64,000 nt of DNA from Tubiluchus corallicola (taxonomy: Eukaryota > Priapulida > Priapulimorpha > Priapulimorphida > Tubiluchidae): the NCBI GenBank assembly GCA_030141605.1, contig JAQGDQ010002366.1, positions 743,160 to 807,159 on the forward strand. Direction: 5' to 3'. The stretch's first letter is position 1, and each line of letters starts with the position of its first letter. Made by a program: the position numbers and the translations under genes. Positions 1 through 64,000 of this stretch are shown here, piece after piece. The notes under the pieces were generated by a model that made no database searches, was not told the origin of the DNA, and worked only from the letters and a program-made list of their open reading frames with translations.

Positions 1-230
1 CTAACTTAAAGCACAAGTTCTCTTTTGGGCGAGGGCAATAGCCGAGTTTCACAGTTTGTGCTTCGCAGTTGCATTTAAGCAGCGTCGAAGCCTATCGGCG
101 AATGTACGGATGACCGTGGGATTTAATATCCATTCTTGCAGTTTCATTGAGTATACACTGATTCTGGCTACCTATTTCATCGAGGAGGTGTATTCACATT
201 GAACATGGTCAACACACTTCTACTGCTCCG
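1..230. other. No recognisable feature
   Basis: Mixed-composition sequence with no open frame, RNA gene or repeat that I recognise. It ends at the start of the ATT microsatellite. Confidence 0.4.
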
Positions 231-434
<204 letters not shown>

Positions 435-3400
435 ACTTTTTACTTCAGATGCCCCATATACAAATATTTACATAACTACAGACAAAAATAACATAATAAA
501 AATAATTATAAATTCACTAAAATTGCCCTAAAAACTTACATAAATTGAAAATTTGATGATAAAAGTTCTTTCCATAATTTGAACATATTCGATTTATATA
601 GTACATCAGAATTCACAATATTAACAACATATGTGTCATTTGAGGACCGCAGTCTATTCTAACGCTATAAATTATGTAGATATTCTACGCTCCTGCCAGA
701 TGCGCTACAATCATGTCTTAATTTCAAAAGTTTTCGTTTTCCATTATTATGATCTTTAGAGGATTAGTTTGATAATTAGCAAATTTCTGGCCGCAATGTC
801 GCCACTGAATACTGAATAACAATTTGCAGTGTGTCAAAATGTATGTACACGTAAATAAAAACCAAACATGTACCAAAGTAACACAGACAGGAGTCTTAGG
901 ACGTGTTTTCAAAGATCTTCGTTTTCACACTTTTTACACTGGCATTTAGCAAGTCAATTTATATTTCAAGTTGTGTTGTTGTTATTTATGCCATTGTTAC
1001 TGTCACTGTTTGATGCAGCTATTGCTGCTATTAGCGCCACCGCCACTAGAGAGCAACTGTTGCTCCGGTTGTTGCCGCCGCTGCTCTGCTACTGCTACAG
1101 CTCCTGATTCTGCTCCTGACATTGCTGTTGCCGCTGCTACTTTTTCTGATGCTACTGCCGTTATTTGTGCATTAGCCAAAATTGCAATAACTGAGGTAAC
1201 TAGGACAGTCTACTTAAACTGCTTTTGCAGCTATTACGTCAAGGTTATTTTTAAGGTTTTTCGAAAAATTTGAAGTAATTTTGTGCTGTACTGTCAATTT
1301 TGACCAAATTGTGCATTTGCACGGGGTGCTAATTGAAGAAAAGTGTATGAACTTCTGTGTCGCCTACACTACATCACTCTGCGCCACAACATCCACAAAC
1401 AAACACAGGAATAAAAGACCTTCCTGTGTGAAAGATTTGACTAAAACACAGCACATTGAGAGATATGATGTCCCGGGGTCATGTGGCGAGGACAAAGGTC
1501 GCAGAAAATAATGAAGCGCAAATGCAACGACAATCATAAGACACGTATATAAACTTACAAAATGTTACAGATCGCTTCAGTCCTGACTCATTAACTCAGC
1601 AACAGAACCTGAGTAAGTACTATATGAGTCGAAGTCGATAGTTGCACCTGTGAAACTTTGCAAAATTCACAGGGTTTAAGAACTTTGTGACTTTGCAAGA
1701 CGGCGAAAATCTTTGGCTTGTGTAGTCTATCTAATCCGCCCAAATCAACTACGTAGGATTGGATTTCAACACATGAAATTCAGGGTTTATCATGTAATAT
1801 AATTATGGCAGTAATGTTTTGAATTCAGCATTATAAATGTAGAATAGTTTTCATTATTGAATATAGAAAAATTTTATGCCGTGTTCTTCATATTCCAAGG
1901 AATTCTCGTTGTAGTATGAGAACATGTATTGCTAATACGCATCTTCTTACAAAGATAATTGTTAAACATACTCTGAATTTCTCGAAATTTATTGATAACT
2001 TTAATAATGTGTACTGTCAACCTTAAATACTCACATTAGCTTAACAACATTGGAAAAGAATAACATTTTTGTACATTATTAAGATGATAATTATGGTTTT
2101 AATACGGATAGCAACTGAACTTTATTGGACGTTGAACAGCGAGATATTAATACCTCAACTTACGTACGATGAAACTGAAACTAACTCTTTGGATCAATTA
2201 ATTAATTAATTAATTAATTAATTAATTTAGTTACTTATGTTGCTACCATTATACAGACTTGTCAATGTATTGCATTATGATATGCGGATAAAGATGACAT
2301 CTATATTAAATCAGTTGTCCAATATCTCAATATCTTTTCAAGAAAATGGTTATAATGAGAACTTAGTTACAAACCCTTGTTAGTAATCAAAAGCACGAAC
2401 TAAAGCGCCTATAGTAGTGGTTTGAACCCGTGTATGTATGTTTATCTTATGCTCTAAGTTTGTCAAACAAAATTGCAAACTAGATGAGATCTGAACGATT
2501 TACTGATATTAGTTGGACATTTAGATTTTAAAAATTTAAATATTTAAATATTGATATTAGCTACGCGTTTTTAAAGGAATCACGATTATTTGGATTGGTT
2601 ACTATTTTTCGTAATCAGCCGGGAATTACAAAAATTCGGTGCGTTTGGGAAAATACACGGAAGTTGACGAAACACGTAATCTTCACAACTTGCGACTCAT
2701 TTGTAAATGGATATTACATGGATATTTCCCATGCCGTGCATACAGCTTACGTAGTTTATTGATGTTTACTTTGGAAACTAGTGCAAAGCAATGCTTTCAG
2801 TTAGTTAGTTATATATATATCTATATATATATATAGAGATAGATAAATAATGATATATGTACAATAACGCTAAAAATACCTGATCACGTCCTTTTTTATT
2901 TCAAAATCACCCAACGTTTGCTTTATTTCATGTATTATTCCTTGTTCACTTTCAATGTTTCTTCCTTAACTGGATTACTTGACAAGATATATTCTTTTGA
3001 GAATTGGTTTTCTTTTAATTCGGCAAACTATACAACAAATGGGTTTTCCTCTTTAACTTTTTCTGATTATTTACCAATTTCTCGATTTCTCTATTTCTTT
3101 TTTCTTTATTGTTTGCATTAATTTTTTTGCTTAAGTTTCTCTTTATTTACTTCTGTCCCATCGTCTTAATCTTCTCCTTTTCCGATCTGTCTCTTTTTAA
3201 GCATTTTTGTCACTTTTTCTTGTTCGATTCTTAAAACCATGCAATCATTCTTTACGTTTATATTTTTGAAGTTATAAATTTGGTTACATTTTCGAATTAA
3301 ACAGAATTCAAAAACTTTAGTTTATTTCTTCCATTTACCATTTGGCTTAGAATTACAGAGTCTAGCCTTAGCAATGTTTACTTTCTGTACTAATGAACCT

Positions 3401-4017
3401 TAGTACAAAACAAAACACGTACCGTAGTTATCATTACCCTGGAATAAAGATTGTACCTGTGCACTAGAAATTAATTAATGTTATCTGTGGTATGCAATAT
3501 CACCTGACCTGCGGCGAGCTTAACTGTCTTACAGACGGACAATTTACTTATAAATAAATAAAATGTTCGAAAGTCATGATTATAGTTATAGATTACGTGG
3601 TTGTTTAGTGTTTATTAGCTATGTCTAGCACCAGTCACGTATAATGCATGCGTTTATACTCAGACTTAAGCGTGGTTACCCAAACTGGCTATGACTGTGT
3701 ACAGCGCCATGCACGTGTAAGACATGCATTAAGGCCAAAAATGACTGACGCAGCCACAAGAATAAACCTCCATAAGGATATTTTGTCCAAAAAATATGAT
3801 TTCGCGCAATTTTTAATAATTGCGATATTGGTTGTGCAATAATACATTTGTTAAATTTATGAACAAAAGTGTCATTGTGTCATAATTCAACGTTATGTAC
3901 CAAAAATACTAGTCAGAAACCAGCCTGTAGGAAGGTTCCTCCAGCTAGATAACAAACCACAAAATTTGTCATTATGTGTAATAAATTTCACATAATTATG
4001 TAACAATCATTATGTAA
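435..4017. other. Gene-free stretch with simple repeats
   Basis: No coding exon with splice support was found. It contains a CTG/CTAC-rich patch at about 975-1160 that yields short leucine-rich open frames (low complexity, not a gene), the (ATTA)n tract at 2196-2227 and a short TA tract near 2810-2835. The rest is AT-rich unique-looking sequence. Confidence 0.5.
2196..2227. repeat. (ATTA)n microsatellite
   Basis: Eight consecutive units of the tetranucleotide, uninterrupted. Confidence 0.9.
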
Positions 4018-4836
4018 AAAAAGTTAAGCATTATACATAACAGGCTAAGGAAGTGTTGGTGGAGTGGCTTGAGCATTGGTTATGTCACTATCTGGGTATA
4101 GTGTAATTACTGGACTGGATCAGTTTCTCTATGGATGCGGTCGATCTCAGATCTGTTTGATCGAGGCTAGGGCCTGTTCTGACTGGAGACTGGTAAACGC
4201 GCCATTCCGTATGGAACTATAGGATTCCAGCTGCACACGCTCTGATAAATCAAAGCTCTTTCGTCACCAAGCCCGGAGTTTAACTAGTGCTGGGACCAAA
4301 TGAAAAGGGACGTTTTTGGATCTGTCGTGATTCCTAATTTTTCGTCTTCTTGTTGGAGCAGCTTCTTGTACACATTTATCTTTGAAAGCACTCACAACCA
4401 GCCAACAGGCTCCATCAAAGAGAGTTGAAATTTTGCACAGGTTAATGCGCAGGCCAGATGGGAGCCCCAAATCTCCCATCAAACCTGTTTCCGATTACAA
4501 TCGAAAATACACTCTATAGAAGCGTCACAGCCCCACGATGCACTTGTAAAAAACCCTGTACAGAACCTAACAAGTGAGGCTGTGACTCAGACAGGACCCA
4601 ACCCATACAAAGACATATTCGGTTAGGCGTCGCTCTCAGACCAAACACTGCCTTACCTTGAACAGAATGGTAAATAAGACATTGAAACAGACCAGAAGCC
4701 AAACAGACCAGGCTTCAGGCCTTTAGAACGAAAGAAATTAATCCAGTTCCATTAGAGCAACCCTGGACGTGACAAGACCCTACCACAGACCGCGACGAAC
4801 CCTATATTAGCATGTTGCATAATGCATTAATTTTGT
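4018..4836. mobile_element. Candidate inverted-repeat element containing a tRNA-like head
   Basis: The left edge (GCATTATACATAACAGGCTAA, about 4029-4049) is matched on the opposite strand by the right edge (TTAGCATGTTGCATAATGC, about 4807-4825). A related right-end sequence recurs near 16280-16310 next to similar CCTAACC/GACCAG-rich sequence, so this is a dispersed family. Inside, 4057-4067 is a perfect Pol III A-box (TGGTGGAGTGG) and 4139-4148 is a B-box-like GGTCGATCTC, suggesting a tRNA-derived SINE inserted in or forming the left part. No target duplication was identified, so the boundaries are approximate. Confidence 0.35.
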
Positions 4837-6950
4837 TACTAATTCAATAAACTTTCTTAGGAGCGCTTTATCAACACCTCTCTTGTTAGGGGTCTGCAAA
4901 GAAAAAGCAAGGTAACTTTTTCTTTAAGACTGAAAAGCGAAGCATGGCAAACTTTGTACAAACGAAATTAGAAATGAAAATTGCCCAAAAAAATCCCAAA
5001 GCGTGTGAGCCAAAAGAGCGTTTTTTAGAGAAAAAACAGAATTGAATAAGTCGAAAACGGAATGATTCCGAAGTCTAAGCAAACATAATTTTCTTTTATA
5101 CTGGTCATCATCATACGCCCATTACGTCAATTGTCACAATTCTAAGATAAAATAAAACAGCCCTCAAGACAGGTAAATACAGCAGTAAACCAGTAAAAGA
5201 AAACAGACACTACTATGCCAGTGGCTTGTCAGCACCACTTTCGAATTTTACACTGAAAAAATAATATAATTATGTACTTTAGTATAGAGTACAGTAGTAA
5301 AGCCATGTGTAATTACTTACGTGAATACACTGACATAACAGAATGTCTTCAGGGGTGACTAACTTTCTTCGTATGACAACTAACCAGGCCTTTGAATATG
5401 ATAAAGCTTGTTTTCTTAGCTTACAGGTATAAAAGTTAATTTTTTATTAAAACGCTCATATATACAATAAAACAATATGCGTAAAACAATAAAATATGTA
5501 CAATAATAAATAAGACAGGTTAAAATCGATGCATGAGAAACACAAAGAGTAAAATCACTATTTGCATATGTTTGCAGAAATACAAATGTGTTGAAAAGTT
5601 AGTTTTCATTAATCTTTGACAAAATAATTTACTGGAGGCGGCATTTACCAGTGGAGACACAGTTAAATAGTCTTCAAATGTCTACAAGTCCACTTTGAAA
5701 AATAGACACCCTGTCGCTAATTATTTCCTTAAGCGCTCTGACTATTTGTTAGATTAAAATAATAAGATGTAAAATGTCGTAATTAAGAAAAGGAGTTAAA
5801 ACCTTATTTCTAGTCTAAAATGTCAAAATCTTTTGTACTAATCATGTTGTAAAATTGTATTAATCGTTTGTGCTTTTAAGGTTTTTCAATCATCATGTAA
5901 TCGTATCGTAAATAAGTATTTGGTCATGTTATCTTAATTCTGCGTTTGTGTTGTATTCATACCGGTGCAAACAAGATTTAACTAGTACCCAAAAATAGTA
6001 ATCACAGTTTTCAGGTTTCAGTAGCTGAGAATAGATTTTCTCAGACTTCCTTTAGATTAATAAGGAAAAACGTTCGAACTAATGGGCTAAGAACTATTTA
6101 AAAAATCATACACTATTGAACTCCAACAAAATTTCCGAATGGACAGAAAGGAATAAAATTAATTTATTTTATTCTTGAATATAAAAAACACGATACGTGT
6201 ATGTTCTTTATATACTAGCTTGCAATTTTGAAACTTTATGACAAAAGAAAGAAATATGTTTTTTACACTACAATTATTATTAAAATATGGCCTCAAAATA
6301 ACAGTAACAGACATGTTCCAGTGATGACGTACTCTCGGTTTAGAGCAAAATATTGAGGGGATTACCCAGACACCTCATGAGAAGTCAATATTTGACAAGC
6401 TTGACATAAACTACATTAGCAAGTACTGGAAGTGGTGCACAGCACAGGAAACCGGAAGTGACCCATATTAAGGGAAATTTGCTTTGCGTACACGATAGCA
6501 GGAAGAACTTTTTAACCCATCCTTTAAATCATTAATTTGTAATGTTATTAATCTACGATGAATCTTCTTCAATCTTGTGAAAATGTTTTTAAAAATCGCC
6601 GTTTTCTTTTATTTAAGTTTGGCTGGTATTCAGTTAAGCAAGTAGCTGTCGCCTTGATGTAATTTTGGTGATGAGAAGCTGGTCCAGCCTTTTATATATA
6701 TATATACTAATCTTTATTATTTTGCCAATAAAAACGGATGTTCATAAGCATACAAGCATTGAACACCGCAGCATGAGAATAAAATTCACACAACTGTTAA
6801 AGGCAAATGCGTCCAGCACAAACTAAAAACTACTGAGCACAGAAATTTAAAACTGAAATATATATTACAATATTACACGCAAATTATAATATAGACTATA
6901 TACATATAATTTAAAGTGTACGTGTGTAAATAAAATTTGCGGATGAATAT
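4837..6950. other. Gene-free stretch with one dispersed repeat
   Basis: No supported exon. About 5106-5245 belongs to a dispersed repeat that recurs near 51640-51800; both copies share a CATCATCAT run, an ACAGCAGTAA(A/T)CCAG(T/G)AAAA block and a TCAGCACCACTT block in the same order. The rest is AT-rich. Confidence 0.4.
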
Positions 6951-6974
6951 ATATATATATATATATATATATTA

Positions 6975-7205
6975 GCATTAGCATATGTAGGGTTTTCAAA
7001 CGATTTAATGTATGCATTTTTAATTTTGATTTGAATTCGTCAAAAGACTTGATTTGTTTTAAATTTGATGTCAGGGCATTCCAGAGTTGAACTCCTTGTT
7101 TGGTGATGTAAATGTTGCCGTATTTGTTATTAATGCGTGTTTCTTTAATATTGTGTTCTTGGATTTAATGTTAGCTCCGGGAGGAGTGGAAGCTTATTTT
7201 TGATA
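6975..7205 (-). mobile_element. LINE ORF C-terminal fragment (CR1/L2-like)
   Basis: Read on the minus strand, this encodes the typical end of a non-LTR retrotransposon ORF: a YGNIYITKQGVQLWNALTS stretch, then NLKQIKSFDEFKSKLK, matching the common 'G..LWN.LP...K...S...FK.KLK' ending. It runs into a (TA)n tract at about 6948-6972, the probable 3' tail. Upstream RT domains are absent, so it is a 5'-truncated dead copy. Confidence 0.6.
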
Positions 7206-7393
7206 TTGTTTTGAAGCCTCCTCTGGTGATTATAATTTTGCCAGTTCGAGTAATATTAAAATTTACTAAAGTAAATTACTTGAAGACATACAGTCATGCG
7301 ATGGTAGAAACACATGAAAGACAGAAAATTTCAAAACAAGGAATACTATTTGGACCTTGGAAAGAATGACCTTTGGACTGTCATAAACCGCGA

Positions 7394-7468
7394 GGACGCT
7401 GTAGTCTAGAAGTTTATGATGTCTTCCTTGTAAGCAGAAAGTCGTTGATTCAAATCCAGCATGAAACC
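7394..7468 (+). tRNA. tRNA-like sequence (degenerate, Thr TGT-type)
   Basis: A perfect A-box consensus (TAGTCTAGAAG, 7402-7412) is followed by an anticodon-arm-like CTTCCTTGTAAGCAG and a B-box-like GATTCAAATCC (7447-7457), then AACCAACTTTTT, which resembles CCA plus a Pol III terminator. The anticodon loop CTTGTAA is identical to that of the better folded copy at 57362-57438, and both are followed by CCAACTTTTTC. I could not pair an acceptor stem here, so this is a pseudogene or a SINE head rather than a working tRNA. Confidence 0.35.
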
Positions 7469-7469
7469 A

Positions 7470-8839
7470 ACTTTTTCTCATTTCTCCTTTTTGAAGTTTA
7501 ATTTCAAAATTTAGTAACAATTATAGGTTTACATAACCATTAATAATAGTCTTGACATTAAATAACTAATAGTCAATTATTCAACACTGTGCGCGTAATA
7601 TAAGCTTTGATGAACAGTGAACAAAATTTAATTAGACCTCGTAGAAAAGACCAAAAAGCACCTGCACACCCAGGAAATGTCAAATTATTAACGTCCCAAT
7701 AATGACAGGATCATTGCCGAAACTGTGCTGAGTTTTTTGCTCACGTTTGGCCGCAGGTCATGTAACACAATATCCATATCAGAGGGTGTTTTAGAAACAA
7801 GCCCTAAAGGTGTCACGACAATGTCATGCAGTCATGATGCCTCCCACACTCTGTAGGCGAAGTTCATCCAGGTAACAAATAATGCCGGTCATTTCGATGT
7901 GAAAATCACTGACGCTTGAAATTTGGGCGAGTACTTATCTAGACCTTATTGTGAATTAGTTAAGCTTAGCTTGTTAAACATCATGAGGGTTTAGAAAGCG
8001 GCTAAACCTATAATATCAACAATTTTCTTTTTTTAACAAACAAACAGTGCCTTCTGATGGTTGTGGTTAATTGTGCAATCGAATAGATATCAAAAATTTA
8101 CAAAGTCGTTATCATTATTATCACCGCCATGGTTTTCATCGTTCGATCGCTAAGATTCGTTGTCAACGTCATCATGAAAACCATCATCGTGATCATTTCA
8201 TTGCATTTCTAAGACCAGCGTTAAATTATTGTTCTCCCTGTTATTGCAGTACAGCTAAATGCTGTGTAATTCATCAACAGGAGCCTACCAGCATATTCTC
8301 CGAGGTGTAGGCCTTTTTGAAAGAATAATTATTTTGCGGAAATTCGCTTTACAGATTTCGCCTCCGCCAGGTGTCAGCACTGCACTGCAGCAGACGCGCC
8401 AAGCGTTTTGCAATCACCAAAACTTTCGTTAGTTAATTCATCTTTCAGTTTATCAACCAGCAAGGCATTAGTAGCATATATAAATATATATGCTATAAAT
8501 ACACACGCTGATTTATATTTATTAATTAGTGCCAAAAATAAATACAAAATAAGAAACAAGACATACATTCAATTTCAATTAATTGTGTGGCGACACTACA
8601 AACAAACAAATACAGTATTTATAAAACAAATTATTACAAGATCGTTCTTGTTAGTTGCTGTAGTCACTTAAATTAAAAGTTTAGTGATTAGTGTTTAAAA
8701 TAAATTATGTTGCTCACATGACCTCATTTTCAATCATATGATTGTCACATAGTATTTTTGTTCATTATGTCTTAAAAACGCTTTTCCAGTAATCAATAAA
8801 TGCCTTAATTACTTGTAAATCACTGCTTCCCGTCAAGAA
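7470..8839. other. No recognisable feature
   Basis: AT-rich sequence with scattered short open frames lacking splice or family support. Both strands of 8374-8671 stay open for about 60-85 codons, but the peptides are low-complexity and resemble nothing known. Confidence 0.4.
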
Positions 8840-9935
8840 TAAACTTTATTTAGGATCGTTCACAAGTAAAAATTTTGGTATAACTGCATTGACTGATTAA
8901 ATAATTTTTCTTTTGAGATCATTGTAATATGGGCATTTTACAAAGTGTAGTTCGTCTTCAGTTTCATTTCTTAAACAGTGTGAATAAATACGATTCTCAG
9001 CAGGGATTTAGACGTATTTCCTCTTATGACTAAGGTTTAACGTATTTTCCTCTTTCAATACACAAACTATATGCGAGCTGATTCTCAGTTTTGTCAATTT
9101 TGTTATAACGTATTTGGAATCACCAGAAATCAAATAATTTTCTAGTTGTTAGTGTCTTTAGAAGGTTCGGTATGTCTGCTGTTTGTTTTGTCTATCAGGT
9201 TTGTATTCGTTATAGATTTCTTCTTTCCAAAATAGGCTATAATCAGCTTTTATTCTTTTCTTCCAATTTATTAAGCAGTCGCTTAGGTGAAAACATTGTC
9301 TAAACATGTTCAAAGCTCCGTACACGTAATAATACTTAACAAAAGTAGTCAATCAAAAATAGTTCTCGGCTAAGCCTCGGTTTTCATTGTAACACTTGCC
9401 ATACATGACTATCGCAAGGTTGGCTAATAATATGTATCCAATAGCGGACTGTATCCTTAGTTATCTTAATAAAAATCGGAAAACGGACCAATACCAAAAC
9501 ATTACTTGTTGTCATTCAGAAGTAGTCTGTATAATTTAGCGCTGGCCGCCTGTATATGCAAACAGTCAAATTTCGTTTGAATGCGCCGATGATTGGTTTT
9601 AATTTTAATAAGGCTAGGCCCCCATACATAAATGCCGTATAACGTGATAGGTTCTACAGCGTATTGTAGTTATATAATAAGTTAATAACAGTAATAAAGG
9701 GGTTTGCGCAGTTTGAAATGTATTTTTTCACACAGTAAAAGCTTTTAATCCTTTACCTTTTAGTATGATACTACTTTACCTGAAAGCGCTAGACATTAAG
9801 AAGTTGACCAAAGAATCCATGGGTGAAATTTAGATCTTTTAGAATTCTGGCTGCTTTGGTAAAAACAATAATTTCTGTCTTTTTGGTATTAGCATTCAGA
9901 GCCCAGTCGTAGTTTATTAGGCATGGCAATCCAAG
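8840..9935 (-). mobile_element. Degenerate LINE fragment (late RT to C-terminal zinc region)
   Basis: On the minus strand the order of fragments fits one decayed LINE copy. About 9935-9800 encodes an RT palm block with NTKKTEIIVFTKAARILKD, the familiar 'N..KT....F' region. 9700-9400 holds RT thumb pieces in several frames. 9352-9158 encodes a Trp/Lys/Tyr-rich linker. 9060-8860 encodes LRISSHIVCIERGKY, then CLRNETEDELHFVKCPYYND, a zinc-binding C-terminal motif (C...EDE.HF...CP) seen in some LINE ORF2 proteins. Several frame changes and stops show it is dead. The catalytic YADD block is not present. Confidence 0.55.
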
Positions 9936-11195
9936 AGCATATAAACTACTCGATCGGTGAGTTGGTCGTTTAGTTAGTTGGCTGATTGGAAAAGTAGTTT
10001 GACTGGTGTGTGGAAGTTTAGTGGAATTACGTGGTGTTGGTAAATTTGTTGGCTGACTAGTAGGCCACATGGCTGCTTGTTTGTTTAAAAAACTCTTACG
10101 CGCAGAGGGTTCTTTTCAGATAGCTAAAACTCTAAACTTTTGTGTTAACGTTGTTGATAGTTCTTCAACATTTATCAAGAACGCTTTTTGTCTGGTGTCA
10201 TCGCGCTTTCCTTTATAAATCCGATAAGTGGCTTCATTTTTATTCATATGTAAAATTGGACAAAAGGTGTTAGTTTTTAACGTCTTGCCTTATTTTCAAT
10301 AGTTATCATTTATTTTAAGTTGTTTAATGCGATCCTCTAAAATTAAGACTTCAGTATGAACTTTTGACACCGGCAAGACCTGTTTTTGTCAAAATCGGGG
10401 CGCGTACAGAAGGATAGAGGTTCTCAACTACTTTGTTTATACAAACTATACAGTCTATACCGCGAACTCTTTGGTGCGTGCAAGTACATTTACAGACAAC
10501 CTTTGAAAAATCCTCTAAAAACTAGTGTTAACCCCACTGTTAATGAAGTGCCGATAGGAGCCGGGTATCGGAGTCTCATAGTACAATTAAAAGTAGCATT
10601 CAACAGATGCCTTATTGACTTTTGTTATTAATTGTCAAAGTATAGAATAGCGGTCTTCTTTCGCAGATAGCAATAATTTCAGTGGTCTTTTGTATATTGA
10701 GCGGCGTTTTTCACTGATAAACTAGTAATCTGAATCTAGTTACTAGTTAATTTCTGATATAATGATAGGTCTATATTTGGTGCACTAATCCCAAGGTGGG
10801 CGATATCTAACTACTTGCCTAATTGAATCCAAGGGGAGCCAAAAGTTACAATACCTCGTTCTTTTTCTAAAAGAAGGTAGCAAGAACATTAGTAAAATCT
10901 TACTGGTTAACTGACCAATGAATGTAGGTGAAGGTTACGTTATTGGTAATATGATTCTATTGTGAAAAAATATTATTTATATAGTTGGCATTTGACGGGC
11001 TAAGAAAACAATAAAAAAATCACTCACACAGCAGGTAGTGACGAATTTTACGATGAATTTTTCACTATTTTAGATGAGCTAATACACATGTGTGAATCAA
11101 TTCATGATTCGTTGGCAGGAAACTTGAAACAAGAACAAATCTTTGATTTGAAAACCTACTGAATGCAACTAAATGTATTTCAATTTTTGTCGAAT
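9936..11195. other. No recognisable gene
   Basis: The open frame running up to 10070 on the minus strand is a Pro/Thr-rich extension of the LINE fragment. An 81-codon frame at 10386 lacks an ATG and matches nothing I know. Otherwise unannotated AT-rich sequence. Confidence 0.35.
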
Positions 11196-11427
11196 CCTTT
11201 TTTTAGGCGCAGCCTTGAACCGATATCGTGTTCCGTTACAATGCAAGTATTGTTTTCTTTAATTTGTCCAGGCACACCTGTTTGCTCTGAAAATTAATTT
11301 CTGCCGACTCATTTCTTTTTAGGCACAGCCTTGAACAGATATCGTGTTCCATTACAGGTAATAGCGCAAGTATTGTTTTCTTTAATTTGTCCAGGTACAC
11401 CTGTTTGCTCTGAAAATTAATTTTTGT
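11196..11427. repeat. Two-copy tandem duplication (~112-bp unit)
   Basis: Two adjacent copies share GATATCGTGTTCC(G/A)TTACA, AAGTATTGTTTTCTTTAATT, TGTCCAGG(C/T)ACACCTG and TTTGCTCTGAAAATTAATTT in the same order. The second copy carries a short insertion (GGTAATAGCGC). Divergence is only a few percent, so the duplication is fairly recent. The repeated minus-strand peptide this creates is not evidence of a gene. Confidence 0.75.
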
Positions 11428-11925
11428 CTTCATTGCACGTTTTAACGGTTTTTGTTGTTTTGCCTTTTACAAAAGCTATGAAAACAACGAAAAATGGACA
11501 AATTGTGAAAGCTTTTAACTTGGCTATTACAATTTTTCGTCACCAAACAGCTTCCCTTTCTTTATTTGCTTTTTAGGTTTATACCAGACCTTTTCAACGT
11601 AGTATCCTAGTCAACTGATTGGCTGAACAAGCAAATTATTGAGTATTGACTAATTAGTTGCTGGCGGGTTTATTACTTGGTTGGCAGGCTGCGTGATTAC
11701 TTAAATTTTAGGATATCTTTGAAGTCGTGGTAACTAGATGAATAGTGTTGTGAGTAATAGTTTTCCATTTGAAAATTCCTTGTCATGGTTAATCGATATT
11801 TTTGAAATACTGTAAATTCGATATCTACTTTTAATAAGGGTACTGTTGACCACACAAACCATTGGCCTAACCTATAATAATTGTTGCGCCCAATTTTGTC
11901 TATAGCAATGTTAACGAAAATAAAG

Positions 11926-11996
11926 AGGATGATGATGATGATGATGACGATGATGATGATGACGACGACGACTATGATGACAGTAACAACAACGGG
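11926..11996. repeat. (GAT/GAC)n microsatellite
   Basis: Trinucleotide array of ATG/ACG/GAT units, imperfect. It produces Met- or Ile/Val-only open frames on the two strands, which are not genes. Confidence 0.85.
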
Positions 11997-12092
11997 ATTG
12001 ACGACAATGATGTTGACGGCTGAGACAGTAGTGCTAATCATGGTGATTAATCTCTCTATTTTTCCTCAACCACTCTCCTTTCTCTCTGTGTG

Positions 12093-12195
<103 letters not shown>

Positions 12196-12199
12196 TTTC

Positions 12200-13660
12200 C
12201 TCTTTGCTCCGTTTCCCTCCCCTCACTTTTTCTCCTCTCCTCCCCTCGTGTAAGCATTACTGTTTGCATTAATATGAAATAAAAGATAAACAGACCACTG
12301 CAAAGTGCCTGGAGCATCCTTTCGCAACGTAGTCATAGGATCTCTCAAGTATTGTGTCCTGTGACTCTCTTTTGACCTTGAGAGTCGATAGGATTCTTCC
12401 TCTGTTGAAGAGCGGTACACAAGAAAGAGACGTCAAATAGTTTGGCTTAAAACTTGTGCACAAGGCCAATAACTGGCGGACGGAGAGGCAACGGGAGAAA
12501 CGGACGAATGAACAAACAGGTACACAGACACACACCGCCAAATGAACTGGCAACTAAATAACTAAATGAACAGATACAGAGGCAAGTAAGCGGAAGGTGC
12601 AGATAAACATATGAACGGGCAGACAGACAGATATGTTGAAAGCTGACTCTTTTAAAATGTTACTCCGATCTGTAAATAACAGAAAGGTTTTTGTTTTAAA
12701 TAGCAGGCAGTAATTTGGCTGTAACTTACACCTGTCCTTGAAAGCAGCCAAACGTGGCTAATTAGCTTTTTTAGAACTTCACTCTGGGGTTTTCCGCGAG
12801 TGACAGTTAAAAACAGATTAGCACAGGTAAGAGAGCACGTAACGTGGCTTCGTTATACATGAAGCCAATTACAACGTCCTCGAGAGACAAACTTGTCAAA
12901 GCAATTTCTATCTCCTGACTGTAATAACTGAAGCCACTAGTAAGATCGCATGCGCGGAAATGACGATTTGATGAGTGTGTACCTTCTCTTTCTCAAGCGG
13001 GCACAATTGCAGCATTATTATAACAATGAGCAGAAAGCTAGCGTCATTTGGAGCTGAATATGTGTGTGAACCGAAATTTTGAAGTAGTTTAAGCTTGCTA
13101 TTGGGAAAGTGAAATTAATTTTGTCAATTTTTCAGCTGGCTGTATATGCCAACGGAAACTTAAACTTTCTTTGAATGGGCCTACTTACTACAAACTATTT
13201 TTAGAAAGCTCGTTTGTCAGTGCAACAAGAACTTTTGCGCTTTTAATTAGATTCTGCGATAAAACAAAATGCCTTTTTGATACGGCTATTTCGACCAAAA
13301 TTTAGTGATTCTACGAAATGGTAAAGTATGAAATAAAGAAGATTTACTTAAAATATCTGTAATGCTGAACTTGCCTGTCAGTTCGCAAACCTTGAATTCT
13401 TTGCAAATATCACTAATTTGGTGCTTTTCATGAATTTGTTTGAATCTGGTATTGCTAAGTGTGATCAAGTAGGCTTGAAACAAAAGAAACTTAAGTAGTG
13501 TTCTTTGGAACTCTGCACAAACTGGTTAAAGAACTGCAGAAATGTTCTTTCACTTAAATGTGGTTTGTTAAAAACGAATTGCGATAAAAGTGACCGTTTT
13601 AGATTAAATCAATTTGAGCAGCACAGGAAACAGCCTTTCTGTATCAATTAGGCAATTTTC
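12200..13660. other. Intergenic sequence upstream of the GPCR gene
   Basis: No exon or repeat recognised. It should contain the promoter of the GPCR gene that starts at 13668, but I see no core promoter element that I can defend. Confidence 0.4.
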
Positions 13661-13678
13661 ATGAAGCATGGACATTAG
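13661..13678 (+). promoter_or_regulatory. Five-codon upstream ORF overlapping the GPCR start codon
   Basis: ATGAAGCATGGACATTAG: an upstream ATG opens a MKHGH frame that passes over the GPCR start (ATG at 13668) in another frame and stops 11 bases into the gene. If the transcript includes it, ribosomes would have to leak past it or initiate at the second ATG. Neither start context is strong. Confidence 0.4.
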
Positions 13679-14762
13679 ATTAGGCAACGACAGTGACATC
13701 AGTTCACTTCCCACTGATAACATTCACCGTCATCACGATCATCATCACCTCTCCATTGTTACTTTGTACGCAAATTGTCACGGCACAGTCCAAGACGGCA
13801 ACTGGACAACAAAGGACGTGATGTGGGGAGGTATGTACGGTTTTCTCAGTCTACTCACCTTCACTGGAAACATCATCAACATTCTAGTATTCTCCTCTAC
13901 AAAGATGCCATGTTCTGCTTTCAACACTTTCCTTTTGGGTCTTGCTGTATCCGAGGGAACCCAAGGAGGCGTCTACTTTGTGGAACTGACGGTGGCAACG
14001 TATGGACCTAAGCAATGCAATCAGAAAGCCCTCAAGTGCTTAGGTTTAATCGGTGACATGGCTACTTACACCGCAACGTGGATAACTGGTCTTATATCTG
14101 TGGTTCGGTGTTTGGCTATTGTTAAACCAATAAAGTACAGTAACAGCTACGCGAGTTCTGCTTTTGCCGTTAAGTCCATTCTGGCTTGTACTTTAATGCT
14201 TTCTGTACAGGAGGTTGCCATGTGGATTCATGTGTTTGGTCAGCGATTTGAATCGGAATTGACCGTTCTAGAGCCCATACGACAGACGTTCGGACGTTTC
14301 ATACCTATCGGTTTTGCGCTTCTTGCGACTGTCATCTCTGTAGTAAAGATGAAGAATTTACACAAAATTCGAGACACCCAGTCAGGCGAAAGAAGCCAGA
14401 ATTACGTCCTAGGTGCGCAAGGGAGGAAAGCAAAAGACGAGCAAAAGGTAATCCGGATGCTGCTAGCTTTGCTAACTGTGTTTTTTCTGACCAATGGCTA
14501 TGCTGCTATCAACATAATCTTACAGGCAACCACTGACATTGAATTCAGTCTTGTAGTGCTCTGGACAGTTCCATTAGCTTTTGGTTGTAACACCTCAGCT
14601 AATATCTTTATTTATTTTATCATGACACCACTTTATAGGAAGGTTCTTTGGCAGAAATGTCTGTTTTCCAGACGCCACCGCGTTGCTTCTGTGAAAGCAC
14701 TTTCGAAGCCAGTTCGAGTAAGTCACGTGACTTTCGATAATGGACAAGAAGCTGAACTATAA
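13668..14762 (+). CDS. Rhodopsin-class (class A) G protein-coupled receptor, orphan, single exon
   Basis: A 364-residue seven-helix receptor, expected in the plasma membrane. Helices lie at about 52-76, 84-108, 123-147, 165-190, 208-228, 260-287 and 293-318. TM1 keeps GN (67-68). Other class A landmarks are altered: the TM2 acidic residue is Glu96 (LAVSE) instead of Asp; DRY at the end of TM3 is VRC (146-148) followed by LAIVKPIKY; TM6 lacks CWxP; TM7 has NIFIY (312-316) instead of NPxxY. The extracellular N-terminus has two possible N-glycosylation sites (N7, N45) and a His-rich run HRHHDHHH (20-27); no signal peptide is needed. Cys117 and Cys124 flank the start of TM3 and I see no Cys in loop 2. 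The overall style resembles invertebrate peptide receptors (FMRFamide-receptor-like), but the ligand cannot be inferred. ATG 13668 is the first in-frame start, and a short uORF overlaps it. Confidence 0.85.
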   Translation: MDIRLGNDSDISSLPTDNIHRHHDHHHLSIVTLYANCHGTVQDGNWTTKDVMWGGMYGFLSLLTFTGNIINILVFSSTKMPCSAFNTFLLGLAVSEGTQGGVYFVELTVATYGPKQCNQKALKCLGLIGDMATYTATWITGLISVVRCLAIVKPIKYSNSYASSAFAVKSILACTLMLSVQEVAMWIHVFGQRFESELTVLEPIRQTFGRFIPIGFALLATVISVVKMKNLHKIRDTQSGERSQNYVLGAQGRKAKDEQKVIRMLLALLTVFFLTNGYAAINIILQATTDIEFSLVVLWTVPLAFGCNTSANIFIYFIMTPLYRKVLWQKCLFSRRHRVASVKALSKPVRVSHVTFDNGQEAEL

Positions 14763-15125
14763 CAACTATAGCTGGTATCTTTTCAGTTCAAAATCCGACT
14801 GCCCTCATGTTAACGCAGGTTTGAATATATTTTTTGCATATCAAGTGACTTGATAGGTCTAGCTCATAGTAATTTATAAAGTATTGTAAATTGATTATAA
14901 AACATGATTTAGTCAAAGATGACTTTATTGATCATGCAAGGAATTATATAAATACAAATTCACAAATGCACGACATGTATATGAATGGTATATTACTCGG
15001 TAAGCTCCACATTCGAGGAAGAAAAAACTTGCTCCTTTACACTTTGTTCTCTCCACGCCAGGATGCGCATAAAGCTAAGATACCTATTCCCCTTCCAAAC
15101 TATCTTGCCTTTTGCCACCATTTTT
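14763..15125. other. 3' flank of the GPCR gene
   Basis: AT-rich sequence following the stop codon, presumably 3' UTR and spacer. No gene is recognised. Confidence 0.4.
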
Positions 15126-15424
15126 ACTTCTTTCCAGGTCCTCCACCCTATACTTCTCAGTCTGCTTTGCCACTGCTTTGACTTCTTTCCAAGTCCTCCA
15201 CTCTATACTTAGTCTGATTTGCCACTGCTTTGACTTCTTTCCAAGTCCTCCACCGTATACTTCTCAGTCTGCTTTGCCACTGCTTTGACTTCTTTCCAAG
15301 TCCTCCACTCTATACTTCTCAGTCTGCTTTGCCACTGCTTTGACTTCTTTCCAAGTCCTCCACTCTATACTTCTCAGTCTGCTTTGCCACTGCTTTGACT
15401 TCTTTCCAAGTCCTCCACTCTGTC
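15126..15424. repeat. 55-bp minisatellite, about 5.4 copies
   Basis: The unit is CTTCTTTCCAAGTCCTCCAC plus TCTATACTTCTCAGTCTGC plus TTTGCCACTGCTTTGA, repeated five times with few substitutions and one short deletion (copy 2). The unit length is not a multiple of three, so successive copies on the minus strand read in rotating frames. The unit derives from the end of the LINE ORF next to it. Confidence 0.9.
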
Positions 15425-15665
15425 TTTCTCAACCTACCGCTTTTCTTCTTCATATTTTTCCCCTCCCCACTTTCTCTTGTGAGGCCCGGTGTCCACCCAA
15501 TCGCCGTCTCACACTCGTCTGCACTTTCCCTCAGCAGCAATCCATCTTCTAAGATCGTCACTTACTACGATCACTGGTGCCCTGTCCGCCACCTCCCGGT
15601 CAGTCACCCAATCCTGCCATCTAATCCTGAGTATCCGTCCCAGGTACTTGGAAGGACAGAACAGA
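15126..15665 (-). mobile_element. LINE ORF2 C-terminal fragment with internal minisatellite
   Basis: On the minus strand 15660-15540 encodes YLGRILRIRWQDWVTDREVA and then VSDDLRR. This is the post-RT 'RILRIRWQDHVTNEEVL...' segment of a widespread LINE type with the '...WxGHVLR...WTPG...RGRPK.TW' tail. After a stop and frame change, a GWTPGLTRES-like piece and a WRTWKEVKAVAK piece follow, which are the last conserved segments of that ORF. The WKEVKAVAK segment then passes into the 55-bp tandem array at 15126-15424. The RT core is absent, so the copy is 5'-truncated. Confidence 0.6.
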
Positions 15666-15699
15666 CTGAAAATTTAAACAAGCTAACTCTGCTGCTATG

Positions 15700-17867
15700 C
15701 TCGCGTGGCACGTTCGTCTGCTGTTATGTTCGTTGGGGGAAATCCTTGCTTTATATGTGAGCTAGAACAAGCACTAGAAAACAAACTTATGGTGCTCACT
15801 GTATCATAATTTCTTCAGATTGGTACATTTCTATAAAGCATATTGTATCTCACGCCCACATCGTGAAACTGAAGATTTCAAAACAATTAATCACCCATTT
15901 TGACTGATGCCATTAATGAGGTTTATTAATCATCGTCTGGGTGGTTACACCATTGCGACATACGCGACATGTTATTTAAAACCTACTTGCGTGTTAGATG
16001 TCATTGATTGTCATTGTATTGAATGTCTCACACGTTCTACTAAACCATCTGTACAGTGATTATTTACCCCATCGGTGTATGTACAGTGTGAAACCACAAC
16101 AGACATTTATTATTATTCAATACTAATGTATTTCAGTCCCGTAGTGTGGTATAAGGCAATGTTTGCACGTTTTTTATTAAGCTATTTACAAATGTGAAAG
16201 TGAGATAAACTTGAGACAGAGCAAACCTAGACAATGGCAAAACTCAATCCAACCAAACCTAACCAGACCCACAAACCGTGACCAACCCTATGTTAGCCTG
16301 TTACATAATGCATCATTTTTGCTACTCGCCTGCGGAGTAACTTATAAAAAGGTCTATTTCGCCGTGACATTGTCGTTGTTTGTTATATAGTTGCATAGTA
16401 ACGTAAAATCTGTTACATAATAACAATGATTGGATTTGGTACATGGTGCAGCATTTTTTCTTAAATAATGTTGTATTGTTACATAATGACGTTTTTTTTG
16501 CATAAAGAACATGAACAAATGGGTTAATGGGGGCTGGTTCTGTTAGTAGCCTCTCCAAAGTTTATTACTGTGTGTATTCTGTGTTTATTGTAAGGTAAAA
16601 GATTAAGCGTTGGGGGAAGAGTGCAAAAAGTCAAAAGTAGCTTCATTAGATTAAGCTAAAAGTTTGTATAAATTATTTTCGGCACAAAAGGAAGTCTGCC
16701 AAACGCGCCAATAAAACCCTCAGCGAAGATAATAGCAGTTTAATACGTTGATGTAGCATATTCGTTTAAAATGGTAATAATTATTTCTTAATTATCCTAG
16801 ATTAGTAGGATGTACGATACATACAGTGTGTACGATGTGAATCGGCACTCCATTGTCGCCAAATTTGCACGGTTTCTTTAAAATATATGTTGTAACGATT
16901 GCACATTGCTGTAAATGCCCATGGTTTGCCAATTCTCCACTTTAATTACATTCGATTGATCCTATTTCGACATATCCATATTCCTATGCAGTTGGATCCA
17001 TTCACATAGCATTGTAATAACAACTGGTAATTAAAGGCGGGCTTTACAAAGGTCTGGGTACGTCGGTAGCAGCTTAATTAGTAGGCAACACGATGTGTCA
17101 ACTACAGGTCATAAAGAGAAACGCGATACCTAAAACAAAGTTTAATATAAGTTTAACTGTTAAATTAAACAACCAGTAACTTAAGCGTAGAATATAACTT
17201 TGTATCAACAATATTCTTTGTTGATCTTAAAAAGTTGATTTTAATCTCCGACCGTATAGCACGATTTTCTCAAAGAAAATATTTTTGAACATGAAAAAAG
17301 CGAGAAACTAAAAACCGCTTTTTCCTGCCGCTCTTTTAAAAAATTAATCTAATCTAATCTTTTAATCACAAATATCTAGCAACTTTCGGTGTTTTTATGC
17401 GTTGATGTACCTCACCATTCACCAGCAGACATTCAAATAAATAACAAGTTAGGCTTAAATCCCTCACTTAGTTGGGCTTGATGAAAATACGCTAATTTTC
17501 GTTCTTGTCAAAGAAGAAAAAACACTTTGGAAAATAACGACTATTGGTAGCCAATGCGAAGTTAGACTCGGATAACGCAAGTCGATTGAAAAACCAATAT
17601 TGGACCTTCAATATCCTATCACATTGTTACGCCACTGTAGGGGAACAACATATTAACCTTATATTCCCAAAGGACGCTTTGTTAGTTATATTAGCTACAT
17701 TTCAATTAGAGTAATGAATTCTGTGAAGTGCTGTTGCAGCACGTTAATACGCATCATACGATGCACTACACAGACAAATTATAGTTTAGTAACCTGATCG
17801 AACGTTAGTCAGAGCGGTCAGAGTTTATTTACATTATAAAACACGAGTTACGAGACTCACAATAACT
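15700..17867. other. Gene-free stretch
   Basis: No exon recognised. About 16225-16320 is related to 4740-4836 (shared AACCCTAT(A/G)TTAGC and TGTT(G/A)CATAATGCAT blocks), so it is another copy of that dispersed family. TTACATAATG-type motifs recur between 16300 and 16500. Remaining sequence is unremarkable. Confidence 0.4.
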
Positions 17868-18645
17868 CAGTTTTGAAGAATTCCTACTACATGCATCAAC
17901 TAAATTTTCGCAGTTATATATCTAAGAAAATTATTAAAAGTAACATAATCTTTGGATTAATTAGTAGGACCATAACTTCAGGAAGAGATGAGATAATTCG
18001 CCTACTATACAAAACTCTTGTTCGTCCTCATCTCGAATACGTCAGTCAGGTATGGGATCCTTACTATCTCAAGAGACATCCGGGCTCCCGAACAAGTACA
18101 AGCACGAGCTGTGGACATGATCATAGGTCTTGAAGGATTCTCATGCTCTCAAAAACTGCAAAAACAAGACCTGTATCGACTTTCTGCAAGAAAACGTAGG
18201 GGAGATTTATTGAAATGTTGAAGATTCTTAAGCGATTTACTGGCATCAATGCAAAGCAGTTTTTTACATCTAATAGAAGCATTACACGTGGGCACGGTGT
18301 TAAATTGTTCAAGCATATGGTCAATACTGAAAGGTATCGGCATAGTTTTCCACAAGCTGAAGCGATAATGTGGAACTCGTTACTGCAATTATTAGTAAGC
18401 GCAAACAATGTAAATAATTTTAAACATAAACTTGATGTAGAACTCCGTGCGAGAAACCTATTTTAATACCAGTTTGGTATATTACGAGGAGAGTAAACCA
18501 ACAACGCATAACTGGAAAAGGTTGTTCTTTAGCTAGCTACTCAGTGGATGAGAGATTGATCCAAGACACAGAAATCAAAGCTTGCTCACCGTGAAGGTGA
18601 CTTGTTATTAATAATAATAATAATGATAATAATAATAATAATAAT
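17868..18645 (+). mobile_element. 5'-truncated LINE (CR1-like), RT thumb to 3' tail
   Basis: Three consecutive frames encode the last part of a non-LTR retrotransposon RT: SGRDEIIRLLYKTLVRPHLE then YVSQVWDPYYLKR (from 17979), a shifted piece with GLEGFSCSQKLQKQDLYRLS (18145-18204), and LKILKRFTGINAKQFF with RGHGVKLFK and a terminal FKHKLDVELRARNLF (18215-18466). At least two frameshifts separate them, so the copy is dead. After the stop comes about 140 bp of 3' UTR and an ATA/TAA-rich tail (18607-18645), typical for this class. A diverged second copy of the 3' UTR start lies near 19795-19855. Confidence 0.7.
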
Positions 18646-21600
18646 GTTGAATACACTAATTCTTAGCAGAATCAATTCGCACCACTTAATTAAGAATCAC
18701 CTATAATTGAAATTTTATACATGTAGTTAATTAACAATTTCTTAACTTTCACATGTAATAGCAATCCACGGATCGGGAAAATTTTAATATCAATGAGCAA
18801 GCGAGGGCCCACCTCGCAATGGCCAATCAAGTGCTTTTTTTATATTCTCAACTAACGAGTTGATGAAAGCTACTCGTAAACACACCTGGAGAATGTATTG
18901 AAATATACTGCGAAATCTAACGTCGACTGTGCATTATTAGTATTATTTTTATTTTTTCTGCCCCACAAGATTTCTGCAAATAATTTTTTAGCAGTAAAGC
19001 ACAGACATTATGATAGTGAAACGTTGTGCTTGGGCACTTCATGCAGACGTATGTCTACAAAGATTAAAAACAGATTTATTATAAGTTTCTCCAGGCCAAA
19101 AAGACTTAAGTGCCCGTTTATCAGACCTGCGTTATGCGTTTTTTATACAGTATTTGCTATTCATTTTCGGCAGGTGGAAGGCGTATACCGAATGCCAGCT
19201 AAATACAACCTTATACAATCAGGGCAATTTATGAGTGAGTAAAAAGCTTATTTAACAAAGACGAGAGTATTCAATATTGATGTAGCAACTAGCACTACCA
19301 TTAATGCACAGGCTAAAAAAGCCACATGTAGCCCAAACAGAGTTCACCAGAACAAAATACCGAAAATAAATGAACTAGCATTTTAGACTCTCAAATTTTA
19401 TTGTACAAATTTTCATAAAATCAATCGTCTACATGACAAACTAACAATATTTAACAAAGTTTGCTGACAAAAATAAACAATAGTGGTAATATGATTGCAG
19501 AGAGTAACACTATCAGATTTACAACGACAGGTGACCCTGACAGGTGCATTTAAAAGCAACAGTAAGTAAGTAAACCACAGAATAGCAATATACTACACAT
19601 TATATGCACTATATTGTTATTCTGTGCAGCTAACATAATTTTTAGCCAAGTTAGCCATGAACTTTATGGTAGATCAGGTGTGAATTCCCCCAATATTTAG
19701 TCATTTAAAAGCAACAGTACGTAATAATAAGCCACAAAATAGCAATATATTACACAATACAATTATGGGGTATTCTGGGAGAAGTAATGAATACTACTTG
19801 GTATGTTAGGAAGAGAGTAAATCAACAACGAACAACTGGACAAGATATTAAATTGAGCTAATGCAAATTTCATACACTCATAGACACGCTAAATTTGCAA
19901 ATAAAATTACAAGGCAGGTCAGTATGTCTGTATGATGAGTTAACACAATAAGGTATAATTAACTAAAGTACACTTTTCGCATTTTTGTATGGTCTTGTTC
20001 ATAAAGAACAGAAAACTGACACACAGGTTGTAAATTTGTATTTAAAAACTATTTTACTAAACGCAGGTAAAGGTGGGTGCACATCTTGCATTAATAAAAC
20101 CAGTTCGACAATATAATTTGCTAGTATCTTTCAGTGAATACAAATGTAAAGTCACCATGGTAACAACAGATTCAAGAAAATACTATTACAGCAAGGCAAC
20201 ACATTATCATTATATTGTGATCTGTCTGGCAAGTAAACTATTAGGTAATATAATAACAATGTACTGATATTTAGCCAGATGTCAAGCAGCAAATATGCAG
20301 AGCTGACCAGCTCTACGAGTATGTGGATAGCACAGCCATCAAGATTAACCAGATAATCACAGCACTGTCACTGTAGCAAAATATATAGCATAGCATGCAA
20401 AGCAGTTCTTTCTAGTAATGCTTCTGTGTAATAAATTGATGGTAAGCTGAAAATGCAGGTGCCTATAAAGAAGAAACTTATAATTTTAATCTGTTTAAAC
20501 TTTAAACATTAAAGCACGGATTGACAAAAAGCTGATGTTTCACACTTCAAGCTTACACACATTGCAACCATTAATAGCAGAATAACAGCCATGAATCGTT
20601 AAACTTTAAAATCGAATTTACAAAGCCATCATCACTTTTGTCAAGCACTGCAATGGAGAATATCATCATTACATGGTTACTAAGCAATATGCAATATGTT
20701 CTTGCATCAACAAATGACAATCTGCCACTACCACATTTAACAAGCCAAACTGACAAAGACATTCTCCTGCTGACAAATGAAAACAGTTAACATAAGATGA
20801 AATGAGTTCTGCATTTAATAATGCCAAACTCAACTAATAATAATAATAATATGACAAGTCAAATGTTACAAATTTATATAAAATATTAAAATTTGCCTGA
20901 CTGACTCCAGCATTTTGAACAAAATTATAGATATGAAATTAATTATAAGATATCAGATTAAGTCTTTAAAATACTTTAATACATATAAAAAATCCCTGCA
21001 GTTTCCGGAAGAAGACAAATTTACAAATTCTCATACTTCAGTGCAAATTTACCAGTTCTGCAAAGCTAGATCACAGTGATATTTAACTTGAATGCCCACA
21101 ACTATGCATCTGACGAAAATTCTGGCTAAATCATTGCTTATAAAGAAGTGTACAGGTACAGTATTAATATATCTACTCTTTACATATATTTATTGTACTA
21201 TATCAGTCGTAGTAGTATATCTACCGTAAACACTTAATGCTGGTGTTGCAATTGCTGTACTTAAAAGTAACGTATAAATAAAAGTAACATGGAAATTATT
21301 TACAAATTTAATATTCAAAATTTGTAAGATAGCGAAATTGTTTACGAAGAAAAAACCTGTACTGTCGTCACTATCTCTGTGTATTTGTAAAGCAGATTAC
21401 ACGAATTTCTCCACATTTTCTTAGTTATACAATGTACATGTCAATACTGAAAGGTTCAGCAGAAAGATTGACACAATATTATCACGATAGTGGACTGAAC
21501 AGATGAGTTCTGTACATATAGAATTTGTCATCATTAGGTTACTATTTAGACTACAATCAATCACGAACCCAGAGAGGGTAATTGGTAAATAACTGGTGAA

Positions 21601-22592
21601 CCTAGGCAAAGAACAGTGCTCAGCAACTAAATGTTAGTTGGAGGAAACATGTATCAATACAGAAGTTACAGAACCATAGGAATCAGGAAAAAAGTTAAAG
21701 CTTAAAAATTTATAGTGATTGAAATACGAAACAACACAAAAAACTGTACAATAAATTATTTCTCCTGGTGACATTTACACAAATTAATATGGGAAAATTT
21801 TTCAACAGTTTGATTCTCAGAAAATAACTCCAGTTAGTTGAAAATCTCCAGTTTATGCAGACTTAACTGTTTAGAATTTCACTGGAGTGACTGTTTGTAT
21901 GTTTGTATTTTGATTTGTGTCATACGATTTTCATTACGTACTATTACAGAGTTACCATCTGTTTTTACATTTAAGTTTTAATTTTGAGTAAATCCTTTTC
22001 TTTCAAACGGCTGATTGTCATGTTATACAGTATTATATTCTTTCATACTCTAATCACAAAATCTCTGAGTGTACAATTTCTTTTAATCTCTATCATTGAC
22101 AGCATTTCACTAGTATTTTAAATTTGTACCTTAATTTTAAATTCACTGCCAACTTTATTATATTGTAACGTGTGATGAAACGTAGTGTATTGCTTGTGAG
22201 AAATAAATTATTACTATTAAGATACTGTTCATAATACTGATATTCAACTGCACATCATAAATTCTGTAATTATTAAACTGTCTGCATATTTACACCATTT
22301 CATCTTTACTTACTCAACTAATTAGTGCAAAGCCATCCCAAATCCATAGTTACAGTACTACAGCACTACAGCCAGGGGCGGATTATGACCTTTTGGGGTC
22401 CCTAGACTTAGGAAATTATAAGGCCCCTCAGACGGAGCTACCCGCTAACTACAGCAATAGAGACAGTATTCAACTGACAATAATTAATTTTAAAACATGT
22501 AGCACCATGGTTAAAACGCAGGCACCTGCCGATGTACTTTTCGCTATACCTAGTCTGAGACATGCATGCCCACTGAGATCAGGAAAACATGT
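18646..22592. other. Spacer and probable ETFRF1 3' region, with repeats
   Basis: No coding exon recognised. 19545-19605 and 19702-19762 are diverged direct repeats (shared CATTTAAAAGCAACAGTA and ATAGCAATATA(C/T)TACACA). 19795-19855 resembles the LINE 3' UTR at 18470-18530 (GAGAGTAAA(C/T)CAACAACG). A 114-codon frame at 18898 has a hydrophobic start but no ATG. The block near 22374 (CAGGGGCGGATTATGACC) looks like a hAT-type terminus, without a visible partner. Confidence 0.4.
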
Positions 22593-24176
22593 TCATGCAT
22601 CACTGTAATACCGTTTCTTCATAGCGCGATATTTACGCAACTTGTACAGAGCTTCTAGTTCTTTCACTACATATTCACCACGCATAATCAACAGCTCGAT
22701 TTGCTCAGGATCTTTAACATCTTTGTTTTTTGTAAAAGCTGCTTTTAGTCGTTCGTGAAAATATTCGGCACCTTTCGGATAATCTCGTCCGAGATAATGT
22801 AACTGAAATTATACAAAAATTTTAATAGAAAAGAACAGGTTATTTTATGGTTCTGCCTGATCTTTTCCATTTTACTATAAGGTATCAGGAAAATATGAAT
22901 GTAAAATCAATTTTAAGAGAAAGAAATACAGCAAGAAAAAATCAGACCATTTGAACAAACTGGTCACTCCATGAAACATGCCTTGCCTTTTTAATCCATT
23001 TATACAGTGGCTTAAAATAATTTCCTAAAATAGCCATCTATTACAACTGTTTAATGAGCAATAAAATTTTTTACACTTCCAGCCAATGATGATAAGTGTG
23101 AAAAGGTCAAAGTGAACTAGACAATACATTTGTGTACACATGACAACGCCTCGCAGCAGATGCTATTGTGATAGTAACAGCTTTAACAGCTAGCTAGAAG
23201 ATGATCTAGTTCATTTTTCTTGTTCCCCAAACAAGATCCTGCTAATAAATCATTCTACACAGAGACTGATGCATAACTGATGCAAGAGACGGCTTTGCTT
23301 TACACACATGTCACGTGACGATTGTAGCTAAGACGCGTTGCTGTGGTACACTTAATCTTTAACCTACAGCAACGGTGTGCGCTCGATGAAATTGTGAAAA
23401 GCCTTATTCTATTTGCAATTTGTAATTCTATTTCTAATAGCAACAGCAGATGCAATGACGTTAAGTAAATGCATATATTGACGATACATGCATTTGTCGC
23501 ATTTCCAGATATTTTGTGCCAGAAACCAGTTAGCAGTGCAAAAGCATTAATCTATTGGCCACCAATGATATTTCTTCAAAATCAAACATTAGCAAGCTGA
23601 CATTGTATCTGGCCGAAGTGTTGAGGCATGTTTGAATGTGAATGCACACTGCCTCAACAATCCAGATGAAATCAGTATGGTGAATGAAATCTAAGATTAA
23701 AGCTGACGGTTGGCCACCTATTCATAGACTAGCTTTCACGCAGCTTTAATTGCTAATATTCACTAAGCAGTGAGCAAACAGTCACTTTGGTCACTCCGGA
23801 TCTTTCCTTGCCATATAAATCAAGATTTATTTAAAAAACCTCATCGTCTTCTTCCAAAGAAAGGAATTTTTTTAATATTTTAGGCAGGCTTTTCTGGCAG
23901 CTTTAACATCATAATGCTAATTTCTAACAATTATTCAACAACAATCAATTTTAATGAGCTGTAGACATTAAACAAACAGAACACAACATAAATGCTTCTA
24001 TATACGTTAACACAGTACCTAAATATGACATATTGTAAAGTTCATGTTACCACTTACATCACACTAGTAGTCATAGCAGAAAATGTTATTTAAAATATGC
24101 ATGGTAAAATTTTACATACATTTTTATAAAGCTGGATAACTCGACTACGAAGACTAGCATGAATTTGTGACGACAT
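22593..24176 (-). CDS. ETFRF1: ETFRF1 / LYRM5, electron transfer flavoprotein regulatory factor, LYR family
   Basis: Two coding exons on the minus strand: 24176-24120 (19 codons, donor GTATGT) and 22802-22593 (acceptor ATTTCAG, stop TGA). They join in phase 0 to an 88-residue protein, the usual length of the family. The N-terminal LYR-type motif is [15 protein letters not shown], interrupted by the intron after Asn19. Further family blocks are [26 protein letters not shown] and the C-terminal [15 protein letters not shown]. Known family role: a mitochondrial-matrix LYR protein that binds electron transfer flavoprotein and regulates it by dislodging its FAD. The same region in human has ETFRF1 next to DNAI7/CASC1 in head-to-head orientation; here DNAI7 starts 5.4 kb away on the other strand. 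Start: the only ATG in frame before the LYR motif. Confidence 0.93.
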
Positions 24177-25061
24177 TTTTGTGCTGTTTTCACCTTAATG
24201 TGCCGTGTTGGATATGCATAAACCTAGTTTTAACCTGCAAAAACACAATAACACGAAAAAATCTTCAAAAGTTTGATTTAAGAATCGCCACGATAATTAA
24301 CTATAAAAAGAAAGAAACCAATGCTCCTTGATCATAACTAATTCCCAGCAATTAGCCTAATCCAGTTTAACCCAATTAGCACATGCAATGGTAGCTGGAA
24401 CAAACTGAACTAATCACCACAAAAACATTATGAGAGTATTCAAAGTCCTTCAGATTGTTAAAAAGATTTCTGATGTACACATGTTTTCTGATGTATACAC
24501 CATCCTTTATATACAGCTTGCTAAAATATCTAGCGTAATCTAGAATTACGACATTTTTCGTGTCAATGAAATGACCAGTATCCCAAAAGTGTTGGGCCAA
24601 CTCTTTAGCTGCCTCACTACACTAGCATTAGGATGAAACAATAAGTAGGATTTCACCAATTTTTATCATTTATAATAGTTATTCAGAAATTATATGCTTA
24701 ATAAATGTTATCTCTTCACTTAAGCTATCCTCAGAACTGCAATAACAAAGAATTACCGAATCTCAAGATTAAAAGAAGAAAAAACACAGACATGCAGGAC
24801 AGATATCAATTATGTATGCATACAATCTCACACATACAACTTAATACACATTCATTTGTTCACACACTCACATACAATGTAATCAATTATCAGTTCTCTC
24901 ATGCACACATATTGTATAAATACTCATTCAAATGAACAACACACACACACAAAACTTCATGCACAAACACTTACTCATACAGCCACCCACAATGAATGTA
25001 ATCAGTGATCCTGTCATGCACAACTCATACTCTTTATTGTAATTATGTGAGTGTGTACTAA

Positions 25062-25101
<40 letters not shown>

Positions 25102-25439
25102 TCAATGTTTTTCAAAGATATGAATCGAATTAGCAAGTTTTAAGCTGTTGGATAGTAAATTTCAAGTTTTTGGTCCAATATTAGAAATGAATTGTTTTAC
25201 AACAACGGTTCTTAGCTGAATACTCTATTAATTAAATCGAGTATTATATACTTTATTATTTATTTAAACCGGATTGTCAAAAAAGTTGGAAGTGAGTTTT
25301 AAACATAAAAATTGAAACCTTACTAATATAATATATATATTATACTATAAAAATAATATACTAAATCATCAAATTTTAAAATTTTACAGTTTAAAAAGTG
25401 GGAGTTATTAACTTCTGCATGTTTGGGCAAATTATATAA
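24177..25439. other. Left part of the ETFRF1-DNAI7 spacer
   Basis: It should contain the ETFRF1 5' UTR and promoter. A minus-strand 74-codon frame (24600-24376) reads AQHFWDTGHFIDTKNVVILD and is open but unrecognised. A (TA)n tract occupies about 25064-25099. Confidence 0.4.
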
Positions 25440-27740
25440 AATCCCGATTAGATTCATTATACTAGTGGGGTAAAGTTAAACATCCTTACCCGGTGGGGTA
25501 AGTTAGACCAAAAAATAACTGAATAATTTAAATAAGGAAATATATAAGGAAATGAATAAGGAAAAATAAGGATATATAGTATAACCAACAAAGCAGCACA
25601 TAGATTTTGACTAACACGGGAAATTGTTCCAGTGTTTTTTGCAATTTTTGTGCTAATCATATTCATATTCCAGCTCAAATTATCATTAATTATCGCCCCA
25701 AGAAACTTAATTTGGTTAAACATGCTATTTGGCAAATTTGGAAAAAACAGTAGCATTCTGAGAATTGAACCTTGTGGAACTCCATGGGCAATTTCTATGG
25801 GACTAGAAATAGTATTGTTACTGGTGACAGATTGTAAACGAGTAGATAAGTAACTCTGAAACCAGCCACAGACAATTCCTCCTCAAAAATAGAGTTTACT
25901 CATCAAGATATTAAGTCACAGGCTTTTGACAAGCCATGGAACACACCAGCAGTGACAGAATTTTCCTCAATAGTATTCACAAGCTCTTTACATAGCGATA
26001 CAAGTGCAAGTTCGCTAGAGCATACTTTACGAAATCCAAATTGTTTGGTGTTAATTATACTATGCTTTTTCAAATAATTGTTTAGTTGATTGTACACACA
26101 TCTCTCCAGAAGTTTAGAAAAATTGGCAAGAGTCAAAATGGTCACTAATTATACATACAAGTTGAATCACCAGATTTAAATAAAGGCGTGACTAAAGGCT
26201 ATTTCATTTTATCTGGAACTATGCCTGTACCAAGAGATAGACTGATTATGTAACTTTGCGGTGTTGTGATATATTGGATAACATCAACAATTATTTTTGG
26301 AGAAAATCTATATATATTAGAACTTTTATTTGGATTTAAATTTTTACTTGAGCTAACTATATCATCATGAGTAACAGGTTTAAAATAAAAGGAATCTGTG
26401 TAATTCCCATAAAGAAATTGATTACATTTAACATCAGTACATTCAATTTGGTTAGCAAGTTTTGGCCCAATATTAATAAAATAATGATTAAAATTTTCAG
26501 AAATCATTTGATTATTCATTACAAATTTATTTTGGATTTTAAGCCTGATGAGTGTAGAATATTAGATTTATTCATCAATTCCTTTACAGTATTCCAATTT
26601 TTTTAGTATTTTTGGCATATAATTCAAATTTCTTTCTATAGTAATTATTTTTTGTATGTTTTAATAAATTATTTAATTTGTTATGACATTTTTTATAGTT
26701 AGTAGTTTCTAATGTAACACGAGTTTTCATAACAAATTTATATAAACGGTATTTTGTATGACTGACTTTAATAAACCAAAAGGAATCCAAGGTTTATGGG
26801 GATATTTGAATCATTGACAATTTTTTGTTCTTTAATATGTCGTGAGTAAATACTGCTAAATTTCAGGCGAAACATGTACATACATACATGTATATTAGCA
26901 TCATTATTACTTAACACATCATACCAACTAACATTACTTAAATCATGTATTAGAGCATTTTAATGTCATTATGATACACAATTTTATTGCCAGAAACATG
27001 AGTGAGTAATGGAAAACACAAATTAGTTAATAAACACACCGGTAGGTGATCAGATATACCTGTTAGAAGAAAACCAGATTAAAAGTCAATCTCAATTGCA
27101 TTGGTAAATACGTTATCAATAAGTGTGGCAGTGTAATCTGTAACTCTTAGTAGGGCGAATTATATTTGGGAACACATATTGACATAGCATAGTATTCAAA
27201 TAATATTTGATATGATCGTGTTCAGAACGGGATAGTAAATTTATACTGAAATCTCCTAAAAGAAAAATAATTTTACCACTATTATTAACATCAGTCAAAA
27301 TATTGGACAATTTATCTGTAAATCTTAGAGAAGGCTGTTACCTAGTGGTCGATATATACATCCAAGTACCTTACTTTTATCCTTGTTACAATTAATTTCA
27401 ATGAATAAAGCATCAATATCATCACCAATAACACAAAGATCATTACATTGGGTGCACGAAATATAATCATAAATAAACAGTGCCACTCCACCCCCTTTTT
27501 TTATTTTTTCTATTCAGACACAAAAACCTATAGTTGGACAGTATAAACATATGACCTTTTTCATTTTTTAACAAAGGTTCGGTAAGTGCGATGACAGGAA
27601 ACTTAAACTTAATAATTTCCGGGTAAGCAAAAAAATGGTCGAAGTTTGCTTTGAGACTACGAACATAAAGATGTATTAAAGTAAAAGGATTATTGGGTAA
27701 TCCTTTTAGTTCTTTCATCACCCTTTTAACACTAATCAAT
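25440..27740 (-). mobile_element. LINE copy (CR1/L2/Jockey-type), endonuclease plus RT, internally deleted
   Basis: The minus strand encodes, in order and in several frames: an AP-endonuclease start (IHLYVRSLKANFD and VIALTEPLL, 27680-27560), the GCIYRPL block (~27340), LLGDFSINLL (~27250), DNVFTN (~27110), a linker rich in Lys/Asn/Tyr (26790-26584), the RT start with TILTLANFSKLLERCVYNQL (26145-26086) and QFGFRKVCSSELALVSL, then a FQSYL and HGVPQGSIL block (~25780), and finally KFLGAIINDNLSWNMNM with a thumb domain (25700-25457). Between GVPQGSIL and KFLGAIIND the catalytic YADD segment is missing, so RT activity is lost. Many stops also interrupt it. It lies in the spacer between ETFRF1 and DNAI7. 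Confidence 0.75.
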
Positions 27741-27815
27741 AATTACTTTTGCGCTTTGTAATATTATTGTACGTTGTCTGTCAGGATCAATATAACCATC
27801 GTAGGGCGCAGAGTA

Positions 27816-28621
27816 CGCCACTAGCCGAAGTAGGACACGTCCGCTAAAACGCATACATGTGCTAAATTTGCAGAAAAGCAGTGTTGTACATGGACAGCCC
27901 AAGTAGGACACTGGCGATTTCTGTCGAGAATCGATAATTACAACATAATGAAACATAAAACTAAAGTTATTTTAGAAAAAAAGTAACTTTATAATAATGA
28001 TGGATAATCCTTGACAATTTACAAATGCATTTTTCACAATATATCATTATTATTAGCTCCATTAATATAATCATAACACTAAACTAAATATCTAATGCTT
28101 TAAAGCAAGAAACTATGTAGGGCACATAGCTTGCTAGCCCATTTACCTAGTAGAAACAATTATTTGCCCAAGACTAAGAGGCAGTGAAACGTATCACCTA
28201 TCTGTGAAGCGAGACAAAATAAAAAAATGATAGACTTAAACAAATGTTGGTATTACCTAAAAGGCGAGCTTATTTTACTTCAAAAAGATTAATAGCAAAG
28301 CCAAATATAATATTGGCCGTTCTACTAGCTCAGAATAAGATCCTTTAAGACTTTATTACCATTACTGTCAAAGGATAGAGGTTAAGCATAAATAGCTTAT
28401 AAACCTCTCCACTCTTCCTTGTTTACTTTATCAATATTAAAAATACAATATTATCAGATGTATAAAAAATTATTCAACGTGTATTGACGTTTTCAATTAT
28501 TATTATTAAATAAACAATGACAACTGACGCTGCCAGTACGATTAACGATTCATTTCAGGACCTGTCTCTAGTGTCCTACTTGGGCAGCCCATGTGCGACG
28601 CACCCTACTTGTGCTAGCCCA
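27816..28621. mobile_element. Non-autonomous DNA element with nested inverted motifs
   Basis: GCCCAAGTAGGACACT at 27897-27912 is repeated exactly, inverted, at 28570-28585, so the two copies face inward over about 690 bp. Outside them lies a second, weaker inverted pair: GCCGAAGTAGGACAC at 27824-27838 and, on the minus strand, GCACAAGTAGGGTGC at about 28615-28601. Thus each end carries two copies of an AAGTAGG(A/G) motif. The interior has no coding potential. This looks like a MITE with terminal and subterminal repeats. I cannot assign the superfamily, and no clear target duplication was seen. Confidence 0.5.
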
Positions 28622-29545
28622 TCCCAACAACCATTATTAGTTATTGTCGAAATTAAAGTCATTTTCACTGTCATCATCAAATACCTGTAAGTTGAAAGCA
28701 TTATTATCCAGTAAGTTACCAAGGTTGGAAAATCTAGCAAAAAATTTAAATTGATCCTCGTCAAGAATATGATTAAAATAAATGGATTAGCCTCCATTAC
28801 ATCCCGGAGCTTAAATTACTTACGAGTTTTCAGAGATTATTAAAAGTAAGTTACAGTGACACACCACTAAACTTTTATTTTACTACGTATTGCAGCAAGA
28901 ATTAGTTAAGTTTTGATGATCATCAATTATTATGAATAAAATGTTTAAATGTTTATCATACAAAAACCTCCAGCACGTGCAAGCTGCGTGCAAACAAGAC
29001 TCTTGTTGCACCCTCTGACGGACGCAAACATAAAGTTTGCTTAAACACTGGATTTTATTTAAACTTTATTTGTTAATGTCAATAAGCTTTCAATCATAAC
29101 TTGATTGCCTGCTATAATTTTTAAATTTTTGCAAAGTTTTTATGTGTCAGTTTGTTTTATTTGTACAGCTTACAAAATGCTTTCTTGCAATCACGTGACG
29201 GCAAATTAGCGTCATTGGCAACAGGTTACAGGTACTTTAATTTCTCCAGCACTGTGCGGTGAAAACTGTTTCTATATAGTATATTTAGTTTAAGCGGATT
29301 TACAAATCGTTACAATCGTATAAAATTATGTACGACTCGCCAGTTGTATTTTTCAGACTACACTTTGGAAAGATTCTTTTTGTATCAATGCTGTTAACAG
29401 CAGCACATTTTATAACATTAGTCCTATATAAATAAATTGCGCCGTATCAGTGTATGAGTGTAGCATGACTTGATATATTCAGCTTCGCCATCTTTATGAA
29501 CTTGATGAACATTCTGTAGCGAAATAGTTACGTAATTGGTGCACT
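28622..29545. other. Presumed DNAI7 promoter and 5' UTR region
   Basis: No coding sequence. It includes an RFX-type motif at 29211-29222 (separate entry) and CACGTGAC at about 29192. The transcription start is unknown. Confidence 0.4.
29211..29222 (+). promoter_or_regulatory. X-box-like (RFX) motif upstream of DNAI7
   Basis: GTCATTGGCAAC: the right half matches the RFX half-site RGYAAC (GGCAAC) perfectly, and the left half matches GTNRCC at four of six places. It lies 324 bp upstream of the proposed DNAI7 start. RFX factors are established regulators of ciliary genes, so the position makes sense, but a motif this short also occurs by chance. Confidence 0.35.
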
Positions 29546-32500
29546 ATGGGGGTAAGAAGGTTGCGGTATGAGTTGTGTTACTGCACTTTAAATTAGTCTT
29601 GTAGTTGTAATGTAAAAAAGAACTAGCAACATATCTAATGTAAAGTCGAAGTGGTTTAGGTTTGAAATTGTTTAATTTCATTTTCTTTAATCCAGTAATT
29701 CTTACAACTGTTTTTGTACATCCTTCCATGCTATTTATGTTGTAAAGGCAATGATCTAAGCTATGCCTTGTCCTGTAAGTGCCTTGTTCTCTAGTTTTCA
29801 ATAGTTGAAATAATTAATAAATAATCAGCACAGAGAAAAAAGCCATGGCTATAGAAAACTGAATGAGAAGCTGTCAAATGCAGCAATAATTAAACATTCA
29901 TACAACAAAAATGTTGGTGGCAATTAAAAATAATGTGTTAACTAGAATTGCATTTTAGTGCTTCATCTATTATGCCTATATACTAATCTGTACCTAAAAT
30001 ATTTTAAAGGAAAGCTAAACAGATTAAACACTGACCAGCTTAACTGTGCAGCTGTTGCAGTGACATTTGCCGTCACTAATGTAAACCAAAAGTTGTGAAG
30101 AAAATAACTGGCACTGTAATTAACATGCCATGCAATATAAAAAATCAATTTCACAATTAATTAGAAGCAAATTAAGCAACACTCAGCAGTATGGCACAAA
30201 TCAAGGTTGTTAGGTAATAGGTAATTTCATCTACCTAATTTTATCTGTATTAGGGATATATCTTACCTACTTTACCTGTCTGCATGATCAGCTGTATTAA
30301 TTTATCTCTATGAATATTATACGCATATCGTGTTTCATCACATCTTTGAGTAATTTGATTTAAAAGTTTTGTTACATTGTGTCTTTTATTACTCTGTTTA
30401 GCCAAAGAAAAAGAAAAAGCTCTCTAAAGCTGCTAGACTCAAAAAGAAAAAATTGGAAGCTGCAAGAAGAGCACAGGAAGAAGGTATTATTTGCAATTAA
30501 TGGTTTGATTTTCATTTGTTTCTAATTTGCTAAGTTGTTTGTTTAAAAATTAGCTTCTAATTTATTTGTTTTTCTTTCTTTCTTTTGTTCGTTCTTTCTT
30601 TCTTCCTTTCCTTCCTTAAATTCTTTGTTTTTCATCTTTCTTTTTTCCTTCTTTCTTCGCTTTATTCAGTCTTGCCCTGAGTTATTCACTCATGCATTCA
30701 TTGACTAGTTCTTCATTTTTTTCATATATTCATTTTTTTTAGTTGCACACACACACACATACACATACACACTCAACATGAATATTTTTCAACATTTTAT
30801 GACCATCATTTGTAAAAATGGCAAAATTATTATACTGTGTCATTAACTGTAAGGATTTTCAAATTTTATAATCTTGTCGTGTGCCTACTTTGTCTATGAT
30901 ATACTATATGCAATGTCACTTATAATTCTTGTATAGAAGAAGCCAGGCTTCGAGCAGAACAGGAGGAGTTGGAACGACAAGAGCGAGAACGAGTCGAAGC
31001 AGAAGAAAGACGGAAACAAGAAGCTATTGTAAGTAATTGAATTACTAAGCAAATGTGATATGCAGAATACTAGTAACAAATTTTATATTTGTACTTCATT
31101 TTACATACTTTACAGGTTTACATATGCATGTTATCACTCATAAGTGTAAAGTATCACTTGAGCTATATACATATTTAAAATGTGAATACAAATTGCAGTT
31201 TGAAACCAATAAAATTAAAAAAAGTCTTTGTTGTTTTCCAGTTTCCTTTTATACGTAATTTCCTTTTTAAAAACTACGTCAATTGTTAATCTGTAATTTA
31301 ATCTAATTACTAATCCATTATAAATTATTGTTTGGAATTTGTGCGAAGGCAAAGATAAGATGTGTGATATTGCAGTATGAAAAGAGAAAAATTACGCTTA
31401 GGTTGAAAGCATTGTTATACTTTTTTTACACATTTCAGGAGCATGAGATCTGGTTGGTTCAGAATGCTGAATTGGAAACATTTCTTGATAACTATAATTC
31501 AAAACTAAATGATTTCAACGACAAACGCCGGAAAGATGAAGCGGTAGTATAATTTATTAAAACATGATGAGTGCCTGAGGTATTGCTGTGTTATTGCAAT
31601 ATAACTGTGAAATCAAGTTTCAATTTCAATAAAAAGCAAATATTAATTATTGTAAAGAAATATAAAGTAAACTAAACCGAAGCAAAGCAGTCAATTTGGG
31701 TCAGTTAAATCTTATGAGATCTTTTATCTGTGTTTACATATTTCAGTGGAAGCGATATATGGATTGTTGCGGATTACCGGATCCAACCATACCTGGAGAA
31801 ATTAACACCTACATAAATCAGTGGAGAGAGGATTCCACTCATGACCACATTGATTCAGTTCTACACGAAAGCGTAAAGGTCCTTAAGGTAGTAATATGTC
31901 CTGCTGTAATCCATTCATGTGTTGTATAATATAATGTTATTTACTGCTTAAGATATTTACTACTTAAGATATCATTCAGTTGACGCACTGTGCAGTTTGG
32001 AAGCAACTGTAAGCTGTACTTGAATTGCATTACAGAACTGTTAAGGACGATGAACAAAATAAATTTAGAAACAAGAAACACTTTTCTTTCTTTTATTCAC
32101 CGACCTATTTACTAACCTGACCCTGCTTAAATTTACACCTGAGTGTAAGAGCACTATGGCTGTGACTATGCACTTCAACTGTGCCAACACTCCCCTTTGT
32201 CGCATTGTTTACATCCTACTTGTGACATAGGCATTTTTGCTTAACTATTAGCTTCCACCCAATCTGGGCGTCCTGTTGTAGTCCGCTGTAACGTTACCAA
32301 CTTAAGCTGATGAGTCTGTTGCTATGAAACTTCTTTACTGTTCTCAATAAAATAGTTATTTTGGCTAAATATGTGTAGTTGTAGTGTTTCCTGTTAGTGA
32401 CTTTACATGAGCACACAGGATGACCACCTGGTTGTTTGGTTGTTGTAGCTAGGATAATTTTGGACCTTGATATGCATATTAGCTGATTGCTTTCAGTTAG

Positions 32501-35500
32501 TGTCAGGATATTACAAGCTTGAGCAACTTTTTGGGAAGTATTTTTTTTGTCTAAGAGCTCTTGTTAGGAAACAGTGTCTCATCTCTTGACACATAATTAG
32601 TGGGCAATGGGGCGATGAAATGTTGGTAGCTCAGCATAGCTTATTCTGATTATCTTCTCTAACAAGTGATTACCCGCATTTAGTGATGTTTGTCGGTATG
32701 TGTGTGTCTATCTGTCTGTCTACGGCCATATCACGTTGAAAACACCGGTTCTTGTCTGATCACCAAAGTTAAGCAACGTAGAGCCTCGTTAGTACTTGGA
32801 TGGGTGATCACCTAGGAATACCAGGTGCTGTAGGCTTGCGGGATTGCTCAGCCACAGTTGACGCAGCAGCTCCATCAATTTGATCAATAACTGACTCTCT
32901 TAGCGCACACTCCATTGTCTTCCGAGACAGAAGGGTGACAACAATATCTGTCTCTAAGGTCTTCGGACAGGTACAATAAAAAGAAGTTTCATTCACCAAA
33001 CTTGGCACAGTGATGGGTCTGCAATGGGCAAAATAAGCTAGTTGCTTTTTCTGGTTCAAAGACACAAGATAAAAAAATCAAAATAAACTTGTTTTTACCC
33101 ATGCACTGAATTTCATGACAAAGCATAGGCCTGTTTTCATTGTAGTTCTTATTATTTTTACGTCAGCTCTAACTTCATTTAGCTTATAGATGAATTGGAT
33201 TACAAGCTTGCTGACCTACCTAACGAGGGCAATAATGAACTCCGCACTGAGTGCGAAGAAGTTTCACTGGCATTACAAAGCTTACTTCAAGAAAAGCTAG
33301 ATGCTGCTACCTATCATCTATTACTGGTATTGATACTTTATTTTTATTATATTATGGGTTCTCATTTACGTTGAGCTTTCCACTATGTTTTTAATTCTTT
33401 GTAAAGTTTCTGATTTTTAGCGGCTGTGCTGGGATTTCTGGGAATCACTGCAAAAACAAATTTTCTTGCTCATTACAAATTAAAACCTAAAACCTGGGTT
33501 TAATATATACTGTTTTTAGCTGTTTAAGATTATTCTCTACTAGATATATATAGTAGTCTGCTTACAATAGTACATTATTAAAGCCAGTGTCATTCTGACA
33601 TAAAAGCTTGAGCAGCGTGCATTTTTTTATTCGTTTTAAATATATGACACCAATTGAAATGCATACTCGTCTTCACGCTTATGCTTGACTTGGTTTAAAT
33701 GGTTCTTTTACAGGAAGCTTCAAACTTGGCTGACTCAGATACTTTGAATATGGAGAAAGTTTATGGCAATCAACATATTCAACTTTGTATTTGGGGAAAT
33801 ATCAGCAAGAATCCTAGGTGCACTTTGACATTAGTTATGTCATAGGAATGTGAGATTTGTTCCAGCCTTTTTAGACAAATAATCATCTTTTTTGCCGTTG
33901 CCTTACACCATAATGCCGTAAAAAGTGTCCATAAGAAAGAATTGAAGAAACAATGTTTCACTCCTTTGTGACTAATAGTTTTTCCTACTGGGTGAGAAAC
34001 AAAAAAGGTTAAAAGTGCTTTAATACACAATCCACAAAACGGAGAAGAGCGGAAAGAAACACAAGAATCACTAAACGTAATCATTAATTCTAAGAATACA
34101 CAACACCAGATAATCAACAAGAAGACAGCAGAGTGGCAGAAATAATCAGTAAAAACCACATAATCAGTCCTATAATATGTCCTATTAGTGCTACTGCATT
34201 TTTAGTGATTTTTCGTGATATTTTGTGCTTCGCTGTTATTTAGTATTGTTCTAGGTGAATTAGTAATTGTGTTAGACTTTTTTTGCTTCTTGGTGTGACT
34301 TTTTGTGTTACCCCTTTTGTTGCCAGTATTGGAACTTGTAACAATGATACTTAATGCTAACATACAGTAGGCGCCGCTTAATAAACTCATGGTTAATAGA
34401 CTCAATCACTTAATTGACTCAAAAATGCCTGGTATGAGCCACTTCTGTTCAAATGTACATAAGAACTGTCGGTAATTGACTCAAATAATTCTACATAATT
34501 GACTTTTTTGCTTCACATGCTTCAGTAAGACACTTGTATGACTAATAAACTTTTGCGACTTTTACATCATCTTAGTTTGCTTTTGTCCTATAATATATAT
34601 AAAAACAATCATGTTAAGTACCGTTTTGTTTGCAAGCAGGAACGTTTATCCTGTGCTAATATGCTAGCCTGATGGTTTCCTTTGATCCGCCCGTCCATTA
34701 CAATTAACCTTGTTACTCAAGAATTCCTGGAAGCTAAACATTTAATCACTTGCATAGCGGTTTGCTTTTGAAGTTCTAGCTGTCTTAGCCAGAAAGTTTA
34801 ACAGTTAGATGTTGCTGTTATGCCAGGGATGCAGGTACAGTACAGCAAGTACGTCACAATTGTAGAAAGCGGGAACTTAGCTGAAATTACAGATGAAGCT
34901 ACTTGCGGGGAAAACACGGCACCACCAACAGTTTAAGCACACCAAGCACTAAGTATAGTATGAAAATTTGTGCATCATACAACAACAGATTTTCAACGTT
35001 TTTATCATTATGAGAACTTTATCAGCCAACTTCTTCGCGATAAAATGAAGCAGCCGACTTTGAAGAAATTTTTGTAAGTTTTGCAGATGAACAGACTTGT
35101 GAGATTTAGAAAACTATACTTTTTAATTTATTGCTAATTCACTTATATAAATTAATATTTTAAAACATTTTTTTTCTAACTTTTAACTGCACAAAAGAAT
35201 TTAGGCATTACTTTATTTCTAAAATTCATTAAAATGCAGTGCATACTAACCTGATGGCTCATACTTCTATACCAGTAATACTATACCCTTCAGTTAATAG
35301 GTTCAGTCGGTTAATTGACTCAAAACACTTCGGTCCCAAAGTGAGTCTATTTAGCGGCACCTACTGTATTTGATTCCTTTACACCTTCACTATTTTTGCA
35401 ATTTTGTACCAGTTTATAATCACGTTTTGCTTTTTCTTCATATATAGTGCTGTTTTCTGAAAAAAAGTAAGCCAAATTCTTAAGCACTGCCACAAAATTG

Positions 35501-35805
35501 TGTTTTTTTAATTTGATTATAACTTTCACACTTCTGAGTACAAATTTTTTAAAAAAAATCCAACCAGTCCTGTACTAAGAAAGTAAGTGTCATCAAATAA
35601 GTATCGTCATAAAAATAAGTTTAAGTTTAAGTTTAAGTTTATTGTCATATAAAGTACATACAAGTATAACAAAATTATTATTATTTACAAGCGCAATAAA
35701 AATGAACTATAGCACGTAAAAAATTGACTCTATAGCTTAGATATTTTGATGACATGGAGGTGTTGAAGTTCACTGACTTATTCACCTGCTTATGTTGCAA
35801 TGACG

Positions 35806-35882
<77 letters not shown>

Positions 35883-38800
35883 TTATTCATTTCTATATAT
35901 ATATATATATATATTTATCTTTTGTTTGTTGACTAATAAAAATTGTAATAGTAATTAAGACAAAATCAATCACGTATCTCAAGCATATGATGGAAGATTT
36001 TTACAACCAATGTCAAGCGTCTTAACAGAGACATACACAAACAGCCTCACTTAGCTTGTCACGAGACATGCATAGCCAACCTCAAGTGCCTGGTTGCTAT
36101 GTGATTTGTACTGACTAAACATTACTGTTGTTTTTTGATCATTGGATAATATGTTAACATTAATGTTGATAGGATAAAATCGCATACTTTCAAAGAGCTG
36201 AAGTACACATTTGACATACCAAAGTTACTCACAACTGCTAGTGTTGCTGCAAGAATTCTTTACACAAGCTATGATCATTATTCTCATCTGTCACACAGTT
36301 TTCTGCCAAGGACACAGTTGACTGCTCATACATACGGAGGTAATAACTTCATTAAGTAAAGCACTTAATACTTCAAAGTTCAAATCAGATTTCTAACAAA
36401 GTTTAAATCACAATTAGTCAATGTAATATTTTATTTAAAAGAGAGATAAATTACTAGGTGTTCTCTTCCTCCCCTTACCAACTTTTTCACTATGTAACTC
36501 TGAGAAGCTGTTACCAAATGATCATAGTTTGATCAAAGTTTAACTTCATTCTCGTTTGCTAAATTCTTTAATTATAGACGCAACAGATCGTTCCATTAAA
36601 GCTGAAATTGTAGATGGTGATGTGACTATTGATTCGACTGGAGAAATACAACTAACCACCAGCAACGTGTTTGAAAAAAATGGCGCCAACCCTATGACTG
36701 CTCCTGATCAGAAAAACGACGAAGTTCGCTCAACCCTTTCTGTAATTAATTTTTATTGTTTTCTACAGTAGTTAATAAAATTATAAGACCACTAGTTCCT
36801 CAGATGTTGGTCAGGATAGCTATACCCATCCCTAGTTGTTCTTGATCCAGTAGGCATGGTTAGTCCATTATTGGACTTTTGATGTCAGCACTCACAATGT
36901 GGTCGCACTGGTGTGGTAAAATTTGGCCCATTTTACTATATTTTGCTTTGCCATTTTATGGCATTTTATTTTCTTAGCAATAATTAATATGTGATTTAGA
37001 TGTGAATAATCTAATTTTTTGTAAGAAAATGTGCTTTTCTCAGTAAAATTGAATTCAGGGATACAGTGTTGATGATGTCAGAGTTGTCGAGATGATGACA
37101 TCAATGGATGTGAGGTTACTAGAAATCCTAATGTACAGTTATGATCCGACCATGCCTACTGCCTTTCAGTTGGCCATAGACGAATCAAGAACAATTAAAG
37201 ATATTAATTCCTACCAGCAGTCTGGGGAATAAGTGGCCTTAAGCTTAATAACTGTAATTAACACATTTAACAACACAAAAATGACTCAAGTTTGATTTTT
37301 GTTAGAAATAAAAAAAATCAGCACGACTTAAAAGTAGAAGTTGCTAGACATTAGTTTTGGATATAATTTTAACTTGACTTGTTAAATTGTTTAGCAAATT
37401 ATTTGATTTCTGAAACTTTCATATCGTAATTACAACAGAATTTCTTTTCAGGCTGTTTCGCACATGAGTCAAGTTTCCGATTCTAAGACACCTACAGAGA
37501 AGATGTCTAAATCGTCTGTTTCCAGAAGATCCAAAACGAAAGCGTCTTCAACTTCTGTGTCTAGCAAGGTGCCTAAAGAGAAAAATTCTACAATTTCTGT
37601 ACCCCGAGCTCGCAGAACAAGATCAGCTTCCAGCAGATCTGTATCATCTCCAGGAGATGATGAAAGCAGAGTCAGCTTTGGTGATGATGAACTATTAGTT
37701 ACTAAAAGCTTGGCTCCCACAGTACTTACTGTTGATGGTACGTTGTTTTGGGCTGTTATGATGTAATCTGTTATTTAAATTCTTTTATGCCATAATACAC
37801 GTATAAATGCTCTTGTAATGTTCCATTATCATTTTTCAAGAAGCATCTGAAATATGAGGAGTGGGGGTCTGTTGAATAGGTAAAGGCCAGACCAGAATTA
37901 ATGGCTGAATAGGTATTCGGGAGCTTTCTTAAATTTGATGACCACAGAATGTAATTCACTGATATATGGAGAAACTGTTTGGCGATTGCTTAATTGTCAG
38001 TTTCTATTCTTGTGTTGAATGTCCTGTGTCATTGTTTGGTTGAGTCCTTGTAGTTGGTTGGATGTACATTTTAACTCTCATAAGTCCTACCATTAAAATA
38101 TAAAGTATATATGGAAAAAAGGCTATTTAATAATATGAGGATTATAAAAATATACTTTGTTTTTTTCCCTTTTAGGCTGATGGACACGGAATAGTAATTT
38201 ATGGAAAAATAATAATCTTATTCTGCCTTATTTATTGTTCATTATCTAGAAGAATGTGGTGGTGGTTTTTTGCATCCATTTGAAACCAATCTTCGTGAAT
38301 ATGCAACAGTAGGCGGAGTCGTCACTTTTGAGTTCATTGCATTGCCGCCGCAACCTCAATACGTGAAGAAGTGGACGCTAACGCAAGGTAAATGGGGGAA
38401 TAAATAACAATTACTTAATGCAAATAAAGCACATACTTTATTTTAAAGTATACAATGTGCAATACTTGTTTGAGTTGGGTATAGATATATTGATACTGAT
38501 TAATTTGATTTGTTCATACACACGTATTTTCATGAGTTGCATATTTTCTCGCCGTATTTCAACAACCAACACAACTGAGAGCACGTTGGTTCTTTACATC
38601 CCCTGACTTCCCAGGGCTCCACGTCAGAATTCTGACAATTGGAGCTATAATGTTATAAAGGCAGGTTTTATCTAGAAAAATGATAAGTGTAGATGTTAGG
38701 TGATTGGTGACAATTTTTTTGGACAATGTAATAATCCTGTGCTCAAATATGTATACCCTAGAAATTGCCAAAAATATCAGCACTTGTCGTAGGAAGTTTA

Positions 38801-41800
38801 GATGTGAAAAATGTTTGACATTATTTGACTAGGGGGCACCCCTGGGAAATCCATATTTTGCCAAAGAGAATGACCTTGTGTCAGATGTCAAGACCGATCT
38901 AGATGTCAAAAATGAGAGTCAGAAAACACAGCGTGTTTATGTTTGGATTATCTTTTGTTCATTTACAACCCTAACCCACTTGAGCAAGGCGAGGAATCAC
39001 ATCCCTTTATGCCCTCGGGGTGTCTAGACCATTCAGGCAGTGATACAGACAGTGAGAAGTGTCTCACTAGCTATGCAGTATATCACTCACAAAATTTATA
39101 GAGCATATACTATAAATCAGTGAACTCCATCAAGTCTTTTTCTCTAACATACCGTGTGACCCAAAACAAAATTTAAAAGGGTGGTGGGTTGAAAACCGGA
39201 ATCTGTAATAAGCAACAGATTATATTTTCAGAGTTAAAGAGGGCTAGACAAAGTCTTCAAATTTTTGTAAAATTTTAATAGCCGACTGTCAATCATTCTC
39301 AAAAACAGTACCTAAAATAGGACGACCTCCTCAGTTGCTATATGTCCCAAAAACTTATGCGTGTCGCCAGATGGTTTACACACATCTCGTATTTCGGTAT
39401 GATAAACACGGAGTTAGAAAACACAGCGCCTTTATGTTTACATTATATTTTGTTATACTTGATGATAGGTAGGTAATCCTGTCTAGAGAACTCAACTTAA
39501 TTTGTGGCATTTTGCCTTATTCATACTGGGAGTGAAACAGCTAGATACAGCCTTTCTTTAATTTTTTAAAGCAGCAGGGGATACATGTAATACATTCATT
39601 TCTTTGAATGTTCCTCACCTTGCTGCTGAGTGTATTAGATAGCATCGATGCACTGCTGTAAATCCCCTAACTCTCATGTTTGACATCTTCAGGATGGCTC
39701 TAACTTCCCACTCTAATTCCTTATTCTGACTTGTGTATCAAAAGAGAAACAAGAAAAAGGAGTTCATGAAGTAGGTTTCAGAACAGTCTTGCTTTAAGTT
39801 GCAAGTCACTGTAGTGTGAATATTCCAGAGAAAGCAAACATATTCTTTACAGAATGCCAGCTTTTTAGTATGACTGATGAAGAAAGTACTTTGCAATCAC
39901 CAGTGTGGCTAGCTGTATTGTAGCTGTGATGGTCCCCCATCCAGCAGATTACTGCAACTAATTATTTTTCACTTTAAGTATTAATCTTAACGGTATCACG
40001 AATTGTTTACCTAATGATTGATAATATTGATGTATTGATTTTTATGTTCCAATCTTGTGCTGCCATCTTTAGTCAAGAGTAGCATTATTTTCGATGAAGT
40101 TATCATTAAATGAAGCCTTTTTCTGTTAAGCTACCTTAAATATGTAATTGGGCAGAAGAAGATGAAATTCGTTTCGTTTCAACATGACTTGTATTTTTCA
40201 AGCGAAAATACGTTTAGCAACAATTTTTTCCATGATAATATTATGCCCGTGTTTGAACAAATGTGAAAGCTTCGTCGCTGTACTACTGAGGTCACTTCAC
40301 CCAGAACTCGTTTCTGATTGGTCGGCTAGCTTTTGAGGGCTGGATATTAGACATATTGGCCTACGTGGCGGGGAGAGTAGAATGGCCGTGTTGAAAAATG
40401 GTCTGATATAACTATATCATGGTTTCTTTTACGATGATTGAACAAGAAAATGGATGGTTTGTTCATTACTATGTTCTTTTTATTCATTGGTGAACGCTGT
40501 TCCTCTTTTGTTGGTGAAACCTCGTCAGTTACGCAACTGCTGAGAGACATTTGTTAAATTAGGCATTCGTTACATAGCCTAATCACCTCCTCGTTGGATA
40601 AAGATATTGTCACCTTTGACTTCACGTTCGATGATCTAAATCGCTTCCGTTCTGTGTGGGAACTCGGAGGAGATGATCTTCTCATTATCCGATCTCCAGA
40701 GACTCTACTACGTGTCCGGCCTGTTGGAGGGAAAGCTGTGTAAACCGAATTCTGCTGCATTACCACAACGTGCGTGAGGAAGGACCGGTCTTACCCAAGT
40801 ACTGGAGGAGACCTCGCCTTGTATGCAGGACGTCACGTGAGCGCAAGAAGTATTACAATATTCATATGTTACTATGTTATTTGTCAGCTAAATTAGACTG
40901 ATTCATTGCAGTAACGATGTGGATTTAATTGTTTTACTCAGGTAACGATAATTACTTAATGCCTAATATGGGCACATTATGTTCAAATGTTACATTGGTG
41001 TCAGAAGTTTTACCGAGTTTAATATTAATAGTATATAATTGATATTGCCTTCCTATTAGCACTTAAATGCAGTGGAACTGCTACGTTGGTTGTGAAACTG
41101 TCATAATTTTCAACCTGTTGCATAAATATTAGTAATTTGCTTAAACTGATTAAGCGTCTTGTAAGCTTTTGGTAACTGTGAAAGATATCACGTTAATTCA
41201 CTGGAATTTTCCCAAGAATTTATTCAGTACAGGCTGTATAATCTAATCTGTTTCTCTACACTAGGTATAGCCATTTCTAGGTCAATTTTACCTTGCTCAT
41301 ACGTTAGCTTTGCTGCTTGTTTATAAAATCAAGTTGTGAGAAAAATATTTTGTCCGGGTCGGGCAGATAGCTGGTTCAAGGTCGCCAAAACTTGAACGTG
41401 GTTTCGCAGCAGTTATAACAGCAGCGAAAACGGTTTAATAAGATTATTTTTCCAAACTTGCTTTTAACATTTCGCATAAATTATTTTTGCCCTGCCAAAA
41501 AGTCGGTTGATAGTAGCTAACGCTGATGTGTAAAGTGAGAGTGAGTGAGAGTGGTTAAACATAGATTTACTCCTTACTTTGTGTACCTACTTGGCAGTCT
41601 GTAGTCATCTTGCAAAGTATAAAAATGTCTGATGTTAGATACAAACTTTCAGAGTTAATGACTCTTAATAAAGAGCAGTTGCAGAATATTGTAGCAGAAC
41701 TACATCTCTTAGTCGACCCTACTTCGAGACGGGCTGTTTTAATTACTGCCATTCTCAAGGCCGCGGGTTGCCCTGAAGAGGGAAAACGTGATGAGGGTGC

Positions 41801-44800
41801 AGAACTTGACACTTTCGACGCGGGTATGAATCAGCCTTTACTATGCGCGGAAGCCTCTGACCCGACAGAAGCAGCAAAAACCCCTGATGTCAGTGTGAAA
41901 CCAAAACATATGATAGTTACAGAGCAGTCGCCAACGCCGACTCCTCGTCGTAGGAGAACTACAGAGAGAATGACAGACGTTACTTTAGAGTCTCTTTCTA
42001 CAGTTAACGAAGCTGCTGCTCAAACATTTCTGCAAATTCGACGGTTAGAAGCAGAAACTGAAGCAAAAAAGTTACAATTAGAGCATGAGCGCATTATGGC
42101 CGAGATGGAGTTACGTAAACTTGAATTGACCGCTGCCAGTCCAGTCAGTCAGTCGCCAATGATGTCACAGGCCAGTCCTTTCTATAGTCGTCAAGCGGAC
42201 TCTACCGTTGACAAATTAAAGCTCATGAAAATACGTCCCTTTGATGAAACCAAGGACGATATACAAAAGTTTCTTGATTGGTTTCAAGCTTGTGCTGCTG
42301 CAAACAAGATTGATAGATCAGACTTCGCGGCGTGTATTGGCCCATCTTTGTCTGGCAGAGCAGCAGACGCGTTTCAGCAGATTCCCGAGTCTGAAATGCG
42401 GAACTACACATACGTTCGCAAAGCTTTGCTTGGCGCGTATATTCTAAGCAATGACGTTTACCTGGAGAGATTCCGCGGTACAATAAAGCTTAAGAATGAA
42501 AGTTATCGCCAGCTTTTCAGACGCTTGGATAATAGTTGGCGCGACTATCTTGAAGCCATACAAGCCGAGACTTTTGAGACTGTTAATGAAGCAGTAGTAA
42601 TTGAACAAGCGCTTAGTTTGATGCCACACGATTTGGCCACTTGGTTAAAGACGGATAGCATCAGGACAATTGAGAAGATGGCCCAACGGGCAGATCAATT
42701 TGTCGCAGCGAGACAAATCACTTCCCTTCCTGGGAAAAATGTTTATTCATTTAAAAAGACTGGTAAACCCAATGTTGCCACGTCGCAAGGTGAAGGCGCG
42801 AGCAATACAAATATGAGCCAGAATCTTGCAACCAAAATGCATTGTTACGCTTGTGGAAAGCCTGGTCATAGGCGCAGCGAATGTCGATCGCGTTTGGGAA
42901 CTGAACACGTCATGCGACCTGCTAATGCTGCTGTATTTGGTAAACCTGGCAAACAATTGTTTAGCACACCGGAAATAAAGATGCCAAATAATGATGATGA
43001 TTGGCATCATGTACCTGGCCGAAAACAGCCCGTTGGTTTTACAGCAAAAATTAACGGTTACGTGGTAAAAGGTCAAAGAGACACTGGAGCTGGTGTAAGC
43101 ATGTTACATGCTAAATTCGTTCGCGCTAATCAGTATTTAAATGAACTCCGACACAAGTTCGTATGCGCGTGCGGTGATATGAGGCAAAGTAAATTAGCGA
43201 AGGTTGAAATTATTGGGCCTGGCTTCTCTGGTATTCTGACTGTAAGCGTAAGCGATAATTTACCCGTTGACTTTTTACTTGGAAATAATTACGAGTCAGC
43301 GTTAAAGCCATTCCCGGAGAATGCTGAAAAAGCTTCAAAATTTAATAAAGAAGTGGGTAAATACAGCGTTAAACCAAAGAAGAATGCTGCAAGTAAATCA
43401 CCACCGAAACAAAAGCCTCAATCAGCGACAGATGTGGAGTCAATTTATGCAATAACTCGCTCGCAGGCTGACAAGCTAGAAGCTCAAGTCAAGCAGGACA
43501 CGCTGTTACAACAGCAAGTATTTGATTCGTCAGCATCAAACGATGGATTAGCGGTTAAGGACTCGCCTGCTGAAGATCAGAAACAACTTCTTGACGTCAC
43601 AATTGAACAGATCAGCGAAGAGCAAAAAGTGGATGTCACTATACGAAATATTATTGATAACGCGTGCACAGAAGAAGAGGCATATAAATTAGGCAAAGGG
43701 TACTTTTTGCGCGGAGGTGCGTTATTCTATTTATCTAAAGGAAAACGGCACCAAGCATCTAGGGAGCTGCTTGTACTACCCAAATTTCGCCGCAAGGAAG
43801 TTTTACAACTTGCGCACGGAAGTAAATTAGCCGGACACTTGGGCATAAACAAGACAACTCGGAGAATTCTTCAAGAATATATATGGCCTCGTCTTAAACG
43901 TTCCGTAAGGGAATATTGTCGTTCCTGTCTGACGTGTCAGAAAACAGCGCGTTCACGCAGTGCAGACAGAGCCCCTTTGAAACCGTTACCTATTGTAGAC
44001 ACGGCATTTCGTACCATAGGGATGGACTTAATTGGGCCGCTTGATCGTACACCTTCTGGTAATCGTTGGGCTTTAGTAATAGTGGACCATGCAACACGTT
44101 ATCCGGACGCATATCCGCTAGTAGATATACAGACTGTCACCGTGTTAAATGCACTGTTGAAATTCTGTTGTAGATACGGCATCCCTCGCCAAATATTAAC
44201 GGACTGTGGCACCCAGTTCACTTCAAACTTGACCAAAGAGCTGGAGGATCAGCTCGGTGTCAAAGGTATTTTCACTAGTCCATACTCACCTTCAACGAAT
44301 GGACTCGTCGAGAAATATAATGACACGCTAAAGAAGTCTATTTTACGCCTAACACAAGATTTCTCGTCTCTTCCCTGGGATCTCGCAATTGATTATGTGC
44401 TTTTCTCATACCGTGAAGTTCCACAGGATTCCACAGGGTACAGCCCAAATGAACTTGTCTTTGGCTACCCAGTACGTGGTCCGCTGACCATGCTTAAAGA
44501 GCGATGGGGTTGTTCCAAACCGCCAAGTCTTGAAGATGTCGATGAGTATGTTGCACGAGTTATTAATGCATTAGAGACATCGACAGAAGACGCTCATAAA
44601 TCGCTTCAGGAAGCCAAATTATCCCAGAAACGCTGGTACGACCGGGTGTCAAAAGAAAGAAGTTTCGAGGTTGGCGATAAAGTGATGGTTCAGAGGATGA
44701 GGAAAGGCAAAAAGATGCAACCAGGATGGAGAGGCCCATATCAAATAACAGACAAAGTATCGGATTGGACTTATAAAGTTTGTTTTGGCAAGAAGGGTAG

Positions 44801-47764
44801 ACGGAAGGACACTAGAATTGTTCATATCAATAAGCTTAAGCAATATGTGTACAGAGAGGAGTCCCTGATCCTTAGCAATGAGCTTGGACAATGATGGAAC
44901 AAACTTGAGTGAAGTTCTAGCATATGGCGTTGATGAAGATGTTGAGGAAGATGACATGTATGATTTGGCAATAATAAACCTCGGCAAAGGAATAGTAGAA
45001 CCTGGAGGTCTCCCAGATTATGCTTTTTTGCCAACGGCCATTGCCACACAGTCAGTAAATGATGTCACTTTACCAGACGATCTATCAGAGCAACAACGCA
45101 CAGAACTTCGTTTTTAACAAGTATCCGGAAATGTTTACGGATTTTCCGCCTACGTCCTCAGCAGAAGAAGCTACAACAAATATGTGATTTTCCACGGCCA
45201 CAAACAAAAACTCAAGTACGTAGATTCCTAGGAATGGTGGGCTTCTACAGACGTTTTATCGAGAACTTCAGCACTATCGCTGCACCTCTGTATTCTTTAA
45301 CAGAAAAATATTCCCCCACTCAAGTACCTTGGACAGAAGCTTGTGAGAAGAGCTTTCTTACCCTTCAGAATGCTTTAACTTCTGACAGTGTTCTACATTC
45401 CTCTGATTATTCGAAACCATTTATCCTAACTACAGATGCCAGCTTTGTGGGCATTGGTGGTGTACTCACACAAGATCGTATGAATGGCTTGGGAGAAGTG
45501 CCTATCACATATGTCAGTCGTAGGCTTACACCCACCGAAGTCAGATATTCTGTAGTTGAATGTGAACTTCTGAGTGTTGTATTTTGCATGCAGAAGTTAA
45601 ATTACTATTTAGAAGGCCGCCAGTTTACATTGCGCACTGATCAAAGAAGTTTGCTTGCGCTCAGAAAAATGCTTAAGAATAACAATGTGTTACTGGGCAC
45701 TCATTCTTTCAGAATATTGCTTTACAATTGAGCATATTGCTGGCGCTCAAAACCTTGTTGCTGATGCCTTAAGCCGGAAATAAATATAAAGCGTCAGAGT
45801 ATGAAATGCTCAACAAGTTGTAGTACTTTTTCAGTGCTTAAACAAGTTTTTTTTTGGTGTTATATATCATATATTTGTTTGATGATACATTTGTGGTGTA
45901 TGATGTAATGATCAATTTGCTTCTTTTTATCTTTGTTTTGTCTGAGTTGAAAAATATGTAATAACTCAGTGAGCTACAAAGTCGTTACTTCTATTCATGT
46001 TTGTCATTGCATATGTATGACGTTATCGTATCTTGGCAGTGAAAAATGTTACGTTTCGTAATCATGATCTTGAAATATTTAATATTCTTTAGGGGAAGGC
46101 TCTGTGATGGTCCCCCATCCAGCAGATTACTGCAACTAATTATTTTTCACTTTAAATATTTTTCTTAACGGTATCACGAATTGTTTACCTAATGATTGAT
46201 AATATTGATGTATTGATTTTTATGTTCCAATCTTGTGCTGCCATCTTTAGTCAAGAGTAGCATTATTTTCGATGAAGTTATCATTAAATGAAGCCTTTTT
46301 CTGTTAAGCTACCTTAAATATGTAATTGGGCAGAAGAAGATGAAATTCGTTTCGTTTCAACATGACTTGTATTTTTCAAGCGAAAATACGTTTAGCAACA
46401 ATTTTTTCCATGATAATATTATGCCCGTGTTTGAACAAATGTGAAAGCTTCGTCGCTGTACTACTGAGGTCACTTCACCCAGAACTCGTTTCTGATTGGT
46501 CGGCTAGCTTTCGAGGGCTGGATATTAGACATATTGGCCTACGTGGCGGGGAGAGTAGAATGGCCGTGTTGAAAAATGGTCTGATATAACTATATCATGG
46601 TTTCTTTTACGATGATTGAACAAGAAAATGGATGGTTTGTTCATTACTATGTTCTTTTTATTCATTGGTGAACGCTGTTCCTCTTTTGTTGGTGAAACCT
46701 CGTCAGTTACGCAACTGCTGAGAGACATTTGTTAAATTAGGCATTCGTTACATAGCCTAATCACCTCCTCGTTGGATAAAGATATTGTCACCTTTGACTT
46801 CACGTTCGATGATCTAAATCGCTTCCGTTCTGTGTGGGAACTCGGAGGAGATGATCTTCTCATTATCCGATCTCCAGAGACTCTACTACGTGTCCGGCCT
46901 GTTGGAGGGAAAGCTGTGTAAACCGAATTCTGCTGCATTACCACAACGTGCGTGAGGAAGGACCGGTCCTACCCAAGTACTGGAGGAGACCTCGCCTTGT
47001 ATGCAGGACGTCACGTGAGCGCAAGAAGTATTACAATATTCATATGTTACTATGTTATTTGTCAGCTAAATTAGACTGATTCATTGCAGTAACGATGTGG
47101 ATTTAATTGTTTTACTCAGGTAACGATAATTACTTAATGCCTAATATGGGCACATTATGTTCAAATGTTACAGTAGCATGTCATATTGCTCTAGCCAAGC
47201 GAAAAGTGTGACACATATAAAAGACAAGCTTCTCTTTTTACAAGTACACAACTAAATTAGAAAACTGTTGTGGTCACCTGATGTGATCTAGTGAATTTAT
47301 TGTTGAGCTCAGTTACCAGTGATACAGTTAATGATGTAATGTGAATCTTGTGCATGTCATTAGATGGTTCTCACTTTTTGCAAAGTTGAGCAGGTACAAA
47401 GACTGAGTTTTGTTGAACTTGGCAAACAACAGAAAGGTGGACCCACAGGAGCACTAGGAGGTGACCGTCCCAGTTCAGCAGCTGGAGAAGAAACAAAGAA
47501 GTCGCACAATGTTTCTTTGCAAACTGGTCTTCAACCATTAAATGTTACTTTCAGGTGTGTGTTATATTTCATGCATTCCAACTTATGCTGATTTAAAGGT
47601 TAATAAACTTGTGGCTTTGTTAGTTAGTTGCCAGTTTGTGTCATTATATGTAACAATGTATATTGATCCTTAGGATTATCCGACACATGAATATGATATT
47701 CATTTCAACCGTGACTTTGTTTATTGCAAACTTTACTAGACGATAATATGGCATATGAGAGAGA

Positions 47765-47832
<68 letters not shown>

Positions 47833-50800
47833 TTGTATGTAGTTTTATTATAGTATATAGATGATGACTGCTACAATTGCAATAATTGCTGCTACTACTT
47901 CTACTACTGCTGCTGCTGCTGCTACTACTACTACTACTATTTCTACTACTATTACTACTATTACTTATAAGTAAAATTAACACACATTTCTATTCAGCGA
48001 ATTTTGCGTGAATAATGTGAGTGACTAATATGCATCATTCCTTACAGAGTCCCAGATAACGCCTTAATTTGGGATCAGCCATTAGTAGCTCATTGGAGCC
48101 ATGAATTTAAACATTGGAGACATGATAACATAAATGATGTAACCTATAATGAAGGTAAGAAAACAAGTGTGTTTTTGTTTAGATTATCTTTTGTTGTACT
48201 TGATTATAAGGGAGGTACCTATGTCTGGAGAACTAGACTTAATTTGTGATATTTTGTGGTATTTTCCTATTGAGTGGAAATAGATGCAGCCTTTTTTAAT
48301 TTTCAAGAACAGCCCTGTGATGGCATTGCCCAGCACCCAACTCTCCCTGAACTTTCTGAAATAATAATGCATCATTGAGACTATAAAGGCATTATGTTTT
48401 TCATCTTAAAGATGACATATCTCAAGAGAACTCTCTCATATAACCAATCCATTTCATTATGTAGAAAAACAACCCAGTTGTTTACACTAGTACTAAGCCA
48501 TAACAGACTTGCCAGTTGATGTCAAGACAAACTTCTTTTACGGTTGTGGATTTTAACGATCTGTAATAGTTCATCAAAGTTGGTGACCACGAAGTGCACA
48601 TGAACAGCGTTGCTTAATCATTCTTTATGATCAAGAGATTATAATCTCCATCTTTTTTGCAATAGAGAGTGGTACCGTCGCTTTCAAGACAACCGTTTTT
48701 GGAACATTTGCATTGCTGCAGAACAAATACATAACCATGCCATTTTGTTCTTGGTGGTTAAAGCACAGTGGTGCTGGTGTCGCCATCTATAGCATAAAAG
48801 CACCTTATGTGGAAGTAGTATTTGAAATAAAGGTATGCTCTACATGTGCACAGGGTTTCTGTTAGTGAATTTTCTTACACACGCATCATTATTCTCAAAA
48901 CAAAATTTATAATAGTATGCAAGTGTAATGTCAGATTGATGTTTAATGTTTTTATCCTTTTGCACTTAACTGAATAAACAAAATATCAGAGGAAATGTTA
49001 TTGTCTGCATTTTTTAATCATCTTTGAATGCATTAGGCACTGTTTACATTGCAACTAGTTCATGATAAAGATACGTTTGTCCACAAATGCCCCAATATGA
49101 ACAATTATTGTATAGAACCATCATTGTAAAAATTATACGTGTCATTGTGCTAAATTATGCAAAAATTGCTGTATCACCCTCTCTATAATTTGCATCTTGG
49201 TGATTTTTAGTTTTATTTTTCTTGTACTACATGTACTTTTACTATAGTATATCTACTTTTACTATTCTATATGTACTATACAAAAAAATAAAAATGATGT
49301 AATTTTTAGGTACCAGTGAGCTTTCTTATGCTGTTATTGGAATTCACCCATGCTTTATATATAAATATAATTTCTTTTGTACACATGAAAAGGCTCAATG
49401 GCACCCAAATGTGCCTAAGTTTCAATAATTGTAATATATATTGTGAGTCTCATGAACACTACTAGTACTACTGATTATGTTATGCTTGGTACTGGTGGCA
49501 AAGGAAACCATTTAAGTCAGATGATTTGCAAACTTGCGTGTGAAGTTGCAGAATAAGTTGAGAACTGAAATTTGATGTGCTCACACATGTGAAAAACTTA
49601 AAATGCATGTGACACATGCCTAATGTGTGAGAGTTGGCAGGTCTGATGATGAATGACTAACATGGTTAGAGTATACCATTCTATTATAGCAAAACCTGGT
49701 GCGTCTCACTGAGCCAACTAGTGAAACCTGCCCGCAGTTAAGAAGTTTTGTAAATGAGTGGATGATGCCATTTCAGTTAATCATGGTTTGTTCCTTTTGT
49801 TATATGTATATGCTTACTTTTTATATTAATGGTTTGATTAGCACATGGCTTCTCCTTAATTCCCTAGTTCAAGTCTAGATCATTCTGTTTAGATCAGTTT
49901 TTGTATATTTTTTATATCTTGCTTGCAATTATTGTGTTCGTGATACATATACCAATTGAACAAAAAGTGGCAATAAAAATTTAATTAATACATTAATTAA
50001 CTAAAACAATTAACTAATACACAAAAATTAACTAAAACAATCTTTTGACCACTATTAATGAATAATATCCTAAATTAGGGATCAAGTTTTGAGATTATAC
50101 TCTAAAAGGGAAGAGGTAGCTACTGGTAAGCAATTTTTCACCTTTGATTGGTAATGTCCCAGTCCCCTTAGCTACTGTGACTGCAGTCTGCAATCTAAAA
50201 GCCCTGCCTAAAGTCGTTTAAGGGAGTCGAGTGTTTTATATTGTTTGTCATATTGATTGATGAGAGCTAGAATGTAGCATTGTTTCTTTAGCTACATTTG
50301 GCAAAATTAAGACAATTTATTTGTGGAGCACAACAATTAACAGTTATTGTCATCAGCAGCTCAGTAATACAGGTTTACAATAAAAGTGACTGCAATAAAA
50401 ATATAAGCACACTATAATTCAAGCATTCAAGCACACAGAACAGTCACAGAAGTACTTAAAGGCACATTATAATGTTACTGATAAACAATGTAACAGAAAA
50501 TTGTAAGATTTTGTAGTAAGCTACGCATCTCCAGTTAGATTTTTACTAAGCTACTTACTATTATTGTACTTGTCTGACTTGCCAGTCAAAAGTCTATCTA
50601 TTGGCATTAGAGTAGTTCAGCAAAATTTAGTTTCAGTCTAAAGTTTGAAATGTGATAATGCATCTGTAAGATGATTGTGATGATTGCTGTGACCGATTAT
50701 ATTTGAAGAATTAATTACTTTAAATTATTGTGCCTATTTTTAACTTTACAGAAAATGCGTTGTGCAGGAATTAATCTATTTCCGGAAACAGACGCGACGA

Positions 50801-53568
50801 AATTTGTTACCGTTAATCGAAAGATCCCTTCCGTCGAAGCAGTCCTATATCAAAACATGGCTATCATTGCATGTTCAATCTCGTTTCGTTCTTCTTACTG
50901 GAACAGTCAAGTGGATCAAAAGCAACTGGTGCTACAGGCCCGCGAACAGCTGAATGACGATGATAATGCCAATGAGGTACATTATAAAGTTTACCGAAAT
51001 TTCACACACTGACTGTGATGAGAACTTTATTAAAAGCTTTAATTTACATTTTTGTCTCATCTTGAACATTGTTCAAAAAAGTTTACATATCAAGATTTTT
51101 GGTTTCTGGTTAACACTTCTGGCAATTATCAATATTTTTTGTTTGTGCATCTTAGAGTAGGTATCATCATTGTATTTCTTTACTGCCTTCCTTTGGTAGT
51201 TAGCTAATGCAGCTGCTATGGCACTGTTTTCAATGACAAAGTGCTATTTACAATCACTGTTATGCTGTAGGGTTGCCGCTTCATCATTTGAGTTCATCCA
51301 AACTCAGGAGTTCAGCAGCAGTAGAGGGTCTGTCTGGGGGAGTGCTGTATTTCCTGTATTTCAGACGAATTAGGAGGCCTTTTTCAGAAACAAAAATTGA
51401 GAAATTTAATTTACATAGTAATACAAATTTCTTGACTTTAGACTCTAACAAAAACCTTAAAAGTGTAAATTAAACTTACAAAAGTACAAGGAACACAGAG
51501 CATATCTGGAGTTCCTTCTCAGTCTTAATAGATTTCTTGCATTTTATGAGATTTTTTTGTATATAATTCGTAGCGATCGAATTATTAGGAACTTTATATT
51601 ACACGATCAAAGCTAAATCTCCTCTCCGTGTCTTTTCTCTTATTCATCATCATCATGTACTCATTACGTCCATTACAGACTTTGAGCAGAGAGAATTGTA
51701 AAAGAAATCTGCCTTTAAGACATAAAAACAGCAGTAATCCAGGAAAATCTAGGTATTGCCATTGTCTTCAATCAGCACCACTTCCAATTTCAGTTATTGG
51801 TACATGTAAATTATGCGTTCACAATTTGACTCAAGCAAAGTGAACCTACTTGTATTACACTTGCTGCTGCGGCAAAAATTGGCAAAAAATATAAATAGGT
51901 GAAAAGATGAAGCTTTCATCAGATTAAACTTAATTTAGTATCTTAACAGAGATTCTGCTGGCTTTAGCAATTAACTTTATGTAGTTTCAATAGCGTTAAA
52001 GCTGTATTTAGGTATTTTTTACTTAAATTGCAATGCATTGGTCGAAATCCAGAGGTTTCAGAACTTTTCAAGAGTCTAATCGAATTACGGATCTGTGTCT
52101 GAATTTCAAGATACTCATGGTGAAATCCAGTTTGGTGGCAACCCTAGCACCTAGTGCATTTAATGATCGAATAACATACAACAACTGTTTTATAGATTTA
52201 TAAACAAGTAAATTTTTTTAGTAATACCAAAGTTGGATGACAATTCTGGCTTATTTAATTTTATTGTGTGAAACAGCTAATATGTGAAATTTTGAGATTT
52301 TGTAAAGTTCAGATCACTTAGTCCAAACTCACATAGGTAATTATAATTCTTAATACTGACAGTTGAACTGCCATCAAACAATTTTAAAATTAATTTAAGA
52401 CAAGTCCATCTAATTATGTTTATTTTGTTTCTTAACAGACTGATTGGTGCTTGATATCATTTTCATGCAAACGAGCTGTTAAACTTCAAATAAAGGAAGA
52501 TGCCACTGAATTCAGTGAGGAACAGAATACTGAACATCCAGTAAGTTTCAAACTGTAGAAGCCAAAACTGCTAGCCTTGATCTCTGCTTGAATGCAGCAG
52601 TATAAGTTCTTTTACTTTCTGTCTAAGGAGCACTTTTTGGCAACTTTGATAATTTTAAAAAAAGCAAGGAACCAAAGCATGAATTTAAAGAGAATACAAT
52701 TTGACGTGATTTTATTTTATTTGTTCTCGACTGGTCATATCAGGTTATTTGCTAAACACTTTTTTATGATGTGAGTAAATTTCATTTCAGTTTTAAATTC
52801 ATTTATTACTTCTAAATTAGAGCATTTTGGTAACTTTTACTTATATGCCATGTAATGAAAAATATAATTTTCTAACAAGGTCATGCTGTATTACAAGATG
52901 TGAAGGATTCTTTATGTCTTACAACGGCAATACCGCATTGTCCAAAACTTCAGTTATACGAACACTGAACAAAATTCAGCAACTATCTAAAAGCTGCAGA
53001 TTATTGTGATGAAGCTTTTAAATTCATTTGACTGTAATTCACTAGGCTAAATTCTCTTATGACTCATCATTCGTGTATTTCATTAACAGTGTGTGTAATT
53101 AAGCTCCACCCATATAAAATGTGTTTAGCAGTTCGTGAAACTATGGTTACTCTCCAAAAAAAAGCACACCATGTCTCATGCCTAACTGAAGCTTTCGTGA
53201 TTCAAAGCTCTGGAATGTAAAATAACCATAATCATATGGTTTTAAGTTTTTATGAACAAATGTCTTGGTTGTTAAAACTGTTAATGAAACTATCCCTGCT
53301 GCTTTATTTAGTAACTCAAATCTGGAAGAACATTTTTCTGTGACTGTTGTTATACGTTTTCAATATTATAGAATCATAAATAATTGCTGTATTTTTTACT
53401 CTGCAGTACTACAGTGATCTCTACCATCTGATAATGGCAATAAGCTCAGAGGAAGTGAAAAACAAAATAAACAACAACGAGGACTACACCTGCATTGATA
53501 CTATACACCAGATGCTCATGGCTACAAAACCACTGTCATTTACTGTAGCAGCCAGTAGAGTTGCTTAG
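29546..53568 (+). CDS. DNAI7: DNAI7 (CASC1 / IC97 / CFAP94), axonemal dynein intermediate-chain protein, 18 exons
   Basis: Coding exons: 29546-29551, 30402-30483, 30937-31028, 31439-31543, 31747-31887, 33183-33326, 33714-33817, 36173-36339, 36578-36741, 37452-37737, 38250-38387, 47386-47554, 48048-48154, 48666-48832, 49690-49785, 50752-50976, 52439-52540, 53407-53568. All borders are GT...AG and every phase matches, giving 2457 nt or 818 residues (human about 716). The N-terminus is a Lys/Arg/Glu-rich charged helix ([15 protein letters not shown], then an [18 protein letters not shown] region). Family blocks follow: [23 protein letters not shown] with [51 protein letters not shown] and [19 protein letters not shown]. 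Exon 10 is a Ser-rich basic linker. In Chlamydomonas the homologue IC97 belongs to inner-arm I1/f dynein, so a role in ciliary motility is expected. The first two-codon exon is the least certain part; the other exons are secure. Intron 11 holds a complete LTR retrotransposon insertion. A possible ATTAAA poly(A) signal lies at 53598. Confidence 0.92.
32718..32837 (+). rRNA. 5S rRNA gene copy inside DNAI7 intron 5
   Basis: Exactly 120 bp with the metazoan 5S landmarks: start GTCTACGGCCATATCAC, internal AAGTTAAGCAACG (A-box region), TTAGTACTTGGATGGGTGA (intermediate element and C-box) and end GGTGCTGTAGGCTT. The terminal helix pairs (GTCTACGGC with GCTGTAGGC) and ACGTTG pairs with CAACGT in helix II, although those bases differ from usual 5S sequences. 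No T-run follows the end (GCGGGATTGC instead), so normal Pol III termination is doubtful. It is a solitary copy in the sense orientation of the host gene: a dispersed 5S gene, a pseudogene, or the head of a 5S-derived SINE. Confidence 0.75.
34365..35366 (+). mobile_element. Tigger/pogo-like DNA transposon, internally deleted, in DNAI7 intron 7
   Basis: A 1002-bp element flanked by TA on both sides. The ends are inverted: left CAGTAGGCGCCGCTTAATAA then ACTCA, right (minus strand) CAGTAGGTGCCGCTAAATAG then ACTCA. Both subterminal regions carry TTAATTGACTCAAAA-type repeats. TA target sites and CAGT termini fit the Tc1/mariner-pogo-Tigger group. Near 35046-35072 the plus strand reads [11 protein letters not shown] followed by a stop, resembling the C-terminal end of Tigger/jerky transposases. 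No DDE catalytic region remains, so it is non-autonomous. Confidence 0.7.
35807..35879. repeat. (AT)n microsatellite
   Basis: About 70 bp of uninterrupted AT dinucleotide, followed 18 bp later by a second short tract (35894-35914). The Tyr-Ile frames on both strands are artefacts. Just upstream, 35617-35641 is a short TTTAAG hexamer array. Confidence 0.95.
36836..37194. repeat. Imperfect inverted repeat in DNAI7 intron 9
   Basis: TTGTTCTTGAT (36836-36846) and CAGTAGGCATGGT (36848-36860) recur on the opposite strand in collinear order as ATCAAGAACAA (37184-37194) and ACCATGCCTACTG (37149-37161), with about 22 extra bases between the blocks in the right arm. The arms are about 290 bp apart. 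This could be the remains of a foldback element or MITE. The right arm lies inside a possible alternative exon (see findings). Confidence 0.5.
38388..39919. other. DNAI7 intron 11, left of the LTR element
   Basis: No exon supported. About 38915-38965 and 39410-39560 are copies of a dispersed repeat also present at 48165-48300 in intron 13 (shared blocks GAAAACACAGCG, TTATAC/GTACTTGAT, AGAACT..ACTTAATTTGTG). Confidence 0.45.
39920..39924 (+). repeat. Target-site duplication, left (GTAGC)
   Basis: GTAGC precedes the 5' LTR and recurs at 47173-47177 right after the 3' LTR. A 5-bp duplication is usual for Ty3/Gypsy integrases. Confidence 0.9.
39925..40994 (+). repeat. 5' LTR (1070 bp)
   Basis: It begins TGTGATGG and ends TTACA, so it has the TG...CA termini. 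It is the same length as the 3' LTR. Differences I found by eye: three in the block near 39976-39987, one near 40333 and one near 40788. Two open antisense frames (67 and 70 codons, 40550-40347 and 40766-40554) are preserved in both LTRs. Confidence 0.95.
40996..41008 (+). promoter_or_regulatory. Primer binding site, tRNA-Leu type
   Basis: TGGTGTCAGAAGT, one base after the 5' LTR, is complementary to the 3' end of eukaryotic tRNA-Leu(CAG) (ACTTCTGACACCA). It would prime minus-strand cDNA synthesis. Confidence 0.75.
41625..44894 (+). CDS. Gag-protease-integrase polyprotein of the Gmr1-like element
   Basis: Open for 1089 codons from the first ATG. Residues 1-55 form a small helical SAP-like region, about 130-175 is a charged coiled coil ([20 protein letters not shown]), and a Gag core follows. 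A CCHC zinc knuckle lies at 407-420 (C407, C410, H415, C420). The aspartic protease motif is DTGAG at 486-490. Integrase follows directly: zinc finger H731/H738/C768/C771, catalytic D801, D860 and E896 with exact D,D-35-E spacing, then a GPY module ([13 protein letters not shown]). There is no RT or RNase H between protease and integrase, unlike ordinary Ty3/Gypsy. The frame shows no internal stop, so Gag, protease and integrase look usable, although the rest of pol is broken. Confidence 0.9.
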   Translation: MSDVRYKLSELMTLNKEQLQNIVAELHLLVDPTSRRAVLITAILKAAGCPEEGKRDEGAELDTFDAGMNQPLLCAEASDPTEAAKTPDVSVKPKHMIVTEQSPTPTPRRRRTTERMTDVTLESLSTVNEAAAQTFLQIRRLEAETEAKKLQLEHERIMAEMELRKLELTAASPVSQSPMMSQASPFYSRQADSTVDKLKLMKIRPFDETKDDIQKFLDWFQACAAANKIDRSDFAACIGPSLSGRAADAFQQIPESEMRNYTYVRKALLGAYILSNDVYLERFRGTIKLKNESYRQLFRRLDNSWRDYLEAIQAETFETVNEAVVIEQALSLMPHDLATWLKTDSIRTIEKMAQRADQFVAARQITSLPGKNVYSFKKTGKPNVATSQGEGASNTNMSQNLATKMHCYACGKPGHRRSECRSRLGTEHVMRPANAAVFGKPGKQLFSTPEIKMPNNDDDWHHVPGRKQPVGFTAKINGYVVKGQRDTGAGVSMLHAKFVRANQYLNELRHKFVCACGDMRQSKLAKVEIIGPGFSGILTVSVSDNLPVDFLLGNNYESALKPFPENAEKASKFNKEVGKYSVKPKKNAASKSPPKQKPQSATDVESIYAITRSQADKLEAQVKQDTLLQQQVFDSSASNDGLAVKDSPAEDQKQLLDVTIEQISEEQKVDVTIRNIIDNACTEEEAYKLGKGYFLRGGALFYLSKGKRHQASRELLVLPKFRRKEVLQLAHGSKLAGHLGINKTTRRILQEYIWPRLKRSVREYCRSCLTCQKTARSRSADRAPLKPLPIVDTAFRTIGMDLIGPLDRTPSGNRWALVIVDHATRYPDAYPLVDIQTVTVLNALLKFCCRYGIPRQILTDCGTQFTSNLTKELEDQLGVKGIFTSPYSPSTNGLVEKYNDTLKKSILRLTQDFSSLPWDLAIDYVLFSYREVPQDSTGYSPNELVFGYPVRGPLTMLKERWGCSKPPSLEDVDEYVARVINALETSTEDAHKSLQEAKLSQKRWYDRVSKERSFEVGDKVMVQRMRKGKKMQPGWRGPYQITDKVSDWTYKVCFGKKGRRKDTRIVHINKLKQYVYREESLILSNELGQ
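44878..45783 (+). pseudogene. Remnant of RT-RNase H region: linker, deleted RT, RNase H
   Basis: A second frame overlaps the integrase frame by 17 nt (44878-45117) and encodes the acidic linker that normally precedes RT (ending [12 protein letters not shown]). A frameshift in a T-run at about 45110-45115 interrupts it. Within about 45120-45200 the text jumps from the pre-RT segment to the RT/RNase H hinge ([16 protein letters not shown]), so essentially the whole RT palm, including the YxDD site, is gone. RNase H retains its acidic residues in [22 protein letters not shown] and [12 protein letters not shown] further frameshift near 45690-45700 precedes the closing segment ([14 protein letters not shown], stop at 45781). 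Confidence 0.8.
46091..46102 (+). promoter_or_regulatory. Polypurine tract region
   Basis: AGGGGAAGG followed by CTC directly upstream of the 3' LTR, where plus-strand cDNA priming is expected. Confidence 0.6.
46103..47172 (+). repeat. 3' LTR (1070 bp)
   Basis: About 99.5% identical to the 5' LTR, with TG...CA ends, followed by the GTAGC duplication at 47173-47177. Confidence 0.95.
47756..47830. repeat. (GA)n microsatellite
   Basis: About 75 bp of GA dinucleotide in DNAI7 intron 12, followed at 47880-47965 by a CTG/CTA trinucleotide array. Confidence 0.95.
48160..48300. repeat. Dispersed repeat copy, DNAI7 intron 13
   Basis: Related to 39405-39560 in intron 11: both contain a TTATCTTTTGTT- or TATATTTTGTT-like start, TACTTGAT(T/G)AT, AGAACT..ACTTAATTTGTG and ATGCAGCCTT/ATACAGCCTT in the same order. 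Confidence 0.5.
48833..49689. other. DNAI7 intron 14
   Basis: AT-rich intron sequence with no recognised feature. Confidence 0.4.
49786..50751. other. DNAI7 intron 15
   Basis: AT-rich. A short ATTAATTAACTAAAACA direct repeat lies near 49980-50040. Nothing else recognised. Confidence 0.4.
51640..51800. repeat. Dispersed repeat copy, DNAI7 intron 16
   Basis: Shares ordered blocks with 5106-5245: TCATCATCAT, CATTACGTC, a CTTAAGACA- or CTCAAGACA-like block, ACAGCAGTAA.CCAG.AAAA and TCAGCACCACTT. The surrounding intron (50977-52438) holds nothing else I recognise. Confidence 0.45.
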
Positions 53569-53597
53569 TTATGTTTTTGTATCCGCTGTTTAGTCAT

Positions 53598-53603
53598 ATT
53601 AAA
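53598..53603 (+). terminator. Possible DNAI7 poly(A) signal (ATTAAA)
   Basis: The second most common poly(A) hexamer, 30 nt after the DNAI7 stop codon. A very short 3' UTR would result, and the hexamer can occur by chance in AT-rich DNA. Confidence 0.35.
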
Positions 53604-53609
53604 GCATGC

Positions 53610-56215
53610 TGCATTTAAAACACTAAGCCGTCTCGATTGTGTCCTAATTACTTTATTCCAAACATATTAATAATATTACAGCCAGCAATGTAAGCATTCT
53701 AATATTACAAAATCACAAAATAAGTACAAAATAAACTATGCCACAATTTACACCAAAAATGGCATACACCGGAAGTAATCTTGTATATCTTTTACACCTA
53801 CATTTACTATATCTTATTAATATTTACAAAACATTTATTACAATTATGCTCAATCCAAAAACATGGTTCCTGTGCTACTTACTGTAGGAACCTGTAGAAA
53901 ATTACATAACATATCTGATTGTTACCTGCAACTTCCCGGACAACCTGTTAGCAGTCCCCTCATATTTAGAAAGGCTTTCACTGTCACAGCAGTCTCTAGT
54001 GTTTGTTGAATAAAAGTGCTATTTTTACTGGTCCTGAAGCAGATTTCTTTCAGGACTTTGTTTGTTTAGATGAACCTGGCAGCGATGTACAATATATAAC
54101 ATTATACTAAATGATAAAGGCAAATTATTTTATACAAACTGCCCCATGCAAAGCCGTTGGCACTTAAAGAAGGAGTTGTGCAGAATTCCATGCAAGGAAG
54201 AACCTGGAATTACACAACACTCGCTCAAGATGTCTAGAAATACTTGTATAGTGTATTCATTCTGAACGGAAAATTTACAGTTTCGGGAAAGTTGAATAGA
54301 CCTGACGTTACACAAGCAAATTATGGAACTGTCAAATGACATCTTTGCATGGGGCTCAATATTTTTGTCCTAATTAGCAAAAAGCAACACACCTACTGTT
54401 TTGCCAAGCACAGCATATCACTAGTCACAAAACACAGTGACATGTTTTATTACCACAATGACATAAAAACTAATTTTATTAATAAAACAACAAAATAACG
54501 AACTTCATTCTATAACTTTGCCGTGACCAATTTACTACATTTGAAATTTATATAATCAGATCAAAAGATTCGATTTGCCGAACAATGCAGCCACACGTAA
54601 GTTCATATACATGAGACATCTCACTTGGCTATAAACCCAAGTTATAACAGTGACCTTTACAACACTAAATAAAAAGTTTAATTCCAAATCACACCACAAA
54701 TTCTAAAAAGAAAATTTAACAATAAACTCATAATAAACATAAACCCAAATAAAGTGAGATTATAAATGTGAGATTTATAGTGCGGAAGTGATATACATAA
54801 CAAAACAATGAGAGAAAGCTTTGCAAATTAATTAACATAAAATTAAAATGCAGCACAAATACCAATTCCCTGAGATAGCAACACAACTCCCTAAGCCTTA
54901 AAAAGTAAAATTAATCGCTTTGGTATACTAATGTATAAAAAAGCACCAGCAACTTAGCTCATAAAAGACTAATCTCCAAACCAGAATCTCATGAAACAAC
55001 AAAGTAACAAACAATGAAAGAAACTAATAAACATGATGATAACTGACAATGACGTAATTGCAAACAGGATTATTTTCCTTCTAAGATCCTATGAATGAAC
55101 AGTTACTGCACCTAACAATATGCTGTTATTTTCCAAATCAAATGCTTAGACATTTTTACACAATGCATTATGTGTTCAACCATCTATCAAAACATGTGCA
55201 AAGGAATGATTGAAAACGTTTTCTGCATTTTGCATTTCTGATTTCTTGTCCACGACATCAGAAAACTAAGAACAGGAAATTCCCCGCACACAACATGCTA
55301 GTTGCGTCATGTTTTTGACAACTTGGACTCTATTCATCAGCTTTATTTCATCTTCACAATTTCTTTGATAACTACACTCAGTTATTATTTTTATTACATC
55401 CTATGTGCAGCATATAAATAAACTATTGGCTTGGCCCGTGTCAGATCTCCACATATTTACAAGTGGTAATATCCCCCCCTAACATTTCACCAGTTAGCAT
55501 GATTAAAGAACTTGTAAACTAATTCATGCATATGTAAATCAGTAGACGTTATTTTCACATAGTTATCAATAGGACCTTCCGCCCAACATTAAACTATAGA
55601 ATTAACTTTCAATTATGCTACAGAAGAGCATGTGCTGCAAAAATTTTAACGTTATGTCATGTTGCACTTCTGAACTATAGTTTGTATTACTCAAACATAA
55701 TCACAGAACTTGTCAAACCTACTCACAAACTCTAGCGACAATATCACCATCATAGATGATATACTGTTATTATGGTATCTTGAACATTTATGAGAGGTTA
55801 CTGTATTCGCATAATCGCATACTGTATTTAAATACACATTGTGTAACTAGGTATTGTACTAAATGTATAGTACATACTACCACATGAAACGATGCATACC
55901 AGTTCACTAATGCACAAAAATAGACTGAATATCTTGTGCACTTCAATGAATAAACATTACCTGAATGCTGTAATATTTTGTATCATTACAACTAATTGCA
56001 TTGCTTTATATCACACTTAACAGACAATGTAATTTCTAGCTGGTGCTACCAAATTCACAGACGTATTCTTCTTCCTCGCACTTTTTAATAGAGATGCGAA
56101 AAGGCCCAGTATTATCACAAAGTATTTTGACACAATGCAGCACTACAAGCTAATGTTTGTTTACCAGTATCACATTGAGCTGTTTGATCTTGTATAAACA
56201 TAAACGGCGAGCTTT
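53610..56215. other. Spacer between convergent DNAI7 and SLC13 genes
   Basis: No exon recognised. It probably contains the SLC13 3' UTR on the right; the minus-strand hexamer ATTAAA at 56089-56084, 127 nt past the SLC13 stop, is a candidate poly(A) signal. Confidence 0.4.
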
Positions 56216-58868
56216 TCACGTCGTTGGTACAGTAGGAGATGCCCATGATGGCACTTGATTGAAATTGAACACATAGTAACCATAGGTATTAGCAAATGTC
56301 ATGGCTAGCATGATTCCAATAAGATCCATGAATAGGCCAGTTTTTACCTGCAATGAGCAAAGCATATTTGAAAACAGAGATGTTCTTACGATAGAAGAAT
56401 CACTTTTAATCACAATTAATTTTTTTCTCCCGAAGAAGTCAAAGCATCCACGTATGAAGTAAGAATGACAGGGTTTCGTAACTGCACATCTGAATTGGAA
56501 CACTTAATGAAACTCACTGAATCTACTAGATTGCTTTGATTTATTTATGTAATCAACAGTTGCTTACCATGTCTATCACACGTAGTTCGCCCGTGGCAAA
56601 AACAATTGCATTCGGTGGAGTAGCTACGGGTAGAGTAAAAGCAAATGATGCTGTTATTGTGACTGGAAACATGAGCAATAATGGACTGACCTGCATTACA
56701 TTCGCCTGTAAAAAATCAGGTGATGAATAATTTAGTAACACAGGAAATCACTTACATTTTTACGACTGTCGTTGATTTCTAACAGTTAATGACTTTGATT
56801 TTTAGTCGTACTTTACTCTTATACTTAAAGCCATTTAATGCTTTTATACCAAAAGCATTTAGTGTGCATTCAGATGAAGCGAGTTTAACTATTACCGGTA
56901 TCAAATTTCTCGACAGTCATAACAAATTTAAGCTTAAAAACAATATACTGCAAAACAGCAATTAGTCAAATTAATATAGTAAATATACCAATTCTGGAAG
57001 CAGAGAAAGAACTATGTTAGCCGTTGCCGTGTTGCTGACAACCTCCGTCATACAGCCAGTCATTACGCAGCAGATGAGCACGATGACCCAGACGGGTAAC
57101 GAGCTGAGACTCGTCAGATGAGAACTAATGTAGGTAGCCAAGCCAGATAACTGTAAACAATGACTATCACTGATCAATTCTGAATGTTAAAACGAGAACT
57201 AGCTAGAAATACACGATGAAATAAGACACAGTTTTATATTAAATTGCTTGTTAATCATAATGTCGGCATTATTAATATTATTAATAATTACACAAACCCA
57301 CACTAATTAAATTTTTGATAATCAAACTTGAAAAGATTTTTTTACAAAATCATGAAAAAGTTGGAATACACCACGAATTTGAACCAGGGGTCTTCTGCTT
57401 ACAAGGCAGATGCCTTGACCACTAGGTCACCATATTCCCAGGTGATCAAACCAGTCCCTTTCTGTAGCTTGCCAACAAAATTTAGTAATTACGGTAATAA
57501 CTACTATTACCTAGGACTAGAGGCGAGTAGCAGGGGGGGCGACAAGGGGCAATCGTCTCCAGGTGCAAGAGTAAAAGGGTGCAGAATTCTCTTCTAATGA
57601 CTATTAATGATTAATTACTAATCAGACATTAGCAATTAATAAAAGTTTTCAAATCATAGCAAAACAGCATAGTCAGAAATGATCATAGCTGATTTATTTA
57701 CTACGTACAGTTTAGAAAGAAAGCCAATGTTGTTACTTAACAGCGTGTGTAGGGTGGTGCACGGGGCTTAGCAGTCTGATAATTTTGGGAAAAACAGTAG
57801 CGTCACTCTCTAAATGCCAGTTGTATTACTGTGAAAACCTGTAGTATTTGGTATCCTTATATTTCATTATCTTTGCATGTCTTAATGCTGGAGCTGAATA
57901 TTTAAGAATAAGGACTGTCTTATTACGAGCAACTAATACAAAGAAGTGCATTTCTGACGCAGTACCGCAAATCAAACTCAGGACGATTCTTAGAAAAAAA
58001 TTTTGTTTACCTTTATCCCGTCAAGTTGAAAAAGAAAAGCCGCCCCCAGGGACGCAAAAACTCACATAGTCTGTGGCTTCACCCACGAAACAAATGATAA
58101 AAACATTAAAGATGTAGGGCTCCAGAGGTTTTTTGTTCCCGGCGCCACAAGCACTTGGTACGCCACTGCCTAGAATGCTAAAAACATGACATTATCTGCT
58201 AAGAGTCTAAAAACAGGACATGCAGCATATACACTTACCTCTACACCCTTGGCAAGAGCAAAGCCACCACCCAACAGGAAGACTATACCCCACGGCATCT
58301 TGTGCTGGACAGTGTGCCAGTCTAACAGTGGCTCTCTAGATTCTGTAAAAGACAACCAGCTGGGTAATTCAAAGCATCACCTCAACAAAGATTTAAAAAA
58401 GTACTACAGTGGAAGCTCGACTTACAAAAACCCTATTATATGAAAATTCGGAATACAAATCGGGCCAAGAAAAAATTTCCGTCCCATTTAACGGAAAAAT
58501 ATTCAAGATACAAAAACGAAAATCGAAAGTGCCGCCCGACAGCGGTCCTCTCAGAATGCATTTCGTAGAATTATGTGATCTTATCTCACGCGAACGCATA
58601 ACCATGGACCCAAAAAATATGAAAGTGATATCCGTTTAAGTGCTATCGCAGGGGAGTATGAGCGTAACCCTTCGACGATCGGTCATTAACAAACTTTTCA
58701 GGTGGGTACAATATTTACACTTTATACGACTGTTTTCGGGGGGCTGGAACGAATTACGCCGTTTATATGGTAAATCTTGTCTCATAATACGAAAATTCTA
58801 AGATGCAAAAGCACCTCCGGAACGAATTAATTTCGTTCTCGAGCTATCATTGTATGATGAAAAAAACA

Positions 58869-58899
<31 letters not shown>

Positions 58900-61800
58900 C
58901 TGTTTCGAAATATTGTAATACAATACACTCATTGAGTTAGTTACATAAATAAATAACCAAAAAACATGTCAGTTAATAGTTAAAAAGCCTCACATTTTTA
59001 CGTAAATACAAAGTGCTAAAAAGCTACATACATTATGCAATAATGACTTGATTTTATGTTACAGAATCACAAATTATTAGCAACAAAAATGTTGTAGAAT
59101 ATATCACTTAACTGCCGATTGTCTATAAAGGGAAAATCATTTCTGCTTAAGTCATTTAAAACATATTGAACAAATGAAAGAGTGATGCTTTGAGCCCATG
59201 TAAGCTCCCTAGCTTTCTTAGATATGAATGTTTTAATATTATTAATATCAGTGTTTATATCTACCTGGATTGGTAGGAGTCCAAATGCGCCACAAGCATC
59301 GCGGCGGTTCTGCAGGTAACAGAAAGAGTAAGAAGCCCACCACCAGAGCAGCAGTAGCATCAGATGCCATTGAGGATTCACCGCCATACTTGAAAAAGGC
59401 ACCCCACCCCGAAATGAACTTTGGATCACGGGAAAACCAAAGCAGGACTAACAACAGGAAGCAAGCGAGAACTTCACATTCTGCAAACCTAAAAATAAAA
59501 TTTGCACATGAAACCTTCTTTGTGTACAATAAGATGCAATGTTACATAATTTCAGGCATGAATTTAGCATGTGAGGCCCACATTTTTAATGATTTTAGTG
59601 AGTGTCACACTGGTATGCCAAAAGCTCAATGCTGCATTTTTTGCTGTTACATTTATCAGCGTACACAGCTTACATTCTCAACTGATAATCGTGGTTTCCA
59701 CAAAAAAACATTAGATGGTTCTCTGACTGAACTAAAAATTTGCTATTAGCAAGGATTAAGTCTCCAAGATGAGATAGTAACTTCAGATACTAACAGATGA
59801 CTTAATGACTTAACTTATACTATTAACAGATACTTAAAATGACTTAATGACTTAATACTAACAGATCCGATATTATGATCGGAATGTATATACATATACA
59901 ACTATCAGCAAGGAAAATAGCTTAAAGCAATATGGCAGATGATATAAGGAGTTCTCCTGGCTGGCACCCACAATATACAAATCACACAACCTGCTGTTGC
60001 TGAACTACTAAGCACACAACGTTAAGTCACTGCAGTTGTAATAACTTCATAACGTGCGCGTAAACAGTATTATTCATAGCTAAACAAATTTTGAGCCCTT
60101 GGCAATTCCTACACGACTACCTCTTGCAATGTGACCAGTAACTGCAAAATTGTTTCAGAAGATTGGGCACAAATCTTTGTTAAATAAATATTGTACGTAG
60201 ATAGACATGATAACATACGTCATGCGTCCCATGCGCCTGTATTGATCTCTAATTACCCTCTCCACAGACGGATCTGACGAGTCTCTGCCAGGAATGAAAC
60301 ATCCACATAGGGCTCTGTAAAATTCCACATATAATTATAATTTGCATAATATATCTTCAACAAATGCCAATAAAAATGCTTGCAAACAAATTTTCACAAG
60401 TACAGTTTGTTCCAGAAGAAATGTGCAGCAGAAATATACTGATATGATTATATTATTGCAATGTACAAGAACCAAGTTATATGGTAGAAAAAATTAGAAC
60501 TACGCAAATGTATTTGTCTTACTACTTTTATGTCATAACGTAGAAGTCCATGGTAACATTTCTTTACAATTTGACCAGCACTCTTCAGCAAATCAGCATA
60601 TTTCTACTATAGTGTTTCTTCTGTACAAATATGGTACACTCGTTAACTTTCCTTACCTATTATTTACACTTGGCAGCTTATTAAGATACAACACTATAAA
60701 AACAAAGCAGGATAGAAATACCCGAAATGACACAAGCATAAAAACAATAATAAAAATTGTCTCTAGATCTTTTCTAAATAGCAGTAAAGCTCGTGTATTT
60801 TACTTTACTTTACAAGTTTACACATTTTATTCTATTTAATCCATTTAGTCATACTTATCTACATAAACAAATTTGTATTTACCTCCATCCCAGGAAAACC
60901 AGTTGCAGCCAAACCCAGAGAATAAAGAGCATGATAAAAGCTCCTGGAGCAGCGTAAGAAAACCAGCTAGCAAAATTCACTCCGGCTTCTTGTCCGTAAT
61001 AACTAAAATTTAAAACAAATCTCATCTTTACAAGAATTACACTAGTTCACAGCATTTATGAGGGCACTCATGCTCAGACTCAGCCAGAAAACATCACAGA
61101 AGAAAGGTTTTTCTCATATTATATTTATAAATTAGTCCCTCTTTTTTAACTTCAACGAGTCAACTTTCATTTGGTCTGCTGGTGTTCAATTTTCAAAAGC
61201 CATATTTCCAGGCTCCAGATACGCATGAGAATCATTCTGGAAATGGGGGCATGCAAATGGGATTATTGGGATTTCAGTGAAACGTGTCGAAGTTAGATCA
61301 GACCAAATCCATGAGGAAGGTGCACGTTGCAACAGTTCAGAACAACATTTGGTTGCCACTACCACCTAAGCTGTGTGAACAGGTGCACTGTCTTTGGAGT
61401 AGTCAGTTTGTGGACAGCGATATAAGGGTTTATAGTATGCAATTATGGTCCAAAATGGGAGTTAGGCTCGTGTCACATATTAAAAAAACATGTGCAGCAA
61501 GCCATAATCTGTAATCCATAAGGTGTTTTCCATAAGGCATATATCACAATATGCAGTATGCTCCTTAGTCTGTTCAAATAGTAAGGCGCTCGGACATAAT
61601 ATATTTCGGCAATGCATGTATCTAATTACAATATTAGTGAAATGTCGTTCTTAAAATTGATTTGTAATGTTTATGAGACCACTCTGTTATGATTTCTTAT
61701 AATATAAATGAATTGCAAACTGTAAAAACCTAAAAATACTCTAATTACATTAGTGATGACCCAAAATTCCTTACAGCAAATAAAATTAATGGCCAAATTC

Positions 61801-62318
61801 ATTTCGCAATGAGGCGCCTCACAAACCACTCAAAACAGCTTGTAAGGAGCCTACCGTGGATTATGGCTGAGGGCTGACGGTAGTCAAACCGTGGTAGGCA
61901 AGAGATGACAAATGGATTATCTGTGAGACAGAAAACCATTGATTAGAATACGTTCATTTTTCATGAGGCAGCTTTTTTCCTCACGGCTTACGGATGATGT
62001 CCAGCTGTGTGACAAAGGCCTTATGCTCCTTACTTATGAGCAAGGCCCTGGAACTTTTTAAAGTACCCTTGCATAGTATGTATTTTGAAAAACGATTTGA
62101 AGAATACAGAGTAAAGATACAGCAAAATGTTACTAACTCTCTCATCAAATACTTACGATTCTAAAAGACCACTGAGCACAAGATTAGGCGGTGTCCCTGT
62201 CAGGGTTGCGGTACCTCCTACGGCAGCCCCGTATGCTATACTCAGCAACATTCCCTTTGCTAATGTATTGTCTTCTTCATCTCGTTCGATATCTTCCAAT
62301 TCATAGGTACCAGATGGA
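56216..62318 (-). CDS. SLC13-family Na+-coupled dicarboxylate/sulfate transporter (3' eight exons; 5' end outside window)
   Basis: Minus-strand exons: 62318-62157, 61002-60883, 60314-60219, 59488-59265, 58342-58239, 57150-56989, 56705-56568, 56347-56216 (stop). All GT...AG borders and phases agree, giving about 379 residues of the C-terminal two thirds. Family features in order: [19 protein letters not shown] (first Na+/substrate hairpin), an aromatic membrane segment ending LVFLGWR, a cytosolic loop ([14 protein letters not shown]), [35 protein letters not shown], the second hairpin [13 protein letters not shown], then [19 protein letters not shown] and the last helix with [19 protein letters not shown]. 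The protein should import di- or tricarboxylates or sulfate across the plasma membrane with Na+; the subtype is not decidable. The N-terminal exons, including the first SNT motif, must lie beyond 64000. Introns carry a tRNA-like gene, a hAT-like element and a MITE. Confidence 0.9.
57362..57438 (-). tRNA. tRNA-Thr(TGT)-like gene in an SLC13 intron
   Basis: The minus strand folds as a tRNA: acceptor GGAATAT with GTATTCC (7 pairs, one G-T), D-arm TGACC-TAGT-GGTCA, anticodon stem TCTGC/GCAGA with loop CTTGTAA (anticodon TGT), T-arm with GTTCAAATT and a CCCTG/CGTGG stem containing one mismatch. An A discriminator and a CTTTTT terminator follow. Length is 77 nt. The T-arm mismatch and an A-box mismatch, plus the related sequence at 7394-7468 with the same 3' flank, leave a tRNA-derived repeat as the alternative. 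Confidence 0.55.
57518..58168 (-). mobile_element. hAT-like non-autonomous element in an SLC13 intron
   Basis: The right end read on the minus strand is CAGTGGCGTACCAAGTGC; the left end on the plus strand is TAGAGGCGAGTAGCAGGGGG, a degenerate form of the same terminus. GGGGGGCGACAAGGGGCAAT follows, a composition common just inside hAT ends. Flanking octamers CCTAGGAC (57510-57517) and CCTAGAAT (58169-58176) share their first five bases, as expected for a decayed 8-bp hAT target duplication. No transposase frame remains. Confidence 0.5.
58407..58852 (+). mobile_element. Tigger/pogo-like MITE in an SLC13 intron
   Basis: A 446-bp element bounded by TA (58405-58406 and 58853-58854). The left end is CAGTGGAAGCTCGACTTAC and the right end on the minus strand is CAATGATAGCTCGAGAACG. 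Both run into (T/A)(A/C)GAAAATTC(G/T)-type subterminal repeats. The 'CAGTGGAACCTCG...ACGAA' style of end is characteristic of pogo/Tigger elements. The open frame across the left end is only the repeat reading through. Confidence 0.6.
58871..58899. repeat. (TA)n microsatellite
   Basis: Short uninterrupted TA tract next to the MITE. Confidence 0.85.
61003..62156. other. SLC13 intron between the first two exons in the window
   Basis: No exon, RNA gene or repeat recognised. A 76-codon frame at 61284-61514 is open on the plus strand (antisense to SLC13) without family resemblance. Confidence 0.4.
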
Positions 62319-63828
62319 CTAAATTTGGCAGAAAAATAAAATTTGTAATTATTAACTAATTCTGCAATTTTGAAACAAATGTGCAGCTTTAAAAAATCGA
62401 CTTAACAAAATCTTGCCGACTTTTCTGCTTGAACAATTTCCGTGCAGGTAATATAAGCTTGGTTCTGTAATAGAAGCGAGGATAGCGGTACTTCTAACCA
62501 TAGAGCACATACAGTTTCGTAAACATGTTGATGGATTCTTGTTATTCAAAGTAGCCATCATCCAAGATTCATTTATGAGCTTACACAGGGCCATAATGAT
62601 ATAATATGTAAACATGGTAATCATGAATAACCTAAAGCAGACACAAGCTGACACAGGTGTAATAAGATATTTAATCAATAGTTCTGAACATGATTAAGAA
62701 GCCTAAGCCAGTAAAGGCATTGCTTTTGCAACAACAGAAACGGTAATTTGCTGTCAAGGGAGTATGGGGATAAAGGGAGATGCATTCCAGTATTCGTCTC
62801 ATCCTGTGACCTAATAGCATTTAGAATTGAGATGGAGAAAGGGAATTTACTTGCTGAGATGTAAAAGTACCAAGTTGCAATTTTACATGTAAATGTAAAG
62901 ATAGATGGTAAATAATGAAATACAAAACTCAGTAATGCAATCAACAAAAATGCAGGTAAGTCTTTTGCAACTACCGACCTTGCCAGTTTTTGTTTGCACT
63001 TCTACTACATGTAGTTATTTTTATGCACAATATTTTACATATAATTATCTAAACACACATGACTATGTAATGCATGCTTGAACATAAACATGCATATGTG
63101 CTTTGCTCCAGGAACACACCAACTGCAGTTGAATCAAGGGCATTTTTTGGTAAGTGGTATTGCACAAAAAATAATAAATAGATGCTAATAATAACTTTAA
63201 ACAATTTACCGCTTTGGATAAAATATTTGAAAAGTTAGACAAATCAAGGTGGACAAAACTCATAAGTCATTATGGCAAACATATTTTCAAACCCAAACCA
63301 ACTGTAGTTGTATGGCTAGAGTTAACAGTGTGTCAGTGTCAGCAAATGAAACAGCATGCACCTGTAATACATTATTCACATGCAATGGAGGCAAACACTA
63401 GTGCGACGATACTGCAGCTTTTTATCGATTTTGTTGATAGTTTTGGTTACAAAACCCTTAACAAAGAAAACTAAATGGCTAGTTCAGATGTTTTTGTACA
63501 GTCTGCAAGTCGCTATCCTGTGCACAGCGATAAAACTGGTCTACTTAAAAGTGAATGCGACAGGACTGGAATCTAGCTCACTATCATGAAATCCTAACCA
63601 CATTTGAATACTTGTATTCGACGTATTTACTTACTTAGCTTGGCATTGCTTAATTTTAATTACTAGGAGCACTTTTCAAACTAGGTACCACTATTCAATG
63701 GCAAAGCTTAGTAAATGAAGGTGGTTGTGAAAAATCTAGCACCTATAGCTCAATATGAAGAATAATTTCAGCCAGGTTTCAATGTGTAAATGTCCTACCT
63801 CAATGAGGTAAATAGCTAAGAACAGTAT
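62319..63828. other. Upstream SLC13 intron (continues past window)
   Basis: I searched the minus strand for the expected N-terminal SLC13 segments (the first SNT motif and the preceding helices) and found none. The 108-codon minus frame at 62678-62352 does not resemble the family. The preceding exon therefore lies beyond 64000. Confidence 0.4.
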
Positions 63829-63834
63829 AAAAAA

Positions 63835-63950
63835 CGTAACTCTACAAGAACAGTCTTCCAGAGGTCGCTTATCGATTTACCGAACTTAAGCGGTGCTAAG
63901 CTTGATGCTGCTTAACTTCGGTTACTAAGCACACACCATGACTACTCAGC
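63835..63950 (-). rRNA. Diverged 5S rRNA-like sequence
   Basis: On the minus strand CCGAAGTTAAGCAGCATCAA (63921-63902) matches the A-box region of 5S rRNA, and GACCTCTGGAAGACTGTTCT then TGTAG (63866-63842) aligns with the 5S 3' part (GACCGCCTGGGAATACCGGG style). A T6 run follows at 63834-63829. The middle has about 10 extra bases and the 5' third does not match, so this is at best a pseudogene. It is unlike the well-formed copy at 32718. Confidence 0.35.
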
Positions 63951-64000
63951 CAACAAAGTCTACATAATGCATAAGTCTACTCTCTTAGGACCTGAATCTA

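What the first reader, a model, noticed from the sequence alone, without database searches (positions are those of the whole stretch)
41625..45783. Ty3/Gypsy-type retrotransposon with integrase upstream of RNase H (Gmr1 order)
The frame runs CCHC Gag, DTGAG protease, then a complete D,D-35-E integrase with a GPY module, and only afterwards an RNase H of Ty3/Gypsy style. Ordinary Gypsy elements have integrase last. Goodwin and Poulter described this Copia-like order in a Gypsy lineage (Gmr1-like) from deuterostomes. The 5-bp duplication, tRNA-Leu primer site and long 1070-bp LTRs give a complete description of one copy here.
Basis: partly seen in the sequence, partly recalled or inferred. Interest (0 to 1): 0.75.

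Follow-up and report, generated by a model that had tools for sequence, protein, structure and literature searches.

The report
Integrase-first retrotransposon that lost reverse transcriptase
The window holds a young copy of a jumping gene with an unusual but known gene order; this version has lost its reverse transcriptase yet sits at several places in the genome, apparently spread with help from complete relatives.

Summary
Window 39920-47177 is a young Ty3/Gypsy LTR element: 1,070-bp LTRs differing at 5 positions, 5-bp duplication GTAGC, tRNA-Leu primer site, and an 1,109-codon frame with SCAN-like Gag, CCHC, protease and integrase. RNase H follows in another frame. The polymerase part of reverse transcriptase (RT) is missing. 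Near relatives in the same genome (C704, C1874, C562) carry it at exactly that place, so the family order is Gag-PR-IN-RT-RNase H, as described for Gmr1. IN, RT and RNase H trees separate the same elements, so the copy is not a scramble. Gmr1-like elements are already reported from chordates, crustaceans and an annelid.

The new part is the RT loss. The same junction lies at four distinct sites, with the 1,109-codon frame open at each. Three other RT-deletion lineages were found; one has an identical junction at seven distinct sites. In the window lineage Gag-PR-IN differences are skewed to synonymous changes (19 of 31; about 8 expected), though recombination could explain this. Best reading: semi-autonomous elements that keep Gag, protease and integrase and borrow RT from complete sisters. 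Trans-complementation is inferred. Not tested: clustering with named Gmr1 sequences; the host's identity.

The parts
39920..39924 (+). target-site duplication GTAGC, 5' copy
   Evidence: sequence
39925..40994 (+). 5' LTR, TGTGATGG...TGTTACA
   Evidence: 5 mismatches to the 3' LTR over 1,070 bp
40996..41008 (+). primer-binding site TGGTGTCAGAAGT, tRNA-Leu
   Evidence: 13 nt complementary to the 3' end of a tRNA-Leu(CAG) gene of the same genome plus CCA, with ARAGORN's one-base overhang allowed for
41565..44894 (+).
   Evidence: Pfam
42453..42713 (+). SCAN-like capsid region of Gag
   Evidence: PF02023, E 3e-8, over its cut-off
42840..42887 (+). CCHC zinc knuckle
   Evidence: PF00098, E 5e-4, just under its cut-off; CCHC pattern in the sequence
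43041..43289 (+). aspartic protease with DTGAG at 43080-43094
   Evidence: PF13975, E 0.0026, under its cut-off; motif in the sequence
43779..43949 (+). integrase H2C2 zinc domain
   Evidence: PF17921, E 8e-20
44043..44291 (+). integrase core, D,D-35-E
   Evidence: PF00665, E 4e-12; best solved relative Ty3 7q5b, E 1e-34
44733..44840 (+). integrase C-terminal GPY/p58 module
   Evidence: PF22938, E 1.6e-8
45144..45147 (+). RT deletion junction; about 668 bp of RT fingers/palm missing relative to C704, with CC microhomology
45063..45731 (+). frame with the RT thumb remnant and RNase H (RNase H 45330-45677), separate from the Gag-PR-IN frame
   Evidence: PF17919 E 1e-32 and PF17917 E 2e-26
46091..46099 (+). 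polypurine tract AGGGGAAGG ahead of the 3' LTR
   Evidence: sequence, (motif judged by eye)
46103..47172 (+). 3' LTR
47173..47177 (+). target-site duplication GTAGC, 3' copy
   Evidence: sequence

Best explanation
The element is an RT-deleted, semi-autonomous derivative of an integrase-first (Gmr1-order) Ty3/Gypsy LTR retrotransposon. Shown: the family order is Gag-PR-IN-RT-RNase H; this copy and others lost the RT fingers/palm through one deletion; the deleted form lies at four distinct sites; three further RT-deletion lineages exist. Inferred: deletions arise by template switching between short repeats during reverse transcription. Because IN lies ahead of RT, losing RT leaves an uninterrupted Gag-PR-IN frame. 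The RNA then enters particles and is copied by RT made in trans by RT-bearing sisters with nearly identical LTRs, and is integrated by its own or the helper's integrase.
For: RT is present at the same place in C704, C1874 and C562 (Pfam RVT_1 E 5e-29 in C704). The junction is contiguous in 6 rows, 100% over 541 nt. Three of these rows are one locus repeated in the assembly; the other three have unrelated 3' flanks starting exactly at the LTR end, so there are 4 sites. The window copy has a 5-bp TSD. Other RT-less lineages: B (4 rows; C85 has TSD CTGCC and LTR ends TG..CA), C (8 rows, 7 distinct 3' flanks; the junction with its 16-nt insert reads the same letter for letter at all 7 sites) and D (one tandem locus). 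The frame is open through the junction in 4 of 4 B copies, in the two C copies held that far (C1927, C1845) and in the one D copy held. In lineage A, 19 of 31 Gag-PR-IN differences between window and C2084 are synonymous against 7.7 +/- 2.4 expected, reached by 0 of 5,000 draws (Nei-Gojobori dN/dS 0.20). C704 has an LTR matching the window's (6 mismatches and 1 gap).
Against: No expression or mobilisation data. The excess of synonymous changes could come from recombination with an unsampled RT-bearing relative: of 33 differences between window and C2084, 28 lie at or before 44157, 7 of the 33 are shared with C1874 or C901, and the two copies differ less in the 3' part. In the integrase tree RT-bearing C704 joins RT-less C2084 with the window outside (weak, 92/8), while the RNase H tree joins window and C2084 (100/92). 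In lineage C the synonymous excess is mixed over the 4 RT-less copies compared. In B, RT-bearing C1707 is not outside the RT-less copies by IN distance. TSDs were read at two RT-less copies only: C1845 lies in a TTA repeat, others end in gaps, contig ends or a cut LTR, and for five C sites the 5' flank was not fetched. No survey of RT loss in ordinary-order elements was made.
Confidence: 0.78

Rival explanations
1. Ordinary decay: RT deletions happened in place in already inserted copies and carry no sign of later movement.
For: 14 further integrase rows lack RT within 1.5 kb without belonging to lineages A-D; C1707 (RT present) and C1804/C1908 (RT absent) share a 5' flank.
Against: One junction at 4 sites (A) and one, identical letter for letter, at 7 sites (C), flanks differing exactly at the LTR end; TSDs at the window copy and C85; open frames kept.
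Confidence: 0.1
2. The missing segment is an intron: RT-less copies are retrotransposed spliced transcripts.
For: The same kind of segment is lost several times, and in B, C and D the frame stays open through the junction.
Against: The printed breakpoints show no GT..AG borders. A has CC, B and D have TCAGAT direct repeats at both ends, C has a short insert.
Confidence: 0.04
3. A mosaic or rearranged element: integrase and RNase H come from different lineages and the order is accidental.
For: The copy alone has no RT and RNase H lies in another frame.
Against: IN, RNase H and RT trees all put IN-first elements on one side against 5 ordinary-order elements of the same genome (94/95, 97/98, 97/98), and the window falls with the same near relatives in the IN and RNase H trees. 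Long branches were flagged and four of five ordinary IN rows are under half filled.
Confidence: 0.03
4. Only Gag is selected (particle supply); integrase and RNase H are passengers awaiting decay.
For: Known Gag-contributing partners such as RLG_Quinta (PMC11302176, abstract and passages); one C pair shows no synonymous excess in integrase.
Against: Integrase in lineage B shows few amino-acid changes (for example 18 synonymous to 3 non-synonymous, C1908 vs C85).
Confidence: 0.15

Closest known systems
Gmr1-like Ty3/Gypsy elements (Goodwin and Poulter; original paper recalled, not held)
   Same: Integrase ahead of RT-RNase H, Ty3/Gypsy-type domains, SCAN-like Gag (PMC3424704 passage; Pfam).
   Different: This copy and three sister lineages lack RT; no direct sequence comparison with Gmr1 was possible.
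Mouse IAP 1-delta-1 (PMC6466679 passages)
   Same: Deletion derivative with an open fusion frame, dependent on proteins in trans, responsible for most new insertions.
   Different: IAP 1-delta-1 loses part of gag and pol; here RT (in B also more of the RT-RNase H side) is lost and Gag, protease and integrase are kept; several lineages arose in one genome.
RLG_Cereba/RLG_Quinta of wheat (PMC11302176 abstract and passages)
   Same: Autonomous partner plus a shorter form that still contributes Gag.
   Different: Quinta lacks RT and integrase; here integrase is kept.
Cattle ERVK[2-1-LTR] D-type elements (PMC10924933 passages)
   Same: Defective copies thought to be mobilised in trans by competent copies.
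   Different: D-type elements keep no intact genes.
Tos17 of rice (PMC3977881 abstract)
   Same: An active but non-autonomous LTR element.
   Different: Tos17 lacks gag; here RT is the missing part. Tos17 is a Copia element.

Membership tests
Gmr1 clade of Ty3/Gypsy | integrase upstream of RT and RNase H | tested here: met
   RT present between IN and RNase H in C704; of 98 IN rows 62 have RNase H downstream, 0 upstream, 36 none in the capped list; 62 have RT downstream within 1.5 kb. In the window copy itself RT is deleted.
Gmr1 clade of Ty3/Gypsy | RT, RNase H and integrase of Ty3/Gypsy type | tested here: met
   RVT_1, RT_RNaseH, RT_RNaseH_2, Integrase_H2C2 and rve found, no Copia family reported; Ty3 is the best solved relative of the integrase
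Gmr1 clade of Ty3/Gypsy | Gag related to the SCAN domain | tested here: met
   PF02023 over its cut-off in the window frame, C704 and C1908; ordinary elements' Gag was not scanned as a control
Gmr1 clade of Ty3/Gypsy | groups with named Gmr1 sequences in a tree | not testable with these tools
   no named Gmr1 sequence held; one viral-contig scan gave no relative
Ty1/Copia | Copia-type RT (RVT_2) and integrase | tested here: not met
   no Copia model reported for C704 or the window frames at E 0.01
non-autonomous / semi-autonomous LTR elements | lacks an essential enzyme | tested here: met
   no RT match in the window copy at E 1e-5; no RVT_1 in the window proteins
non-autonomous / semi-autonomous LTR elements | moved after losing it | tested here: met
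   one junction at 4 sites and, in lineage C, at 7 sites
non-autonomous / semi-autonomous LTR elements | mobilised by a partner's enzyme in trans | not testable with these tools
   inferred from the matching LTR of the RT-bearing C704

The most novel reading that the evidence does not exclude
The integrase-first order predisposes these elements to a stable two-part life. RT is the 3' part, so it can be lost while Gag-PR-IN stays whole. RT-less forms arise again and again, are selected to go on making Gag, protease and integrase, and come to rival or outnumber the complete elements that supply RT: a division of labour rather than plain parasitism.
Probability: 0.25. Interest if true: 0.6.

Novelty: new variant of a known kind. 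Interest (0 to 1): 0.42.

Why it matters
The helper-dependent LTR elements I met in the papers seen keep a gag-pol fusion (IAP 1-delta-1), Gag (Quinta), nothing intact (cattle D-type) or lack gag (Tos17). Here four lineages in one genome lost RT and kept integrase next to Gag and protease, at least two of them spreading afterwards. If general for Gmr1-order elements, gene order would shape how often and how successfully helper-dependent elements arise, which can be tested by comparing RT loss in integrase-first and ordinary Gypsy elements across genomes.

Tried and rejected
Splicing as the source of the deletions: rejected for lack of GT..AG borders and because of microhomology. Mosaic origin: rejected by three trees that make the same split. 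B contigs C1707/C1804/C1908 as plain alleles: their 5' flanks agree but their 3' flanks do not, so only C85 and C2001 are counted as clean separate B sites. Host identity through COX1: no match; a window receptor frame gave only weak, uninformative matches, so the host is left unnamed. IMG/VR relatives: none in one scan. Literature: the searches (2 of 2 papers listed; 15 of 36; 15 of 253; none found; 12 of 76; 12 of 23) showed in the titles and abstract starts listed no report of RT-only loss with integrase kept in a Gmr1-like element. The unlisted papers were not seen and the library lacks most subscription journals, so absence from print is not claimed. only printed a list and gave no result.
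Full report
What is there. The window is G000:C1787:743146-807145 of a 343.5-Mb genome in 2,344 contigs. An LTR element fills 39920-47177: LTRs of 1,070 bp with 5 mismatches, target duplication GTAGC on both sides, and after one base a 13-nt primer site matching a tRNA-Leu(CAG) gene of the same genome, allowing for ARAGORN's one-base overhang (two pattern hits, one of them called a tRNA). The 1,109-codon frame 41565-44894 matches SCAN, a zinc knuckle (just under its cut-off), an aspartic protease (weak, with DTGAG), Integrase_H2C2, rve and the p58 C-terminal module. The D,D-35-E spacing was counted by eye. The best solved relative of the integrase is Ty3 (7q5b, E 1e-34).

What is missing. The long frame ends just after integrase. 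RNase H sits in a separate frame, 45063-45731. No RT match was found in the window copy, whereas C704, C1874, C562 and part of C901 match. Blastn of window 44501-46102 is collinear with L021-L026 but broken at 45146/45147 in L027 (C704) and L046 (C1874), which carry about 668 bp more. In C704 the fetched stretch is one open frame with integrase, then RVT_1 (E 5e-29), then RNase H. The order Gag-PR-IN-RT-RNase H is therefore direct observation in the near relatives, and the window copy is an RT-deleted derivative.

Is the order general? Integrase rows (98) were paired with the best 150 RNase H rows: 62 have RNase H downstream, 0 upstream, 36 none in that capped list. Among the 94 other rve rows, 35 have RNase H upstream (ordinary order), 4 downstream and 55 none. 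These are rows, not elements: the assembly repeats loci (for example C1787, C2138 and C2264 with identical flanks), and a broken copy can give two rows. Trees of integrase (32 rows), RNase H (34) and RT (26) each put IN-first elements on one side and five ordinary-order elements on the other (94/95, 97/98, 97/98). The program warned of long ordinary branches, and four of five ordinary integrase rows are under half filled. The main subfamilies recur in each tree; the place of D and the order of the deepest IN-first branches differ.

The RT-less form moved. A 541-nt query across the junction finds it unbroken in 6 rows, all 100% identical; RT-bearing relatives match in two pieces. The three repeated contigs are one locus; C2084, C1805 and C2252 have 3' flanks unrelated to it and to each other, starting exactly at the LTR end. 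That makes four sites. Two of these contigs end at the 5' LTR, and C2252 lacks about the first 31 bp of its 5' LTR, so only the window site has a readable duplication. All six rows keep the 1,109-codon frame.

It happened several times. Lineage B (C1908, C85, C1804, C2001; RT-bearing relative C1707) lost about 974 bp relative to C1707 at a TCAGAT repeat; C85 has duplication CTGCC and intact LTR ends, and all four are open through the junction, while C1707's own RT match is split in two frames. Lineage C (8 rows) has a net loss of 717 bp with a 16-nt insert; the 8 rows make 7 distinct 3' flanks, the junction is identical letter for letter at all 7 sites, and 6 rows carry RT, besides one more broken-up row set, C1745. 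Lineage D (two tandem copies on C1056 by coordinates, one of them read; relative C19) lost 921 bp, also at TCAGAT. C1927, C1845 and C1056 are open through the junction over the stretches held; A is not, and D's integrase is itself split in two rows. Of the 98 integrase rows, 62 have RT downstream within 1.5 kb and 36 do not; 22 of the 36 belong to A-D and 14 were not examined (in which 76 of the 150 RT rows were entered).

Selection. Between the window and C2084, both RT-less, 31 of 2,778 Gag-PR-IN positions differ; 19 changes are synonymous against 7.7 +/- 2.4 expected when the same changes fall at random, reached by 0 of 5,000 draws, and 83% of draws would have made a stop codon. dN/dS is 0.20. 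Over the whole aligned stretch 33 positions differ; C704 or C1874, where they have a letter, mostly side with C2084, and 7 are shared with C1874 or C901. That fits evolution in the window's line after the RT loss. Recombination with an unsampled RT-bearing copy would look the same; the crowding of differences before 44157, and an integrase tree that weakly (92/8) joins RT-bearing C704 with C2084 and leaves the window outside, keep that open. In lineage C the signal is mixed: for the 6 pairs among 4 RT-less copies compared (of 7 sites), the synonymous count in integrase was matched by 0, 0, 1, 9, 34 and 336 of 1,000 draws. In lineage B integrase dN/dS between RT-less copies runs from 0.05 to 0.27, but RT-bearing C1707 lies among them by distance.

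Mechanism. Short repeats at the breakpoints (CC in A, TCAGAT in B and D) suggest template switching during reverse transcription (inference). Since the RT-less RNA cannot code for RT, its later insertions need RT from another source. C704, with an LTR differing from the window's by 6 mismatches and 1 gap, shows that RT-bearing partners with matching signals exist. The integrase-first order means RT loss does not interrupt Gag-PR-IN; in ordinary-order elements RT lies between protease and integrase (established knowledge). That this order favours RT-less lineages is a hypothesis: no count of RT loss in ordinary elements was made.

Comparison with what is known. Gmr1-like elements are published from chordates (PMC8220671 and PMC4131045 passages), crustaceans (PMC3587641 passages) and an annelid (PMC8220671 passages), and the integrase-first order of the clade is noted in PMC6238403 and PMC2774666 (passages). 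The SCAN domain is reported to derive from a Gmr1-like Gag (PMC3424704 passage), and the Gag here matches SCAN. Deletion derivatives moved in trans are also known: IAP 1-delta-1 (PMC6466679 passages), cattle ERVK D-type (PMC10924933 passages), Quinta with Cereba (PMC11302176 abstract and passages) and Tos17, which lacks gag (PMC3977881 abstract). Loss of RT with Gag, protease and integrase kept, repeated in several lineages of one genome, was not seen among the papers listed (one search found none); those lists are capped.

Verdict. The gene order is known and the element is a likely Gmr1-clade member, with tree placement beside named references untested. The RT-less, repeatedly arisen and spread form is a new variant of a known kind, of moderate interest.

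Noticed in passing
G000 contigs C1787, C2138, C2264 and others: The assembly holds some loci several times; the window locus occurs three times with identical flanks, and other rows come in sets of equal score, so row counts overstate copy numbers.
   Followed up: partly
L035/L074/L076 (C1707), L038/L066/L071 (C1804), L036/L075/L077 (C1908): Three contigs share a 5' flank, with an ordinary Gypsy element about 11 kb upstream by coordinates, and a 5' LTR that does not begin with the intact start seen in C85 (C1908 reads without it; gap letters in C1804 and C1707), but have three different 3' flanks; one carries RT, two do not. A composite unit, LTR recombination or misassembly.
   Followed up: partly
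L058 (C1056) and L036 (C1908) junctions: Two separate RT deletions use the same hexamer TCAGAT at matching 5' positions, a possible template-switch hot spot.
   Followed up: no
G000:C1056:86594-94680: Two tandem RT-less copies about 6.3 kb apart by coordinates.
   Followed up: no
G000:C1977:19160-24583: Two integrase copies with equal scores in opposite directions about 3 kb apart, a palindrome or assembly artefact.
   Followed up: no
L039 (C2001): A B-lineage RT-less copy with an added tandem duplication of about 208 bp at the junction.
   Followed up: no
window 32718-32836: 5S rRNA gene.
   Followed up: no
window 57362-57438: tRNA-Thr(TGT) gene on the minus strand.
   Followed up: no
window 13665-14762: Frame of a rhodopsin-type seven-helix receptor.
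   Followed up: no
window 15111-15421: 55-bp tandem repeat, 5.7 copies.
   Followed up: no
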